Position numbers and translations under genes: made by a program
The notes under the pieces: model-generated
What the model saw: the letters and a program-made list of their open reading frames with translations, nothing else
The model's database searches: none
What the model was told of the DNA's origin: nothing
Source of the DNA: Myxococcales bacterium
GTDB lineage: Bacteria; Myxococcota_A; UBA796; GCA-2862545
Reading direction: 5' to 3'
DNA: 60,537 bases
Assembly: GCA_019634415.1 (NCBI GenBank)
Contig: JAHQVJ010000050.1
Coordinates: forward strand, 1-60,537
Part shown: positions 1-60,537 of the stretch, one piece after another
Layout of the letters: every line of letters starts with the position of its first letter
Position numbering within the stretch: the stretch's first letter is position 1

Positions 1-2007
<2,007 letters not shown>

Positions 2008-2040
2008 CGACACAGGCGGAACCCCTGTTTAGGTACCAGG

Positions 2041-2811
2041 ATGCTGAAGCTGGAACGACGGGCCAGCTACCTGGAATGCCTAGGTTGCTCCCCGACGGAC
2101 ACACCGATCGACGAAAGTGCACTGCGGCGGCTCCACATCGCCCATCTGAAGCGAGTTCCGTTCGAGAACCTCGACATCCACCTGGGCAGACCCATCGTCT
2201 TGGACGAGGACCGGATCGTCGACAAGCTCGTCGGTGGCCGAGGGGGCACCTGCTACGAGCTCAACGGTGCCTTCGCTGCGCTGCTGGCATCGCTCGACGT
2301 CCGAGTGGATCGCCTCGAGGCACGCGTGGAGGGGGGAGCCACACCGTCGGTACCCTTCGACCATCTGTGCCTGCTGGTCCACCTCGACCAGCGGTGGCTG
2401 GTGGACGTCGGGTTCGGCGCCTGCTTCGCGCACCCCGTACCGCTCGTTGTCGAAGAGCCCCACGTCGATCCGAACGGCACCTTCGTCGTCCGCCCCTGGG
2501 CGGGAGACGACCGCTGGCTGGAGCTCGTGAAGGACGGCTCACACGCCTACCGCTTCACCCTCACCCCGCTTCCCCTGTCGGCCTTCGAGCCTGGCAACCA
2601 CCATCACCAGACCTCGCCTCGGTCGCACTTCACCCACAACCCGGTGTGCTCGCGACGCACCGCAGCGGGTGGTCGCGTGACGCTTCGCGGGCGTCGACTC
2701 ATCGAGACTGCACCCGACGGCACCCGCACCGAGACCGAGCTGAACGTCGACGCCGCACGAGCGGCGCTGGCCAGCCACTTCGGAATCGAGCTACCGACCT
2801 ACCCCGGCTGA
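2041..2811 (+). CDS. Arylamine N-acetyltransferase
   Basis: Cytoplasmic acetyl-CoA-dependent transferase of arylamines or hydrazines (NAT family). The 256-residue length is normal for the family. The Cys-His-Asp triad is visible: Cys71 in RGGTCYELNGAF, His108 in FDHLCLLV and Asp122 in LVDVGFG. The N-terminal RVPFENLDIH motif is also typical. A long open frame extends upstream on this strand, but it only mirrors the antisense kinase gene; the family N-terminus begins at the ATG at 2041. The gene is divergent from the histidine kinase and its last 21 bases overlap the end of the convergent gene. In some actinobacterial and antibiotic clusters NATs act on amide-forming substrates; nothing here shows such a context. 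Confidence 0.94.
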   Translation: MLKLERRASYLECLGCSPTDTPIDESALRRLHIAHLKRVPFENLDIHLGRPIVLDEDRIVDKLVGGRGGTCYELNGAFAALLASLDVRVDRLEARVEGGATPSVPFDHLCLLVHLDQRWLVDVGFGACFAHPVPLVVEEPHVDPNGTFVVRPWAGDDRWLELVKDGSHAYRFTLTPLPLSAFEPGNHHHQTSPRSHFTHNPVCSRRTAAGGRVTLRGRRLIETAPDGTRTETELNVDAARAALASHFGIELPTYPG

Positions 2812-3348
2812 CGTGCAGCGACGCTGCGTGGCCCACGCGTGCAGCTCCCGGAAGTCGACGAAGGAGCGCAGCGGTCGCTCGGCCGTGCGCCACTCCTCCG
2901 CCGAGCGCGCGCTGATCCCCCGGCGCTGTGCCGCACCCGCCTGCGCCACGCGTTGCGCTGGCCCCATGCGCTCCGGCAGCTCCGTGGTGCCGAAGAACAC
3001 CAGGTCCGACGGCTCCGGACGACGCGGCACCCACACCACGGCGCAGCCCTCTCGATCCCCCCACGTGAGCCGCACCGCGAGCTGGTCCCCCACCCACAGC
3101 AGCGGTACGCCCACCGGGCGCGCCACCTGGGTCCAGGGCGCCACCGAGAGCACCACCACGGCCCCCTCCTTCACCGAGCGGGGCGTGCGCGCGTGGCGGT
3201 AGGGATGGGCCTCGCCCAGCCGGAAGGGGGTCACCTCCCAGATCCGGTCCACCAGGGTGCCATCGTCCACGATGGTCGGATCGGGCTCGGGCGGCATCGG
3301 CTCCTGAGCGCTCGCTGCAGACCACAGCAGCCACAACACGGTGCTCAT
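2791..3348 (-). CDS. Small secreted protein of unknown function
   Basis: A 185-residue protein that I do not recognise. It starts with a short hydrophobic segment ending in SAASA before QEPMPPEP, which looks like a signal-peptidase I site, so the product is probably periplasmic or secreted. The body has a beta-rich central part (residues about 55-110) and an Arg/Ala-rich C-terminus (AQRRGISARSAEEW). The ATG overlaps the TGA of the upstream hydrolase lipoprotein by four bases, suggesting translational coupling and a shared role. The 3' end overlaps the convergent acetyltransferase gene by 21 bases. Confidence 0.72.
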   Translation of the reverse strand: MSTVLWLLWSAASAQEPMPPEPDPTIVDDGTLVDRIWEVTPFRLGEAHPYRHARTPRSVKEGAVVVLSVAPWTQVARPVGVPLLWVGDQLAVRLTWGDREGCAVVWVPRRPEPSDLVFFGTTELPERMGPAQRVAQAGAAQRRGISARSAEEWRTAERPLRSFVDFRELHAWATQRRCTSAGVGR

Positions 3349-5696
3349 CGCGCCTCCAGTCTCAGATCGTCGATGCCCACCCGCGCGGTGGCCGACTCGC
3401 CTCCGCCGAACACCAGCCGCACCGCAGCGATGCGCGTCAGATCCACCTCGCTGCCGTCGGCGGCGAAGTCCTCCAGCGGCACCCGGATGGTGCTGAACTC
3501 GTTGGCCCAGCCCACGCCGTTCCCCAGCCCCACCCGCCCGTGGGGCTGCGTGACGGGAGCGTAGGAGGCACTGCTCACCACGGCCTCGTCGCCGTCGACG
3601 TCCACCAGCGCGATGCCGAAGGTCAGCCAGTCCGACAACGCGACGGTGTTCGGGTGGCGCGTACCCTGCGTCGCCCGCAGGCTCAGGGCCTGGTAGGGAG
3701 TGACGTCCTGCAGCTCCGCGGGCAGCTCCAGGCGCCACTCCGCCTCGCCGTCCACGTCGAAGACCTGCCCGCGCGCCGCGATGGTGTCCGGATCCCCGTC
3801 GCTCTGGGTCATCCCGTTCATGGGATCGGTCTCGAGCCAGGTGAAGTTGCCGTTGCCGTCGTCGAGGCGTCCTTCCACCAGGTTCTCCACGGTGTAGGAG
3901 ACCACGGCGCCGCTGCTGGCCACCGTCGGATCGGCCTGCGTCTGGAAGTCGTCGAGCACCAGCACACCGCCCGCCGGTAGGTACTGGGTGGTGTACACCG
4001 CATCCGCCTGAGGCGGCCGGAAGACCGCCGGCGAGCGCGACAGGTAGGCACCGATGGGGCCGTTGCCCCGAAGCCCGTGCTCCAGCACCGCCAAGTACGT
4101 GGCCCGCGCGATCTGCTGGACCTCGGTGCGGCCCACCTGCGGGGCATTGACGAAGGCGCCGTCGTCGGCGCCGCAGCAGTTGAAGTCGTTGTGCGTGGCG
4201 CCTTGCACGTAGGTCACCACCTTCGGCCCTGCGCCCGGCTGCAGTAGTCGCCACGACTGGCACACCCCGCAGCGCGCTCCGAACGACGACACCCCGCCCG
4301 TGATGTCCCCGTCGGCGGAGCCCGAGATCAGGTGCTGCACGGCGGTGTGGGGGTTGGCGTCCACGGGGCTCAGGAACACCGTGGGCGCGATGCTGGACAG
4401 CAGCTTCACGTGGGTGTGGTCGAACCCTTGCCGGCTCGTCGCCCCGCGAAACAGGTCGTGGTAGGCGATGAGGATCCCCTCCCCGCCGCGCGAGTGGCCG
4501 ATCCAGGCCTGGGTGGTGGGATCGACGTGGCCGTCGAGCGCGCCGCCATCGAAGGTGGCCAGCGCCCCCACGAAGGCCTCCACGTTGTCCAGCGTGGTGA
4601 TGGAAGCCGAGACCACGCCCGGCTGCGTGTCGTTGCGGTGCGACATCACCGCGTAGCCCCAGCTGGCCAGGTGCTCCCCGAGGTCGTCGTACCAGGTGTG
4701 CTCGTGGCCGTTGCCGTGGCTGATCACCACCATGGGCACGTCCGAGAGGGTGTCGACGTCGGTGGGGTAGTAGACGCGCTGCGTGATCCAGAACGACGCC
4801 GACACATCCGTGGTGGTCACGGGATGGGGACCCGGAGCCGACAGGTCCGTGAACACGCTGAAGCCAGGCCCCGACAGGCCATCGACGAGATCCCCCGCGG
4901 AGAGGCGTCCGTCGGCGTCGGCATCGAACACCAGGTCGTAGTCGCCCTGCAGGCCAGCGGGATCCGGCGGCGACGCCCACACCACCTCCCGGTTGGCAGC
5001 CAGGCCATCGCCCGACACCTCGACCGCGACGGACGCCACCTCGGTCAGCTCCAGATCGTCAGCCCACTCGGCGCCATCTCGGCTCGGAACCACCACCCAG
5101 CGCCCCTGCGCGCCCACGCGCGCCGGGAAGCGACTCGGATCGAGGGCCGCCACCACCGGCTGGCCCGCGTTGAACGCCGCGAGACCGGTGAAGTGCGGAA
5201 AGGCCCCCAGCGACTCTCCCGCCAACGCCACGGGACGCTGCGCGCGCAGCTCCGCCGCCACGGGCTCGCAGCCTTCCTGGGTGATCTGCAGGCTCCCAAC
5301 TCCAGCACCCGTCGCCTGCAGCCACAGGGTGGCGGGCGCGGTCAGGGCATCGGCCACCGCCGCCCCCTGCTCGTCGTAGGCGACGAAGGGCCCATCGACG
5401 CTCAGGGTGATGGCCCGGGTGCCCGACAGATCCACGGCGCGCAGCCCGAAGCGCTCCCAGCTCCACTCCGTGGGCGCCTCCACCCAGGGCACGGCCCACG
5501 GCGCCTCGGCCACCGCACCCGGTGCCTGCACGGCAGCGTCGCAGACGAGCTCGGGAGTGCTGTCGGTCACCGACGGCGAGTCCGTCGGCTCGGTGGAATC
5601 GGTGTCGCCGTCTCCCCCCTGGGGACGGCAGGCGGTGAGCACCGCGAGGACGACGAACAGGGGACCCTCCAGTGCCTGGTCGGCACGCACCCGCAC
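3345..5696 (-). CDS. Alpha/beta-hydrolase lipoprotein
   Basis: A 783-residue exported protein. The N-terminus has a hydrophobic stretch and lipobox LTAC (Cys23), followed by an Asp/Ser/Thr-rich linker. Residues about 50-300 are beta-rich and of unknown fold. The hydrolase core follows: a strand with PMVVISHGNG (321-330), probably the oxyanion region, and nucleophile Ser402 in IGHSRGGEG. This pattern resembles chlorophyllase/dienelactone-type or polyester-degrading hydrolases. The C-terminal 200 residues look like a jelly-roll carbohydrate- or surface-binding domain ending in VGIDDLRLEAR. The start is a GTG; internal GTGs nearer the signal segment are possible. It is coupled to the small downstream protein. 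The substrate is unknown; an extracellular ester is likely. Confidence 0.82.
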   Translation of the reverse strand: MRVRADQALEGPLFVVLAVLTACRPQGGDGDTDSTEPTDSPSVTDSTPELVCDAAVQAPGAVAEAPWAVPWVEAPTEWSWERFGLRAVDLSGTRAITLSVDGPFVAYDEQGAAVADALTAPATLWLQATGAGVGSLQITQEGCEPVAAELRAQRPVALAGESLGAFPHFTGLAAFNAGQPVVAALDPSRFPARVGAQGRWVVVPSRDGAEWADDLELTEVASVAVEVSGDGLAANREVVWASPPDPAGLQGDYDLVFDADADGRLSAGDLVDGLSGPGFSVFTDLSAPGPHPVTTTDVSASFWITQRVYYPTDVDTLSDVPMVVISHGNGHEHTWYDDLGEHLASWGYAVMSHRNDTQPGVVSASITTLDNVEAFVGALATFDGGALDGHVDPTTQAWIGHSRGGEGILIAYHDLFRGATSRQGFDHTHVKLLSSIAPTVFLSPVDANPHTAVQHLISGSADGDITGGVSSFGARCGVCQSWRLLQPGAGPKVVTYVQGATHNDFNCCGADDGAFVNAPQVGRTEVQQIARATYLAVLEHGLRGNGPIGAYLSRSPAVFRPPQADAVYTTQYLPAGGVLVLDDFQTQADPTVASSGAVVSYTVENLVEGRLDDGNGNFTWLETDPMNGMTQSDGDPDTIAARGQVFDVDGEAEWRLELPAELQDVTPYQALSLRATQGTRHPNTVALSDWLTFGIALVDVDGDEAVVSSASYAPVTQPHGRVGLGNGVGWANEFSTIRVPLEDFAADGSEVDLTRIAAVRLVFGGGESATARVGIDDLRLEAR

Positions 5697-5721
5697 CCAG
5701 GATTCTACGTCAGGCGGCCCG

Positions 5722-6717
5722 TCATCGCGCGTCGAAGCACAGCGGAGTGGACCAGGCCTCGCTGCGGACGGACTCGAAGGCCCCCTCCCAGCCTCCCGCC
5801 ACCTCGAGGCGCCGTTCGAGCACGGAGAACATCGTGGAGAACCGGGATCCGGGCAGCGCTGCGCGCACCTCCCACACGCCGTTCACCAGCTGCACGGTCT
5901 GATCGCTGCTGTCGGTGCCGGAGAAGCCGCCAGCGACCGTCACCACGTCGCCTGCCGAGGCCACGGCAGCCAGCATCACCCCGGCGGGAAGGGCAGGGCC
6001 CTCGCTCCACGGACCAATCCCCTCCGCGGTGAGGGGAGCCGACCAGGTGTCCGTCTCTGCGCGAGCCAGGCTGCGTCCGCCGCCAGCGAGGACCACGTGG
6101 GTGCCGGTCACCGCGACCCCCGCGCCCACCAGGGGGCTCGGGAGGCTGCTGCGCCGCTCCCAGGTGAGCGCGCCGTCCTCGTCCACCTCGGCCCGGAAGA
6201 TCCGATCGGAGGGCCCGTCGGTGTCTTGGCCTCCGAACATCCAGACGGCGCCCTCGATCACGGCGAAGGCGGAGAACGTGGTGGCTCGGCGCAGCGGCGT
6301 CTCCGCGCGCCATCCATCGTCGGGAGCGGTGACGTCGAGGGACCACACCTCGTCGCGAGCCGTGCCGTCGTCGCCACCGAGCACGTAGATCCGATCCGCC
6401 ACGGCCACCGCACCCATGTGTTGCCGCGCCACGGGCAAGCTCGGCCCGTCTCGCCAGGCACCGTCCACGCCTCGCACCCACACCCCGTCCGTCAGGGTCG
6501 TGCCGGAGAAGCCGCCCAGGACATACAGCTGCTCCCCCGCTGCCACCATCGCGCCGCCTTCCCTCGACTCGGGAAACGGCTCGCTCTGCGTCCAGGCGGC
6601 CGGCACGGCCTCGCACGGATCCGGCTCCGACACCGGAGCAGGGTCCGTCGTGGATATCGACGAGGTCGTGCCTCCGCCCGCACAAGCCCCCAGGATCATC
6701 AGCCAGATCCGATGCAC
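5722..6717 (-). CDS. Kelch-repeat lipoprotein
   Basis: A 331-residue lipoprotein starting at a GTG with GGAGGGG upstream. The lipobox is ILGAC (Cys12), followed by a Gly/Ser/Thr linker. The rest is about five Kelch-like repeats, recognised by recurrent hydrophobic-Gly-Gly turns (LYVLGG, IYVLGG, VWMFGG, HVVLAGGG, VVTVAGG, LEVAGG) alternating with W-x-Pro/Leu-Pro segments. Such blades form a beta-propeller used for protein or glycan binding. It lies between two hydrolase lipoproteins on the same strand and so may help target or scaffold them; that is inferred from position only. Confidence 0.85.
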   Translation of the reverse strand: MHRIWLMILGACAGGGTTSSISTTDPAPVSEPDPCEAVPAAWTQSEPFPESREGGAMVAAGEQLYVLGGFSGTTLTDGVWVRGVDGAWRDGPSLPVARQHMGAVAVADRIYVLGGDDGTARDEVWSLDVTAPDDGWRAETPLRRATTFSAFAVIEGAVWMFGGQDTDGPSDRIFRAEVDEDGALTWERRSSLPSPLVGAGVAVTGTHVVLAGGGRSLARAETDTWSAPLTAEGIGPWSEGPALPAGVMLAAVASAGDVVTVAGGFSGTDSSDQTVQLVNGVWEVRAALPGSRFSTMFSVLERRLEVAGGWEGAFESVRSEAWSTPLCFDAR

Positions 6718-6762
6718 CGCCCCTCCGCCCTGGACCTGGCTGTGGTCCAGGGCCCGGTGTTG

Positions 6763-7818
6763 TCAACGCGCGCCTTCTTCCCACTCGAGCTCGGGCGCCT
6801 CGAAGGGCATCGCCTCGTAGGCGCGAGAGACTCCGCGCGTGCCCTCCAGGAACGCCGTCGTCGCCTCCGCCGTCAGCTCGTTGGCCCGCTCCATGTCCAG
6901 GAAGCCCTTGCCACAGCCATCGCCCTCGAAGGTGAAGCAGGCCACTGGCGAGAAGCTGAAGTGGCCTCCCTCCGGGAACACCGCCAGCCAGCGTGGCGTC
7001 ACCTGCAGCGGGTCCCACATGCGGCGAACCTGGTCGATGGTGGTGGTCTCGTCGAGCTCCCCCGTCAGGATCAGGGTGGGCACCGTGATGTCTGCAGCCC
7101 CGTCGTCGAGGCGTCCGATCACGTCCCAGGGAGCGAGGGGCACGATGGCGTTGACGCGCGCGTCGGCCACGTCCAAGAACCCGGTTCCATCCTCCACCGC
7201 TCCACCGCCCACCGCCATCGCCGTGTAGCCGCCGAAGGAGTGACCGATCACGGCGTAGCCCTCGGCCGGATCGGTACACCCGAACCAGCTGGACTCGTCG
7301 CGCTCCACCTCTCCGAGCATCCAGTCCACCGTGTCCATGATGTCGCGGGGGCGACTGGTCAGCAGCGCGGCCACGTCCGGGAAGCCGTCGAAGAAGGTGT
7401 TTCCTGGGTGATCGGGCGCCACCACCACCCAGCCGTGGGTGGCCAGGTGCTCGGTGAGGAAGGCCGACTGGTAGCGGATCCCACCCGAGCCGTGGCTGAA
7501 GGCCGCCAGCGGGCGCGTCTGCTCGCAGACCACCGACGCCCCCAGGAAGGCCTCGCCCGCGAACACCCCGTCGTAGCGCACCTCGGTCCCCGTCTCGTCG
7601 GTGGTGGGGTACCAGACCTGCACGCTCAGGTCTCCCTCCGCACCCTTCACCGTCACGCGCTCGGTGCCCACGCCGAAGGGGCCCGACACACCGTAGTCTG
7701 GCGGCGGCTCCTCGGGCGTGGTGGCCGTGTCGGTGGTGGAGGTGTCCGACGTGGTGACGTCATCCGTCACCGGGTCGGAGGTACACGCTGTTGCCACGAT
7801 CAGAACCCACCACCGCAT
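6763..7818 (-). CDS. Alpha/beta-hydrolase lipoprotein (PAF-acetylhydrolase / dienelactone-hydrolase-like)
   Basis: A 351-residue exported hydrolase. A very short hydrophobic leader ends in ATAC (Cys12), followed by a Thr/Ser/Asp-rich linker. The fold elements are VQVWYPTTDE (67-76), the oxyanion strand AAFSHGSGG (105-113) and nucleophile Ser194 in VIGHSFGGYTA. A likely acid lies in TGELDETT and a likely catalytic His in PEGGHFSFSP. The arrangement resembles platelet-activating-factor acetylhydrolase-like and dienelactone-hydrolase-like enzymes. It belongs to the minus-strand run of exported proteins. Its sequence differs enough from the hydrolase at 3345-5696 that a recent duplication is unlikely. 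Substrate unknown. Confidence 0.87.
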   Translation of the reverse strand: MRWWVLIVATACTSDPVTDDVTTSDTSTTDTATTPEEPPPDYGVSGPFGVGTERVTVKGAEGDLSVQVWYPTTDETGTEVRYDGVFAGEAFLGASVVCEQTRPLAAFSHGSGGIRYQSAFLTEHLATHGWVVVAPDHPGNTFFDGFPDVAALLTSRPRDIMDTVDWMLGEVERDESSWFGCTDPAEGYAVIGHSFGGYTAMAVGGGAVEDGTGFLDVADARVNAIVPLAPWDVIGRLDDGAADITVPTLILTGELDETTTIDQVRRMWDPLQVTPRWLAVFPEGGHFSFSPVACFTFEGDGCGKGFLDMERANELTAEATTAFLEGTRGVSRAYEAMPFEAPELEWEEGAR

Positions 7819-7839
7819 CGAGACCTCCGATCCGCTCGT

Positions 7840-10227
7840 CTATCGACGCCGACGTGCGATCAGCCACAACAACGTCCACGAGAAAAGCGTCGGAGCCCCG
7901 CTGGCCCCCGACGCACAGCCGCATGCGGCGCGGCGCTCCTGCACGCCCCCCAGGCAGAACGACGTGAGATCCACCGACTCGGCGAGGCCGCCCACGCGCC
8001 ATCCATCGGCGAAGGCCTCCACGCGCAGCTGGTGCACCTCGCCAGGCTCCACCCACGCCACGTCGCCGCGCTCCACGTCCCAGGTGCCGTCGTAGTCGAG
8101 GTCCCAGCGAAACTCGGCCCCGCGCACCTCCGACAGCCCCTGCAGGCGCACCTGGCACCGTCCTTCGTGCACCGCAGAGATGGGCGCCAGGGAGACGGCG
8201 GTGAGGGGCGGCGCAGGCGACGGAGGGGCTGCATGATGGGCCTCGAACCCCCGCAGCTTGCCCAGCCCGCCTGCGTCCTCGGGCACACCCGAGGGCTGAA
8301 CGCCCGACAGGATCCGATCGCGGATGTCCAGGGGCGTGGCCTCCGGATCCGCCTGCCTCAGCAGCGCGGCGACCGCCGCCACGTGCGGGCTCGCACCGCT
8401 GGTGCCCCCGAATCGACCATAGGTGGCGTAGGCCGAAGGATCCTCGAGCGAAGACACCGGGGCGAACGGATCGTCGGGCGAGGACAGATCGAGGGTGCGC
8501 CGGTCGTCCAGCGTGGGTCCGCGGCTGCTCCACGACCGGATCTCACCGACCTCACCGGCATAGTCCCCGAAGCGCCCGCCATGGGCCGCCACCGACAGGC
8601 AAGCATCCGCCGTGGACGGCACCCCCATGGTGTTCGCGCGCACGTCCTGCTCGAAGTAGGCCCCTCGGCTCCAGCCGTAGCCGTCGGAGTGGTAGGCGTG
8701 CACGTCGGTATCTGCTGGCCCGTCGTGGCGACAGCTGACGTCATAGTCCCCCGCCGGCAGCGGGCTCGTGTAGTCCGGTGTCCACAGCCACAGCTGATGC
8801 AGCGCCGTGCGCTCGTTGGCGAGCGCGATCCAGCTCCACGCGCTCCGGCTTCCGAAGGTCTCGGTGAAGCCGCCGAAGGAGGGGGAGCCGCTGGAGCCGT
8901 CCGGGAGACGCACGGTGCACTCGGAGGGACCGCCCGCCGGCAGGTGCACGTCGACGAGCAGCTGCCACACCGTCGCCCAGACGGGCACCGTGATCGTGTA
9001 GGACACCTGGCCGGCCCGAGGCTGGGTCACGGCGTGCTTGCCCGCGTCGGCGAGGTTCCCCGCAGGGCAGACGTGCACGACGTCGCCTTGCGTCATCTGG
9101 CGGGTGACCAGCTGCTCCAGCTCCGAGGTGCCGTCCAGGGCATAGCCGGTCCAGGGCGCGTACTCGTGGAGCACGACGTCCACGCCCTCCTCCTCGGCCC
9201 ACAGCAAGAACTCCAGGATGTCGGCGTCGGTGGCGGTCATGCGGTCCATGAGCACCAGATCGGCGTCGGGAGCCAGCCCCGCGGAGGGGCGCTGCAGGGG
9301 CAGCTGACCGCCCACCAAGATCCCCGACACGCCAGTGGCGTGATCGGACAAGACGGGAATGGGCTCGTACCGCAGCAGGTTGCCGCCTCGTCGGAACACA
9401 CCCTCGGGCGTCCAGACGGCCGCCACCACGCTGCTCGACAGCCGCACCAACGCCTCTGGGGAGCGCACGACCCCGTCGCCGTCCGCATCATCGGCCACGA
9501 ACAGGGGCTCCCCGAAGGCGGGGTCTTGCTTGGTGAAGCCCTCGTCGCGGCCCACGTTGCGTCGGCCGTCGCCGTTGGTGTCGAGCCACACCCAGTCGCG
9601 TGCCGGATCCAGCCCCGGGCCGTCGCCACCGACCACCCAGTCCTCGACGTCGGCGTCGTAGTGCAGCGTGGACGCGTGCAGCACCCGCGCCACCTCACCG
9701 TCGGCCACCTGCCCGTCGCCGTCCAGATCCACGCCGTCCACCCCGGGGGTGAGCACACCGTCGCCGTCCACGTCCACCCAGGAGCTCACCCCACCGTCCG
9801 CGCGGAAGAAGTGCGGGTGGAACAGGTCCATCGAGGTGTCGATGTTGGCGATGGTGACACCGGCGCCGGTGAAGCCATCCGCCTCCCCTGCCGGCATCCA
9901 CAGGGCGTGGGCCCCGACCTGAGCACCCGTCACGTCCGTGGGCGGAGGGGCCGCCTCGGGGTCCATCCGCCGTGCCAGCCGCACCGACAGCCCGAGCTGC
10001 CGCGCTCGGGACAGCGCCTGCGCCGAGCCGCGCACGGTGAGCAGATCGCTGCCCTCCGAGGACCTCGCCACCAGCCCGAGCGACGCGAGCTGTGCCAGCG
10101 CGTCGTCTCGGTCGCCGTCGATCTGCACGAAGGCAGGCCATCCCTCCACGTGCCGCATCGACACACGCTCGGCGTGCTCGCTCGGCACCGGATTCCCGAA
10201 CGCCACCGTCACCCAACTCAACCACAT
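7840..10227 (-). CDS. Subtilisin-like serine protease (S8) with Ca-binding-type insertion and MYXO-CTERM-like tail
   Basis: A 795-residue secreted protease; the ATG has GGAGG six bases upstream. The catalytic triad is Asp130 (NIDTSMD), His296 (LSDHATGV) and Ser610 (GGTSGASPHV), with oxyanion Asn391 in CPAGN. Between Asp and His there is an enlarged insertion (about 150-255) carrying four DxDxDG-type loops (DVDGDG, DLDGDG, DTNGDG, DADGDG) of the kind that binds calcium in EF-hand or dockerin motifs. The C-terminus has a beta domain with several Cys, then CGCASG, a hydrophobic helix and RRRR, a MYXO-CTERM-like sorting signal. It is likely surface-anchored or released after processing. It neighbours other exported hydrolases. 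Confidence 0.92.
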   Translation of the reverse strand: MWLSWVTVAFGNPVPSEHAERVSMRHVEGWPAFVQIDGDRDDALAQLASLGLVARSSEGSDLLTVRGSAQALSRARQLGLSVRLARRMDPEAAPPPTDVTGAQVGAHALWMPAGEADGFTGAGVTIANIDTSMDLFHPHFFRADGGVSSWVDVDGDGVLTPGVDGVDLDGDGQVADGEVARVLHASTLHYDADVEDWVVGGDGPGLDPARDWVWLDTNGDGRRNVGRDEGFTKQDPAFGEPLFVADDADGDGVVRSPEALVRLSSSVVAAVWTPEGVFRRGGNLLRYEPIPVLSDHATGVSGILVGGQLPLQRPSAGLAPDADLVLMDRMTATDADILEFLLWAEEEGVDVVLHEYAPWTGYALDGTSELEQLVTRQMTQGDVVHVCPAGNLADAGKHAVTQPRAGQVSYTITVPVWATVWQLLVDVHLPAGGPSECTVRLPDGSSGSPSFGGFTETFGSRSAWSWIALANERTALHQLWLWTPDYTSPLPAGDYDVSCRHDGPADTDVHAYHSDGYGWSRGAYFEQDVRANTMGVPSTADACLSVAAHGGRFGDYAGEVGEIRSWSSRGPTLDDRRTLDLSSPDDPFAPVSSLEDPSAYATYGRFGGTSGASPHVAAVAALLRQADPEATPLDIRDRILSGVQPSGVPEDAGGLGKLRGFEAHHAAPPSPAPPLTAVSLAPISAVHEGRCQVRLQGLSEVRGAEFRWDLDYDGTWDVERGDVAWVEPGEVHQLRVEAFADGWRVGGLAESVDLTSFCLGGVQERRAACGCASGASGAPTLFSWTLLWLIARRRR

Positions 10228-10292
10228 GAAGCGCCTCCACGCGTGGAGATGTGCGATCTCGGTACCGCCCGTTCACCCCGTTCGTGACGAGA

Positions 10293-12344
10293 TCACGGGC
10301 AGCCAGGCGCCGGCGCGTTCGTGAGATCCAGCGTGAGGGGATCGGTCACGAGGATCCAGTTGTCTCCGTTCTGGTCGCGGATGTTCGCCCCCGGTGCTGC
10401 GTAGACCACGTTGCCCGAGGAGGCGATCTCCACGCCGCTGCCGTCCGCCGCGTACACCACGTGGCCCGTACCGAAGATGCGCATCTCGGCACCGTCCTCG
10501 AGGTACCAGGTGCCGTCGTTGCCGGTGGCATCCACGTCGTCGCGGTCGCAGATCCAGCCCTCGGCACCGTCGGCGGGCTCTTCCACGTCGCTGTCGTAGA
10601 CCGTGGCGGAAGCAGGCACCGGGACGGCCAACCCCTTGGGGAACGTGGGGGGCGGTGGCTCCTGACCGAGGAGCACCAGCAGATCGTCGGAGGTGAGCGC
10701 CAGTGCGGTGCCACGCCCGCTGGAGTCGCGACGGACCTCGATGTCCGACAGCTCCACGCCCTTGCCCAGCGTGCCCGACAGGTCGAACGACAGCAGGCCG
10801 TTGATGATCCCGATCCCCACCCCGAAGGTGTTGGCCAAGGTGGGGATGGACTCGATGAGCACGGCGTTGTCTGCGCTCTGCGGGCCAGGCCGCATGTGGA
10901 TCTGGGCGTCCGAGAGCACCACCCCGAAGGAGGTGTTGGACAGGCGCAGCGTGGCGGCGGCGTCGATGGCCATGATCACCTGGTAGCTGTCGCCGTAGGT
11001 GCCACCGGGGGTGTCGACGTCGAGGATCACCTCGCCCAGCTGCATGCGCGAGCCGCCCTCCTTGTCGATCCAGACGGGAGGCAGCTGTGGACTCAGGGCG
11101 AGGGTGCCCTCCGCAGCGGCTCCGAACAGCACCCGCACGGGAGCGTCCATCTCGATCTCGAGGTCGAGGGCACCGCCTGCCCACACCTCGAACAGCAGCC
11201 GGTTCATGAAGTCGTCGGACAGCTGCAGCAGCACGTCGCCGCCGGAGTCCGGCAGGGGCGGCGCGACGGTGAGGTGGCCAGGCACCTCGGGCTCGGGCCC
11301 GACGACGTCGAGGTTGATCGACAGGGCCATGGACAGCCCTCTGGAGTCGATGACCACGTCGTCGAAGGCAGGCTCCAGCAACATGGTGGAGCCGAGGAGA
11401 TCGAGCTCCGTGGACAGGTCGAGGTTCGCCAGCGCCTCGTCGATGGTGGGCTGCAGCGAGCCCGCAGCACCTTCCAGCTGCTCCTCCAGCGTGTCCGCGA
11501 GGTCGTCGTCGTCCAAGAAGATCCAGTCGACGAGTTCGAGCAGTCCGGTGTCGAGATCGAAGCCCGACAGCTCCATGGTGAGCTCACCGAGGGTGGCCTG
11601 CAGTCCGCCCTGACCATCCGTGGACAGCGCCAGCTCGGCCACGAGCAGTAGCTCGTCCGCCTCGATGTCGGGGCTGAGCGTCAGATCGATGCCGAAGGGC
11701 AAGGCGTCTTCCACCTCCGCCTCCACGCCGATCACCACGTCGGGGATCACCACCGTGAGCAGCAGCGCCCCGTCGATGGGCACGAGCTGGATCGCGGGCT
11801 TGCCGAAGCGCACGTCCTCGATGATCACCGTGGTGTCGCCGTCGTCGATCACCGGGTTGAGCGCCTCGAGCTGCTTGGTGAGGGAGGCGGGCGAAAAGAA
11901 GTCCCCCGCCAACACGGTCAGCGCACCCAGCCCGTCGGCGGACAGGTGCAGCTGCAGCGCTCGAGGGCGGGGCCCCTGTGCTGTGACGAAGTCCCCGGCC
12001 AGCACGGCACCCGCATCCGACAGGACATCGCCCGCGTCGGTCACGCCGGTGACCTCGAGCACGTTCAGCCCCTGCACGAGGGGAAGGGAGGCGGCGTAGC
12101 TGCCCGCAGTGACCTGGGCGGGCTCACCGGAGACCGTCACATCGGACACCCGCCAGGCCACACCGGTCACGTCGCGCGTGCCCTCGGGCAGAAACGCACC
12201 AGCTGCAGGATCCTCCAGGGTCACCCGGGGCGTGTCGTCCCCACCTGGGGGACCATCGGCCACCACGTTCTGACCGTCGACGTCGACGGCCGCTCCGCAG
12301 CCCAACGCCAGAGCAATGGCAAGCACGCGCACCTCCTGGCGCAT
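10293..12344 (-). CDS. Lipoprotein with Ig-like domain and BPI/LBP-like (TULIP) lipid-binding region
   Basis: A 683-residue exported protein; the leader ends in LALGC (Cys16). An alternative GTG start at residue 7 has AGGAGG upstream. Residues about 40-115 look like a bacterial Ig/glucodextranase-B-type domain (VTLEDPAAGAFLPEGTRDV). Residues about 125-560 show alternating hydrophobic strands and a long amphipathic helix (LADTLEEQLEGAAGSLQPT) followed by PPLPDSGGDVLLQLSDDF and NRLLFEVWAGGALDLEIE. These resemble the helix and the second-barrel entry of eukaryotic BPI/LBP proteins. The last 110 residues are Asp/Gly-rich and contain a short repeated VVYAA motif. The TULIP assignment is pattern recognition only; a different lipid-binding beta fold is possible. 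Confidence 0.7.
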   Translation of the reverse strand: MRQEVRVLAIALALGCGAAVDVDGQNVVADGPPGGDDTPRVTLEDPAAGAFLPEGTRDVTGVAWRVSDVTVSGEPAQVTAGSYAASLPLVQGLNVLEVTGVTDAGDVLSDAGAVLAGDFVTAQGPRPRALQLHLSADGLGALTVLAGDFFSPASLTKQLEALNPVIDDGDTTVIIEDVRFGKPAIQLVPIDGALLLTVVIPDVVIGVEAEVEDALPFGIDLTLSPDIEADELLLVAELALSTDGQGGLQATLGELTMELSGFDLDTGLLELVDWIFLDDDDLADTLEEQLEGAAGSLQPTIDEALANLDLSTELDLLGSTMLLEPAFDDVVIDSRGLSMALSINLDVVGPEPEVPGHLTVAPPLPDSGGDVLLQLSDDFMNRLLFEVWAGGALDLEIEMDAPVRVLFGAAAEGTLALSPQLPPVWIDKEGGSRMQLGEVILDVDTPGGTYGDSYQVIMAIDAAATLRLSNTSFGVVLSDAQIHMRPGPQSADNAVLIESIPTLANTFGVGIGIINGLLSFDLSGTLGKGVELSDIEVRRDSSGRGTALALTSDDLLVLLGQEPPPPTFPKGLAVPVPASATVYDSDVEEPADGAEGWICDRDDVDATGNDGTWYLEDGAEMRIFGTGHVVYAADGSGVEIASSGNVVYAAPGANIRDQNGDNWILVTDPLTLDLTNAPAPGCP

Positions 12345-12384
12345 CTTACCAGCAATCTGCGGCGGAATTCAGCGCAGTAAGAAG

Positions 12385-14085
12385 CTACGAGGCGCGCTCG
12401 AACTCTCCTGCGTCGAGGCGTCGCATGTAGTCGTGGTACGCCTTCATCATCCGTGGACCGAACATCAGCATGATCGGGATGTTGGCCCAGAGCATCACCC
12501 CGGTGCCCAGCGACGTCAGCGCATCGAGCTGAGCGTCGGTCTCGATGAAGGGCAGCGTGGCCACCACGATGCACAGGCAGTACACGCCGCGGTAGGGCAG
12601 CACAAGGCCCTTGCCGAACAGGTAGACGATCCCCTGCTCGCCGTAGTAGCTCCACGAGATCATGGTGGAGATGGCGAACAGCCACGAGGCGATGAGCACC
12701 AACCAGGTTCCCAGCCCGGGAAGCGCCCGGTCGAAGGCGTGGGAGGTCAGGGCGGCACCCGGGTACTCCACGTGCACGCCGCCATCCACGAGCACCGGTG
12801 CAGACGCGCTGTCCACCGGCTCCCAGACCACCTGCAGGTCCTGACCGCCCTGCTCGATGCGCCCCATCACCCGATGCACGTCGGTGCCCGTGTCTTCCTG
12901 CATCGCTCCGTGCCGAACCACCACGAACACCTGTCCACCGACGTCGAAGTCGCCACGCGCCACTCGCGCGGCCTCGGCCGTACGCTCGGGAAGTGAGGTG
13001 ACGCCCAGCGACCAGCCGTCCACCGTCTGCGTGAACACCGGCGGCGCCTCGCCGAAGTTGGCCTCGGGAGCACGATTCCACGCCCCTGTCAGCAGGATCA
13101 CCAGGCTGGTGATGGTGCACACCACCAGCGTGTCGATGAAGGGCTCCAGGCCCGCCACGACGGCCTCTCGAACGGGCTCGTTGGTCTTCGCCGCCGCATG
13201 GGCGATGGGTGCCGATCCCTGGCCTGCCTCGCTGGAGAACAGGGCGCGCTTCATGCCCCAGAGGAAGGCATAGCCAGCCGTTCCACCCACGAAGGCGCCC
13301 TGGGCGTCCACCGCGCTGAACGCGTGGGACACGATGAGGCCGAGGGCAGCAGGCACGGCGGTGATGTGGGTGACGAGCACGTAGCCGGCCGCCAGCAGGT
13401 ACAGGGCGCACATGAAGGGCACCAGGCGACCGGCCACGGCGCCGATCCGCTGGATCCCACCCAAGATCACCGCCCCCACGATCATGGCCAGCAGCATGCC
13501 CGTGACCACTGTGGGCACAGCGCCTCCAGTGGCATTGCGGGTCACGATCCCCACGTTCCACGCCTGGAACATGTTGCCGCCGGTGATGGTGGAGACCATC
13601 AGCGTGAGGCAGAACAGGCCGCCCACCAGCTTGCCCGCCGCACCGTAGCCGAGATCCTCCATGCCCTTCTTGGCCACCCACATCGGTCCACCGTGGGGGT
13701 TGTCGGGATCGTCGGTGTTCCGGAACAGCATGGCCTGCCCCACCTCCGTGAGCTTCAGCGCCATCCCGGCGAGCCCGATCATCCACATCCAGAAGACCGC
13801 GCCGGGCCCTCCGAGGGCGATGGCCACGGCCACACCCCCGATGTTGCCGAGTCCCACCGTGGCCGACAGGGCCGCCGACAGGGCCTGGAAGTGGCTGATG
13901 GCCCCCGGATCGTGGTCGTCGTCGTACACACCCCGGACCACCGCCACCCCGTGGGTGAGCGCTCGATACTGGGAGAAGCCCGACCACAGGGTGAAGAGCA
14001 CACCGACGCCGAGCACCAGGTAGAGCACTGCGTCGGCCCACACGACACCGTTGATGGCGTCGAGAATCTCGAAGAAATCTGCCAT
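12385..14085 (-). CDS. Alanine/glycine:cation symporter (AGCS family)
   Basis: Inner-membrane Na+- or H+-coupled amino-acid transporter, 566 residues with about eleven hydrophobic helices. The family features are the N-terminal LWSGFSQYRAL, the signature SAALSATVGLGNIGGVAVAI (about 69-88), the segment GGPMWVAKKG, the motif KRALFSSEAGQGSAPIAHAA (about 278-297) and, near the end, SWSYYGEQGIVYLFG. Typical members have 450-490 residues; the extra length is a hydrophilic loop of roughly 120 residues between the motif around LTGAWNR and the late helix at TWLVLIASW. The start at 14085 gives a normal N-terminus. The next gene upstream on this strand ends 23 bases away, so they may be cotranscribed. 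Confidence 0.95.
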   Translation of the reverse strand: MADFFEILDAINGVVWADAVLYLVLGVGVLFTLWSGFSQYRALTHGVAVVRGVYDDDHDPGAISHFQALSAALSATVGLGNIGGVAVAIALGGPGAVFWMWMIGLAGMALKLTEVGQAMLFRNTDDPDNPHGGPMWVAKKGMEDLGYGAAGKLVGGLFCLTLMVSTITGGNMFQAWNVGIVTRNATGGAVPTVVTGMLLAMIVGAVILGGIQRIGAVAGRLVPFMCALYLLAAGYVLVTHITAVPAALGLIVSHAFSAVDAQGAFVGGTAGYAFLWGMKRALFSSEAGQGSAPIAHAAAKTNEPVREAVVAGLEPFIDTLVVCTITSLVILLTGAWNRAPEANFGEAPPVFTQTVDGWSLGVTSLPERTAEAARVARGDFDVGGQVFVVVRHGAMQEDTGTDVHRVMGRIEQGGQDLQVVWEPVDSASAPVLVDGGVHVEYPGAALTSHAFDRALPGLGTWLVLIASWLFAISTMISWSYYGEQGIVYLFGKGLVLPYRGVYCLCIVVATLPFIETDAQLDALTSLGTGVMLWANIPIMLMFGPRMMKAYHDYMRRLDAGEFERAS

Positions 14086-14108
14086 GGCGGCGGCTAGCGC
14101 ACGGCGGT

Positions 14109-15089
14109 TCAGCTGTCCAGCGCGCGGTAGCAGGGCAACCAGTCCGTCGGCGCCGGGCTCGCGTGGAACACGCCGCGCGCGACGGCACGCGCCAAGCACG
14201 TGGCGGCGGCGTGCCCCAGCATCCACGAATCGGCAGGATCGGACAGTGGTCTGGCGCCAGTGGAGGCCGCGAACACCAGATCGCCGTCCATGGGCGTGTG
14301 CGACGGCACCAGCGCCCGCGCGAGCCCGTCGTGTGCGGCCGTGGCCATTCGGGTGCACTGGGCCTGGTCGAGGGCGGCATCGGTGGCCACGATGGCGATG
14401 GTGGTGTTGCGAGGCGAGCCCTTGGGGCTGGGCCAGGCGGCGGGGTAGGTCTGGGCCGGCCCCAGCCCGCCGAGCTCGTCGCCCAGCTCCCAAGGAGCGG
14501 CCCAGAAGTGACGGGTACCCGGCACCACGGCATCACCCAGGGCATTGACGGCCACGAGCGCACCGACGGTGTGGCCCGAGGGCAGGACCACCGACGCCGA
14601 GCCCAGGCCGCCCTTCAGGCTGGCAGTCGTCGCTCCCGTGCCCGCTCCGTGGCTCCCCAGCTCGAAGTGCTCGGTGGCTTGAGCCAACGCGCGCTGCCCC
14701 AGGTCGTAGTACGGCGACCGTGTCCAGTCCTTGCTGCCCCCGTTGATCAGATCGAACAGGATGGCCGCAGGCACGATGGGAACCCGCTGGTCCGCCACGG
14801 CGAAGCCCCGACCGCGCGCGCGAAGCGCGTCCACCACCCCCGAGGCGGCGTCCAGGCCGATGGCGGATCCGCCAGAGAGTACGAGCGCATCCACCTGCTG
14901 CACGGTCTTGTCGGGCTGCAGCAGGGCCAGCTCTCGCGTGCCCGGAGCCCCACCCATCACACACACCCCTGCGGTGAAGGGAGCGTCGCCGACGAGCACG
15001 GTGGTGCCCGTCTTGACGTGGGCATCGCTGGCGTTGCCCACCCACAGGCCACCGACGTCGGTGATCAGGTTGCGCGGTCCGGTCTGCAC
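14109..15089 (-). CDS. P1/S58-family N-terminal-nucleophile peptidase (DmpA/NylC-like)
   Basis: Self-processing amidase or aminopeptidase of 326 residues. Family hallmarks are the N-terminal NLITDVGGLWVGNA, GVCVMGGAPGTREL and LVLSGGSAIGLDAASGV. The predicted autocleavage site is Asn228-Thr229 in GSPRNTTIAIVATDA, which would expose Thr as nucleophile as in the nylon-oligomer hydrolase NylC; DmpA-type aminopeptidases use Ser at this place. The start is a GTG at 15089. It lies 23 bases upstream of the amino-acid symporter gene on the same strand. An amide-releasing enzyme plus an Ala/Gly transporter would make a sensible scavenging pair, but that is inference from adjacency. Confidence 0.93.
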   Translation of the reverse strand: MQTGPRNLITDVGGLWVGNASDAHVKTGTTVLVGDAPFTAGVCVMGGAPGTRELALLQPDKTVQQVDALVLSGGSAIGLDAASGVVDALRARGRGFAVADQRVPIVPAAILFDLINGGSKDWTRSPYYDLGQRALAQATEHFELGSHGAGTGATTASLKGGLGSASVVLPSGHTVGALVAVNALGDAVVPGTRHFWAAPWELGDELGGLGPAQTYPAAWPSPKGSPRNTTIAIVATDAALDQAQCTRMATAAHDGLARALVPSHTPMDGDLVFAASTGARPLSDPADSWMLGHAAATCLARAVARGVFHASPAPTDWLPCYRALDS

Positions 15090-15229
15090 GCACCGCGCCT
15101 AATGTGCACCTAGGCCCGAAGCCAGCGTGCCGCGCGCTCGCAGCTGCGCACTCGTGCGCCCACCACCCGAGCGCCCCTGGGACGACGACGCCGAGCGCGC
15201 CTGGACAGTGCGCGCCCTGGCTCGCAGCC

Positions 15230-15823
15230 TCAGCCCGACAGCAACTCGGTGACCTGCTCTCGCTTCAGACGCCCGGGGTGGCCGCGCCAGACCACCTCGC
15301 CATCCTTGAGCAACGCTGCCGCCGGGATCCCCCGCACCTGCAGCTGCGTCAGCAGCGGCGTGTCGGATCGACCGATGGCATAGGTGAGCTGGTGCTCCTT
15401 GGCAAAGTCGAGCACCTGGCCCTCGGTGACGTCGCGGCTCATGCGCGTGAGCCCGACGACCTCGAAGCCGTCGTCCGACAGCTCCTCGTGCAGTGCCTGG
15501 AGCCGGGGCACCTCCGTGCGGCAGTGGGGGCACCAGATCTCGAAGAACACCACGAGCTGCACTCCGTCGATCTCGGCCTGCCCTTGCAGCCAGTCGTCGC
15601 TGAAGGCCGCCACTCGCTCCCCCACCACGGAGGGAGGTGCAGCATGGGTCGGCGCCCCCTGCGGCAGGTCGCGCGCTGCGGCCACGGGCGCCACGTCGGC
15701 ATCTTCGTCGGAGCAGCCCGCCTCGCGCATCACCTCGGCACAGGCCTCGGCGTCCAGCTCTTGCTGCGGGCAGCCTGCGATCAGCAGGCACACTGCGGCC
15801 ATCACGGCCATCGGTCGCGTCAT
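15230..15823 (-). CDS. Thioredoxin-fold lipoprotein (TlpA/ResA-like)
   Basis: Periplasmic membrane-anchored thiol-disulfide oxidoreductase of 197 residues. The leader ends in LLIAGC (Cys18), and an AGAGG ribosome site precedes the ATG. A short Cys-containing linker (28-60) leads into the thioredoxin fold: VVFFEIWCPHC holds the redox pair Cys98/Cys101, and the cis-Pro loop is RGIPAAALL. Sequence length and order fit TlpA/ResA reductases used in cytochrome c maturation or for keeping secreted proteins reduced. It lies downstream of the sigma/anti-sigma pair on the same strand, 30 bases from it, so it may belong to the same regulon. Confidence 0.9.
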   Translation of the reverse strand: MTRPMAVMAAVCLLIAGCPQQELDAEACAEVMREAGCSDEDADVAPVAAARDLPQGAPTHAAPPSVVGERVAAFSDDWLQGQAEIDGVQLVVFFEIWCPHCRTEVPRLQALHEELSDDGFEVVGLTRMSRDVTEGQVLDFAKEHQLTYAIGRSDTPLLTQLQVRGIPAAALLKDGEVVWRGHPGRLKREQVTELLSG

Positions 15824-15853
15824 CTCGAACCTCTCGGTTGGGTCAGGGTCGGT

Positions 15854-16195
15854 TCAGGCGGGGCACTCGGGCGGCGCCCAAGGCTCCTCGGGACAGATCT
15901 GCGGCTCGGCGGCGGCCATCAGGTCATCCGAGGCCTCCAGGGAGGGCAGCTGCACCAAGAGCAGCACGGCCGCTGCCATCGCCACCGCCCAGGCGAGGGG
16001 CGCCATCCGCAGCACGGGCGGTGCCCCCACCGGCGGCAGCGAGACCACGGGTGGGGCCACGGGAGCGAAGCGGGCGTCGAAGGTGGCACGGCAGGCAGCA
16101 CAGTCGTCCACGTGGCCCACCACCGGATCGGGCAGATCGGTGGAGGGACACCAGCGCACCAACACGTCTTGCACGTGATCGCAGGAGACCGTCAC
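15854..16195 (-). CDS. Zinc-finger anti-sigma factor (ZAS-type), single-pass membrane
   Basis: A 113-residue partner of the overlapping sigma factor. It begins at a GTG that overlaps the sigma stop codon (GTGA, four bases), which is why this start was chosen. The N-terminal part carries HVDDCAAC, the H-x3-C-x2-C zinc motif of anti-sigma factors, near residues 27-34. A hydrophobic helix (MAPLAWAVAMAAAVLLLV) spans the membrane, followed by a short C-terminal tail ending CPEEPWAPPECPA. Family knowledge says such proteins hold their ECF sigma at the membrane until a signal arrives. The adjoining thioredoxin-like lipoprotein hints at an envelope redox signal; not demonstrated. Confidence 0.85.
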   Translation of the reverse strand: MTVSCDHVQDVLVRWCPSTDLPDPVVGHVDDCAACRATFDARFAPVAPPVVSLPPVGAPPVLRMAPLAWAVAMAAAVLLLVQLPSLEASDDLMAAAEPQICPEEPWAPPECPA

Positions 16196-16719
16196 GACAA
16201 CACCCCCACCTCGTGGGCCACCTGGGCCAGATCCTGTCGAAGCGCCGCACGCGCGCGAGCCACCCGACTGGCCACGGTGCCGCGCTTGCAGCCCAGCACC
16301 TCGGCCGTCTCCGTGAAGGACAGCCCCTCCACGTCCACCAGCCACACCGCCTCGCGCTGCAGATCGGGCAGCGCGTCCAGCGCGGTGGCCAGGGCGCGAC
16401 CGAGCCAGCGCGCCTCGGCGGGATCCACCGTCGCGCCCGGGAGCGCCACCACCTGGGCGTAGGCGTCCACGCGGCGACGATGCCGCGCCTCCCGGTCTCG
16501 CCGGTCCAGGTGCACCGTGTACACGATCCGGTGCATCCACACCTTGAAGGCTCCCTCGTGGCGCAGCTTGCCGAAGCGCCCCAGGGCCGCCAGCACGGCC
16601 TCCTGCAGCAGGTCCTCGGCCTCGTCGGCGTCGCGGCACAGACGACGGCAGAACCGCCGCAGGCCCGGAAGCACGGGCTTGAGCAGTCGATCCAGCCGTC
16701 GGCGGCGAAGCCATCTCAC
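16192..16719 (-). CDS. ECF RNA polymerase sigma factor
   Basis: Extracytoplasmic-function sigma factor, 175 residues from the GTG at 16719. This start was chosen because GGAGG lies four bases upstream; an earlier in-frame GTG at 16773 lacks a ribosome site. Region 2 is seen in CRDADEAEDLLQEAVLAAL and FKVWMHRIVYTVHLDRRDRE, region 4 in LDALPDLQREAVWLVDVEGL and SFTETAEVLGCKRGTVASRV (helix-turn-helix). It would direct polymerase to promoters freed by its overlapping zinc anti-sigma factor. Its target genes cannot be told from the sequence, although the thioredoxin-like lipoprotein downstream is a candidate. Confidence 0.94.
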   Translation of the reverse strand: MRWLRRRRLDRLLKPVLPGLRRFCRRLCRDADEAEDLLQEAVLAALGRFGKLRHEGAFKVWMHRIVYTVHLDRRDREARHRRRVDAYAQVVALPGATVDPAEARWLGRALATALDALPDLQREAVWLVDVEGLSFTETAEVLGCKRGTVASRVARARAALRQDLAQVAHEVGVLS

Positions 16720-16801
16720 GCGTCCTCCGGGTCCTCGCTTCCATAGACGGAGGGTCCACCGCTCCGTATCCACACCCCACGGAGGAATCCGTGGATCGCA
16801 G

Positions 16802-17803
16802 CTACACCGGCAGGTCTCGCCAGCCCGGATCCCAGCTCACGTGCACCGATGCCCCCGTGAAGCCCTGGCACAACCGCTCGAGCCCCTGCCGACCCGGCCC
16901 GTTGGCGGAGCGCGTATAGCACCACAGCCGCCGCACACCGCCACCCGTCTGGCGGGCCAGCATGCGCACCGTCTCCGACAGCTCCTCGTCGAGCCGGGCA
17001 TCGAACTCGGCCAGCGCATCGGTGACCACCTCGTTGTCGGGCATGCCGGTCTGCCCAGCCTGGTAGGGGATGGACACGAGACAGAGCGTGTCGAACAGCG
17101 GCTCCAGCAGGTACTTCGCCGAGGTGCACGCCAGCAGCACCACCGGCAGCTCGTCGTCCACACCGCTGAAGGCGGCCCAGCTCGGCTGCTCCCACCGGCT
17201 CGGCAGTGCATCCAACAGCTGACGGAGCGCCATCACGCCGATGGCGTCGTCGGGTGCTTCCTCGGCGCTGGTCCCGAGCGACCCGAGCCAGGTCTCCACG
17301 GCGTCCTCGCCGAGCACGTTGTCGAGGGAGACGAACATCACCCGCGCTCGCCCGTCCTCGTCGAGGGCGGCGAAGGCCGGGTGGTGCACGATGACGTTCA
17401 GCCGCTGCCGTCCGTCGTCCTCCTCGATGGCGAAGCGGAAGTCGTCGAAGGAGACGGTGTGGGGACCGAAGCCCAGGGCCGTTCCCGACACGTCGCCCGG
17501 GATGCGCTGCCGCGCCGTGTGGTACTCGAACACCTCGTCGGCCGGCGGCCCAGCGGCCTTCCAGCGCTCAGCCAGCACACGAAGCTTGGGATCGCCCGTG
17601 GCGCTGACGCAGAACTGATGCTGCGCCACCACCCCCTTGCCGAACTCCCACTCGAGGTTGGGATGGATGGCGTCGATCCTCGCCGACAGCTCGGCGACGA
17701 AGGACAGGTCGGCCGTGCTGCCGACCTCGGCATCGAGCACCGGCCGATTGTCTTCCCACCACGACCAGAAGGCTCCGATGGCAGGGCCCACGTCAGGAGA
17801 CAC
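16802..17803 (-). CDS. Uncharacterised cytoplasmic protein (possible DUF695-like)
   Basis: A 333-residue soluble protein with no signal or membrane segment. The GTG start at 17803 has GGGAGG four bases upstream. The N-terminal half (AFWSWWEDN, then IDAIHPNLEWEFGKG) resembles uncharacterised bacterial families with an FWxWW start and an ELxITAxG-like strand, and the middle (FAALDEDGRARVMFVSLDNVLGEDAVETWLG) is reminiscent of DUF695. I cannot assign a reaction. It is flanked by the ECF sigma and the DJ-1/PfpI genes but separated from both by gaps, and nothing suggests a common operon. Confidence 0.75.
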   Translation of the reverse strand: MSPDVGPAIGAFWSWWEDNRPVLDAEVGSTADLSFVAELSARIDAIHPNLEWEFGKGVVAQHQFCVSATGDPKLRVLAERWKAAGPPADEVFEYHTARQRIPGDVSGTALGFGPHTVSFDDFRFAIEEDDGRQRLNVIVHHPAFAALDEDGRARVMFVSLDNVLGEDAVETWLGSLGTSAEEAPDDAIGVMALRQLLDALPSRWEQPSWAAFSGVDDELPVVLLACTSAKYLLEPLFDTLCLVSIPYQAGQTGMPDNEVVTDALAEFDARLDEELSETVRMLARQTGGGVRRLWCYTRSANGPGRQGLERLCQGFTGASVHVSWDPGWRDLPV

Positions 17804-17876
17804 TGCACCTCCCGCAGAAGGGTATCAGCGTTCCCGCGCGCGCGGCACGTCGCCATCGGATCGACGCGAAGCTCGG

Positions 17877-18497
17877 TCAGGAACCCGCGAAGAACGCCTG
17901 CACGTCGGCGTCTGCCGGGAAGCTCCCCGTCTGGTACAGCGCCCGCCACACCGAACGCTTGGTGTCGTCGAACACCTCGAGCTGCGCCAGGATCTCCGCC
18001 GCGAACGCCACGCTGCCCGTGCCCGACGCCGTGATCACGCCACCGGAGCGCACGGCGAGCTGGCCGGACACGTAGCGCTCCGACCCCGCGTAGTCCGGAG
18101 CCATCGCTCCCAGCCACCCAGGGTCGTTGCTGGTGTGATCCCTGCCTGCCAGGAAGCCACCTCGCGCGAGCGCCACCGTGGCACCGCAGATGGCCGCCAC
18201 CGATACCTCCGCATCCAGGCAGCGCGCCACCACGTCCTCCACGACGTTCCTCGGATACGCCTCCTGCTCCCAGGCCTCTCCACCCACCAACATCAGCAGC
18301 GACGACCCGGCCACGTCCACGGCCGCCAGCGCGCCATCCACCGCCACCCGCAGGCCGCCCATCGACGTCACCGCCTCCCCGTCGAAGCTGTGTGTGCGCA
18401 CCTGCACGCCCGCAGAGCTGCGCAGCTCCGCCAGCGCCAGCGCCGGCTCCCAGTCCGCGAATCCATCGAAGAGCACCACGTCCACGCATCGAGTCAT
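17877..18497 (-). CDS. DJ-1/PfpI family protein
   Basis: A 206-residue class-I glutamine-amidotransferase-fold protein. AGGAGG lies five bases before the ATG at 18497, which fixes the start. Glu17 (DGFADWEP) and the nucleophile-elbow Cys104 in AAICGATVALARGG mark the DJ-1/PfpI family; the following FLAGRDHTSN is also conserved. Members act as chaperone-deglycases, isonitrile hydratases or ligand sensors, and this one could be any of them. It is divergently transcribed from a WYL regulator with a 70-base intergenic region containing two inverted repeats, so it is the probable target of that regulator. Confidence 0.92.
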   Translation of the reverse strand: MTRCVDVVLFDGFADWEPALALAELRSSAGVQVRTHSFDGEAVTSMGGLRVAVDGALAAVDVAGSSLLMLVGGEAWEQEAYPRNVVEDVVARCLDAEVSVAAICGATVALARGGFLAGRDHTSNDPGWLGAMAPDYAGSERYVSGQLAVRSGGVITASGTGSVAFAAEILAQLEVFDDTKRSVWRALYQTGSFPADADVQAFFAGS

Positions 18498-18507
18498 GCT
18501 TGCCTCC

Positions 18508-18554
18508 TGTGTCCACACAAGGAGTAGGACCGGTTGCTGACACCCCCCTGTCAG
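18508..18554. promoter_or_regulatory. Divergent promoter region with two inverted repeats
   Basis: The 70-base gap between the DJ-1/PfpI gene and the WYL regulator contains TGTGT-CC-ACACA (18508-18519), close to the DJ-1 ribosome site, and a perfect CTGACA-N6-TGTCAG repeat (18537-18554) just before the regulator gene. The second is the better operator candidate for the WYL-domain protein. No clear -35/-10 pair could be picked. Confidence 0.4.
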
Positions 18555-18567
18555 GGTACCCGCCGGC

Positions 18568-19263
18568 ATGCAGCGAATGCGTAGGTTGCACGGGATCGTG
18601 GAGCTCCTTCGAGCGCGCCGTAGCCCCGTCACGGTGGCCGAGCTCGCACAGCGCTTCTCGGTGTCGGAGCGCACGGTGTTCCGGGATCTCGCCGCGCTGC
18701 GGGCCAACGACGTGCCCATCGACAGCGACACCGGCCCCACCGGTGGCGTGCGCCTGGCCCGCTCCTACCACCTTCCGCCCCTGGCGATCACCGTGGACGA
18801 GGCGGTGGCCATGTGGGTGGCGGTGAAGCTGTCGGAGGGCCCCGCCGAGGACCGGCTGGCCGCCGCCCTCGACAAGGTGCTGGGTGGGATCCCCGAGGCG
18901 CGTCGCCGCGAGGTGCAGCGCATCTTCCGCCGCATCGTCATCGGCCCCAAGGCCAGCGACGCCCTACAGGGCGCTGGGGTCCCCCCCGCCGCGGACATCT
19001 ACCGCACCTGCGAGCAGGCCCTGGTGAACGCGCAGGTGCTGTCCTTGTCCTACGTCGACGCGGGCGGAGCCGCCTCGAAGCGCACGGTGGAGCCCCATGG
19101 GCTGCTGGTGCTCGATCCCGTCTGGTACCTGCTGGCCCACGACCAGATGCGGAGTGCACCACGGACCTTCCGCCTCGATCGGATCCGCGAGGCACGGCTC
19201 GTGGCCGGGCACTTCGACCCGAGGGATCCGCGCACCCTGTTTCCCTGCGACCCCGCCGCGTAG
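18568..19263 (+). CDS. HTH / WYL-domain transcriptional regulator (YafY-like)
   Basis: A 231-residue DNA-binding regulator. The N-terminus is a winged helix of the HTH_11/DeoR kind: LHGIVELLRARRSPVTVAEL followed by FSVSERTVFRDLAAL and the wing TGPTGGVRL. The C-terminal part is a WYL domain (about 140-231) with LSYVDAGG, the LDPVWYLLAHD strand and FRLDRIREARL. WYL domains are ligand-binding, often for nucleotides or nucleic acids. It is divergent from the DJ-1/PfpI gene and probably controls it through the intergenic repeats. Its last base abuts the end of the convergent aminotransferase gene. Confidence 0.93.
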   Translation: MQRMRRLHGIVELLRARRSPVTVAELAQRFSVSERTVFRDLAALRANDVPIDSDTGPTGGVRLARSYHLPPLAITVDEAVAMWVAVKLSEGPAEDRLAAALDKVLGGIPEARRREVQRIFRRIVIGPKASDALQGAGVPPAADIYRTCEQALVNAQVLSLSYVDAGGAASKRTVEPHGLLVLDPVWYLLAHDQMRSAPRTFRLDRIREARLVAGHFDPRDPRTLFPCDPAA

Positions 19264-20442
19264 CTACAGCTCGAGCACCGCACGGGCCAACCGGTCGACG
19301 TCCTCGAGGTCGTTGTAGATCTGCGTGCCCACGCGCACGTACAGCTGCTCCTGGCGATGTGCCGTGTGCACCTCGATCTTGTGGTCGAACAGCGCCTGCC
19401 GCACCCGCAGCGAGGCCTCCCCCGCACCACGGAAGCGATCGGGCAGTCGCACCGTGACCATCGACGCAACCATGTCCCGAGGCACGTCGAAGGCCGTGCC
19501 CCAGGCAGCACTCAGGTGCTCGGCCGCACGCCGAGCGAGGTCGGTGTTGTACGCAACCACGCGCTCGACCCCGAACGAGTCCATCAGCTCGAAGGCCGTC
19601 GGTGCCGTCAGGTGTGGTGTGGGGTCGCGCGTGCCCACCAGGTCGAACTCCGCCGTATAGCCGAGGTCCAGCCCCCACGAGATCACCACGGGGTGCAGCT
19701 CGGACTGGCGGTCGGGATGGCACCACAGCACAGCCGACGACCGAGGCGTCCAGGCCCACTTGTGCAGGTTGCCCACGTACCAGGTGGCCCCGATGGACGC
19801 GATGTCGAGGGGAATGCAGCCCGGCGCGTGGGCCCCGTCCACCAGCAGCGGCACACCACGCTGCCGGCACAGCTCGGCGATCTCGGCGATCGGAAGCACC
19901 AAGCCCGTGTCCGAGGTGATGTGGTCCACCACCGCGATCCGGGTGGCCGAGGTGATCGCCTCGTCGAGCAGGCGCACGACCTGTGCCGGATCGGTGGGCG
20001 GAAAGGGAATCTCCACCTGCCGGATCGACACCCCTCGCGCGCGAGCCACGAACCGGGCCGTGCGCTCCACCGCCCCGTAGGTGTGGTCCGTGAGCACGAT
20101 CTCGTCGCCCTGCTGGAAGGGAAAGGAGCGGAGCACGGCGTTCACGCCGGTGGTCGTGTTGTCGACGAAGACCAGATCGGGCCCCGCCGCCCCCAGGCGT
20201 GCGGCCACGGCCTCGGCCGCCACCCGCATGCGCGGCGCGGGATTACCCCCTTCCATCAGCGTGACCTCGGCGAGCTCGCGCAGCAGGAAGCGGGAGGGCT
20301 GCGCCTCGATGGCGTCGGCCAGCCGCCGCTGGGCTGCCAAGACCGCCCGGGGAGGGGCCCCCACCGTGCCGTGGTTCAGATAGGTCCAGCCCTCCTCGAA
20401 GGCCCAGTGCACACGCATGGAACGGCCGAAGCTCTCGGTCAC
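19264..20442 (-). CDS. Class V PLP-dependent aminotransferase-fold enzyme (isopenicillin-N-epimerase-like)
   Basis: A 392-residue cytosolic PLP enzyme. The GTG start has GGGAGG seven bases upstream. The cofactor-binding set is visible: substrate and phosphate region YLNHGTVGAPP (21-31), DNTTTGVNAVL (94-104), Asp202 in VDGAHAPG that pairs with the PLP ring nitrogen, and Schiff-base Lys228 in YVGNLHKWAW. The NHGTVG and LHKW patterns match the CefD/isopenicillin-N-epimerase-like and related cysteine-desulfurase-fold group rather than IscS. No Cys-rich desulfurase loop is seen. The substrate is unknown and no biosynthetic cluster surrounds it. Confidence 0.92.
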   Translation of the reverse strand: MTESFGRSMRVHWAFEEGWTYLNHGTVGAPPRAVLAAQRRLADAIEAQPSRFLLRELAEVTLMEGGNPAPRMRVAAEAVAARLGAAGPDLVFVDNTTTGVNAVLRSFPFQQGDEIVLTDHTYGAVERTARFVARARGVSIRQVEIPFPPTDPAQVVRLLDEAITSATRIAVVDHITSDTGLVLPIAEIAELCRQRGVPLLVDGAHAPGCIPLDIASIGATWYVGNLHKWAWTPRSSAVLWCHPDRQSELHPVVISWGLDLGYTAEFDLVGTRDPTPHLTAPTAFELMDSFGVERVVAYNTDLARRAAEHLSAAWGTAFDVPRDMVASMVTVRLPDRFRGAGEASLRVRQALFDHKIEVHTAHRQEQLYVRVGTQIYNDLEDVDRLARAVLEL

Positions 20443-20464
20443 GGGAACACCTCCCGACCCGACT

Positions 20465-21310
20465 CTACAGCTCCGTGGCGGCGGCGGCGTCTGGCGAGGC
20501 GGGCTGCTGCAACGTGATCTGCACGTCCCGCAGGTCGTAGCTGTGCACGGGCTTGCGATCGATGTTCAGTAGCGCGTCGATGCGATGGGGGATCTGCAGG
20601 CCCTCGACGTCGCGGTAGTCCGACATGGCGAAGAAGCCCTTGCGCGCGACGGGCATGGCCACCACAGCCTCGTACTCCCTCACCGTGAACTGGGCGTAGT
20701 CGATGCGGTGGGTCTCCGGGTGCACGTAGACCACCCAATGGTCGTAGGTCTCGGTGGGATCGAGCTGATCCCAGGTCAGGAACACCTCGTGGTAGCGGGT
20801 ACCGCCGACGTCCACCTCCCCCAGCAGCGCGACGTGATCGGCCGATCCCAGCCGCATGGGCAGGCCGAGCAGGGCGGCCGTGGTCTTCACGAACAGCACC
20901 GACAGCGGCTTGGGCTCCTTGCCCTCGAGCCCCTCCCCCTCGAGGTAGCCCTTGCCGTCACGATAGCCCCAGACCTGACCCGCCTTCTTCCCGTTGGTCA
21001 GCGTCATGCGCAGGTTGTCGACGTCTTGACCCACGGCGACCATGTCGAAGGTCTGGGCCTTGTCGTAGGTCAGGAACGCCAGCTCCCCCATCAGGTGATC
21101 CCAGGTGTCGGTGGCGGAGAAGGTGAAGCGCTCGAGCCTGCGCCATCGATCCCAGCCGCCCGTGGCCGCTACGGCCTGCTCCAGCAGGGCGCGCCCCTCG
21201 TCGCGCTGCTCGACGGTGGGGCCGTCCTTTCGCAGCGACTGGGGACGCAGGTCCTTCAGCCCGCATCCGGTGGACGCAATCACCAGCAACGCAGTCAGTA
21301 AGCGAGACAT
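20465..21310 (-). CDS. Lipoprotein of unknown function (DUF6503/LolA-like pattern)
   Basis: A 281-residue lipoprotein. GGAG six bases before the ATG at 21310 favours that start over one four codons upstream. The leader ends in IASTGC. The mature protein opens with ALLEQAVAATGGWDRWRRLE followed by FTFSATDTW, the usual opening of outer-membrane-lipoprotein-sorting-like (LolA/DUF6503-type) beta proteins, and continues with alternating strands such as TYDHWVVYVHPETHRIDYAQ. Such folds bind lipid acyl chains or lipoproteins. Function here unknown. It lies 22 bases downstream of no obvious partner gene; an unrelated membrane-anchored protein gene lies upstream on the same strand. Confidence 0.78.
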   Translation of the reverse strand: MSRLLTALLVIASTGCGLKDLRPQSLRKDGPTVEQRDEGRALLEQAVAATGGWDRWRRLERFTFSATDTWDHLMGELAFLTYDKAQTFDMVAVGQDVDNLRMTLTNGKKAGQVWGYRDGKGYLEGEGLEGKEPKPLSVLFVKTTAALLGLPMRLGSADHVALLGEVDVGGTRYHEVFLTWDQLDPTETYDHWVVYVHPETHRIDYAQFTVREYEAVVAMPVARKGFFAMSDYRDVEGLQIPHRIDALLNIDRKPVHSYDLRDVQITLQQPASPDAAAATEL

Positions 21311-21398
21311 CGGCAGCTCCATGGCTGACGGTCCCCTAGCGTCGGCGCCGATGCACACACAGCTGCGTCGGTGCACCACGGATCTGCAGCAACGCAGG

Positions 21399-22724
21399 TC
21401 AGCGGAGAACGGCCACGTGCACCTCCAGCTGACCGACCCGTGGGGCCGGGCCGGCGCTGGCCGCCTCCACGAAGCAGGCACCGAACCCGCTCGGCCCTCG
21501 GTCCCATGGCTCCCAGGCCCAGCCGCCGTCCCAATGGGCTCGCGTGCGAATCGGCGCGATCCTCGGGTCGTGACCCTGGCGGGCGCAGTGGTAGCCGGCG
21601 ATCTCGAAAGCCTGTCGCCAGGTCTCGGCCTGGGACGGAACCACGTCGCCGACATAGGCCACGGCCACGTCTCGATTGTCCTGGTGCACGCCACAGGACG
21701 AGCCCGCGTAGGTGTGGCGCTCGGCAGCGCACATCTCGTCGACGATGCCGCTGTAGTGGCCGAGCCAGGCCCGAGCGCGACGGCCGTCCTCGCGAGCCAG
21801 CGCCTGGTCGAGCGCGAAGGCCGCCAGCTCCACCGCGTTGCCCAGCTCCGGAAAGTCCTGGGCGAACCACAGCAGCCGGTCCAGATCGGCGCCCTCGAGC
21901 AGCTCCCCTCTGGGTCGGGTCCGGAGCAGATCGACGGCCTGGCCCACCACCAGCGCATCGTCGCTGTGCCGCAGCAGATCCAACGCCACCGCACGCCCTT
22001 CCTCGTCGAGCTTGCCCGTGACGACCGCATCCAGGCGATACAGCCGCGCATACTCGGCCGCGGGATGTTCGGGCCAAGCATCCACCAGATCCTCGGCGAG
22101 AGCGATCTGCTCGGCGACGTCGGGCGGGCCCACCAGCGCGTCCATGGTGATGGCCCCGTTCTGCGGTCCCTCGCCTGCCCGGAGGGCGGCGGCGTAAGCC
22201 TCCCGCTGGTCCAGGCGTGCCGCCCGCCGGGCCACCTCGAGGGCGAGCACCCCAGCCCAAGGATCCTCCACCGAGACCTCGGCGGGATCCAGCCCCTCGC
22301 TCCAAGCGAGATCGAGCCACTCGGCGACTCTGGGGCTGTCGTGCCGCGGCACGTCGCTGATCAGATCCTGCAGCCCCTCTGCGGTGCCGCCGTTCGGAAA
22401 CGGAGCCTCGCCCGGCAGGGGCCAGAACTGCTCGACGTCGAAGCGAGTGGTCCGGTGAACGGCGAGGAAGCCCTCGCCGGCCTCTCGTAGATAGACGACC
22501 ACGATGGCGCTCGCAGACACCTCCTCGTCCTCGTCCTCCTCTTGGTCGGGTGTCGGCTCGGACGGCGTTGGGGGAGACGCGGCGGCCACTCCCCGACGAG
22601 CCGCCCAGCTCTCGGCGGGCGACGGCCCGGATCCAGTGCTCACCTGCGTCGACGGCCGCATCGACCACCAGAGCAGACAGAGCACCACCACAGCCAGGGC
22701 AACCGCCCACCCACGCAGTCGCAT
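21399..22724 (-). CDS. Membrane-anchored protein of unknown function
   Basis: A 441-residue protein with AGGAGG five bases before the ATG. It has one N-terminal membrane segment (VALAVVVLCLLWWSM), a Ser/Pro-rich linker with the acidic run DQEEDEDEE, and a long Ala/Leu/Glu-rich body that could be helical-repeat (for example YAAALRAGEGPQ, VAEQIALAEDLVDAWPEHPAAE). The C-terminus contains several Cys and Trp residues (AERHTYAGSSCGVHQ, HWDGGWAWEPW). I do not recognise a family. It is probably periplasmic, anchored by its N-terminus. Confidence 0.72.
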   Translation of the reverse strand: MRLRGWAVALAVVVLCLLWWSMRPSTQVSTGSGPSPAESWAARRGVAAASPPTPSEPTPDQEEDEDEEVSASAIVVVYLREAGEGFLAVHRTTRFDVEQFWPLPGEAPFPNGGTAEGLQDLISDVPRHDSPRVAEWLDLAWSEGLDPAEVSVEDPWAGVLALEVARRAARLDQREAYAAALRAGEGPQNGAITMDALVGPPDVAEQIALAEDLVDAWPEHPAAEYARLYRLDAVVTGKLDEEGRAVALDLLRHSDDALVVGQAVDLLRTRPRGELLEGADLDRLLWFAQDFPELGNAVELAAFALDQALAREDGRRARAWLGHYSGIVDEMCAAERHTYAGSSCGVHQDNRDVAVAYVGDVVPSQAETWRQAFEIAGYHCARQGHDPRIAPIRTRAHWDGGWAWEPWDRGPSGFGACFVEAASAGPAPRVGQLEVHVAVLR

Positions 22725-22762
22725 CGCACCTCCTGCCGGGTGTCGGACACACGGCTCGGCGG

Positions 22763-23620
22763 TCAGTTCCGAGACCGAGGCTCGTCGCGAAGACGCTGAA
22801 GAAACGGCCTCATCGCGTCCAGGAATCCCTCGTTCGAGTCTCCCACCACCATGTGCCGAGCACCCGCCACCTCCGACGCCGACGCCTGCGGCACCGCCGC
22901 CACGAACGCTCGGGCCGTCTCGTCCGTGACCACGTCGGACGCCTCCCCCCGGACCAGGTGGATCGGCACCCCGGCTCCCCGCGCCGCGCCCAGGAGCCGC
23001 TCGGCACTCCACATCGGCGGCAACCCATCCGACGGCATCCCATCCAGGATCCGCGGGTCCCAGTGCCAGATCCAGCGGCCCCCGGTGCGGCGGAGGCTCT
23101 GCCGCAGCCCCTCCGTGCCTCCCCGACGCCGCCGATGCGGCACGTAGGCTGCGATCGCCTCCGCTGCCTGCTCCAGCGACTCGAAACCCTCCGGGTGGGC
23201 GCGCATGAAGTGCAGGATACGCGACGCACCCGTCGCCTCCGTTCGGTGCGCCACGTCCACCAGCACGATGCCGCGGACCTGGGCCCGAAGCTCCCCCGCC
23301 GCCACCAGGGACGACAGCCCCCCGAGGGATGCCCCCACCAGGATGGGGGCCGTGGCGCAGGACGCGACCACCGCCGCCACGTCGGCGGCGAACCGATCGA
23401 TGCCGTACACGCCATCGGCGGATCGATCGCTCCGCCCATGGCCGCGCAGGTCCACCGCGAGCGCCTCCCAGCCCTCGGCCGCCAGCCGCTCCGCCGCCAC
23501 GGCCCACGCCCGGCGCGTCTGGCCACCGCCGTGCAGCAGCACCAGCGTGGGTCCGCTCGACGATCCGTAGCGAGTGGCGCTCAGGGTGACGCCGGCGCCA
23601 GCGATCCGCTCGTGGCTCAT
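22763..23620 (-). CDS. Alpha/beta-hydrolase
   Basis: A 285-residue cytosolic hydrolase of the esterase/lactonase/epoxide-hydrolase type. The oxyanion motif is LVLLHGGGQ, the nucleophile is Ser98 in LVGASLGGLS, a candidate acid lies in RGEASDVVTDE and the catalytic His in GARHMVVGD. The segment VDLRGHGRSD is the usual third-strand motif. Its ATG overlaps the stop codon of the TetR gene (ATGA), so both are translated from one transcript and the enzyme is the likely target of that repressor. Substrate unknown; the pairing suggests an inducible detoxification or catabolic step. Confidence 0.93.
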   Translation of the reverse strand: MSHERIAGAGVTLSATRYGSSSGPTLVLLHGGGQTRRAWAVAAERLAAEGWEALAVDLRGHGRSDRSADGVYGIDRFAADVAAVVASCATAPILVGASLGGLSSLVAAGELRAQVRGIVLVDVAHRTEATGASRILHFMRAHPEGFESLEQAAEAIAAYVPHRRRRGGTEGLRQSLRRTGGRWIWHWDPRILDGMPSDGLPPMWSAERLLGAARGAGVPIHLVRGEASDVVTDETARAFVAAVPQASASEVAGARHMVVGDSNEGFLDAMRPFLQRLRDEPRSRN

Positions 23621-24234
23621 GTGTGGCTCCGCTCCAGGAGACCACGCCAGCGGTCGCGCTCCGGCGGCACCACCGCCGGCAGCAGCGCCAGGCACACCAC
23701 CCGCCGCGTGGCGCGGTGCAGCGCGTCGTCGTCGAGGCGGCCACCGCACCACTCCAGGCACGCCCCCAGACACCCCAGCCGAATCACCTGCACCATCGCC
23801 GTCACCGGCGCGTCCGCCAGCAGGAGCTCCGCAACAAGCGCGTCGTCGATGGCCTGTCGCAGCAAGGTCAGCGGCCCGCGCCGCAGCACCACCGAGGCAT
23901 CCCGCAGCCCCAGCAGCATCGCGCGATGCACGGCCGGATCCTCGAGGATCAGCTCCACCGTCTGCTGCACCACGTCGCAGCACCGCTGCAGTGGTGGGTG
24001 CGCCGAGAAGCCCTCCAGTCGCTCCTGCAAGGCATCGGTGAAGGCCTCGGCCATCGAAGCCCACAGCTCCGCCCGGGTCCCGATCAGGTTGTACAGCGTG
24101 GCAGGAGCCACCTCCGCCCGCCGAGCGATGCGCTCCTTGGTGAGGGGCACCTCGGGATCCTCGCGCAACAACGAGCGAACCGCCTCCACCACGGCCCGAC
24201 GCCGACGCGCCTTGTTCCGTTCCCTCAGACTCAT
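23617..24234 (-). CDS. TetR-family transcriptional regulator
   Basis: A 205-residue repressor starting at MSLRERNKARRRR. An in-frame ATG 36 bases further upstream would translate the operator repeats, so the start at 24234 was chosen. The N-terminal helix-turn-helix is LTKERIARRAEVAPATLYNL; the ligand-binding helical domain follows (for example QQTVELILEDPAVHRAML). The gene is coupled to the downstream hydrolase and preceded by two tandem 16-base dyads only two bases from the start codon, so it very likely represses itself and the hydrolase. No ribosome site is visible, so the transcript may be leaderless. Confidence 0.93.
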   Translation of the reverse strand: MSLRERNKARRRRAVVEAVRSLLREDPEVPLTKERIARRAEVAPATLYNLIGTRAELWASMAEAFTDALQERLEGFSAHPPLQRCCDVVQQTVELILEDPAVHRAMLLGLRDASVVLRRGPLTLLRQAIDDALVAELLLADAPVTAMVQVIRLGCLGACLEWCGGRLDDDALHRATRRVVCLALLPAVVPPERDRWRGLLERSHT

Positions 24235-24236
24235 TG

Positions 24237-24270
24237 TTGGACCGTAGTCCAACTTTAGACGATGGTCCAA
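24237..24270. promoter_or_regulatory. Tandem TetR operators
   Basis: Two 16-base dyads separated by two bases: TTGGAC-CGTA-GTCCAA (24237-24252, perfect) and TTAGAC-GATG-GTCCAA (24255-24270, one mismatch between arms). They lie immediately upstream of the tetR ATG in the only gap of this operon. Their 18-base spacing would place two dimers on nearby faces of the helix. This is the expected position for an autoregulatory operator. Confidence 0.75.
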
Positions 24271-24277
24271 TCACCAG

Positions 24278-25156
24278 CTACGGAGCGCGGCCCTCGATCA
24301 GGTCGAGGTCGCGCTCGATCAGGCCGCGCACGAAGCGCATGAAGGTGGAGATCCGCGCCGATCCGCGCAGCTCGGGGTGGGTCAGCACCCACAGGTAGCT
24401 GCCTCCGAAGGGTGGGTTGCCGATCCGACGCAGCTTTGGGTGCGCATCGCCAGCCAAGCACTGCATCACCGACGCACCGTGCCCCCCTGCCACCGCATCC
24501 ACCAGCGCCTGGATCCCGCCCACGCGCAGCCCGATGCGCGCGCCTGGGGCGTTGCGCGCGATGAACTGGTCCACCAGGTGGTACACGCGCAGATCGTAGC
24601 CCACCCACGGGAACGCCACGAGGGGTGCGTCCTCCCCCAGTCGCTGCACCAGCTCCTCGCTCGCATAGACCGCGTGGTGGACCTCCGCACAGCGCTTGCC
24701 CACCAGGTGCTCCGGCACCTGAACGGCCACCCGAACCGCCACGTCCGCCTCGCGGTGGGTCAGGTTGGCCAGCGACGCCGCCGAGTCCAGCTCCAGCACA
24801 ATCCCGGGATAGCGCTCTCGGAACGCGCGCAGATCGGGCAGCCACCGCTTCAGCAGCGGCTCGATGGAGGTCACGCGGATCGTGCCCTCCAGCCGGGCGT
24901 CCCGGCCCCCCAGGCGCGCATCCAGGTCCGCCGTGAGATCCCGCATGGTGCGAGCCACGCTCACGGCTTCGGCACCTGCGTCGCTGAGCACGACCCCGTG
25001 GGTGAGCCTGTCGAACAGCTTCACGCCGAGCGCTCGCTCGAACCGACGGATCCGCCGGGACACGGTGGTGGCGTTCACCCCCAGCTCGGCCGCTGCCGCC
25101 TTCAGGCCACCCGCCTCGGCCACCGCCAACACGATGCGCAGATCGTCCCAGCTCAC
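24278..25156 (-). CDS. LysR-family transcriptional regulator
   Basis: A 292-residue regulator. The GTG start overlaps the stop codon of the aldo/keto-reductase gene (GTGA), and the family N-terminus SWDDLRIVLAVAEAGGLKAA begins exactly there. The winged helix is followed by FERALGVKLFDRLTHGVVLS. The C-terminal effector domain contains GTIRVTSIEPLLKRWLP, FRERYPGIVLELD and READVAVRV, the usual periplasmic-binding-fold strands. Unlike the classical divergent LysR arrangement, it is cotranscribed downstream of its probable target, the oxidoreductase. Inducer unknown. Confidence 0.93.
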   Translation of the reverse strand: MSWDDLRIVLAVAEAGGLKAAAAELGVNATTVSRRIRRFERALGVKLFDRLTHGVVLSDAGAEAVSVARTMRDLTADLDARLGGRDARLEGTIRVTSIEPLLKRWLPDLRAFRERYPGIVLELDSAASLANLTHREADVAVRVAVQVPEHLVGKRCAEVHHAVYASEELVQRLGEDAPLVAFPWVGYDLRVYHLVDQFIARNAPGARIGLRVGGIQALVDAVAGGHGASVMQCLAGDAHPKLRRIGNPPFGGSYLWVLTHPELRGSARISTFMRFVRGLIERDLDLIEGRAP

Positions 25157-26163
25157 CGGCGCTGATCGATGCCGTGCCCCACCGTCTCCTCGGTGCGGTC
25201 CGTCGCGGGGGCGGGCGCGGGCACCAGCGCGTTCACCTGGGCCACCACCTCCGGATCCAGCGACACCTCGGCCGCAGCGAGGGCGGGCTCGAGCTGGGCC
25301 ACCGAGCGCGCCCCCAGCAGGGGTGCGGTGACGGCGGGATGCTGCGCCGCCCACGCCACCGCCAGGGTGACCGGGTGGAGCCCCGCGCCCTGTGCGATGG
25401 CCGAGAACGCCGCGCCCCGATCCTGCTCCAGGTGCGCGGCGTAGCGGGTCTTGTACATCTCGTTGCGGGCGAGGCGATCGTCGCCGCTCGCCGACTTGCC
25501 CGTCAGCAGCCCACCCGCCAGCGGCGAGTACGGGAACACCGCCAGGCCCTCGGACTGCGCCATGGGCAGCAGCTCCACCTCCGCCTGCCGCTTCAGCGCG
25601 TTGTACATGGGCTGGATCGCCACGATGGGCGACAGATCGTGCAGCGCCTGTAGGCCCAGCGCCTTGGTGACCTGCCAGGCCGCGAAGTTCGACACGGCCG
25701 GATGCAACACCAGGCCCTGCCGCACCAGATCCTCCAGCGTGCGCAGCACCTGCGCGAGATCGGTGTGGTCGTCGAATTTGTGGATGTAGAACAGGTCCAC
25801 ACGGTCGGTCTGCAGCCGCGACAGGCTGGCCTCGACGGACTGCCGCAGGTGCCGGCGTGAGGCCCCACGGTCATTGACGCCCACCCCCACGGGGAAGTAC
25901 GCCTTGGTGGCCAGCACAACCTCGTGGCGGTGCCCCTGGACGAGCTCACCCAGGATCCGCTCGCTCGCGCCCTTGGTGTAGATGTTGGCGGTGTCGAAGT
26001 GGATGACGCCGGCGTCCCTACAGGCGCGGTACAGGGCCGCAGACGCCTCGCGGTCCGCCTCCCCGCCGAAGGTCATGGTGCCGAAGGCCAGGGCGGACGT
26101 TCGCATTCCGGTGCCGCCGATCAACGGATAGTCCAACACTCCTCCAGGGATGTCGTGGCCCAC
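25153..26163 (-). CDS. Aldo/keto reductase
   Basis: NADPH-dependent oxidoreductase of up to 336 residues, AKR superfamily. Catalytic tetrad: Asp57 and Tyr62 in FDTANIYTKGASE, Lys87 in LATKAYF and His128 in DLFYIHKFD. NADP contacts are expected in AVFPYSPLAGGLLTGK and APLLGARSVAQLEPAL, which are present. The first GTG (26163) is the longest start; a TTG ten codons in has GGAGGA just upstream and would give a typical N-terminus DYPLIGGTGM, so the true start may be 26136. The gene overlaps the LysR gene downstream. The physiological substrate is unknown. Confidence 0.92.
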   Translation of the reverse strand: MGHDIPGGVLDYPLIGGTGMRTSALAFGTMTFGGEADREASAALYRACRDAGVIHFDTANIYTKGASERILGELVQGHRHEVVLATKAYFPVGVGVNDRGASRRHLRQSVEASLSRLQTDRVDLFYIHKFDDHTDLAQVLRTLEDLVRQGLVLHPAVSNFAAWQVTKALGLQALHDLSPIVAIQPMYNALKRQAEVELLPMAQSEGLAVFPYSPLAGGLLTGKSASGDDRLARNEMYKTRYAAHLEQDRGAAFSAIAQGAGLHPVTLAVAWAAQHPAVTAPLLGARSVAQLEPALAAAEVSLDPEVVAQVNALVPAPAPATDRTEETVGHGIDQRR

Positions 26164-26190
26164 GGGCCATAGCCTGTCGCAGAGCCCCAG

Positions 26191-26850
26191 CTACGACAAC
26201 GGCGTCCGTGGCCGCTCTTGCTTCACGCCGTCCACCACGATGTCCACCTTCTCGTTGTAGAAGCAGACCAAGCCCGCGATCTGGCAGACCTCGAGCAGCG
26301 GCGTGGTGTAGCCCCAGGCGATGTCCGGGTGCTCCGCCCCCCCGGCCGACACCGACCAGTAGCGCGCGAACCCTTTGTAGGGACACCCCGTCGACGTATC
26401 GGTGGGCGTGAGCTTGTCCATTCGCACGTCGGTCTGCGGCAGGTAGTAGCGCGTCGGAAGACCGGTCTCGAACAGCAGCTTCGCCCGACGGCTGTCGGCG
26501 ACCTCCTCTCCGGCGACGAAGACCTGCACGCGGCGATCGCTGCCCAGCACGTCCACCCGGCTGTAGGGGCTACGAGGGTGCACGAAGACCTCCTCGGCCT
26601 CCTCCAGGATGGTGTCGAAGGCGGACCACCGGAAGGTCACGTGGCCGTCCTGCTCGCCATGGACGGCCTCCGTCAGGCCATGGGCCTCGAGCAACTCGGT
26701 GCGCACGTCGTCGAGGGGCACGTAGTACACGGGGTACGGCGGGCCGTCCACGGGCCAGCCGTAGCGAACACGAGTGCTGTCGATCACGACCTGACCCTTC
26801 ACGAGCGCACGAACGCGGCGCGGGCAGGGCTCGAAGCGGACATCGGACAT
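26191..26850 (-). CDS. DUF427-domain protein, two tandem copies
   Basis: A 219-residue cytosolic protein with GGAGG four bases before the ATG. It has two copies of the DUF427 beta fold: the first around RVRALVKGQVVIDSTRVRYG and WSAFDTILEEAEE, the second around RVQVFVAGEEVADSRRAKLL, LPQTDVRMDKLTPTDTSTGC and PYKGFARYWSV. The second copy carries the conserved TxCPYKG signature, the first does not. The family has no established reaction. The gene is separated from its neighbours by 27 and 42 bases. Confidence 0.93.
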   Translation of the reverse strand: MSDVRFEPCPRRVRALVKGQVVIDSTRVRYGWPVDGPPYPVYYVPLDDVRTELLEAHGLTEAVHGEQDGHVTFRWSAFDTILEEAEEVFVHPRSPYSRVDVLGSDRRVQVFVAGEEVADSRRAKLLFETGLPTRYYLPQTDVRMDKLTPTDTSTGCPYKGFARYWSVSAGGAEHPDIAWGYTTPLLEVCQIAGLVCFYNEKVDIVVDGVKQERPRTPLS

Positions 26851-26892
26851 CGGGCCTCCAGTGGTCCGCTCCCTAAGGTGGCGAGCACCCGA

Positions 26893-27504
26893 TCACCGTC
26901 GTTCCTCCACGCCCCGCGCCAGCGCCTCGATCAGGTCGTCCGACGGCATCTCGGTCGACATCCGCATGAAGGACTCGGTGTGGCCGCGCTGCGTCATGAG
27001 CTGCTCCAGGTTCTTCTTCAGCCGACGCTTCGACTTCACCAGCAGCGCCCGCGCTCCGGTGGATCCCTGGACACCGAGCACTTCCGTGATCCGAGCCACG
27101 GACAACGCCTCGTGGTAGCGCAGCCACAGCGCATCCTGCTCGTCGTTGGGCAGCTCGTCGATGGCCTGGCGCAGCAGCTCGCGACGCTCGCGGGCCCGCA
27201 ACACGCCATACGCGCCCACCAGCACCGCATCCTGGCGCGCATGCAGCACGCCGTCCTCCACCAACAGCTCCGTACGCTTACGCAAACGCCCGATGCATTT
27301 CATTCGCGCAATTCCGATCACCCAAGTGGAGAACTGGCTCCGTCCCTCGAAGTCGTCTCGCTTGCGCCAGGCCGTGAGCAACGCCTCCTGGGCGACCTCC
27401 TCCGCCGCCTCCGGATCTCCGAGCCACCTCGTGCAATATGCCCGAACCTTGTCGCGGAGTTGCCCCCAGGGCTCGCCGTCTACGTCCCGCTGCTCGTCCG
27501 TCAC
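26893..27504 (-). CDS. ECF sigma factor divergent from a Ser/Thr kinase gene
   Basis: A 203-residue ECF-type sigma factor. Region 2 is visible in RWLGDPEAAEEVAQEALLTA and FSTWVIGIARMKCIGRLRKR, region 4 in AIDELPNDEQDALWLRYHEA and ARITEVLGVQGSTGARALLV. The GTG at 27504 has GGAGGGG just upstream; an ATG at 27561 would put the intergenic inverted repeat inside the gene. About 45 residues follow region 4, ending VEERR, longer than a minimal ECF. No anti-sigma gene is adjacent; instead a large kinase is divergent, an arrangement known for sigma factors activated by phosphorylation (for example EcfP/PknT of Vibrio). The link here is inferred. Confidence 0.92.
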   Translation of the reverse strand: MTDEQRDVDGEPWGQLRDKVRAYCTRWLGDPEAAEEVAQEALLTAWRKRDDFEGRSQFSTWVIGIARMKCIGRLRKRTELLVEDGVLHARQDAVLVGAYGVLRARERRELLRQAIDELPNDEQDALWLRYHEALSVARITEVLGVQGSTGARALLVKSKRRLKKNLEQLMTQRGHTESFMRMSTEMPSDDLIEALARGVEERR

Positions 27505-27540
27505 CGGCCCCTCCCCACCCCTCCTATCGGACACGACGGA

Positions 27541-27552
27541 ACGAGAACTCGT
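27541..27552. promoter_or_regulatory. Inverted repeat in the sigma/kinase divergent region
   Basis: ACGAG-AA-CTCGT, a perfect 12-base dyad in the 138-base gap between the ECF sigma gene and the kinase gene. The surroundings (about 27540-27600) are richer in A and T than the flanking genes, as expected for a promoter region. No confident -35/-10 pair was found. Confidence 0.35.
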
Positions 27553-27642
27553 AAAATGCACAGCCGGATTTGTGACAGGTCATACATTCCCTTCCTTCCC
27601 GATGTTGCAGGCCCTCAATCACACGTCTCGCGGGAGCCCCCG

Positions 27643-30600
27643 ATGATCGACGAAACTCCGCTGGAGGAAGCCGAGAGGCTGAAGCGATCGGCCATACGCC
27701 GAGCAACAGAAGGAGAAGCGCTCGACACAATCGCCAGCGAGCTGGGGATCGTGCGCTTGACGCTTCAGCGCTGGCTGGAGGAGGGGTTGCACCCTCCGTC
27801 CGCATCGAGGGACGACACCGTCTCGATGCCGGGCAGCCCCCGCGCCCCGAACCACGAGTCGCCGCCGCTGCTGGATCACACCGGACCCGACGGTCGCTTC
27901 CAACGCCTCGAGCTCCTCGGAGAGGGCGGCATGGGAGCCGTCTACCGAGCCTGGGACTCCCAGTACAGCTGCGCCGTGGCGCTGAAGATCGTGCGACCGC
28001 ACCGCACCATGCGGCTCGAGCGCTTCAAGGAGGAATTTCGTCGCGCCGCCTGTCTGTCCCATCCGAACCTGGTCACCATGTACGACCTCGTCGTCGTGCA
28101 GGACCGTCCGTGCTTCTCGATGGAGCTCATCGACGGCGCTCCGCTGCGGACCACCCTGCCCTTGGCACCGAGTCGCGTGCACGACGTCGCGGTCCAGCTG
28201 TTCGCGGGCCTCACCTGCCTGCACGACCACGGCATCGTGCACCGCGACATCAAGCCCGCCAACGTGCTCCGCGAGAGCACCGGGCGGGTGGTGATCGTGG
28301 ACTTCGGGCTCGCCGTGTTGGTGGATCAGACCAAGCCCAGCTTCGGTGGAACGCTGCCGTACATGGCGCCCGAGCTCTTCCAGCGGTCTGGGCAGCTCCA
28401 TGCCGCAGTGGACGTCTACGCCGCGGGGGTGCTCCTCGCGGAGCTCCTCCTCGGCCGCCCCTGGCGACCTGACTACCACGGCCAGCCCGTGCCTGAGGAG
28501 TGGCTCGACGCGATGGGGACGGGCGAGCTGGCTGACGTCGTCCGTGCCTGCCTCGAGCCCGACCCACGGGTGCGACCGCTTGCGGGCGCGCTCCTCGGCC
28601 GCCTGCCAGGGCGCAAGGCGCACGTCTCCCGCCCGCGCCCACGCGCCGGGTTCGTGGGGCGCACCGCTCAGCTCGCTTGGCTGGACGCCCACGTGCAGCG
28701 AGGGTCCTTCGTGCGGGTGGCGGGCCCGGGCTCCATCGGCAAGTCGGCGTTGCTCACCCATGCCCTGGACAAGCGCCACACCATCTCCAGCGGCTGCCAT
28801 CCGGCCGAGACCGTGCCGTTCAACGGATTCGACCGAGCCATGGGCGTGCTCGCACGCCGCCTGCGCCCCGAGTCTCCCGAGCGCATCACGCTGTCCGCGG
28901 CGTTTCCCGCCTTCGGGACAGCACGGCAGCGCCGCGGGGCCGTGCCGCTGATGGAGGACCTCGCGGCGGCGCTGGCACGCGCCATGGACGACGCCGAGGT
29001 GAGCACCCTGTGGATCGACGATGCCCAGTGGCTGGACCGCGACAGCACCCGGCTGCTACGCGCCCTCGTGGAGCTGTCGGATCGGGCCGCCGTGGTCGCG
29101 ACCCATCGGCTGCTTCCCGAGGACCATCCGCTCCGCCGCGAGGGATGGTTCGTCGAGTCCGAGGTGTGCACCCTGGGACCGATGGATCGACGGGACGCCT
29201 CCACCCTGGCCCACAAGCTGGTGGACGACGATCCGGAGGGGCTGCTCGATCTGGTCGGCCCCCACCCGTTCCGCCTGGAGCAGTTCGCTCCGCACTGGCA
29301 GCGAGGCGAGCGCGTGGTTCCGCCGCTGGCGGAGCAGGTGCAAGCGGAGCTGTCGGGCCATCCCGCCGCGATGGAGATCCTCGAGCTGGTGGCCGTGCAC
29401 GGTGCCCCCCTGCCGGTGCACGTGCTCGCGAGCCCCTTCCTGGACCAGCGCTTTCCCAAGGCGCTGGCGGTCCTGACCCGCTCGCGCCGTCTGCTGGCCT
29501 TCCACTCCACCCAGGAGGTGGCCTTCACCCACGACACCACGCTGGATGCGCTCCTGGAGGGGCTCGATCCGGCCACGCGTCGCAGCCACCACGAGCTGCT
29601 GGCGCGGGCGTTCCAGCGACGCGACCCCTCCGATCCGGGCAGCGCAGCCCGCCACTTCGCCCTGGCCGGCAACCTGCAGGCCGCCCACGCCCCCGCCGTG
29701 CGCGCGGCCCGAGACGCCGAAGCGGTCTTCGCCTGGGCTCGGGCAGCCGACTTCTACGGGCTCGTCGCGAGCCGCTCCGACTTCGACGCCGACACCCGCA
29801 GGGCCTACGCCGTGGCCCTGTCTCGCTGCGGCCTGGCCGAGCAGTCCGCACGCCAGCACCTCGCGCTGGGCACCCTCGAGGACCGTCGCCGCGCAGCGGA
29901 GCTGCTCGTGTCGTGCGGGGCCTTCGAGGAGGGCGACCGAGTGCTCGGAGAGGTCCTCCGAGACCATGGACTGGCGGCCCCGACGCTCGACGCGGGATCA
30001 CTGCTCCGCGTGGCCTACTGGTCGGTACGGGCCCGTCTGTCTTCGTGGCGCCCCAGGCGGCGCTCCGAGCGACGCCTCGAGCCCGTCGTGGACGCGCTGT
30101 GGACCGTGACGGGCGCCCTGGGGCAGTTCGACTCCGTGCGAACGCTGGCCTACCACGGCCAGCACCTCGTGCTCGCCAAGCGCAGCGGCGACGTCGGCCG
30201 CTGGGCACGCGCCGCCGCCCTGCTGGCCTCCTACGCCAACATCGATCCCGAGTCGCCGCGACATCACCAGATCGACGCCGCCATCGACGAGCTGCTCCGC
30301 ACCTGCGACGACCCCGATCAGCGCGCGTGGGTGCTGGTCAGTCGCGGCTACCGGGCCGTCATCACCTCCCGCTTCGCCGACGCCCTGCACCACTTCGATC
30401 GGGCCGAGGCCATCTACCGGAAGACGCGAACGGTGCGATGGGAGCGCACCCTGGGGTGGACCAACCGCCTCTTCGCGCTGGTCCACCTGGGTCGACTGGA
30501 GGAGGCCAAGCGGGAGTATCGCGTGCTGATCCGACGCTTCGAGGAGCTCGGCGACCGTGCCTCCATCGCCATCGTCGAGGCTGGAGCCGGCGCGTTCGCA

Positions 30601-31140
30601 GCGCTGGCCGACGCCGATCCGCAGCTCGCCGTGGCTCGCCTGGACCGAGGCCGGTCCCTGCTCCCCGAGCAAGCGCCGGTGACCTTCACGTTCCTCGACC
30701 TGTACGGGCGCGTGGCGGTGGATCGCTACGTGGGCGACCTTCAGCGAGCGCGTGAGCGGGTGCAGCAGGCGTGGCCGGCGCTGCGCGCCTTCCGTTGGTT
30801 TCGCATGCCCGCCCACGTGCTGGCGTACCTGTACTGCGTGACCCATCCCACGCGCCGAAACGTGCGCTGGGCCCGACGACGCCTAAGCCGGCAGCCGTCG
30901 CCCTACTCCCGCACGGCGCGGGACGAGCTCGCGCTGCTCCATGGAGACGACCCCCAGCACGTCGGCCGCCTCGAGGAGGCCGAGCGGCAGGCACGCCAGG
31001 CCGGGATCGCAAACGCGGCCGATGCGTTCGCGCTGCGCCGGGCTCGAGCCACCGAGGGCGACACCGACGCGGTGATCCGAGACGTCGCGCGACGAGGGGT
31101 GGAGGATCCTCCCTCGTTCCTGCGCCTGTGGGGGGCCTAG
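27643..31140 (+). CDS. HTH-Ser/Thr protein kinase-AAA/STAND ATPase-TPR signalling protein
   Basis: A 1,165-residue soluble signalling protein. Residues about 10-48 form a resolvase-like helix-turn-helix (LDTIASELGIVRLTLQRWLE). The kinase domain (about 86-320) is complete: glycine loop LGEGGMGAV, Lys115 in VALKIV, HRDIKPANV (200-208), DFG 220-222 and the GTLPYMAPE segment. A P-loop ATPase follows (GPGSIGKS, 361-368; Walker B LWIDDAQWLD), then about 600 residues of TPR-like helical repeats. This resembles the PknK-type kinase-ATPase-TPR plan, but the N-terminal HTH is unusual. GGGAG precedes the ATG. It is divergent from an ECF sigma gene, its most likely substrate. Confidence 0.92.
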   Translation: MIDETPLEEAERLKRSAIRRATEGEALDTIASELGIVRLTLQRWLEEGLHPPSASRDDTVSMPGSPRAPNHESPPLLDHTGPDGRFQRLELLGEGGMGAVYRAWDSQYSCAVALKIVRPHRTMRLERFKEEFRRAACLSHPNLVTMYDLVVVQDRPCFSMELIDGAPLRTTLPLAPSRVHDVAVQLFAGLTCLHDHGIVHRDIKPANVLRESTGRVVIVDFGLAVLVDQTKPSFGGTLPYMAPELFQRSGQLHAAVDVYAAGVLLAELLLGRPWRPDYHGQPVPEEWLDAMGTGELADVVRACLEPDPRVRPLAGALLGRLPGRKAHVSRPRPRAGFVGRTAQLAWLDAHVQRGSFVRVAGPGSIGKSALLTHALDKRHTISSGCHPAETVPFNGFDRAMGVLARRLRPESPERITLSAAFPAFGTARQRRGAVPLMEDLAAALARAMDDAEVSTLWIDDAQWLDRDSTRLLRALVELSDRAAVVATHRLLPEDHPLRREGWFVESEVCTLGPMDRRDASTLAHKLVDDDPEGLLDLVGPHPFRLEQFAPHWQRGERVVPPLAEQVQAELSGHPAAMEILELVAVHGAPLPVHVLASPFLDQRFPKALAVLTRSRRLLAFHSTQEVAFTHDTTLDALLEGLDPATRRSHHELLARAFQRRDPSDPGSAARHFALAGNLQAAHAPAVRAARDAEAVFAWARAADFYGLVASRSDFDADTRRAYAVALSRCGLAEQSARQHLALGTLEDRRRAAELLVSCGAFEEGDRVLGEVLRDHGLAAPTLDAGSLLRVAYWSVRARLSSWRPRRRSERRLEPVVDALWTVTGALGQFDSVRTLAYHGQHLVLAKRSGDVGRWARAAALLASYANIDPESPRHHQIDAAIDELLRTCDDPDQRAWVLVSRGYRAVITSRFADALHHFDRAEAIYRKTRTVRWERTLGWTNRLFALVHLGRLEEAKREYRVLIRRFEELGDRASIAIVEAGAGAFAALADADPQLAVARLDRGRSLLPEQAPVTFTFLDLYGRVAVDRYVGDLQRARERVQQAWPALRAFRWFRMPAHVLAYLYCVTHPTRRNVRWARRRLSRQPSPYSRTARDELALLHGDDPQHVGRLEEAERQARQAGIANAADAFALRRARATEGDTDAVIRDVARRGVEDPPSFLRLWGA

Positions 31141-31189
31141 AGTCCGAGGGCGCGGACCACCGTGGCAAGATCGCGGGCGCGAGGCCCCC

Positions 31190-31735
31190 ATGACGACCGA
31201 TCTTCGGCACCTACTGGATGGATGGCGGCGGATCCTGGCTGGCGAGGCATCGTCTGCCGAGCGCTCCTCCACGCTGCAGGGCCTCGAGGCGCTGTTCGCC
31301 GCCGAGGAGCCTCGCGTGGCCGCGACCTGTGAGCGCCTCCTGGAGGACGCGGCGACCGCCCGCCGCGTCGCGGAGCAGCTGGCGACGACGGCGTGGCGTT
31401 CCCTGCACGAGCTGGAGGACCTCGATCGGCAGGCGTTCTCCCTCTGGATGAGCCAGCTGACCCTGGACCTGTGCACCCAGGCCCTCCGCAGCAGACCCGA
31501 CCCCCTCGTGGAAGACGGCGTGACGACGCGTCGTCTCGCAGACCGAAGTCGATGGCTGAAGCAGGCCAGCGACGACCTGTCCCCCGCCGCCCAGGAGATC
31601 GCCTACGCCCGCTACGTCCTGCGGCTGCCCGTCGAGGCCATCGCCCGAAGCTTCGGTCGCTCCACAGACGACGTCGCCGCAGCACTGCGCGATCTCCGAG
31701 ATGCCTGGAAGGGCCACTCTGTGGAAGAGCCGTGA
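31190..31735 (+). CDS. Degenerate ECF sigma-factor-like protein
   Basis: A 181-residue protein with the length and layout of an ECF sigma factor but weak core motifs. Region-2-like sequence: LFAAEEPRVAATCERLLEDA then AEQLATTAWRSLHEL and FSLWMSQLTLDLCTQALR, following the usual spacing of Leu/Ala/Trp. Region-4-like sequence: LSPAAQEIAYARYVLRLPVE then AIARSFGRSTDDVAAALRDL. The next gene starts inside its stop codon (GTGA) and begins with a zinc anti-sigma motif, which supports the sigma reading. It could instead be an atypical anti-anti-sigma or adaptor; moderate certainty. Confidence 0.7.
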   Translation: MTTDLRHLLDGWRRILAGEASSAERSSTLQGLEALFAAEEPRVAATCERLLEDAATARRVAEQLATTAWRSLHELEDLDRQAFSLWMSQLTLDLCTQALRSRPDPLVEDGVTTRRLADRSRWLKQASDDLSPAAQEIAYARYVLRLPVEAIARSFGRSTDDVAAALRDLRDAWKGHSVEEP

Positions 31736-33313
31736 AGCACCTGCGCCGCGACCGCCTGGTCCCCCACCCCTCCCCGCCACGCACCGACGACGAGCACGTC
31801 CACCTGGCAGGCTGTGTGGAGTGTCGCGTGAGGGCGCTGCTCCTGGCGAGCCATCTCACGGAGCACGCACCACAGTCCCCGATCGCCGGCCCGTCGATGG
31901 AGCGTGTGCGTCGCACCATCACACGGTGGGTACAGGCCTCGGGCACTCCGGAGCTTCGGGGCGGACAGTTCGGAACCGTGGAGCAGGCGCCCGACGGTCT
32001 GGTGTGGCGCCATGCGGCCCTTCAGGCTTCGCCCCAGGACCTCGAGCGTGCCGAGCGCATCGACGCCCTCGCCCTTCCAGGGGTCGTGCCGTGGCAGCTT
32101 CAAGGGCGTGACGTCGTCTCCGACTGGCTGCCAGGCACCACCCTCGACGAATGGCGCAGCACCGCGGAGCTCGGCGACACCGTCACCACACTCAGGGTGC
32201 TGCAGGACGTCGCCCACACCCTGTCCAGACTCCACCAGGCGGGCCTGTCCCACGGCGGGATCGCAGCAGATCGCGTGCTCGTCTGTCAGGGCCGAGGCTT
32301 TCTCCTGCTCGCCGGGCTGTCGTCGGCCGAGGGCCCGACCGAGGTGCACGCCTTCGGTGAGCTGTGCCACGAGCAGCTGCCCCCCACCACCACAGCACTG
32401 CTTCCGCCGCCCGGCACGCCGCTGCACGAGCTCGGTCCGGCCCTCACCACGGTGGGGCTCGACGAGGCCTGGCACACGGCAACCCACGCTCCCGACGCGC
32501 TCGAGCCGAACACCGTCGTGGATCGCTTTCGGGTGGTGGGGGAGCGCGGAAGAGGCGCGATGGCAGTGGTCTACGAGGTCCAGCACCGGCTCCTCGGAAC
32601 GCGCCACGCCATGAAGGTGGTGCTCGGCAGGAGCGTCATGGTGCGACGGCGCTTGGTGCGCGAGGGCCGGCTGCAGGCGCGCCTCGGTCATCCGAACCTC
32701 GTTCCCGTCACGGATCTGATCGACGTGTTCGGCGAGCCAGCGCTGATCTTGCCCCTCATCGACGGCCCGAGCCTCGCCGAGGCCCTCGAGCACAGCACCC
32801 CTGACCGCATCGAGGCGCTCGCCCTGTTCGCCGGTGTCGTGGCAGGCGTGTCGTACGCCCACGACAACGGCGTGGTCCGCCGGGGCCCGGGTCACCGACT
32901 TCGGCCTCGCCAAGGCCTTGCACGGAGAGATGGGCGACCGGTTGACGAAAACGGACACCCACCTCGGCACCCTCGCCTACGCCGCTCCCGAGCAGCTGTC
33001 GGACGCTGCATCCGTGGACCAACGGGCCGACCTGTGGGCACTGGGTTGCCTGCTCTTCGAGCTCTCGACGGGAACCCTCCCCTTCATCGCACCAGACGGC
33101 TCCAGAGGGCCGCTGGATGCGGCCACGCTGACCTTTCCGGCTCCGGTCCACCCCGACGTGCCAGGAATGGTGCGCGGGCTGCTCCAGCGCGATCCGGCAG
33201 CCCGCACCTCCTTGCAGACGATCCGCACCACGCTCGACGCCATGGCCCCCTCACAGCGCAGCCCTGGGCGTTTGGCCCGATCGGTGCTTCATCGCGACCG
33301 TCAACGGAGTTGA
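31732..33313 (+). pseudogene. Zinc-finger anti-sigma-like, pseudokinase, Ser/Thr kinase gene broken by a deletion
   Basis: The GTG at 31732 overlaps the previous stop. The N-terminus has HLAGCVEC (His24, Cys28, Cys31), an H-x3-C-x2-C zinc anti-sigma motif. A degenerate kinase-like domain follows (about 75-240; GLSHGGIAADRVLV where HRD would be). A second kinase domain begins FRVVGERGRGAMAVVYEV with Lys in HAMKVV. Near 32877-32890 the frame changes: sequence through SYAHDNGVV is in one frame and VTDFGLAKAL onward, with GTLAYAAPEQL, is in another. Compared with the kinase at 27643, about 41 bases holding the HRDxKPxN loop are missing. As sequenced the product would be truncated. It may be a real lesion or an assembly fault in GC-rich DNA. 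Confidence 0.82.
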
Positions 33314-33323
33314 TGGTCGCGAT
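33291..33323 (+). terminator. Stem-loop at the end of the kinase gene
   Basis: ATCGCGACC (33291-33299) pairs with GGTCGCGAT (33315-33323), and TCAAC pairs with GTTGA inside it around a GGA loop, giving a 14-pair stem with one G-T mismatch. The kinase stop codon (33311-33313) lies within it. There is no T-run, so factor-independent termination is uncertain; it may instead protect or attenuate transcripts before the next gene. Confidence 0.45.
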
Positions 33324-33365
33324 CAGACCCATCTTCTCCAAAAAGCCATAGACAGCGGGACCCAA

Positions 33366-33417
33366 GTGACGTTTATGAAATCGTCACCCATTCGTGTCAT
33401 CCACTTGTTGTACAACA
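33366..33417. promoter_or_regulatory. Two inverted repeats upstream of the TIR-CHAT gene
   Basis: The 133-base gap before the TIR-CHAT gene is less GC-rich than its neighbours. It holds GTGACG-N10-CGTCAC (33366-33387, spacer TTTATGAAAT) and the perfect palindrome TGTTGTACAACA (33406-33417), the latter ending 30 bases before the start codon. Both are good operator candidates for regulation of the 33447-42481 genes. No regulator gene of an obvious matching family adjoins them apart from the sigma and kinase genes. Confidence 0.5.
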
Positions 33418-33446
33418 CCCAGTGAATGCCAGCTGGCGGGAGACAG

Positions 33447-36400
33447 ATGGACAGGCCCTCGTTGTTGGTCCTCACCGTGGGATTCACCCAAGCTGGACGT
33501 GCCCTCGCCGCCGACCTCGGCAAGGCCCTGTACGACCGCATCTGCCGACCCCTCGACGAGCCCCTCGCCTCGGGGCCAGGCGTGTCGGTCCGGATCGACG
33601 TGGATCCCGAGAGCGTCGACCCCCACGCCGCAGACATGACCGTCATCGTCGCCGTGCTCGATCGTCAGCCGTTCCTCTGGCGAGGCAGGCGCAGCAATCA
33701 GGTCGTGAGCACCCTCGAGGGCTGGCACAGTCCGCCCAGTACCTACGTGCTGCCCCTCGTCACCCACGCCTCCTGGTCCCGGCTCGAGGATCGGCTGCCC
33801 GCCGCACCGCTGACGACGGAGCTCGAGGACCGCGACGACGGGACGTCGACGCGAGAGCACACCCTCGACGAGATCGTGCTCGCCTTGATTCGCGCCCTGA
33901 GTCCCCGCCAGCAGGAGGGCTCTCGGCTCTTCCTGTCGTTCAGCGGCGCCGACGCCGAGGCCCAGCAGGCGGCCGAGGACGTGCACGAGTACGTCAGCCG
34001 CAAGACCACCGCCCCCGAGCCCTACCTCGACGACGCCGACAAGGTGCTGCCAGGAGCGCGGCCACGCCGAGACCGCATCGGCAACGTGCTCGCCAGCAGC
34101 GTGTTCGTGGCGTTCGTGGGGGATCGCTACAGCGACGCCACGGAGTGTGTGCAGGAGCTGCTCGTGGCCAAGGCCCACGGCGTGCCCACCCTCCTCGTGT
34201 ACGCGCTGCAGGACGGCCAGCGACACGCCAGCGCCTACCTCGGCAATGCGCCCTCGCTGGTCTGGCGCGACGATCCTCGGGTGGTCGCCTCCCGCGCCGC
34301 ACTCGAGTGGCTGAGGGCCGAGGTGTTCCGCCGTGAAGCCGCCCGGATCCGGAACGCCACGGCCCACTCCGAGTCCAGCGTGCACGTGCTGGTCCGACCG
34401 CCGGAGGTGCTGGACCTCGCCCAGGGACCGCTGACACCGAGTCCGGGTGGGACGCTGGTGATCCACCCCGATCCCGAGCAGCGAGCGGCGGATCGGGAGG
34501 TGCTCCGGGGCATGAGCCCACGCCTGCGTCTCGTCACACCCACCACGGCCTACCGCCGTAGACTGGCCAACAACGATGGCACCGCCGACGTCGCCGCACC
34601 CCTCGACGGAGCGCAGGTGGCGCTGTCGCTGTCGGGTGGCGCCGAGCTGGAGCTGCCCAGCGGGCTGCTGATCCAACACGTCGAGGATGCCACGGTCTAC
34701 TTGGCGCGATGTCTGGTGTCGGCGGGCGCACCCATCGCCTACGGCGGTATCTTCAAGCTCGACAAGGGCTACACCGAGCTGCTCGTGCGGCTGATCGCCG
34801 ACTACAATCAGACGGCCTCGGACGACTGCGACCTGCTCCACAGCTACCTCGCCGCCCACCACGACCCAGCCGAAGCCAATGGCGTGGACGTCCAGCTGCA
34901 TCACCTGGCAGCCCCCGACTCTGGTGCACTGCTCCCTCCCCCCGAAGGAACGCCGAGCCCCGCGCGCATGGCCCTGCACTACTCCGACATGCGTCGCGTG
35001 ATGGCCGAGCGATGCTTCGCTCGAGTGATCCTCGGGGGGGCGGTCACCCCCAAGCGAGCCGACGATGATCGAGCCGGGTACCGCGGACGCTTTCCGGGGG
35101 TGGTGGAGGAGGCCTGGCGCACCCTCCAGGTGAAGCGCCCCCTCTACGTCGTCGGGGGATTCGGTGGGGCCAGCGGCCTGGTGGCCCACATCCTGTGCGA
35201 GCAGACCCCTCCGTCCGCGCTGATGGACGGCACCTGGTCCAGGCACCGGTTCTTCCGCAAGCGGGCAGCCGCCATCGACGCCGAGCCCGATCGCGAGCTG
35301 CTCGGGCTCCCCAGCAGCATGGTGGAGCTCGCCGAGCAGATCCATCGACTGGGGCAGGGCCTCCTGGGCCCCGACGCCGAGGCGATGAACGGCTTGACCG
35401 CAGCCCAGAATCGGCAGCTGATGGAGACCACCGATCCCCTCACCATCGCCAAGCTGGTGATGCGGGGCCTCGTTCGGGTCCACCAAGCGCAGCAGGCCGC
35501 GACGGGCGCCCTGTCCGTGGAGCTCGTACAGGGAGACGTCACCCACGCCCCCAAGCTGGACGTGCTCAGCATCGGGACCTTCTCCAATGTGCCGATGGCC
35601 GGAGCCGGCGAGCAGATCAACCGCAAGCTGCTGGGCCTGGCGTCCGCCAGCCGGTCTGGCGACGGCACCCAGGTCGTCCCTGTGGGCGATGCCGACCTCG
35701 ACGCCGACTGGTTGTTCATGGCCGACATGGGGCAGCTCGATCCCACCGCCCTCCCCGCGGCCGCCGGGCAAGCCGCTCGGGCCACCGCAGAGATGGCGCT
35801 TCGACACGGGTTCCGTCGGATAGGTGTGGTGACCTTCGGCGGCAGCCTGGCGGACGACCTGACGACGCAGGTGCGCGCGATGGTGTCGCACCTTCGCTCC
35901 CTGAGCCAGAAGACCACCATCGTGTGGTGCGAGCAGGATCCGGGTCGCTACGAGGTGCTGCGGAAGGCACTGACGAGCGAGGTCGACGTGCAGCTGTCCA
36001 CCTTGGATCTCGCCAAGGTGGTGCCGAGCTCGCCCCCGACCGCGGGTCCCCTCGGTGGTCTGATGCTCCATGTCACTCGAGGGCCCTCTCACCTCAACGT
36101 GACCGTGGCCCCTCCCGCCGACCTGGGCGCCCCGCTCCTCCACCAGGTACCCATGACCGACGCCGAGATCGTGGCGTTGAGCGAGGGCGGCGGCGTGGAG
36201 CAGCGCACCACGCCCCCGAGCGAGTGGGTGGCGCGGCGCGGCCAGGAGCTGGCGGATCGCTTGTTCGCCGGCAACCTCCAGCTGATGGGGCTCCTCGGGA
36301 AGCGTCCCATCGAGGTGGTGCACGACGAGCAAGCCTCCAAGCTCCCCTTCGAGATGCTGTGCACGCAGCCCCCCGACAAGACCACACCGCCTCCCGCGAT

Positions 36401-37088
36401 CCGAGGTGGACTCAGTCGCCGCCTCGCGGTTCGGAACACCTCCATCGACCAGCTGCTACTGCCGCCAGCCCGGCGAGGCAAGCTCCGGATCCTGTTGGTG
36501 GCGAACCCCACCCCCGTCCTGGCGCCGCTTCCCGCCGCCGACCTAGAGGCGAACGCGGTGGCACGCATCCTCGAGGGGCTCGACCAGCGAATCGAGCTCG
36601 AGATCCTGAGGCACGGAGAGGCCACGGTGCAGGCCGTGCAGGAGGCGCTCAGGCGCAGCGACGTGCTGCACTACTGCGGTCACGCGTTCTACGACGGCCC
36701 CACCCCCGACGAGAGCGGCCTCGTGCTCGCCGGCAAGGCACGCCTCACCCTGTCGAACCTGGAGCGTGGCGGCGCGATGCCCCGCCTCGTGTTCGCCAAC
36801 GCCTGCGAGTCTGCGCGCGTGCGTGGCGTCGACGAGGCGCGAGGAGCGAGCGCCTTTGCCGAGTTCTTCCTGCGGGGGCGGGTGGAGGCCTACATCGGAA
36901 CACTCTGGCGAGTGGCCGACCGAGCCGCAGCAGAGTTTGCCTCAGACGCATATCACAGCCTAGCGGCGGGCAACTCCCTCCAGGAAGCCGTTCGAACGGC
37001 GAGGCGCCGACTCCTAGAGAGCGATCGCTCCGATTGGGCGAACTACGTCTTGTACGGAAATCCCCACATGACCCTTACCCACACGTAG
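33447..37088 (+). CDS. TIR-SLOG-macro-like-CHAT protease protein
   Basis: A 1,213-residue soluble protein; the ATG at 33447 has GGGAG four bases upstream. Residues 1-150 look like a degenerate TIR-like fold. A TIR domain follows (159-295: LFLSFSGADAE, DKVLPGARPR, and Glu237 in ECVQEL at the position of the NADase glutamate). A SLOG-like Rossmann domain spans about 388-600 (VALSLSGGAELELP, PIAYGGIFKLDKGYTE, YVVGGFGGASGLVA). Residues about 704-860 resemble a macro/leucyl-aminopeptidase-N fold (DVLSIGTFSNVPMAGAGEQI). The C-terminus is a CHAT caspase-like protease (about 925-1213) with His1079 (YCGHAFYD) and Cys1120 (FANACESAR). Known families suggest NAD-derived nucleotide sensing or hydrolysis controlling proteolysis. 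Confidence 0.88.
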   Translation: MDRPSLLVLTVGFTQAGRALAADLGKALYDRICRPLDEPLASGPGVSVRIDVDPESVDPHAADMTVIVAVLDRQPFLWRGRRSNQVVSTLEGWHSPPSTYVLPLVTHASWSRLEDRLPAAPLTTELEDRDDGTSTREHTLDEIVLALIRALSPRQQEGSRLFLSFSGADAEAQQAAEDVHEYVSRKTTAPEPYLDDADKVLPGARPRRDRIGNVLASSVFVAFVGDRYSDATECVQELLVAKAHGVPTLLVYALQDGQRHASAYLGNAPSLVWRDDPRVVASRAALEWLRAEVFRREAARIRNATAHSESSVHVLVRPPEVLDLAQGPLTPSPGGTLVIHPDPEQRAADREVLRGMSPRLRLVTPTTAYRRRLANNDGTADVAAPLDGAQVALSLSGGAELELPSGLLIQHVEDATVYLARCLVSAGAPIAYGGIFKLDKGYTELLVRLIADYNQTASDDCDLLHSYLAAHHDPAEANGVDVQLHHLAAPDSGALLPPPEGTPSPARMALHYSDMRRVMAERCFARVILGGAVTPKRADDDRAGYRGRFPGVVEEAWRTLQVKRPLYVVGGFGGASGLVAHILCEQTPPSALMDGTWSRHRFFRKRAAAIDAEPDRELLGLPSSMVELAEQIHRLGQGLLGPDAEAMNGLTAAQNRQLMETTDPLTIAKLVMRGLVRVHQAQQAATGALSVELVQGDVTHAPKLDVLSIGTFSNVPMAGAGEQINRKLLGLASASRSGDGTQVVPVGDADLDADWLFMADMGQLDPTALPAAAGQAARATAEMALRHGFRRIGVVTFGGSLADDLTTQVRAMVSHLRSLSQKTTIVWCEQDPGRYEVLRKALTSEVDVQLSTLDLAKVVPSSPPTAGPLGGLMLHVTRGPSHLNVTVAPPADLGAPLLHQVPMTDAEIVALSEGGGVEQRTTPPSEWVARRGQELADRLFAGNLQLMGLLGKRPIEVVHDEQASKLPFEMLCTQPPDKTTPPPAIRGGLSRRLAVRNTSIDQLLLPPARRGKLRILLVANPTPVLAPLPAADLEANAVARILEGLDQRIELEILRHGEATVQAVQEALRRSDVLHYCGHAFYDGPTPDESGLVLAGKARLTLSNLERGGAMPRLVFANACESARVRGVDEARGASAFAEFFLRGRVEAYIGTLWRVADRAAAEFASDAYHSLAAGNSLQEAVRTARRRLLESDRSDWANYVLYGNPHMTLTHT

Positions 37089-37189
37089 CACGAATTTGTC
37101 TCACAGAAGATTAGCGTGCTCACGTTTGCCGAGATACCATAGTTGAACCCGCCAACCTTGGGTTGCCCTATTTTCTTGCAGGGGGGGCG

Positions 37190-37444
37190 ATGGCATGGAC
37201 GGTAGACATGATCGTCGAGCAGCTGGAGCAGTGCATCACCCGGTCCGAGGCCGCAGGTCAGACCTCGACCATCCGGCACTTGGCCCTCACGGAGCTCGTC
37301 GAGCTCCTGCCCGATGTGGCCTCGAAGCTCGCAGAGATGGACGACCTCCCCGCGACCACGGAGAACTGCCGACGGCGAGAGGCGCTGACCAAGCGTATGA
37401 ACGAGCTACGGCTGGAGGCCCAGCACTATCTGGGGCCCGCTTGA
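37190..37444 (+). CDS. Small helical protein of unknown function
   Basis: An 84-residue acidic, helix-predicted protein (MIVEQLEQCITRSEAAG, LALTELVELLPDVASKLAEM, ALTKRMNELRLEAQHYL) with GGGGGG just before the ATG. I do not recognise a family. It lies between the TIR-CHAT gene and the hydrolase-lipoxygenase gene, in a lower-GC stretch with about 100 free bases on each side, so it probably has its own promoter. A small adaptor, inhibitor or CHAT substrate would fit its place; that is speculation. Confidence 0.62.
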   Translation: MAWTVDMIVEQLEQCITRSEAAGQTSTIRHLALTELVELLPDVASKLAEMDDLPATTENCRRREALTKRMNELRLEAQHYLGPA

Positions 37445-37568
37445 CGTTATTGCGCGAGGGATTCCCTTCACCCACACCTCGCAAGCAGGCCGGCCCTACG
37501 ATCAGCCTCTGAACGTCGACCTAGGCCGCCCGTTTGACGGTGGATTTAGTTGCATCTAGGGTGACCCG

Positions 37569-40500
37569 GTGGAGGCGCGATTGCATGAACTCGACCTCGG
37601 CGAGGGCGTCACGCTGCGCTCGACTGCGGGTGTGGACGTGGGAGGCACGACTCGCGGCCCGCGCAGCACCAACGATGCCGCTGCCTGGTTCACGCTCCAC
37701 GCGGCTCTCGCCGGTGCTGGCCTCGAGGCCGTACGCGATGTGACCCTCGCTCCACGAGCCGCGCCGGGCGACGGCACGCGGTCGGGGGCAGATCCAGGTG
37801 TCGAGCTCGATGTGGTCGTCGAGGAGGGAGCAGACGCCATCGTGCTCCTGGACCGAGGAGGGCGGCTGACGTGGCACCTGGGCGAGGTCGTGCCCACCCC
37901 GGCGGAGCCATCCCGCACCCGTCGCTTCACCCTGCAATCGGAGGCCGAGGAGCCCTCCCGCTTCGCCCTCGACGCGCTCCGCACCATCGTGTTCCGCTAC
38001 GTCGCGGAGCGCGTGGCCACCGCCACCGCCACCGCATGGGTGGCGGGCTGGGAGGCCGACGTCCCGCAGGGACCGATCGTCGTGGAGGGCGCCGACGTGG
38101 AGCGCTGGCGTCGCGTGCCCGACCTGTCCTCGCTGCAGATCCAGCCCGGGGCCCGAGTGCTGCTTCTGCTGCACGGGACCTTCTCGAGCACCGTGGGCAG
38201 CTTCGGCCAGCTGTGCGCCCCCCCTGGTCGCAGCGTGCTGGAGGGCTGGCTCGAGACCTACGATCACGTGATCGGATTCGATCATCGAACGCTGTCGGTG
38301 GGGCCTGCCGACAACGCCCGAGCCCTGGTGGAGGCGCTGCAGCAAGCAGAATGGCCGCAGGGCGTGGTGCTGGACCTGGTCTGCTTCTCCCGTGGCGGGC
38401 TGGTGGGCCGGTGGCTCACGGAGCACGTGCTGCCCACCCACGCCCCTCACCTCACCGTTCGCAGGGCGCTGCTGGTGGGTGCCACCACCTCGGGCACCCT
38501 GCTGGCCAGACCCGAGAACTGGAAGGCGTTCCTCGACCTCGCCACGAACCTGAGCATGGGAACCTGTCGCCTCCTGACGGTTGCAGCTCCTCAGTCGGCG
38601 GTCGCCCTCGAGGTGCTCCGCGCGAGCATCGAGGGGCTGTCGGTGCTCGCCAAGGCCCTGGCGAACCAGGTCCTCGAGGCGGGAGCGGTGCCCGGCCTGC
38701 AGGCCATGGACCCACACGGCGAGGGAGTACGGTCCCTCAACGCAGGCCCCTCCCCCGCAGGACGCCCCGAGGCTGGGTACGCGGTCGTCAGCGTGGACTT
38801 CGAGCCGACGCTGTTCCGCAACGACCCGTCGGCCACCGGGCTGTCCCGACACGTGCTGCTCTGGCTCGCCGACACCTTCGTGGACGGCCTCTTCGGCGGC
38901 GAGCCCAACGATCTGGTGGTGGACAACGCCGCCAGTCGACGAATGCATCCCGATCTGGGACAGCCGCAGCAGCTGGAGCTGCCGCGCGGCGCCGCGGTAC
39001 ACCACCTGAGCTTCTTCTCCTCGGCGTGGTGCCTGCAGGCCCTGCGCTGGCTGCTCCACCCCTCCGAGCAGCCTGCGCTACCCACTCCCACGCAGCGCCT
39101 GACCCCTCCTCTGGCCGACGACGCGATCGCGGCGCTCCTCGCCGAGGCCAGGGCGTCGTCGCACACGCATCATCTGCGGATCCTGCGCCGACGCAGTCCC
39201 GAGCTGCAGGGCTTTTGGCTGGGCCCCGAGCTGTCGGCCGAGCCGCTGACGGACGCCCCCCTCCTCACCCTCACCCAGCACGACGAGGCCGTCGCGACGG
39301 ACCTCGTCACACCTGCGACGCTGTGGTGCGAGGGGCACGATCACCGCACGCTGTGGGTGTTCCGCTGGTCCCTTCCGCAGCTCGCCTCCATCGAAGACGC
39401 CCACCTGGGCGTGCGCGTGCACCCCGATCGGGTGCACCCCACCTCCTTGGGCCTCCTGAGGTGTGCCATGCCCGAATCCCCGCCCGACGCAACCCGACGA
39501 TCTCCTTCCCTCCTCGTGCCCGACGACTGGGTCACCCGGAGCACGATCCTCGAGCTGGAGCTCGGCAGACCAGGGGAAGAGACGAGATCCCTGGAGCGCC
39601 ACCGCGCTGGCGGACTCACCTGGGACGAGCTCGGCATCCCACCGCTGTCGGAGGTGGTTCCCGCAGACGTCTACGAGGCCCTGGACCTGGATGCCGTCGA
39701 GCAGGAGATCCTGGAGCTCGAGGACCAGGTCCGCACCCTCGAGCGAGCGCACCGTGGTGAGACCACCCGGGCGGCGACCTCTCGCCTCGGCAAGCTGCGC
39801 AACAAGCTGCACTCGATGGCGCAGGGCGTGCACTCGGCGCTCGGGGCGCTCCAACGCGTGCGCGACGACCTGGGGGTGGAGTTCTACGAGATCGTGGGCC
39901 TGTCGGGCCCTCAGCGGGTGGGCCGCCTCGCGGTGTTCGCGCACATGGTCGCCCTCGAGGTGGGCGATCTGGTCGACGACGCGCGGCTGTCGGCCACCTG
40001 GTACGACCCGCTGCCCTGGGTGTGGCAGGGCGGTCCTGTGCCGCGTCGCGCCAACCTCGGGGCCCTGGGCACCTACGCGCTGTTCCCCCGAGGCATGAAC
40101 CGCAGCGTCTACGGCACCTACCTGATGTACCTGTTCGCCTACGACGAGATGGCCCGATCCGCGGGCCCCCCCGCCTTTGGCGAGCTCGACGAGGTCGCCG
40201 CCCGCAGGGCCTACCGCGAGTCGCGCTTCCCCGACGCCCCCGCGCGCTCCACCCACCCCGATCCCCACAGCGACGTGTGGGTCTGCGACCGCCTCCTCAA
40301 CGGTGTGGCCACGCCTTCCTTCCGCGCTGACTCGCGCTACCCGGGCGCGCGGGTGCTGGTGCTACGGTGGTCGGACCGTCGCGCCCCCGAGAACCGACTG
40401 GGCCAGCGCCTGTACCTGCCCGATCTGACGGTGGTGTGCGGCGAGCACCAGGGCGGCCTGTCGCTGCAGCGCATCGTGCTGTCCTACGCCGACGGCCCCA

Positions 40501-41522
40501 CCCTCGACGTCGCGCCCACCGACGAGGTCCTGTGGGCGCGCGCCAAGGTCGTGCTGCGCGGACAGCTCGTCCTGTACGGCGAGCTCACACCGCACCTGGC
40601 GCGCGGCCACCTGATGTGCGAGCGCATGCAGGGCGTGGTGCACCACGCACGGCAGCGGCTGCCGAACGAGGCCAGGGCCCTGTCGCTGCTCACCCCCTTC
40701 CTCGACGGAGCCGACGCCATCAACCGTGTGGGGGACCTGCTGATCCTCGAGGACGACGGCGCCATCCCCGCGGGCACTCCCTTCGACGGTGCCGCCATCG
40801 CCGCGCGCCTCGCCCGCGATCTGGGAGCCGTGGACTGGTGGGGCTTCGCACCGCGCGCGCGGCAGCTCGAGCAGGACCGCTACGCGCACGCGGCCAACGT
40901 CTTCTGGACCATGGTCACGGAGTGGGTGGCCGACGAGCTGCCCGACACCGCCATCGAGCCTGCCCACTGGCAGGCCATCAACGCCGCCCTGGACGACTGC
41001 GTGGTGCAGTACCACCCCCACGACGGCGACCCCGAGGCCCGCTGGCTCGACGACAACGAGCACGCCAAGGCGATGGTCCGTGGGCAGCCCCACGGCAGCG
41101 ACGCCTTCACCCGCCTCACCTCCGCCGACGATCTCCGTCAGCTCGTGGCGTTCGTGGTGTTCCACGCCACCTTCCAGCACAGCTGGGTCAACGATGCCCA
41201 GTGGGACGAAGGCGGAGACCCCTTCTTCGCCCCGATGGCCACTCGGCTGCGCATCGACGAGCGCCCCACGGCCTCGCTGCGGGCCTGGACGAATGCCGCC
41301 GGCCCCGCCTTCGTGGATGCCTGCTACCAGCGCCTCATCGCCTTCGCGCTGACCCACTTCGACTCCGGGTACGTGTGGTTCGACGACCTCGAGCCCCGGG
41401 TACCTGCCAGCTTCAAGGAACGCGTGGAGGCCCTACCAGCCCCCTTCGTGCATCCCGAGGCAGACGGACCGCCCGACGTACGCCTGCGCAAGGACCACAT
41501 CCGCTCCAGGATGAACTCATGA
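37569..41522 (+). CDS. Alpha/beta-hydrolase fused to lipoxygenase
   Basis: A 1,317-residue cytosolic fusion from a GTG start. Residues 1-190 are a beta-rich N-terminal domain. The hydrolase core has LLLLHGTFSS (198-207) and nucleophile Ser274 in VCFSRGGLVGRWL. Residues about 695-1317 are a lipoxygenase: DRLLNGVATPSFR (907-919, the family's LNG-x-NP region), LYLPDL, WARAKVV (989), HLARGH with His1009 and His1014, the helix pattern to DAINRVGDLLILEDDGAI, and HSWVN with His1204 and Asn1208. These four match the family's iron ligands in spacing; the C-terminal Ile ligand is replaced by Ser. Predicted role: release a polyunsaturated acyl chain and dioxygenate it. ATGA overlap couples it to the next gene. 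Confidence 0.88.
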   Translation: MEARLHELDLGEGVTLRSTAGVDVGGTTRGPRSTNDAAAWFTLHAALAGAGLEAVRDVTLAPRAAPGDGTRSGADPGVELDVVVEEGADAIVLLDRGGRLTWHLGEVVPTPAEPSRTRRFTLQSEAEEPSRFALDALRTIVFRYVAERVATATATAWVAGWEADVPQGPIVVEGADVERWRRVPDLSSLQIQPGARVLLLLHGTFSSTVGSFGQLCAPPGRSVLEGWLETYDHVIGFDHRTLSVGPADNARALVEALQQAEWPQGVVLDLVCFSRGGLVGRWLTEHVLPTHAPHLTVRRALLVGATTSGTLLARPENWKAFLDLATNLSMGTCRLLTVAAPQSAVALEVLRASIEGLSVLAKALANQVLEAGAVPGLQAMDPHGEGVRSLNAGPSPAGRPEAGYAVVSVDFEPTLFRNDPSATGLSRHVLLWLADTFVDGLFGGEPNDLVVDNAASRRMHPDLGQPQQLELPRGAAVHHLSFFSSAWCLQALRWLLHPSEQPALPTPTQRLTPPLADDAIAALLAEARASSHTHHLRILRRRSPELQGFWLGPELSAEPLTDAPLLTLTQHDEAVATDLVTPATLWCEGHDHRTLWVFRWSLPQLASIEDAHLGVRVHPDRVHPTSLGLLRCAMPESPPDATRRSPSLLVPDDWVTRSTILELELGRPGEETRSLERHRAGGLTWDELGIPPLSEVVPADVYEALDLDAVEQEILELEDQVRTLERAHRGETTRAATSRLGKLRNKLHSMAQGVHSALGALQRVRDDLGVEFYEIVGLSGPQRVGRLAVFAHMVALEVGDLVDDARLSATWYDPLPWVWQGGPVPRRANLGALGTYALFPRGMNRSVYGTYLMYLFAYDEMARSAGPPAFGELDEVAARRAYRESRFPDAPARSTHPDPHSDVWVCDRLLNGVATPSFRADSRYPGARVLVLRWSDRRAPENRLGQRLYLPDLTVVCGEHQGGLSLQRIVLSYADGPTLDVAPTDEVLWARAKVVLRGQLVLYGELTPHLARGHLMCERMQGVVHHARQRLPNEARALSLLTPFLDGADAINRVGDLLILEDDGAIPAGTPFDGAAIAARLARDLGAVDWWGFAPRARQLEQDRYAHAANVFWTMVTEWVADELPDTAIEPAHWQAINAALDDCVVQYHPHDGDPEARWLDDNEHAKAMVRGQPHGSDAFTRLTSADDLRQLVAFVVFHATFQHSWVNDAQWDEGGDPFFAPMATRLRIDERPTASLRAWTNAAGPAFVDACYQRLIAFALTHFDSGYVWFDDLEPRVPASFKERVEALPAPFVHPEADGPPDVRLRKDHIRSRMNS

Positions 41523-42481
41523 ACGCCATGGACAAGCTCGCGGAGCTCTGGGCACTCGTGCAGCAGGATCCCTACGACGAGGTGGACCTGCCGGAGCAGC
41601 TCGGGGAAGAGCTGGTGCGCGGGCTGGCGCTTCTACAGGACAAGCACACCTACATGGCCGAGGCGCTCACCCACGAGGGCGACGTCGTGCCGCCATCGCG
41701 CGCAGACCCGGCACGCATCGACGACCGGCTGACCAACCGGAAGCTGTTCCACGGATGTGGCTCGTGCGCCACGGTGACCTGGGTCCCCCTGGGCCAGCAC
41801 GCCTACACGGGCTTGTTCCGCGATGGAGCCTGCGGGCTGCTGCGAGCCTCGCTGGCCGCCACGCAGGAGACGATCGTGAGGCGCCTGCGGCCCGCACGGT
41901 TCTCGCCAGGGTTCGGGCTGAAGCTGTTCGCAGACGGCGACGGCCCCACCGCCAACGTGCTGGCGATGCACCGGCTCGAGGGCGTCGATCCCACCCCTCG
42001 CGACTTCTTCGACTGGAGCGTGACCACCACGCTGGCCAAGCCCAGACCTCGCCGCGCGCTCCCGCGAGACGTGGCCAAGTGGCACGCGCTGATCGGCATC
42101 TTCCAGGGAGCCCTGCGCTGGGTGGATCCCACGTCGAGGCCACGCGACATCTTCACGCTGGACCTCACGCCGCTGGCCGCCGTGAACGCCGATGGCACCC
42201 GGGTGCCCGAGCCGCGGGCCCCGACCTCGCTCACCTTCGAGCCCTCGGACGAGGTGTGCCGGGCCTGGTTGCGAACCCGGCCCAACGCCGACTTTCGGAT
42301 CCGGCTGGCGGAGCTGCAGGAGCACATGACCGAGGCCGCAGTGCTCTACCGCGTGCTGGACGAGCTGGATCGGCCGGTCGCCGAGCTGACGCTGACGTCG
42401 GCGTTCGTGGCCTCGCCCTACGGCGACCAGCAGCTGTTCTTCCAGCACCACATGGGGGCGTCCGTCGGCACTCCGACGTGA
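41519..42481 (+). CDS. Catalase-fold-like protein (possible hydroperoxide-metabolising partner of the lipoxygenase)
   Basis: A 320-residue protein overlapping the lipoxygenase stop by four bases. The middle resembles the catalase beta-barrel: His78 in NRKLFHGCGS (distal-His position), GLFRDGACGLLRAS (98-111, like the catalase VRFS strand), FSPGFGLKLF (128-137) and TANVLAMHRL (144-153). The late segment FRIRLAELQEHM to QQLFFQHH resembles the barrel end of small catalase-like proteins. The proximal Tyr-Arg heme motif expected next is not seen; the protein stops before it. Catalase-related proteins act on lipoxygenase products in corals and cyanobacteria, so the pairing is suggestive. Heme binding is uncertain. 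Confidence 0.55.
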   Translation: MNAMDKLAELWALVQQDPYDEVDLPEQLGEELVRGLALLQDKHTYMAEALTHEGDVVPPSRADPARIDDRLTNRKLFHGCGSCATVTWVPLGQHAYTGLFRDGACGLLRASLAATQETIVRRLRPARFSPGFGLKLFADGDGPTANVLAMHRLEGVDPTPRDFFDWSVTTTLAKPRPRRALPRDVAKWHALIGIFQGALRWVDPTSRPRDIFTLDLTPLAAVNADGTRVPEPRAPTSLTFEPSDEVCRAWLRTRPNADFRIRLAELQEHMTEAAVLYRVLDELDRPVAELTLTSAFVASPYGDQQLFFQHHMGASVGTPT

Positions 42482-44779
42482 TCACCTCACGACGGTCACC
42501 TGCACCTCGCCCGCGCGACCCGCTGGCCCCTGTCGCCCATTGGGCCCTCGTGCCCCCTGACCGCCGGTGCTCCCGCGATGTCCATCGAAGGTGCGACGCG
42601 TGCGAACACGTCCGTCGTCGTCGCGCTCTTCGCACTGAGCGCCCTGACCACCGAGGCCGGCCTTGCCCCCCGCGCCACCCGAGCCCCCCGGACCGCCGTA
42701 GCCCCCCGCGCCACCCACGCTGCGGAAGCGAGCGAGCACCCAGGCCTCCAAGGCATCACATCTCTCGTCGCAGTGCAGCGCCACCGTGATCCGACCTCCG
42801 TCTCCGCCCATGCCGCCGTCACCGCCTGGACCTCCGTCCGATCCATCGGCGCCATCGCCGCCCTTCCCCCCGTTTCGGTCGCAGCTGCCCGGCGCTCCAG
42901 GAATGCCATCCGCGCCGTCCTGGCCCGCCACGCCCGGTGTGCCCCTGGACCCAGCTCCACCCACCGACATCACCGAGAACGCGGGATCGGACTGCTCCAC
43001 CACGGCCGCCCAGCCGTGCTGCTCGGAGCCCGGCCGACGCAAGCCGATCAGCAGGCGATCGTGGCTGATGGCGTAGACGTCGAGCGCCAGCTCGGGCCCG
43101 GCAGCCCCCGTGGACCCCACATGGACCAGCGATCGCACGGGCGCGAACACCACCGGCAGCTCGATGGGCAGCGCCGTGCCGCGCACCTCGAGATCCACGG
43201 CCAGCGCGTCGCCGCTCCGTCCCAGCGCCACCACCTCGTCCAGGGTGAGGCGCTGCCGCACCCGGAGCGCACCATCCGTCAGGGTCACCCACGGGTGGTC
43301 CACGGCCAGCTGCTCCTGCGGCACACAGGGCGTCGGCTCGAGGGGCGGGACGTGCACACACAACGGTACGCCCTGCTCGTAGCCCACGAAGTCCAGCGCC
43401 AGCGCGGCCAGCGACACCACGGGCTCCCGCGTCGCCTCCCCCTCGTCGTTCACCACCAGCAGCGTCGCCGACGACGCACGCGGGCTGGCCACCACCTGCA
43501 CGCTCCGAATCCCCGGATGCTCCGACGCGAGTCCACCACCCGTGAGCCGCGCGCCCTCCGACACGGCAACCCGTCCGTCGTCCAGCACCTGCCGGAGCAC
43601 ACCCTCCGGATCGTCGCGCACCGCCGCGAAGGGAGACCGCGCGATGCGAGCGCGCACCAGCGCCACCGTGGCCTCGTGGCGCAGCTCCGCGTCGGGCAGG
43701 CGCAGCCGCAGCATCACCAACGCAGACTCGTCGAGCGCCGCCAGGCGCTGCGGGGTCACCTGCTCCCCACGCCAGCGCCCCTCGTCGGCCGCCAGGCTGT
43801 CCGCCAGCAATGCGCTGCTCTGCGACGCCTCCGCCTTCCGCAGCGCCTTGCGGGCCTTCGCCACTCGCTTCTTCTCGAGCGAGATCGACACCGGTCGCTG
43901 GGCGACGGCCTCGATCACGGGCACGGAAGACCCCTTGCCGAGCAGTCGCGTGGCCACCTTCAGCACCTGCGAGAAGCGCTGCGTGCGCACCTCGGCCGTG
44001 GCGTCGGCGTCGAAGCGCGCGAGGCACGCCAGGTAGGTCTGCACCGACAGCTCCCCGCGCTGCAGGGCGCGCAGCAGCACGCGAGGCACGGCTCCGTCCC
44101 CCGCCGCCACGCGCTCCCCGTCGGCGCGGTCCGGATCGCAGGCCGCGAGCTGCGGCTCGTCCGTGCCCAGGAAGTCCAGCAGCGCCGCCGCTCGCAGCCG
44201 CTGCGTGCCCTCCGCCTCGTCGGCCCTCGCCTCTCCGCCGCCGTAGATCTGCAGCGCCTCGAGCTCGCGCCCCCGGACCGTGCGGATCAGGTGACGCTCC
44301 TGCGGCGAGACCTCGAGCCGCAGGCCGTCGATGAGCAGCTCCGCCACGGCGTCGAGCATGTCGAAGAACACGTCGGGGGACTCGGCGATGTTGCCCATCA
44401 CCTCGTCCGAGAGCACCACCTCGGCGCTCTGCGTGCTCACCACGCGCACGTTCAGCGCCATCAGCGAGCCCTGTAGCCCCACGATGCTGCCGAAGAGCAG
44501 GTAGTCGGCCCCCACCAGCTTGCCCGCCTCCACCGCCGTCGCCCGATCCACCAGGCCGGTCTGGCTCAGCTCGAGCTCCGCGAGGATCGCCTGGAGCCGA
44601 CTGCGCTCCACCAAGGTGAGCGACGAGGCCCCCGCCAGCTTGGCCACGAGCACGTTCGCGGCCCCCGGGCCCGCACCGTCGAAGCGCGTCTCCCCAGTGT
44701 GGTTCTGCAGATCGGCGATCGCCAGTGTGGGCGACGCGATCACGAGATTGCACCAAAACAACGAAAGAACAAGGAGCAC
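42482..44779 (-). CDS. CsgG/curli-assembly-like exported protein with collagen-like C-terminus
   Basis: A 765-residue exported protein. The GTG at 44779 has GGGGGA three bases before it and starts right at the hydrophobic leader; a GTG at 44809 lacks a ribosome site. Residues about 15-130 follow the CsgG/FlgO pattern: LAIADLQNHTG, LTLVERSRLQAILAELELSQ and KLVGADYLLFGSIVGLQGSL. A mostly helical middle (about 180-340) and a beta-rich part follow. The last 130 residues are Gly-rich with collagen-like G-x-y triplets (GSRGTPGVAGQDGADGIPGA) broken by a Cys-containing segment. Such tails may trimerise or form fibres. The gene is divergent from a small membrane protein and TetR gene, with a palindrome between. 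Confidence 0.82.
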   Translation of the reverse strand: MLLVLSLFWCNLVIASPTLAIADLQNHTGETRFDGAGPGAANVLVAKLAGASSLTLVERSRLQAILAELELSQTGLVDRATAVEAGKLVGADYLLFGSIVGLQGSLMALNVRVVSTQSAEVVLSDEVMGNIAESPDVFFDMLDAVAELLIDGLRLEVSPQERHLIRTVRGRELEALQIYGGGEARADEAEGTQRLRAAALLDFLGTDEPQLAACDPDRADGERVAAGDGAVPRVLLRALQRGELSVQTYLACLARFDADATAEVRTQRFSQVLKVATRLLGKGSSVPVIEAVAQRPVSISLEKKRVAKARKALRKAEASQSSALLADSLAADEGRWRGEQVTPQRLAALDESALVMLRLRLPDAELRHEATVALVRARIARSPFAAVRDDPEGVLRQVLDDGRVAVSEGARLTGGGLASEHPGIRSVQVVASPRASSATLLVVNDEGEATREPVVSLAALALDFVGYEQGVPLCVHVPPLEPTPCVPQEQLAVDHPWVTLTDGALRVRQRLTLDEVVALGRSGDALAVDLEVRGTALPIELPVVFAPVRSLVHVGSTGAAGPELALDVYAISHDRLLIGLRRPGSEQHGWAAVVEQSDPAFSVMSVGGAGSRGTPGVAGQDGADGIPGAPGSCDRNGGKGGDGADGSDGGPGGDGGMGGDGGRITVALHCDERCDALEAWVLARFRSVGGAGGYGGPGGSGGAGGKAGLGGQGAQCEERDDDGRVRTRRTFDGHRGSTGGQGARGPNGRQGPAGRAGEVQVTVVR

Positions 44780-44819
44780 GGTTCCCCCGAGATCGTCGGG
44801 TTCTACCACGCCGCGACAG

Positions 44820-44837
44820 TTACGTTACGGAACGTAA
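44820..44837. promoter_or_regulatory. Palindromic TetR-type operator in divergent promoter
   Basis: TTACGTT-ACGG-AACGTAA, a perfect 7-base-arm dyad, lies between the CsgG-like gene and the small membrane protein/TetR genes. Its last base is four bases before the ATG at 44842. Its form and position are typical for an autoregulating TetR protein, here the one at 45017-45643, which could repress both directions. Confidence 0.7.
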
Positions 44838-44841
44838 AGCA

Positions 44842-45060
44842 ATGGAGAGGGACGTGGAGCTTCTCATCGATGCGGTGGCGATTCTGAGCCTGACGGGCGT
44901 GGCGGGCGTCGCGATCGGCAGCACGCTGATCGGCGCAGGCCTGCCTGTGGTCCTCGTCGTGGGGTCGTGGGCGAAGATGCACGAGCCAGCCGTGCAGCAG
45001 CCCGAGGTGCGGGGAGATGCTACGAGCGGCCATGCCGTCCGAGAGCGGAAGACCGCGTGA
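44842..45060 (+). CDS. Small membrane protein
   Basis: A 72-residue protein, MERDVELLIDAVAILSL then a Gly/Ala/Val/Leu-rich hydrophobic region (about residues 11-42) that could form one or two membrane helices, and a polar tail ending RERKTA. The ATG lies just downstream of the palindromic operator. The 3' end overlaps the TetR gene by 44 bases in another frame, which suggests cotranscription but also leaves some doubt whether it is translated. Family not recognised. Confidence 0.5.
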   Translation: MERDVELLIDAVAILSLTGVAGVAIGSTLIGAGLPVVLVVGSWAKMHEPAVQQPEVRGDATSGHAVRERKTA

Positions 45061-45643
45061 TCCCGAGGTGGACGAGCGCATTCTCGAAGCCGCGAGGGAG
45101 CTGCTTCGGGAAGGGGGCGTGGACCAGCTGACCATCACGGCCGTGGCGTCGCGGGCAGGGGTGGGGCGTCCCACGATCTACCGGCGCTACGACCGGCCAC
45201 AGCAGATCGCGATGCACGTGCTCTACGACGATCTGGACCAGCTCGTGGGCACGCTGGCGGAGGCCCAGGACCACGACGCCCCGGTGCTCGAGCAGCTGAT
45301 GGCGCTGGCGACGCCGATCTTGGGCTACTACGCTTCGAACCCATCGCTGTCGAAGGCCCTGCTGCAGCTGGGGCTGTTCGCCCCCGAGGCTTGGCGGAAG
45401 CGATTCGGTACCCAGGCCACCGAGTGGCTGGGGGGGCTGGCGCGGGGGCTGGAAGCCGCGAAGGGCGACGGGCGCCTGCACGCCGACGTGAACACTCTGC
45501 TGCTGATGCAGACGTTCTTCAGCCTGTACCTGACGATGGCCATCGGTGGCACACAGGGGGCGCTCGGGGGCCTCGACGCGCAGCTGTCGCTGCTCCGCGC
45601 AGCGCTCACACAGCACCTGCGAGGGCTCGTTCCCGGCACCTGA
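45017..45643 (+). CDS. TetR-family transcriptional regulator
   Basis: A 208-residue repressor (204 from a second ATG at 45032). The N-terminal helix-turn-helix is LTITAVASRAGVGRPTIYRR, preceded by DPEVDERILEAARELLREGG; the C-terminal ligand domain includes LEQLMALATPILGYYASNPS and ends LRGLVPGT. Family members usually bind a palindrome near their own promoter, which fits the dyad at 44820-44837. Likely targets are the small membrane protein and the divergent CsgG-like gene. Ligand unknown. Confidence 0.93.
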   Translation: MLRAAMPSESGRPRDPEVDERILEAARELLREGGVDQLTITAVASRAGVGRPTIYRRYDRPQQIAMHVLYDDLDQLVGTLAEAQDHDAPVLEQLMALATPILGYYASNPSLSKALLQLGLFAPEAWRKRFGTQATEWLGGLARGLEAAKGDGRLHADVNTLLLMQTFFSLYLTMAIGGTQGALGGLDAQLSLLRAALTQHLRGLVPGT

Positions 45644-45680
45644 GACTGCGCCGCCACAGGTGCGGTAAGGTCCCAGTCTC
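45642..45680 (+). terminator. Possible hairpin between TetR and OmpA genes
   Basis: GAGACTG (45642-45648) pairs with CAGTCTC (45674-45680), with a smaller CCGC/GCGG pairing inside the 25-base loop. It begins at the TetR stop codon. No T-run follows, so termination is only possible; it might instead be part of the leader of the OmpA-family gene. Confidence 0.35.
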
Positions 45681-45696
45681 GCAGAGGCCCCCTTTG

Positions 45697-47151
45697 ATGA
45701 CGTTGCCCCTCTCCTGGTTCGCCTTGTGCTCCAGCGTGGCCGTGGCCCAAGGCTTCGACGCGCAGCGCTACACGCCCCCCGCAGGTGCCGCCGGTGGACT
45801 CGTGGTGGAGCGCCCCTACGTGCCCTCCAACGTGAGCGTGGGACTGTACGCCGACGCCGCCGTGAACCCCGTGGTGTTCCGCGACAACGGCGAGATCGTG
45901 TCGCGGCCTCTGCAGTCGCTGGTGGTGCTCGACGTGCTGGCGTCGGTGGCCGTGGCGGAGCGCCTGGAGCTCGCCGTGGGCCTTCCCGTAGCCCCGCTGT
46001 ACTCGGGCGATCGCTTCGAGCAGCCCCAGTTCGCCTACCAGGCCGTGGCCGGCGTGGGCGACGTGCGGATCACCCCCAAGCTCGCCCTGGTGGGCAAGGC
46101 GCGCGACAACGGCGGACGGGTCGGCCTGGTGGTGCCCGTGACCCTGCCCTCGGGCAACCCGCTGGCCCTGCGCGGATCCGGAGGGCTCTCCGTCACCCCC
46201 ACCCTCCTGGTGGGCGGCCGCTCCGACGCGCTGTCGATCCACGGCAGCGCCGGCTTCCGCGTGCGGCCCGATCTCGATCCCCTCGCCCCCGTGGGCAACG
46301 AGGTCACCTACGGCCTGGGGCTGGCCTACGAGATCGCCTCGGGCCCGGACACCGGCACGGATCTGCTGCTGGAGGCCTCGGGTGCCTCGGACGTCAGCCG
46401 CACCGGTGCCCGCCTCACGGACCACCCCCTCGAGCTGCTGGGTGGCGTGCAGTGGCGACCGCATCGCAGCTGGAACGTGACCGTGGGCTTCGGCCCGGGC
46501 CTCACATCTGGTTTGGGAACCCCCGATGCGCGCTGGGTGCTCGGCCTGCGCTACGCGCCACAGGCCGCCGTCTCCTCCAAGCCCACGGAGAACGACCGCG
46601 ACGGCGACCGGATCCGCAACGACAACGACGACTGCCCCGACAAGCCAGAAGATCGCGACGGCTTCGAGGATCGCGACGGCTGCCCCGATCCCGACAACGA
46701 CGGCGATCGCATCGCCGACGACGACGACGAGTGCCCCAACGAGGCCGAGGCCCGCGGCGGCGACGGCGACGGCTGCCCCGACGACGGCGACGTGCGCCGA
46801 AAGGCCAACCGCATCGTGTTCGACGGCAAGATCCGCTTCGCCTTCGACCGCGCCGACATCTCGCCTCGCTCCAAGCGCCTGCTCGACCGGATCGCCCGCG
46901 TCATCAAGCAGCTCGAGGACGTGCGGCGCGTGGTGATCCAGGGCCACACCGACGCCGTCGGCTCCACCACCTACAACGACGACCTGTCGCAGCGCCGCGC
47001 CGACAGCGTGCGCAAGGCGCTGATCGCCCGTGGCATCGACGCGGAGCTGCTGCGCACGCGCGGCTTCGGCGAGCGCAGGCCCATCGCCCCCAACGACACC
47101 CCCGCTGGACGCGCCCGGAATCGACGGGTCGAGTTCGTGCTCAAGGAGTAG
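45697..47151 (+). CDS. OmpA-family outer-membrane protein with thrombospondin type-3 repeats
   Basis: A 484-residue outer-membrane protein. A signal peptide ends near SSVAVAQG. Residues about 45-290 have alternating strands typical of a beta-barrel (VSVGLYADAAVNPVV, VGGVQ-like strands, WVLGLRYAP at the end). Calcium-binding TSP3-like repeats follow (DRDGDRIRNDNDDCPDKPED, DNDGDRIADDDDECPNEAE). The C-terminal OmpA/MotB-like domain (about 370-484) includes KIRFAFDRADISPRSKRLLD, VVIQGHTDAVGSTTYNDDLS and NRRVEFVL and would bind peptidoglycan. This architecture is common in Myxococcota. The downstream MYXO-CTERM gene starts two bases after its stop, so they are probably one operon. Confidence 0.95.
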   Translation: MTLPLSWFALCSSVAVAQGFDAQRYTPPAGAAGGLVVERPYVPSNVSVGLYADAAVNPVVFRDNGEIVSRPLQSLVVLDVLASVAVAERLELAVGLPVAPLYSGDRFEQPQFAYQAVAGVGDVRITPKLALVGKARDNGGRVGLVVPVTLPSGNPLALRGSGGLSVTPTLLVGGRSDALSIHGSAGFRVRPDLDPLAPVGNEVTYGLGLAYEIASGPDTGTDLLLEASGASDVSRTGARLTDHPLELLGGVQWRPHRSWNVTVGFGPGLTSGLGTPDARWVLGLRYAPQAAVSSKPTENDRDGDRIRNDNDDCPDKPEDRDGFEDRDGCPDPDNDGDRIADDDDECPNEAEARGGDGDGCPDDGDVRRKANRIVFDGKIRFAFDRADISPRSKRLLDRIARVIKQLEDVRRVVIQGHTDAVGSTTYNDDLSQRRADSVRKALIARGIDAELLRTRGFGERRPIAPNDTPAGRARNRRVEFVLKE

Positions 47152-47153
47152 GC

Positions 47154-47909
47154 ATGCTCGCGCTCATCGCTCCCTGGATCGTCGGCAACGCCGCAGCCAC
47201 CCCCTTTCCCGATCAGGGCTGGGTGGCCAGCAGCTGTGGCGACGAGCCCATGCTCGACGCCTTCGACGACGAGGCGGATGCCGCCGATGCGCGCGACCTG
47301 GTGGGCGTCGCCGGGTTCGAGCTTCGCGCCGACGAGGGCCTGTACGTGCGGATGCGCCTCGACGACGATCCGAACCCGGGTGCGCTGCTGCCCCACACCT
47401 GGGCGATCCTGTTCGACACGGACGACGACGACGCCACCTACGAGGCCCAGGTCCGCCTCGACGGCGACGCCGCCCAGGGGGCGCTGCACGCCAACACCGA
47501 GATGACGCCGGCAGACGATCCGCGCGAGCCGCCCGACACACCGCCGCTGACCACCTGGCCCCTCGACGGCACCTTCCGCACCCTGGTGGCACCCGACTCG
47601 AGCAACGGCGACGACGACGACTTCTTCCTGGACGTGCTCCTGGACTGGGGCGATCTGCAGCAGGTCGGGGTCGACTTCAAGGCGGGCGAGGTGCGCTGGC
47701 TCGCGACCTCGAGCGGACCCGACGGGCGGCTGGATGGCGATCTGGTGTGCGACGACGGCACAGCGCCGGTCGGCCCGGGCGACACGGGCATGGCCCTGCT
47801 GGAAGGCGGCGGCGGGTGCGCCGAGGGCTGCCACACGAGCACGACCCACCCCCAGCTCGCATGGCTGGGAGTGGGCTTGCTGCTGCTGGCCCGCCGACGA
47901 AGGTCGTAG
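47154..47909 (+). CDS. Secreted protein with MYXO-CTERM-like tail
   Basis: A 251-residue exported protein; AAGGAG precedes the ATG. A hydrophobic leader (MLALIAPWIVGNAAA) is followed by an acidic beta-rich domain with Asp runs (FDTDDDDATYEAQ, SSNGDDDDFFLDVLLDWG) that may bind calcium. The C-terminus has GGGGCAEGCH, a hydrophobic helix (LAWLGVGLLLLA) and RRRRS, the three-part MYXO-CTERM pattern for surface sorting. The central domain is not recognised. It is cotranscribed with the OmpA-family gene. Confidence 0.82.
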   Translation: MLALIAPWIVGNAAATPFPDQGWVASSCGDEPMLDAFDDEADAADARDLVGVAGFELRADEGLYVRMRLDDDPNPGALLPHTWAILFDTDDDDATYEAQVRLDGDAAQGALHANTEMTPADDPREPPDTPPLTTWPLDGTFRTLVAPDSSNGDDDDFFLDVLLDWGDLQQVGVDFKAGEVRWLATSSGPDGRLDGDLVCDDGTAPVGPGDTGMALLEGGGGCAEGCHTSTTHPQLAWLGVGLLLLARRRRS

Positions 47910-47912
47910 GCG

Positions 47913-50105
47913 CTACCAGCCATCTCCGCCGGCACCACCGTAGGCACCCACGTCGGCTGCGGTCTTGTCGGCGTCGAGCTGCGCAGGATCCCCTGCGTCC
48001 ACCAGGTCCGAGTCGGACAGCAGCGTGAGGTCCCACAGCGCAGCATCGGCGCTGCTGATGTCGGTGTGGCCCGGGTCCACCACCAGGTTTCCGTCCACGC
48101 CCGCCGGCTCGTAGGACAGGCCAGAGATGGGGGCCGCACCTGCGTTGGCGAACAGGTTGTTGTAGCTCCAGGACAGGGCCGTCGCGTCGTCGACGAACAC
48201 GCCCGCACCAGACAGCTCGCCCGACCCGATCAGCTCGTTGTGGCTCACGTTGGTGTGCTGCACGTCCAGCGCTCCGCTGTCTGCTTGCAGCGTCATGCCC
48301 CCCCCGCTCGCCTCGGTGGCCGTGGTCACGTTGCCCACCACGTCCAGATGGGCCAGGGTCAGGGTCCCGCCCCAGCTGGCCACGAACAGGCCCCCGCCAC
48401 TCACGCGGCTGGTGTCGGCGTCCCCCACCAGGTTGCCCGCGACGATGGCGTTGCGGACCGACAGCTCGCCGTAAGCGAGGAGAAAGACCAACCCACCAGT
48501 GATGTCCTTGCTGACCATCGAGTTTCCGCGGATGTCGAGCCACTGCATGGAGAGGTCTCCGTAAGCGTAGAGCACACCCGCCAGCAGGCTACTGGAACCC
48601 GTGGCGTGCACCTCGTTGTCGACAAGTGCCACGTGACTTGCGTCGAGGCCCTGGGCAGCGGTCAACATGAGCACGCCGCCGGTCACGCTGGCGTAGCTCT
48701 CGGAGTCGAGGGACGCCCGGGTGCCTTCGATGCTCAGGTCCTCGAGGGTCCCTCCCACGTTGTAGAGGTGAACCAGTCCCTCGAGGTAGGCGTACCCGGA
48801 GCCCGACAGATCCATCGTGGTCCCCAAGACCGAGACGCTCCGGATGTCGCTCGTGGCGGAGCCAGAGAGGTCCACCAGCGCTGCCGACATGAAGGCGACC
48901 TCCCCCTGCAGATCGACGACGCTGTCCTCGATGACCCAGTCGGCGAGCTGTAGCTCGTCTGTGTACAGCGCCGCCACGCTGGCGGACCCGATGGCGTGGG
49001 AACAGGACAGCTCCACCGAGCGTCCCTGGCTGTGCAGCTGCGTGATGGTGGCCTCGCCTCCCTGCGCGAACAGGGCCCCGTAGTGGTAGCAGGAGCCGTC
49101 CAGCTCCGAGTCCGACGTGTTGGCCACATCGACGAAGGACAGCCCGTCGACGTCGAGCACCACATCCTCGGCGTAGAGGAACATTCCCATGGCGACGCCA
49201 CTGCTGTTCCCCTTGTCGTGGGCGGCCTGGTGCACGGTCAGCTCGTGCACCGCCACGTCCAGCAGCGTGAGGTTCCCTCCCTGCGCGTGCAGCAAGCCCC
49301 CCTCCACGTTGGTGACCTGGCCGAACAGCTCGATGCGGTTGTCGTCGAACACCACGTCGTTCAGCGTGACGTCGCCGTCGATGGCCGACAGGAACGCGCC
49401 CTGTAGCATGTCGGTGGCGACGTTCAGGCCCGAGACCGTGAAGCCCGTCAGCATGGCCTCCCCCGCACCCGCGGTGATCAAGGGAAGCTCCGCCGTGCTC
49501 AAGTCGAAGAAGGTCGCATCCGAGCCGCCCGCACCCGTCAAGGTCAGCTCGCGCTCCCCCAGATCGAAGGGAGCGCTGTAGGTGCCCGCGGACACGCAGA
49601 TCTCGGAGCCGTCGGGCAGCGCCTCGATGGCCTCGGCGATGGTGGCGAAGTCGGTGGGCACGAGGTTGTAGTCGACGGTGCCGTCGCAGTCGTTGTCGAT
49701 GCCGTCGCAGATCTCGGCTCCGCCGGGGACGGCAGCGTCGCTGTCGTCGTTGCAGTCGGCGGGGTTGTCGACGTAGCCCTCGGGCTGGCTGCAGGCGCTC
49801 AGCGTGGTGGCGGCGTCGCCGAAGCCGTCGGCGTCAGCGTCGGCGAAGTAGGTGCTCCCGTCGGTGGGGTCGTCGTCGACCACGTCGTTGCAGTCGTTGT
49901 CGATCCCGTCGCAGATCTCGACGTTTCCGGGGAACCGAGTGGCATCGGTGTCGTCACAGTCGGTGTCGGCGGTGACTCCGTCGCCGTCTGCATCCACGGA
50001 CTGGACCGGATCGGTGAGGGGGGCGGGTGAGGTCGTCTCGGAGGGGCTGGTGTCGTCACCCGTACAGGCGACCAGCGCGGCACACAGAAGGAAGAGGCGG
50101 TTCAT
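47913..50105 (-). CDS. MopE-type Cys/Asp-rich and right-handed beta-helix lipoprotein
   Basis: A 730-residue lipoprotein; lipobox LVAC after MNRLFLLCAA. Two copies of the MopE-type motif follow, each with CDD/CND, an IDNDC core and EICDG (for example VEICDGIDNDCNDVV and AEICDGIDNDCDGTV), known from copper-binding MopE and from many myxobacterial surface proteins. The remaining 560 residues are parallel beta-helix repeats built from short strands (LTGFTVSGLNV, VTLNDVVFDDNRIEL, LSVRNAIVAGNLVG) and end in LWDLTLLSDSDLVDAGDPAQ, a common end of beta-helix proteins. An ATG eight codons upstream was rejected because the lipoprotein leader begins at 50105. Surface binding or carbohydrate-related role likely; no catalytic residues seen. 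Confidence 0.9.
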   Translation of the reverse strand: MNRLFLLCAALVACTGDDTSPSETTSPAPLTDPVQSVDADGDGVTADTDCDDTDATRFPGNVEICDGIDNDCNDVVDDDPTDGSTYFADADADGFGDAATTLSACSQPEGYVDNPADCNDDSDAAVPGGAEICDGIDNDCDGTVDYNLVPTDFATIAEAIEALPDGSEICVSAGTYSAPFDLGERELTLTGAGGSDATFFDLSTAELPLITAGAGEAMLTGFTVSGLNVATDMLQGAFLSAIDGDVTLNDVVFDDNRIELFGQVTNVEGGLLHAQGGNLTLLDVAVHELTVHQAAHDKGNSSGVAMGMFLYAEDVVLDVDGLSFVDVANTSDSELDGSCYHYGALFAQGGEATITQLHSQGRSVELSCSHAIGSASVAALYTDELQLADWVIEDSVVDLQGEVAFMSAALVDLSGSATSDIRSVSVLGTTMDLSGSGYAYLEGLVHLYNVGGTLEDLSIEGTRASLDSESYASVTGGVLMLTAAQGLDASHVALVDNEVHATGSSSLLAGVLYAYGDLSMQWLDIRGNSMVSKDITGGLVFLLAYGELSVRNAIVAGNLVGDADTSRVSGGGLFVASWGGTLTLAHLDVVGNVTTATEASGGGMTLQADSGALDVQHTNVSHNELIGSGELSGAGVFVDDATALSWSYNNLFANAGAAPISGLSYEPAGVDGNLVVDPGHTDISSADAALWDLTLLSDSDLVDAGDPAQLDADKTAADVGAYGGAGGDGW

Positions 50106-50201
50106 CTCGAAGGCTCCAGCAGGTGTCACCTCGCCCTACGAGCTCTGGCTCCGAGCTCCGCCAACAAACCCGGGAGGTATGCTGCCAGCAGGGATGGGCA
50201 C

Positions 50202-52922
50202 GTGGGTGACGCGGCGCGGATAGACCTGGAGCGCGCGAGGTTCCATCCCCCCTCCGGGCGCTGGGTCCGCCTCACCACCCGCGAGGTCGCGCTGCTCGCC
50301 TACCTGATGGAGCGGCCCGGTGTGTCGGTGTCGCGCTCGGAGCTGCTGCAGCACGTCTGGGGCTACAGCGACCAGGTGGTCACCCGCGTGGTGGACCGCA
50401 CCGTGGCCCGCCTGCGCGCCAAGATCGAGGCGCACCCCGCCGAGCCTGCCCACCTGGTGACGGTCCACGGCGAGGGCTACCGCTGGGTCGACCGCGACGC
50501 GGAGATCCGACAGCTCGACCACCCACAGCCCAGCGAGCCGGTGCGCCTGGGGAGCACGGAGGTCGACCTCACCCAGCATCGCGTGCGGCGGCCAGACGGC
50601 ACCACCACCCAGCTGACGGCCATCGAGGCCCAGCTACTCACGGAGCTGGCAGCTTCGCCAGGACAGGTCATGGACGCACAGGCGCTCGGGCGGAGGGTGT
50701 GGGGCCATGCGCCCAGCACAGGGGCGCTGCATAGTGCTGTGGCCCGCCTGCGCCGCAAGCTCGAGCACGATCCCCGTCACCCCCAGTGGCTGCAGACTGT
50801 TCGCGGCTCGGGGATCCGGCTGATGGTGAGCCAGCCTCCGCACGGACCCGCGCCTCCGTCCACCACCTACGTCGACACCGGCCTGGTCGCTGCCCTGCAG
50901 CAAGCCCTGCACCAGCATCGCCTCGTCACCGTGCTCGGGCCCGGCGGGATCGGCAAGACCCGTGCGCTGCTGGAGCTGTCCCACAGCTCGGACATCGAGC
51001 TCCACGTCGTGTGGTGCGACCTGTCGGACTGCGCCGACGCGGCTGGCATCGACTCGCGCCTGGGAGCCGCCCTGGGCCCCGGACCCGGCGACCTTCCGCA
51101 CCGCCTCCGCCGACGCGGGCCGGCGTTGGTGCTGCTCGACAACGCCGAGCACCTGGTGACGGAGGTGCGCGACCGCCTGCAGCGCTGGATGGCGCAGGCG
51201 CCCGAGGCGCGCTTCGCGGTGTCGTCCCGGACCCGACTGGAGCACGCCGACGAGCACGTGGTGCGCGCACGCCCCATGACCGTGGAGCAGGCGGAGCAGC
51301 TGCTGCGCGACCGCGCAGGAGACGATGCCACGGGACCGCTGGGACCGCTGGCGGAGGCCTTGGACCGGCTGCCCCTCGGCCTGGAGCTGGCCGCCGCCGC
51401 ACTCGCCGCCTGCACCCCCGCCGAGCTGTGCGAGCGGCTCGACGACCGCCTGGACCTGCTCGCTCAGGCCGGTCGCCCCCAGCGCCACGCCAGCCTGCGC
51501 GACGTGCTCGAGCACTCCTGGGAGCTGCTTCCCCTCGATCTGCGGCACGCGCTGGCGCGGCTGTCGGTGTTTCGCGGGGGGTTCGGGCTCCCCGCCGCCG
51601 AGTCCGTGCTGGACGGCCCCGCCCTGCGCTGGCTGCGTGCCCTGGAGGGGCACTCCCTGGTGCACCGTCGCGACGGTCGCTTCCACCTGCTCCACACGCC
51701 CCGGCTGTTCGCACGGGAGAAGCTCGAGGCGCTGGGGAGCACCGACGCCCGGGAGCGTCACCGCGCGTGGTGCGTGCGCTGGGCCGAGGCGCGACGAGAT
51801 CCGAGCCAGCCCCTGGGGTTCGCCCCCACCGATGCCGCCCTGCACGCCGAGCTGCCCAACCTCCTGAGCTGCATCGACCGGCCTGCCACCAGCGAGGTCA
51901 TGGCCACCACGCTGGTGGGGGTGCTGGAGGGCCCGCTGCTGGAGCAGCGCCGACTGCACACCCTCGACGCCGTGATCCGCTGGGGCCTGGACACCACCGA
52001 GACCCCCGCCGCTCGGGCGCGCATGCTGCTGCAGCGCGCCAACGGCGGCTACCTGGGCCACGAGGTGCAGCGCGCGCGGCGAGACGTTCAGCGAGTGCTG
52101 CAGCTCGTGCCCGACGACGCGCGCTCCGCGGCCAAGGCGTGGACGTGTCTCACCCTGATGGGGATCCGGCAGGGTCGCTGGAGCGACGCCACCCAGGCCG
52201 CCCACGAGGCCATCTCCGCAGCGCGCGAGACCGGCCACGACGCCATGATCGCCTCCGCCCTGTCGAACCTCGCCATGGTGCTGCGCAACACCGGCGACGC
52301 CGAGGGCGCCCGCACGGCCCTGGTGGAGGCGCTGCCGAGCGCTCCCGACGGCCCCGTTCGCGCCACGATCCTGATGAACCTCGGCATCGCCAACGCCAGC
52401 CTCGGGCAGCTCGACGAGGCGGAGGCTCAGGGCCGTGCAGCGCTGTCGCAGCTCGAGGAGGGGGTGCGTCTGGATCTGCAGGGTCGCTGCCACGGCCTCG
52501 TGGGGGAGATCCGCTGGCTGCGGGGCGACGGAGCGGCCGCCGAGCGCAACCTCGACCGCGCCCTGGCGCTGCACCAGGCCGAGGGCGCCGCAGATGCCGT
52601 GGCGCTGGTGCTGCGACGCCGCGCGCGCGTGCACATGGACGCGGGCCGGCTCGCGCAGGCCCTGGAGGACGCGGAGGCAGGCCTGCGGGAGGTGCCGACC
52701 GACAGCGCCCCCATTCGAGGCGCACTGCACGTCCTGCGCAGCGCCGTCCTGTGGTCCCTGGGCCGAGCGTCGGAGGCGCAGGCCGATCTGGCGCAGGCAC
52801 GCACCCTGCTGGGCAACTCCCCCGCCGTGCTCACCCTGGCAGAGGCGTGTGACGATCGACCCGTCACCCTGCGCACCGACACCGACCACGACGCCGCCGC
52901 GGTCTTCCGGCTGCTGGGCTGA
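50202..52922 (+). CDS. Tandem winged-helix, NB-ARC ATPase, TPR transcriptional regulator
   Basis: A 906-residue regulator from a GTG start. It has two OmpR/PhoB-type winged helices in tandem: residues about 5-97 (LTTREVALLAYLMERPGVSV, VVDRTVARLRAKIEA, VHGEGYRW) and 114-208 (LTAIEAQLLTELAASPGQVM, HSAVARLRRKLEHDPRHP, VRGSGIRLM). A STAND/NB-ARC ATPase follows with P-loop GPGGIGKT (246-253), Walker B LVLLDNAEH and SSRTRL. Residues about 590-890 are TPR-like helices. The plan is like SARP/AfsR-type activators but with a doubled DNA-binding module. The beta-helix lipoprotein gene operon downstream on the same strand is a plausible target. Confidence 0.92.
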   Translation: MGDAARIDLERARFHPPSGRWVRLTTREVALLAYLMERPGVSVSRSELLQHVWGYSDQVVTRVVDRTVARLRAKIEAHPAEPAHLVTVHGEGYRWVDRDAEIRQLDHPQPSEPVRLGSTEVDLTQHRVRRPDGTTTQLTAIEAQLLTELAASPGQVMDAQALGRRVWGHAPSTGALHSAVARLRRKLEHDPRHPQWLQTVRGSGIRLMVSQPPHGPAPPSTTYVDTGLVAALQQALHQHRLVTVLGPGGIGKTRALLELSHSSDIELHVVWCDLSDCADAAGIDSRLGAALGPGPGDLPHRLRRRGPALVLLDNAEHLVTEVRDRLQRWMAQAPEARFAVSSRTRLEHADEHVVRARPMTVEQAEQLLRDRAGDDATGPLGPLAEALDRLPLGLELAAAALAACTPAELCERLDDRLDLLAQAGRPQRHASLRDVLEHSWELLPLDLRHALARLSVFRGGFGLPAAESVLDGPALRWLRALEGHSLVHRRDGRFHLLHTPRLFAREKLEALGSTDARERHRAWCVRWAEARRDPSQPLGFAPTDAALHAELPNLLSCIDRPATSEVMATTLVGVLEGPLLEQRRLHTLDAVIRWGLDTTETPAARARMLLQRANGGYLGHEVQRARRDVQRVLQLVPDDARSAAKAWTCLTLMGIRQGRWSDATQAAHEAISAARETGHDAMIASALSNLAMVLRNTGDAEGARTALVEALPSAPDGPVRATILMNLGIANASLGQLDEAEAQGRAALSQLEEGVRLDLQGRCHGLVGEIRWLRGDGAAAERNLDRALALHQAEGAADAVALVLRRRARVHMDAGRLAQALEDAEAGLREVPTDSAPIRGALHVLRSAVLWSLGRASEAQADLAQARTLLGNSPAVLTLAEACDDRPVTLRTDTDHDAAAVFRLLG

Positions 52923-53000
52923 GCCGAAGACCCAACTCGACCCATCATGGCAGCCTGCTGACAGGCGACGCCCTCTACCCCAAGAAGGTGGAGGGACGAC

Positions 53001-55301
53001 ATGCACTCCGGAATCCCGCGCGACGGTATCGCGCTACCCCCCCCTTGGGTCCTTGGCTTCGTCTTCGTGGTCTCGGCCTGCAACAAGAAGCCCGACGACA
53101 CACCGCCACCGCCTCCGCCACCCGCCGTGGCGAGCCCGCAGATCCCGTGGCTCGATCAAGGCGAGCCCGAGCTCGCCCCTCCAGCCTTCGTGTGCGCGAA
53201 GGACTGGCGCGCCGTGGACGCAGCCAGCGGGGTGACGGTCTGCGATCCGTGGCCCGCCTCCGGTCGGCAGGACTGCGAGGGTGACGAGGCCCACTGGCCC
53301 GGAACCGACGGCTGCGTCTCGGTGAGCGAGGCGTGCGACCCCAGCGGCTGGCCGACGGATCTGCCGGCAACGGGCGTGTGGTACGTGCACCCCGACGCCG
53401 AGGGGCCTGGCTCGGGCACCCTCGACGACCCCTTCCTCTCCCTCGCCGCCGCCACGGACATGGCCACCAAGGGCCAGATCATCGCGCTCGCGATGGGGTC
53501 TCACGTCGGCCAGGCGGAGCTCGCCGACGGGGTCTCGCTGGTGGGGGCCTGTGCCTCCGCCACTCGGCTGACGGCCGAGTGCAGCCCAGGCGACGCCGTG
53601 GTGCAGGGAGCCGACTCGACGATCCGAGGACTCACCGTGCACGACGCCGCCTGCACGGGGATCCGAGGCATCGACCTGGCGGTCCGCTCCGTGGTCGTGC
53701 AGGCCGTGCGCTCCAACGGCATCGAGGCCGAGGGGAACCTGGTCCTGGACCAGGTGATCGTGCGAGGCACGCGCAGCGACGAGGACGACGAGGGGCCCGG
53801 ACAGGGCGTGCTCGTACAGGGTCCCGGAGCGCTGACGGCGCAGCATCTGCACGTGCAGGACAACCAGACCACCGGGGTGCGGGCCATCGGTCCGGCGCGC
53901 CTGATTCTCGTCGAAGACAGCGTGGTCCTCGACATGGAGCTGTCGCCCGAGGGCTTGCTCGGCCGAGGGTTCCACCTGTCCGACGTCGACGGCGACGTGC
54001 GACGGACGGTCTTCGAGGGCACCGCCGACAGTGCGCTGTTCACGGTAGACGGCACGCTGACCATCGAGGACGTCGACATCTCGCGCACCACGGAGACCGG
54101 CGACGGCTGGGCAGACGGGATCACCATGATCCGGGGCACCGACGTCACGATCTCGCGGCTGTGGTACCACGACGCCAAGGGCGTGGCGGTCTGGACGCAA
54201 GACAGCGACGGCACCGTGGCCGAGGACGTGGTGGTGCAGACCATCGCGCCGAGCGGGCAGGCCCAGGCGCGCGGCCTGATGGTCTCGAACGGCGAAGGCA
54301 CCCTGCGACGCGCCCACCTGTGGAACATCGACGGTGACCCGGTCTACGTGACCTTGGGCGGACGGGCCCTGCTCGAGGACGTGCAGATCCACGGCAGCGG
54401 CCTCGGCGGCGGCTTCGGCGTGGGGGTGGTGGCCGTGGAGGAGGGATCCGTGGTGGCCGGCCGCCTCATCGTGGAGGACGGCCTACAGCTCGGCGTGCTG
54501 GCCTCCGAGCTGTCCGAGTTCGACGGCGTGGACGTGGTGATCCGGCGCACCCCCGCCGACACCAGCGGCGGGCTGAACGGGCGCGGGGTGGTGGCAGAGG
54601 GCAGCCTGGTGACCCTGAGCCGCACCTTGGTGGAGCAGAGCGCGTCCACCGGGCTGCTGGGGCTGGCGGCCTCGGAGCTGCGGGTGAGCGACACCGTGGT
54701 GCGCGACCTCGACGTGCCCGTGGAGGACCGCGACGGCGAGGGGATCTCGATGAACCGCGACAGCCACGCGACCCTCGAGCGGGTGGCCATCCAGGGCACG
54801 CGCTGGGGCGGCCTGCACACCTACCAGCGATCCACCGCCGAGCTGACCGACGTGTCCATCTCCGACGTGCAGGGAGACGGGAGCGGCTTCGCGGGCGACG
54901 GGCTGATGGCCTGGGGCAACAGCCGCATCACGGGCGAGCGCGTGCAGATCGTGGGCGCGCGACACGTGGGGATCCGCACCGCCGACGACGGCGAGATCAC
55001 GCTGACCGGCGTGCAGGTGGCGCAGACCCGCCCCATGGCCTGCGTCGACAGCACCTGCCCCGACAACGACGACGCGGTGGGCGTGCACTCGGGCGGAGGC
55101 CCCATCGATCTGACGGACTTCTCCATCGTCGACAACGGCCTGGGCGCGGCGACCCACGGGGCTGGGCAGGTGCGGCTGTCGCAGGGGCTCGTGCAGGGCC
55201 ATCCGGTGGGCACGGCCGGCAACGTGGTGCTCACGGACGTCACACTGCTCGACAACGACGTGGCCTCCGAGGACGGCGGCGTCGAGCTGTCGGAGTACTG
55301 A
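53001..55301 (+). CDS. Beta-helix lipoprotein
   Basis: A 766-residue lipoprotein with GGAGGG before the ATG. The leader is long, ending VVSAC (Cys27), then NKKPDDTPPPPPPP. A short Cys-containing region (about 60-115) leads to WYVHPDAEGPGSGTLDDPFL, the usual opening of right-handed beta-helix proteins of the DUF1565/pectate-lyase-like kind. About 550 residues of short repeated strands follow (LTVHDAACTGIRGIDLAVR, VVVQAVRSNGIEAEG and many more). No catalytic residues are evident. The next gene, a metzincin-type lipoprotein, starts inside its stop codon (one-base overlap), so the two are translated together. Confidence 0.88.
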   Translation: MHSGIPRDGIALPPPWVLGFVFVVSACNKKPDDTPPPPPPPAVASPQIPWLDQGEPELAPPAFVCAKDWRAVDAASGVTVCDPWPASGRQDCEGDEAHWPGTDGCVSVSEACDPSGWPTDLPATGVWYVHPDAEGPGSGTLDDPFLSLAAATDMATKGQIIALAMGSHVGQAELADGVSLVGACASATRLTAECSPGDAVVQGADSTIRGLTVHDAACTGIRGIDLAVRSVVVQAVRSNGIEAEGNLVLDQVIVRGTRSDEDDEGPGQGVLVQGPGALTAQHLHVQDNQTTGVRAIGPARLILVEDSVVLDMELSPEGLLGRGFHLSDVDGDVRRTVFEGTADSALFTVDGTLTIEDVDISRTTETGDGWADGITMIRGTDVTISRLWYHDAKGVAVWTQDSDGTVAEDVVVQTIAPSGQAQARGLMVSNGEGTLRRAHLWNIDGDPVYVTLGGRALLEDVQIHGSGLGGGFGVGVVAVEEGSVVAGRLIVEDGLQLGVLASELSEFDGVDVVIRRTPADTSGGLNGRGVVAEGSLVTLSRTLVEQSASTGLLGLAASELRVSDTVVRDLDVPVEDRDGEGISMNRDSHATLERVAIQGTRWGGLHTYQRSTAELTDVSISDVQGDGSGFAGDGLMAWGNSRITGERVQIVGARHVGIRTADDGEITLTGVQVAQTRPMACVDSTCPDNDDAVGVHSGGGPIDLTDFSIVDNGLGAATHGAGQVRLSQGLVQGHPVGTAGNVVLTDVTLLDNDVASEDGGVELSEY

Positions 55302-56416
55302 TGCTCGCGCTGCTCCCCTTCTTCGCGTGCACGCCCGCGCCCGAGCCCCCGGATACCGCGGACTCGGGGTTCGCTGGCTGTCCAGCAGATGCGCTGACGC
55401 TGGACGACGAGCGGGGCCGCCACGTGGTGGATCACGTGTGGCGCTGGGACCCGTCGCAGCTGCTCGCCCACGACGGCGTGGTGTTCGTGGACGTTCCCGC
55501 CGACGTCGACAGCCTGCACCTCACCGTGGACGCGGGCGCCCACGACGCCACGGTGGCGGTGCACGTCGACGGCGCCCTGCACAGTCCAGCCGCGCTGCGC
55601 AGCCGCCCGGCGGTGTCGCTGCAGTGGCCCTTCGCGCCGGGCACGGCGCCCCCACCGGGCTGCTGGGCGATCCGACCCGCCGCCGACACCGCGAGCGCCG
55701 ATGGCGAGGCAGGCCGCACCGTGATCCACTGGCGACGTGGAGGCGCCGTGCTCGAGCACCTGCCGCTGGTGGTGGGTCGCTCCAGCCAGGTGACCCTCGC
55801 CGACGACGCCGTGGAGGGGCTGATCGAGCGCGCGTCCACCGCGCTGCGCACCGAAGCGGGGCTGCGCCCCGAGCTGCTGGCCATCGTGGACCTACCCGAC
55901 GACGACGGGGTGTTGCTGGTGGAGCGGGAGCTGCAGGCCTGGCTGCGACGACCGGCCGACCTCGACCTACCCGACGCCCAGTGGGTTCACCTGGTGCCGC
56001 GCTTCGACAACCTGGCGATCCTGGGGGCTGCGACCGGGGTTCCGGGAGCGGTGGCGCCGGGCACCTCGGGCAGCGGCGTGGTGATGGCCGTGGACCCCTT
56101 CACCGAGGACGGCAGCACCGACCTCGAGGGGCTCGCAGAGGTGCTGGGTCACGAGCTGGGGCATCACCTGGGGCTGTTCCACCCCACGGAAGCCGACGCC
56201 TCGGCCCACGATCCGCTCCCCGACACGCCGGAGTGCGAAGATGCGGATCGCAGCGGGAGGCTGGATCCGGAGGAGTGCCCACAGATGGCGGGCAACCTGA
56301 TGTTCTGGCTGGCCGACGGCGTGCCCGAGTTCGAGCTGACCCCGGACCAGATCGCCGTGCTCCGCGCGTCCACGGCGCTCCAATCCGGAACTGCGGCCGC
56401 TCGGGGGAGTCGATAG
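55301..56416 (+). CDS. Metzincin-type zinc metalloprotease lipoprotein
   Basis: A 371-residue exported protein. A very short leader ends in FFAC (Cys10). The zinc motif HELGHHLGLFH gives ligands His284, His288 and His294 with catalytic Glu285; the Met-turn is likely GNLMFW (Met334). The spacing and the CEDADRSGRLDPEEC and DTPEC segments between them resemble the pappalysin/M43-like class. The N-terminal 150 residues form a beta-rich region (VFVDVPADVDSLHLTVDAG). It overlaps the beta-helix gene by one base and probably acts on the same surface. The target protein is unknown. Confidence 0.88.
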   Translation: MLALLPFFACTPAPEPPDTADSGFAGCPADALTLDDERGRHVVDHVWRWDPSQLLAHDGVVFVDVPADVDSLHLTVDAGAHDATVAVHVDGALHSPAALRSRPAVSLQWPFAPGTAPPPGCWAIRPAADTASADGEAGRTVIHWRRGGAVLEHLPLVVGRSSQVTLADDAVEGLIERASTALRTEAGLRPELLAIVDLPDDDGVLLVERELQAWLRRPADLDLPDAQWVHLVPRFDNLAILGAATGVPGAVAPGTSGSGVVMAVDPFTEDGSTDLEGLAEVLGHELGHHLGLFHPTEADASAHDPLPDTPECEDADRSGRLDPEECPQMAGNLMFWLADGVPEFELTPDQIAVLRASTALQSGTAAARGSR

Positions 56417-56449
56417 CCCCCGAGGGCCTGCGGGGCCCGTGGGAGGACC

Positions 56450-58258
56450 ATGCGACGCGCACTCGTGCTGGCACTGCTCCTGGCCGCCCTCGAGCTCGAC
56501 GCCTCCTGGCTTCCCACGCCTCCACCCGAGGTCTCGGCCACCGGCTGGGGCCCGCCCCTCACGCTGCAGGAGGACGCCGAGCGCCCCGTATCCGCCAGGC
56601 TGGTCCAGCTGCGCGGGCGGGAGTTCGCCGTGGTGGCGGATCGCACGTGGCACGTCTTCGACCCCCGCCACGGCGAGGTGGCACGGGTGCGTGCCGACGA
56701 GCTCGCTACGGACGGCCGCACCGCCTGGCGCATGCGACGGACCGGCTGCATGGGGCGGGCCCTCAGGCCCGAGACCATCCACCGATTTCCGCCCTCCCCG
56801 AGCGGAGAGGCTCCTTCCGACGCCCACGCGGCACCCGCGAAGCTCCACTCCTCGTTCACCGACGCCAACGCGCTGTTTCGAGGCATCCCGTGGGACCTCA
56901 CGCGGGCCCTGTACGACCCATGGGGTGTGTCCTGGTCCGACAACCGGGATCGCGCGGCGATCTGGAATCGCCAGGGCCGCATCGTGGTGTGGGAGCCCTG
57001 GGGTGACCGCTGGGAGGTCCAGCTCGCTGCCGGGACCGAGGCGATGCTCACCGCAGACGGCGCGCTGATGGTGGCCGAACGAGGCGGTCGCCTGGCACTA
57101 TTCGACGCAGCCACCGGACAGCGGCTAGACGACCCCCACCGCAGCGAGGCTCAGTCCCCCGCCCTCGAGCACCGGCCGCGCCACGAGCCCACCTGCGACG
57201 CGCGCCTGCGCTGCCCCGCCGCACGGCCCGGTCAGATCCGGTTCCACGCCGCGTCGCCCAGCGCCGAGTGGCTGCGGCTGGCCATCGACGAAGCAGGGTG
57301 CGGCATCGCCTGGGCCGACGACCAGACCCTGTGGTTCGCCGATCCACACACCCACACGGTGCAGATCGTCGCCAGCCAGGTCGGACCCAGCGAGCCCACC
57401 TTCACCACATCCGGGGGACTACAGACAGGCCGCGGCGCCCACCGCACCGCCTGGACGTCGGAGGACGGCCTGCTCAGCGAAGCTCCCCCCTGGAACGACC
57501 CAGCCCTGGTCGTCGACGACGTCGGCCAGATCACGGTGTCCGAGGGCTACGGACAGTGGCGCATCGCCCCCGACGGCTCCGTCGCCGTGTTGTCCGACCG
57601 GCCTGCGGATCCTCCACGGCCCTACTGGATCCGCCGCAGCGGAAGGGCGCTCCCCTCCCCGCCACCCGCGCGCCCGAGCGCAGCGGGACGCACCGTCTAC
57701 CCAGGCCCACGCGCGACTCGCATCGCCTCCGACGCGGACGGAGAGGTGCTGTGCACCCTGCCCGTGTCGGACGTCGCGGTGCTCTCCCCCAGCGCCACGC
57801 ACGTGGCGCTCTCCGACGAGGGCCGGGTGAGCCTCGGCCAGGTGAGCTCGTGTCGACTGCTGCACTTCACCCCTCCCGCCCCGAGCGCGCTGCCATCGTC
57901 GAGAGGCCTGACCCGGCAGGTGCGCTGCAAGTCGGTGTCCACCAAGCCCGAGCACTGGACCTGTGGCTCCTCCACCGGTGGGCGCCCCGCCAGGACCTTT
58001 CGGTGGCCGGGGCGCGCCCCGCACCGCGCCCAGCTCACCGAGCAGGGTCACCTCGCCTGGCTGACAGAAGGCACCCTGCACTGGCTGCCGCGGGAGGACG
58101 ACCAGGTCCGCACCGTGCCGTCGATCCAACACGCCGACGCACTGGACCAACTCCCCGACGGCACCCTGGTGGTCGCCGAGCCCGGCGTGATCCACCTGCT
58201 CGACGACACCACGCTGCAGAGCCTCAGCGTGGCGCTCGACGTCGGCGCAGCACCGTGA
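56450..58258 (+). CDS. Exported protein, possible beta-propeller
   Basis: A 602-residue protein; GGGAGG precedes the ATG. An Arg-positive, Leu/Ala-rich leader (MRRALVLALLLAALELDA) marks export. The body has recurring short strands separated by charged turns (FAVVADRTWHVFDPRHGEVA, RIVVWEPWGDRWEVQL, GGRLALFDAATGQRL, QTLWFADPHTHTVQIV) of the type found in WD40-like or YVTN-like propellers. No enzyme motif is seen. It follows the metzincin gene by 33 bases on the same strand. The 3' end overlaps the convergent DUF2330 gene by 35 bases. Confidence 0.75.
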   Translation: MRRALVLALLLAALELDASWLPTPPPEVSATGWGPPLTLQEDAERPVSARLVQLRGREFAVVADRTWHVFDPRHGEVARVRADELATDGRTAWRMRRTGCMGRALRPETIHRFPPSPSGEAPSDAHAAPAKLHSSFTDANALFRGIPWDLTRALYDPWGVSWSDNRDRAAIWNRQGRIVVWEPWGDRWEVQLAAGTEAMLTADGALMVAERGGRLALFDAATGQRLDDPHRSEAQSPALEHRPRHEPTCDARLRCPAARPGQIRFHAASPSAEWLRLAIDEAGCGIAWADDQTLWFADPHTHTVQIVASQVGPSEPTFTTSGGLQTGRGAHRTAWTSEDGLLSEAPPWNDPALVVDDVGQITVSEGYGQWRIAPDGSVAVLSDRPADPPRPYWIRRSGRALPSPPPARPSAAGRTVYPGPRATRIASDADGEVLCTLPVSDVAVLSPSATHVALSDEGRVSLGQVSSCRLLHFTPPAPSALPSSRGLTRQVRCKSVSTKPEHWTCGSSTGGRPARTFRWPGRAPHRAQLTEQGHLAWLTEGTLHWLPREDDQVRTVPSIQHADALDQLPDGTLVVAEPGVIHLLDDTTLQSLSVALDVGAAP

Positions 58259-59870
58259 GGCCGAGCAGCAGCGGCATCCACGCCACCCCACCCGCAGCCC
58301 CCGACGAGCAGCTACACCCCAGCAGCTCGCGCACCGTGGCGTTGTGCACGTCGGTGAGCGTCGCCAGATCCGCCGTGAGATCGGTGAGCACCTCGGGCTC
58401 GCCAGCGTCGTCCATCTGCTCCACCACCTGGGCCTTCATCAGCCCCAGCTGGCGGATGAACTCGAACTCGGTCTGGCGATTCTGCCGGAACCACTCCTCG
58501 CTCGGCAGCAAGATCTGGCGCCCATCCACCAGATCGAGGCGTCGAGAGGCGTCCTCGCGCCGGCTGCGGTTCGCACCGCACTCGTAGACCAGCTCCGCAG
58601 TGCGCGTCTGCGCCACGAAGTGATCCTCCGACGACAGATCCGGATTGAGCACGAAGATGGGGTCCTTGGTCATCTCGACGGCGTCCATCGACGACGTCAT
58701 GCGCGTCATCAGCGGCCGATCGAACAGCGCCGCCGCAGCGGTCAGCCCGCGCAGGAAGCGCTCCTCCAGCGCGTCCGTCGCCACCTCGCCGTCGAACTCG
58801 TTCGCCTCGAGCAGCTCGTAGCAGCTCGGACAGCGGTACACAGCGGAGGGATCCGCGGTGGCGGGAGCCCCCGCGATGTCGGCCACAGCGCTCATCAGCT
58901 GGTCCGTGCGTGGCAGCGGCTCCGCCTTCACGGCCTCCACCCAGGCCACTCCGTCGGCAGCCAACCGCATGCGCGACGTGTCGAAGTCGTAGGTCTGACG
59001 GAAGGGCTCGGGAGAGCCGAAGTAGTCCGTGGCGAAGGCCTGCCCCCCTGCCTCGTCGGCAGCCTGCGAGATCACGTCCGCGTAGTTGCTGCCCTGCTGC
59101 CACCAGTCGATGGCCGCTTCGTTGATCTGCACGTGCAGGTACGACTGCGGCACTGCCCGATGCTCCCCGAAGACGTAGACCTCGAGTGGCATGTCGTCGG
59201 CCGCCGCCACCGAGGTCAGCTGGATGGGGATCATGGCCCGATCCGACCGATAGCGCATGGCGATGGGCGTGATGTCGCCCGCGTCCTGGTCACTCGACAG
59301 CTTCAGCGCCACGAAGTGGGCGTCCACGCCGATGTAGGGCGCCAGCACGGGCCCCAGCTCCGCGGGCACGTCGTAGTCGTTGTCTTGCAGGAAGGCGAGC
59401 AGCGCCTCCTCGCCCTCGGCCTTGAGCACGATGGTGTCGAACACACCCACCTGCCCCTGGCTGACGATCTCCACCCCACCGCCCCCCACATCGATCGCGG
59501 GAAGCTGCCCTGGAGCCTGGTCGTAGGACTGCAGCCCTCCCCCGAGGTCCAAACCTGACGTGCGACAGCGTCCCTCGATGACCCGACTCAGCTGGAACAC
59601 AGGCCTCGTCTGGGCCGCCAGCTGGTCGAACAGCAGCGAGGTGGAGGCGAACAGCTCCGGATCCGCCGGCACCGGCACCACCCAGGCGAAGGCCTCTGCT
59701 GGGCCCTCGTAGAATATCTGAACGTGCACGTCGACCGTTCCGGTCTGCTCGTCCACGTCGAACACGATTCGCTCGGCGTTCTGCACCACTGGCAGCAGCT
59801 GGTTGCAGAAGAGCCCACCGCAGGCCGCGGCCTCCGGCACGAGCCACGCACTCACCCACAGAAAGGACAT
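58224..59870 (-). CDS. DUF2330-domain protein with MYXO-CTERM-like tail
   Basis: A 548-residue exported protein. The leader ends near PEAAACGGLFC, the usual opening of DUF2330 proteins, which continue NAERIVFDVDEQTGTVDVHV and AFAWVVPVPADPEL as here. The middle keeps the family's long mixed alpha/beta region with a CPSCYELLEA Cys pair. The C-terminus has LGCSCSSGAAGG, a hydrophobic helix and RRRRAPR, a MYXO-CTERM-like tail. The family is abundant in Myxococcota and its function is not established. It is convergent with the propeller-like gene. Confidence 0.92.
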   Translation of the reverse strand: MSFLWVSAWLVPEAAACGGLFCNQLLPVVQNAERIVFDVDEQTGTVDVHVQIFYEGPAEAFAWVVPVPADPELFASTSLLFDQLAAQTRPVFQLSRVIEGRCRTSGLDLGGGLQSYDQAPGQLPAIDVGGGGVEIVSQGQVGVFDTIVLKAEGEEALLAFLQDNDYDVPAELGPVLAPYIGVDAHFVALKLSSDQDAGDITPIAMRYRSDRAMIPIQLTSVAAADDMPLEVYVFGEHRAVPQSYLHVQINEAAIDWWQQGSNYADVISQAADEAGGQAFATDYFGSPEPFRQTYDFDTSRMRLAADGVAWVEAVKAEPLPRTDQLMSAVADIAGAPATADPSAVYRCPSCYELLEANEFDGEVATDALEERFLRGLTAAAALFDRPLMTRMTSSMDAVEMTKDPIFVLNPDLSSEDHFVAQTRTAELVYECGANRSRREDASRRLDLVDGRQILLPSEEWFRQNRQTEFEFIRQLGLMKAQVVEQMDDAGEPEVLTDLTADLATLTDVHNATVRELLGCSCSSGAAGGVAWMPLLLGLTVLRRRRAPR

Positions 59871-59919
59871 TCCTATTCCAATACCCGCGACTGGAATGTA
59901 CCACGTCCTGTCGTGGGGC

Positions 59920-60537
59920 TCAGTCGTAGCGGGCCTCGATGCTGGTACCAGCCGTCAAGGTGCACCCCGACAGCCGCACCGTGTCGAAGGCGGCGTCGTA
60001 GACCCAGCAGCTCGCATCGAGCAGCACGAACCCCTTCCCCTCGTCCACCCACAGCTCGAGCGTGGTCGGATCGGGGGTGTTCGTCAGCTCGTAGGCATTG
60101 CTGGTCCACCACAGCGCCGTCAGGTCCGCCACGAAGGCCGCCGGATCCACGTCACACAGATCCGCCTCGGCGCCGCCGATGGCGTCCACCACGCCCTCGT
60201 AGCGCGGATGCTCGAAGCCCTTGCAGCCCGAGACGCGCGAGAAGGTCACGTCGTCGGTGAAGGAGCCCAGCCCCTCCAACGTCTTCACCACGCTCTTCGG
60301 GGTCTGCGGGGACTGGTCGTCCTCGTCTGCGATCAGGACCACTGCGAGCTGCCCGTCGGGGCGCCGGAAGCCCGCGTTGGCGAGGGTGGCCTGGGTGGTC
60401 AAGGCCTCTTCGACGCTGTTCAGCCCTTGCTCCGTCGCCTGGCCGATGTTGCCCACTCCCGTCTGCTCCACGAACCGATCGGCGGCTGCCGGGGTGAGGG
60501 CATCCGTCCAGAGAGCTCCCTTGCCGTCGGGCCGCAG
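59920..60537 (-). CDS. Partial secreted protein, von Willebrand A-like C-terminal part
   Basis: The frame is open to the right edge of the window, giving the last 205 residues of a larger protein. A strand QLAVVLIADEDDQS with an acidic cluster resembles the strands of VWA-type or related lipoproteins from Myxococcota, in which SDEDD follows a hydrophobic strand. Later parts have Cys pairs (SGCKGFEHP, LCDVDP, SCWVYDAAFD, LSGCTL) and a beta-rich end TAGTSIEARYD. The N-terminus, leader and any metal-binding motif are outside the window, so the identity is tentative. Confidence 0.7.
   Translation of the reverse strand: MRPDGKGALWTDALTPAAADRFVEQTGVGNIGQATEQGLNSVEEALTTQATLANAGFRRPDGQLAVVLIADEDDQSPQTPKSVVKTLEGLGSFTDDVTFSRVSGCKGFEHPRYEGVVDAIGGAEADLCDVDPAAFVADLTALWWTSNAYELTNTPDPTTLELWVDEGKGFVLLDASCWVYDAAFDTVRLSGCTLTAGTSIEARYD

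Follow-up and report, generated by a model that had tools for sequence, protein, structure and literature searches.

The four genes considered here lie in the window, that is, the complete stretch of 60,537 nucleotides of contig JAHQVJ010000050.1 (assembly GCA_019634415.1, a Myxococcales bacterium) that was analyzed. The locus and the domains ascribed to it in a preliminary description were confirmed upon checking the sequence. The genes are as follows:

33447..37088, + strand: gene 1, a predicted TIR-SLOG-macro-CHAT sensor-protease of 1213 amino acids (Pfam; alignment of relatives)
37190..37444, + strand: gene 2, a small open reading frame of 84 amino acids to which no family was assigned (GC3 0.85)
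37581..41522, + strand: gene 3, a fusion of a DUF7362-DUF7379 hydrolase and a lipoxygenase, 1313 amino acids from a TTG start
41519..42481, + strand: gene 4, a catalase-fold protein of 320 amino acids

All four genes display GC3 values of 0.85-0.90, and the GC content in 2-kb steps is 0.68-0.71 in this region versus 0.67-0.73 across the contig. Genes 3 and 4 are separate genes with overlapping ends. The gaps among genes 1, 2, and 3 are 101 and 124 bases in length, and both contain terminator-like matches. Indeed, three of the four such matches observed between positions 31000 and 43000, where 2.4 were expected by chance, fall in these gaps on the + strand, with two overlapping. No sigma-70-type promoter was found in a scan of the same interval. 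The start of gene 3 is probably the TTG at 37581, which is preceded by GGAGG five bases upstream, rather than the alternative GTG at 37569; the protein database entry for gene 3 (P0005) has the same TTG start. An open reading frame in another frame, 37195-37512, was dropped in favor of gene 2 because its GC3 of 0.48 is that of non-coding DNA. Gene 2 had no match in Pfam, NCBIfam, or PADLOC, nor outside the window in the neighbor loci compared, the gene maps of which were drawn with a simple open reading frame picker. NCBIfam likewise gave no match for any of genes 1-4, and PADLOC none for genes 2-4.

The domains of gene 1 are delineated as follows:

33930..34187, + strand: TIR domain (TIR_2, E 0.034, under the cut-off)
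34602..35420, + strand: SLOG cluster 2 domain (PF18163), a predicted nucleotide-signal sensor (E 6.4e-33)
35520..35984, + strand: macro-fold domain
36237..37061, + strand: CHAT caspase-like protease domain (PF12770, E 8.7e-34)

Eleven relatives can be aligned with gene 1 at a coverage of 82-100%. In the resulting alignment, His1079 and Cys1120 of the CHAT domain are invariant (12/12 rows). Glu237, which we take to occupy the position of the NADase glutamate of TIR domains, is kept in 9 of the 12 rows and lost in three, that of P0043 among them. A TIR domain is listed for the relatives P0035, P0039, P0041, and P0045. A sequence search of solved structures with gene 1 returned nothing at E 0.1, and its sole match in PADLOC was the BovA model, which aligned with the CHAT part (E 9e-10).

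Several relatives of gene 1 carry enzymes likely to act on the cell envelope. A class-3 lipase precedes the SLOG and CHAT domains in P0045, L036, L037, and L038, the last of which contains a peptidoglycan amidase (amidase-2) in addition, and L039 and L043 are shorter hydrolase-macro-like-CHAT fusions. Nine named loci contain a full-length gene 1, and at four of them a likely envelope-acting enzyme is encoded on the same strand no more than two genes away: an LCAT/lipase-3 protein with a TIR gene in between (L027), an amidase-3 along with a caspase gene (L028), an amidase-2 (L031), and a carotenoid oxygenase (L032). None was found among the one or two neighbors scanned at L029, L030, L034, and L035, and L033 lies on a short contig. 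No probability is claimed for this association because the category of envelope enzyme was chosen post hoc, with the neighbors already seen. A TIR protein is encoded within two genes at seven of these nine loci, that of L033 scoring under the cut-off. The neighbors in L027, L030, L032, and L034 exceed the cut-off of the Pfam ThsB_TIR family, and hits to the ThsB models of PADLOC were obtained with the tested TIR genes of L027, L032, and L034; note that in L032 and L034 the PDC-M50B model equals or beats the ThsB score.

In Thoeris systems, ADP-ribose signals derived from TIR proteins are described as being read by SLOG domains, macro domains, or caspase-like proteases (PMC12847820, PMC11204291), with SIR2-SLOG proteins in type I, TM-macro proteins in type II, and caspase-like proteases in type IV (PMC12847820). 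Gene 1 is similar in that it contains SLOG and macro signal-binding domains and in that ThsB-type TIR genes adjoin its relatives. It differs in that the TIR, SLOG, macro, and CHAT domains all reside in one protein, in that its SLOG domain belongs to cluster 2 with no SIR2 domain found by Pfam in genes 1-4, and in that its partners are an acyl hydrolase-lipoxygenase and a catalase-fold protein. No separate ThsB gene was found among the window genes scanned, and the TIR match within gene 1 is weak. CHAT proteins are also described in the Borvo and type III-E CRISPR defenses (PMC10952713). The CHAT protease itself is the shared element, as reflected in the BovA match, whereas that match is limited to the CHAT part and the partners are different.

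Within gene 3, four regions can be assigned:

37668..37940, + strand: DUF7362 region (PF24062, E 1e-06)
38160..38741, + strand: DUF7379 domain of the alpha/beta-hydrolase type (PF24096, E 1.8e-55; E 1.8e-56 in a second scan)
39051..39419, + strand: region that recurs at the C-terminus of P0006, a fusion of a hydrolase and a ceramidase (E 3e-07 when gene 3 was compared with two proteins; 29% identity over 130 columns)
39702..41516, + strand: lipoxygenase domain (PDB 5ek8, E 1.6e-19; alignments; profile match)

Of the 18 homologues retrieved with the whole of gene 3, 17 also include a CHAT domain within the one polypeptide; the remaining homologue, P0006, carries a neutral ceramidase. This search admitted proteins of ∼725-2300 amino acids, and thus short hydrolases are not counted. 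The genome itself contains one other DUF7379 match over the cut-off, in a frame of 291 amino acids, and four below it. In the relative P0043, a DUF7362-DUF7379 hydrolase of the gene 3 type is followed, in one protein, by the entire architecture of gene 1. The amino acid identities are 39% over 445 residues for the hydrolase and 38% over the full length of gene 1. When 21 hydrolase regions, P0023 not included, were placed in a tree, gene 3, P0043, and P0006 grouped together as a trio with a support of 100/99, and the DUF7379-CHAT fusions fell outside of it. Protease and hydrolase are fused in P0043 and encoded as neighbors at the locus. Joint action of the TIR-CHAT protein and the hydrolase, as suggested in the preliminary description, gains support from this fusion, from the CHAT domains of the homologues, and from the lipase and amidase fusions of the SLOG-CHAT relatives. 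Judged from fusion and phylogeny, the predicted link between the sensor and the hydrolase is well supported.

A comparable arrangement is known from the VMAP ternary systems, in which caspase domains are reported always to occur with a neighboring alpha/beta-hydrolase gene (PMC7159879, Kaur et al. 2020). The likeness lies in the pairing of a caspase-type protease with an alpha/beta-hydrolase and in the ternary complex associated domain 7 (TCAD7) found beside DUF7379 in the relatives P0007-P0009. The difference lies in the lipoxygenase, a term with no occurrences in the main text of PMC7159879. MoxR, vWA, and VMAP components had no match in genes 1-4 and nine nearby open reading frames.

The lipoxygenase half of gene 3 retains the iron-ligand positions of the HxxxxH and HxxxN motifs, namely His1009, His1014, His1204, and Asn1208. 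The end of the chain aligns with the C-termini of other lipoxygenases, with a serine instead of the usual isoleucine; the C-terminal residue is isoleucine or valine in six of the nine other lipoxygenases aligned. Gene 4 has a catalase fold, in which His78, Arg109, Ser111, and Asn146 are invariant (10/10 rows). There is no clear proximal tyrosine, Tyr301 being kept in 8 of the 10 rows, and the sequence search of solved structures with gene 4 returned only chance-level ferritin-type rows. At five loci in three genomes, a lipoxygenase gene lies directly next to a gene of the gene 4 type, and this repeated adjacency supports a link between the two. The lipid-oxidation module and the domain reading, both put forward in the preliminary description, are borne out, the former by this adjacency together with the PUFA-synthase-type genes of the same genome and the latter by Pfam, fold, and alignments.

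In corals, a catalase-related allene oxide synthase is described as paired with a lipoxygenase (PMC5617202). The present pair is similar in that a lipoxygenase has a catalase-fold partner in which the distal His and Asn positions are conserved. It differs from the coral pair as described there in that the two proteins are encoded by overlapping but separate genes, gene 4 is shorter and very divergent, a phenylalanine rather than a threonine precedes the distal histidine, the proximal tyrosine and heme binding are only putative, and a hydrolase has been added.

The link between gene 1 and the hydrolase and that between the lipoxygenase and gene 4 meet in the one reading frame of gene 3. Sequence or fold establishes the domains, the positions of the iron ligands, the His/Cys pair of CHAT, the P0043 fusion, and the recurrent lipoxygenase/gene-4 pairing. 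On this basis, we favor, with a probability of roughly 0.5, a Thoeris-like conflict module in which the TIR-SLOG-macro-CHAT sensor switches on the hydrolase-lipoxygenase and gene 4. The TIR domain of gene 1, or another TIR protein, would produce an ADP-ribose-type signal to be bound by the SLOG or macro domain. The CHAT protease may then cut the hydrolase-lipoxygenase or an inhibitor, resulting in activation. The hydrolase would free polyunsaturated acids from the cell's own lipids and feed them to the lipoxygenase, and gene 4 might either convert the hydroperoxides to oxylipins or limit damage. As a result, the infected cell would suffer membrane damage and die, or an oxylipin alarm would be released; the preliminary description had termed these outcomes lipid-peroxidation death and oxylipin signalling, respectively. 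The module is probably one with a swappable envelope-attacking effector, in this case a lipid-peroxidation cassette. An alarm-triggered lipid-peroxidation system is, for the whole, the most economical reading, with about even odds.

A polyunsaturated substrate is plausible given the PfaA/PfaD-type genes in the same genome. Specifically, two PfaA-type starts score 1088 and 1105 bits against a curated cut-off of 1010 bits (incomplete reads), and three PfaD-family genes and 12 desaturase matches likewise exceed their cut-offs. The PfaD family also covers polyketide enzymes and its cut-off was exceeded in 1 of 14 control genomes, and thus the production of polyunsaturated fatty acids is a prediction only.

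Lipoxygenase neighborhoods were scored across a sample of 377 genomes of the phylum. The enzyme is present in 35 of these, as compared to less than 0.5% of sequenced bacterial species as stated in PMC6612559. Local profiles for gene 1, CHAT, the hydrolase, and gene 4 were applied to all 54 places scored, of which there were at most three per genome and several on contigs only 4.6-7 kb long. Gene 1 or the hydrolase is present at only one place, which is the window locus itself, and no second hydrolase-lipoxygenase fusion was found. A conserved four-gene system, put forward as a candidate in the preliminary description, is thus not supported, and a conserved four-gene operon was rejected. With regard to the conserved neighborhood for which it proposed a search, the association of gene 1 with the hydrolase is seen as a fusion in P0043 and the lipoxygenase/gene-4 pair recurs at other loci, whereas among the places scored gene 1 was found with a lipoxygenase in the window only.

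This distribution, along with the lipoxygenase/gene-4 pairs that lack gene 1 (in C203, twice in G023, and in G354) and the terminator-like matches between the genes, would be expected if two unrelated units lay side by side, a conflict gene 1 and a hydrolase-lipoxygenase/catalase-like oxylipin pair serving membrane repair or signalling. The hydrolase half of gene 3, however, belongs to the CHAT-linked family, and its closest counterpart is the hydrolase that P0043 carries ahead of the gene 1 architecture; thus the boundary between such units would cut inside a single protein. We regard this explanation as rather unlikely.

A less probable alternative retains the conflict system and assigns the damage to the hydrolase of a DUF7379-CHAT pair, with the lipoxygenase and gene 4 serving as detoxifiers or substrates instead of executioners and clearing free polyunsaturated acids and hydroperoxides. 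Such an assignment would accommodate the catalase-like fold of gene 4 as well as P0043 and the DUF7379-CHAT fusions, which by their listed domains lack a lipoxygenase. Lipoxygenases, however, generate hydroperoxides rather than remove them, and the remaining enzymes that relatives of gene 1 or DUF7379 carry as fusions or neighbors are mostly degradative, namely lipase, ceramidase, and amidase. Least probable is an oxylipin pathway of secondary metabolism or development, in which gene 1 would be a protease that regulates development and has no role in infection. Two Ser/Thr kinase-type open reading frames directly upstream of the locus and the PfaA/PfaD-type genes in the genome speak for it, but the ThsB-type neighbors of gene 1 relatives and their fusions with lipases or amidases are indicative of conflict systems.

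Counted against the favored Thoeris-like module were the single fusion, the 1 in 54 places, the lack of an adjoining lipoxygenase at 12 of the 17 places where a gene-4-type gene occurs in the phylum sample, the gaps with their terminator-like matches, the weak TIR match, and the C-terminal serine. Its most specific form is tentative, and we lean toward doubting it: bacterial immunity in which enzymatic lipid peroxidation serves to kill or to warn, passing from an ADP-ribose-type alarm to CHAT to the hydrolase-lipoxygenase, which acts on the cell's own polyunsaturated membrane lipids, and on to reactive oxylipins via the catalase-fold enzyme, within a family of TIR-SLOG-macro-CHAT cores that exchange one effector against the envelope for another (lipase, ceramidase, amidase, carotenoid oxygenase, lipoxygenase). 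If true, this system would correspond, in prokaryotes, to the phospholipase-lipoxygenase-allene oxide synthase cascade and to lipoxygenase-driven cell death, joining TIR/caspase-type immunity to lipoxygenase chemistry at one locus. It would also provide a testable role for bacterial lipoxygenases, themselves rare, and would make the TIR-SLOG-macro-CHAT core a platform for exchangeable envelope-directed effectors. The bacterial defense effectors known to us target nucleic acids, NAD, proteins, or the integrity of the membrane, and none is known to us that enzymatically peroxidizes the lipids of its own cell. Among open papers, none was found that pairs a lipoxygenase with a CHAT domain, and nothing on topic was found for SLOG/CHAT/TIR/lipase conflict systems. 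Among the matches listed, no title named a lipoxygenase effector in anti-phage or bacterial immunity, and the word lipoxygenase did not appear for the ceramidase, catalase-like, phospholipase, abortive infection, or CBASS literature. Alpha/beta-hydrolases acting on membrane lipids are included among the effectors in PMC8195603, and lipoxygenase is absent from that paper.

Elsewhere, AAA ATPases (C203 and G013 C36) or a patatin (G028) are found next to lipoxygenases, an arrangement consistent with a regulated role, though not with the present one. At locus L183 of G338, a CHAT-like open reading frame (E 3e-11; E 1e-04 with the gene 1 profile) is divergent from the lipoxygenase. Finally, G128 (L090) contains a full-length gene 1 with one TAG inside.

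Located upstream of the gene encoding the TIR-SLOG-macro-CHAT protein are two kinase-type reading frames, as follows:

26218-31140, + strand: Ser/Thr kinase with an AAA_16 domain, 1640 aa, two genes upstream
31393-33351, + strand: Ser/Thr kinase-type ORF, directly upstream

The kinase match in the second of these ends at residue 497 of 652, and an ORF in another frame, 32834-33313 (+), overlaps it. Taken together, the early end of the match and the overlapping ORF look like a frame break in the sequence.

Another pair consisting of a lipoxygenase and a relative of the catalase-fold protein is found in the same genome (L017, G000:C203:41624-44631). Two AAA ATPase genes lie ahead of this pair, and the locus contains neither CHAT nor the hydrolase. 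A further lipase-lipoxygenase neighborhood, the second such, is that of L020 (G028:C17), in which a patatin-like phospholipase gene is surrounded by three lipoxygenase ORFs. In L183 (G338:C1), a lipoxygenase and a CHAT-like ORF (E 3e-11) lie on opposite strands, ∼1.1 kb apart.

Fusions of CHAT were also observed within single proteins. In L036-L038 (1566-1964 aa), from metagenome-assembled genomes titled Verrucomicrobia or Akkermansia, a class-3 lipase is joined to SLOG and CHAT, with L038 additionally carrying an amidase-2 domain. In L039 and L043, each ∼1050 aa, CHAT is fused to both an alpha/beta hydrolase and an M17_N/macro-like domain.
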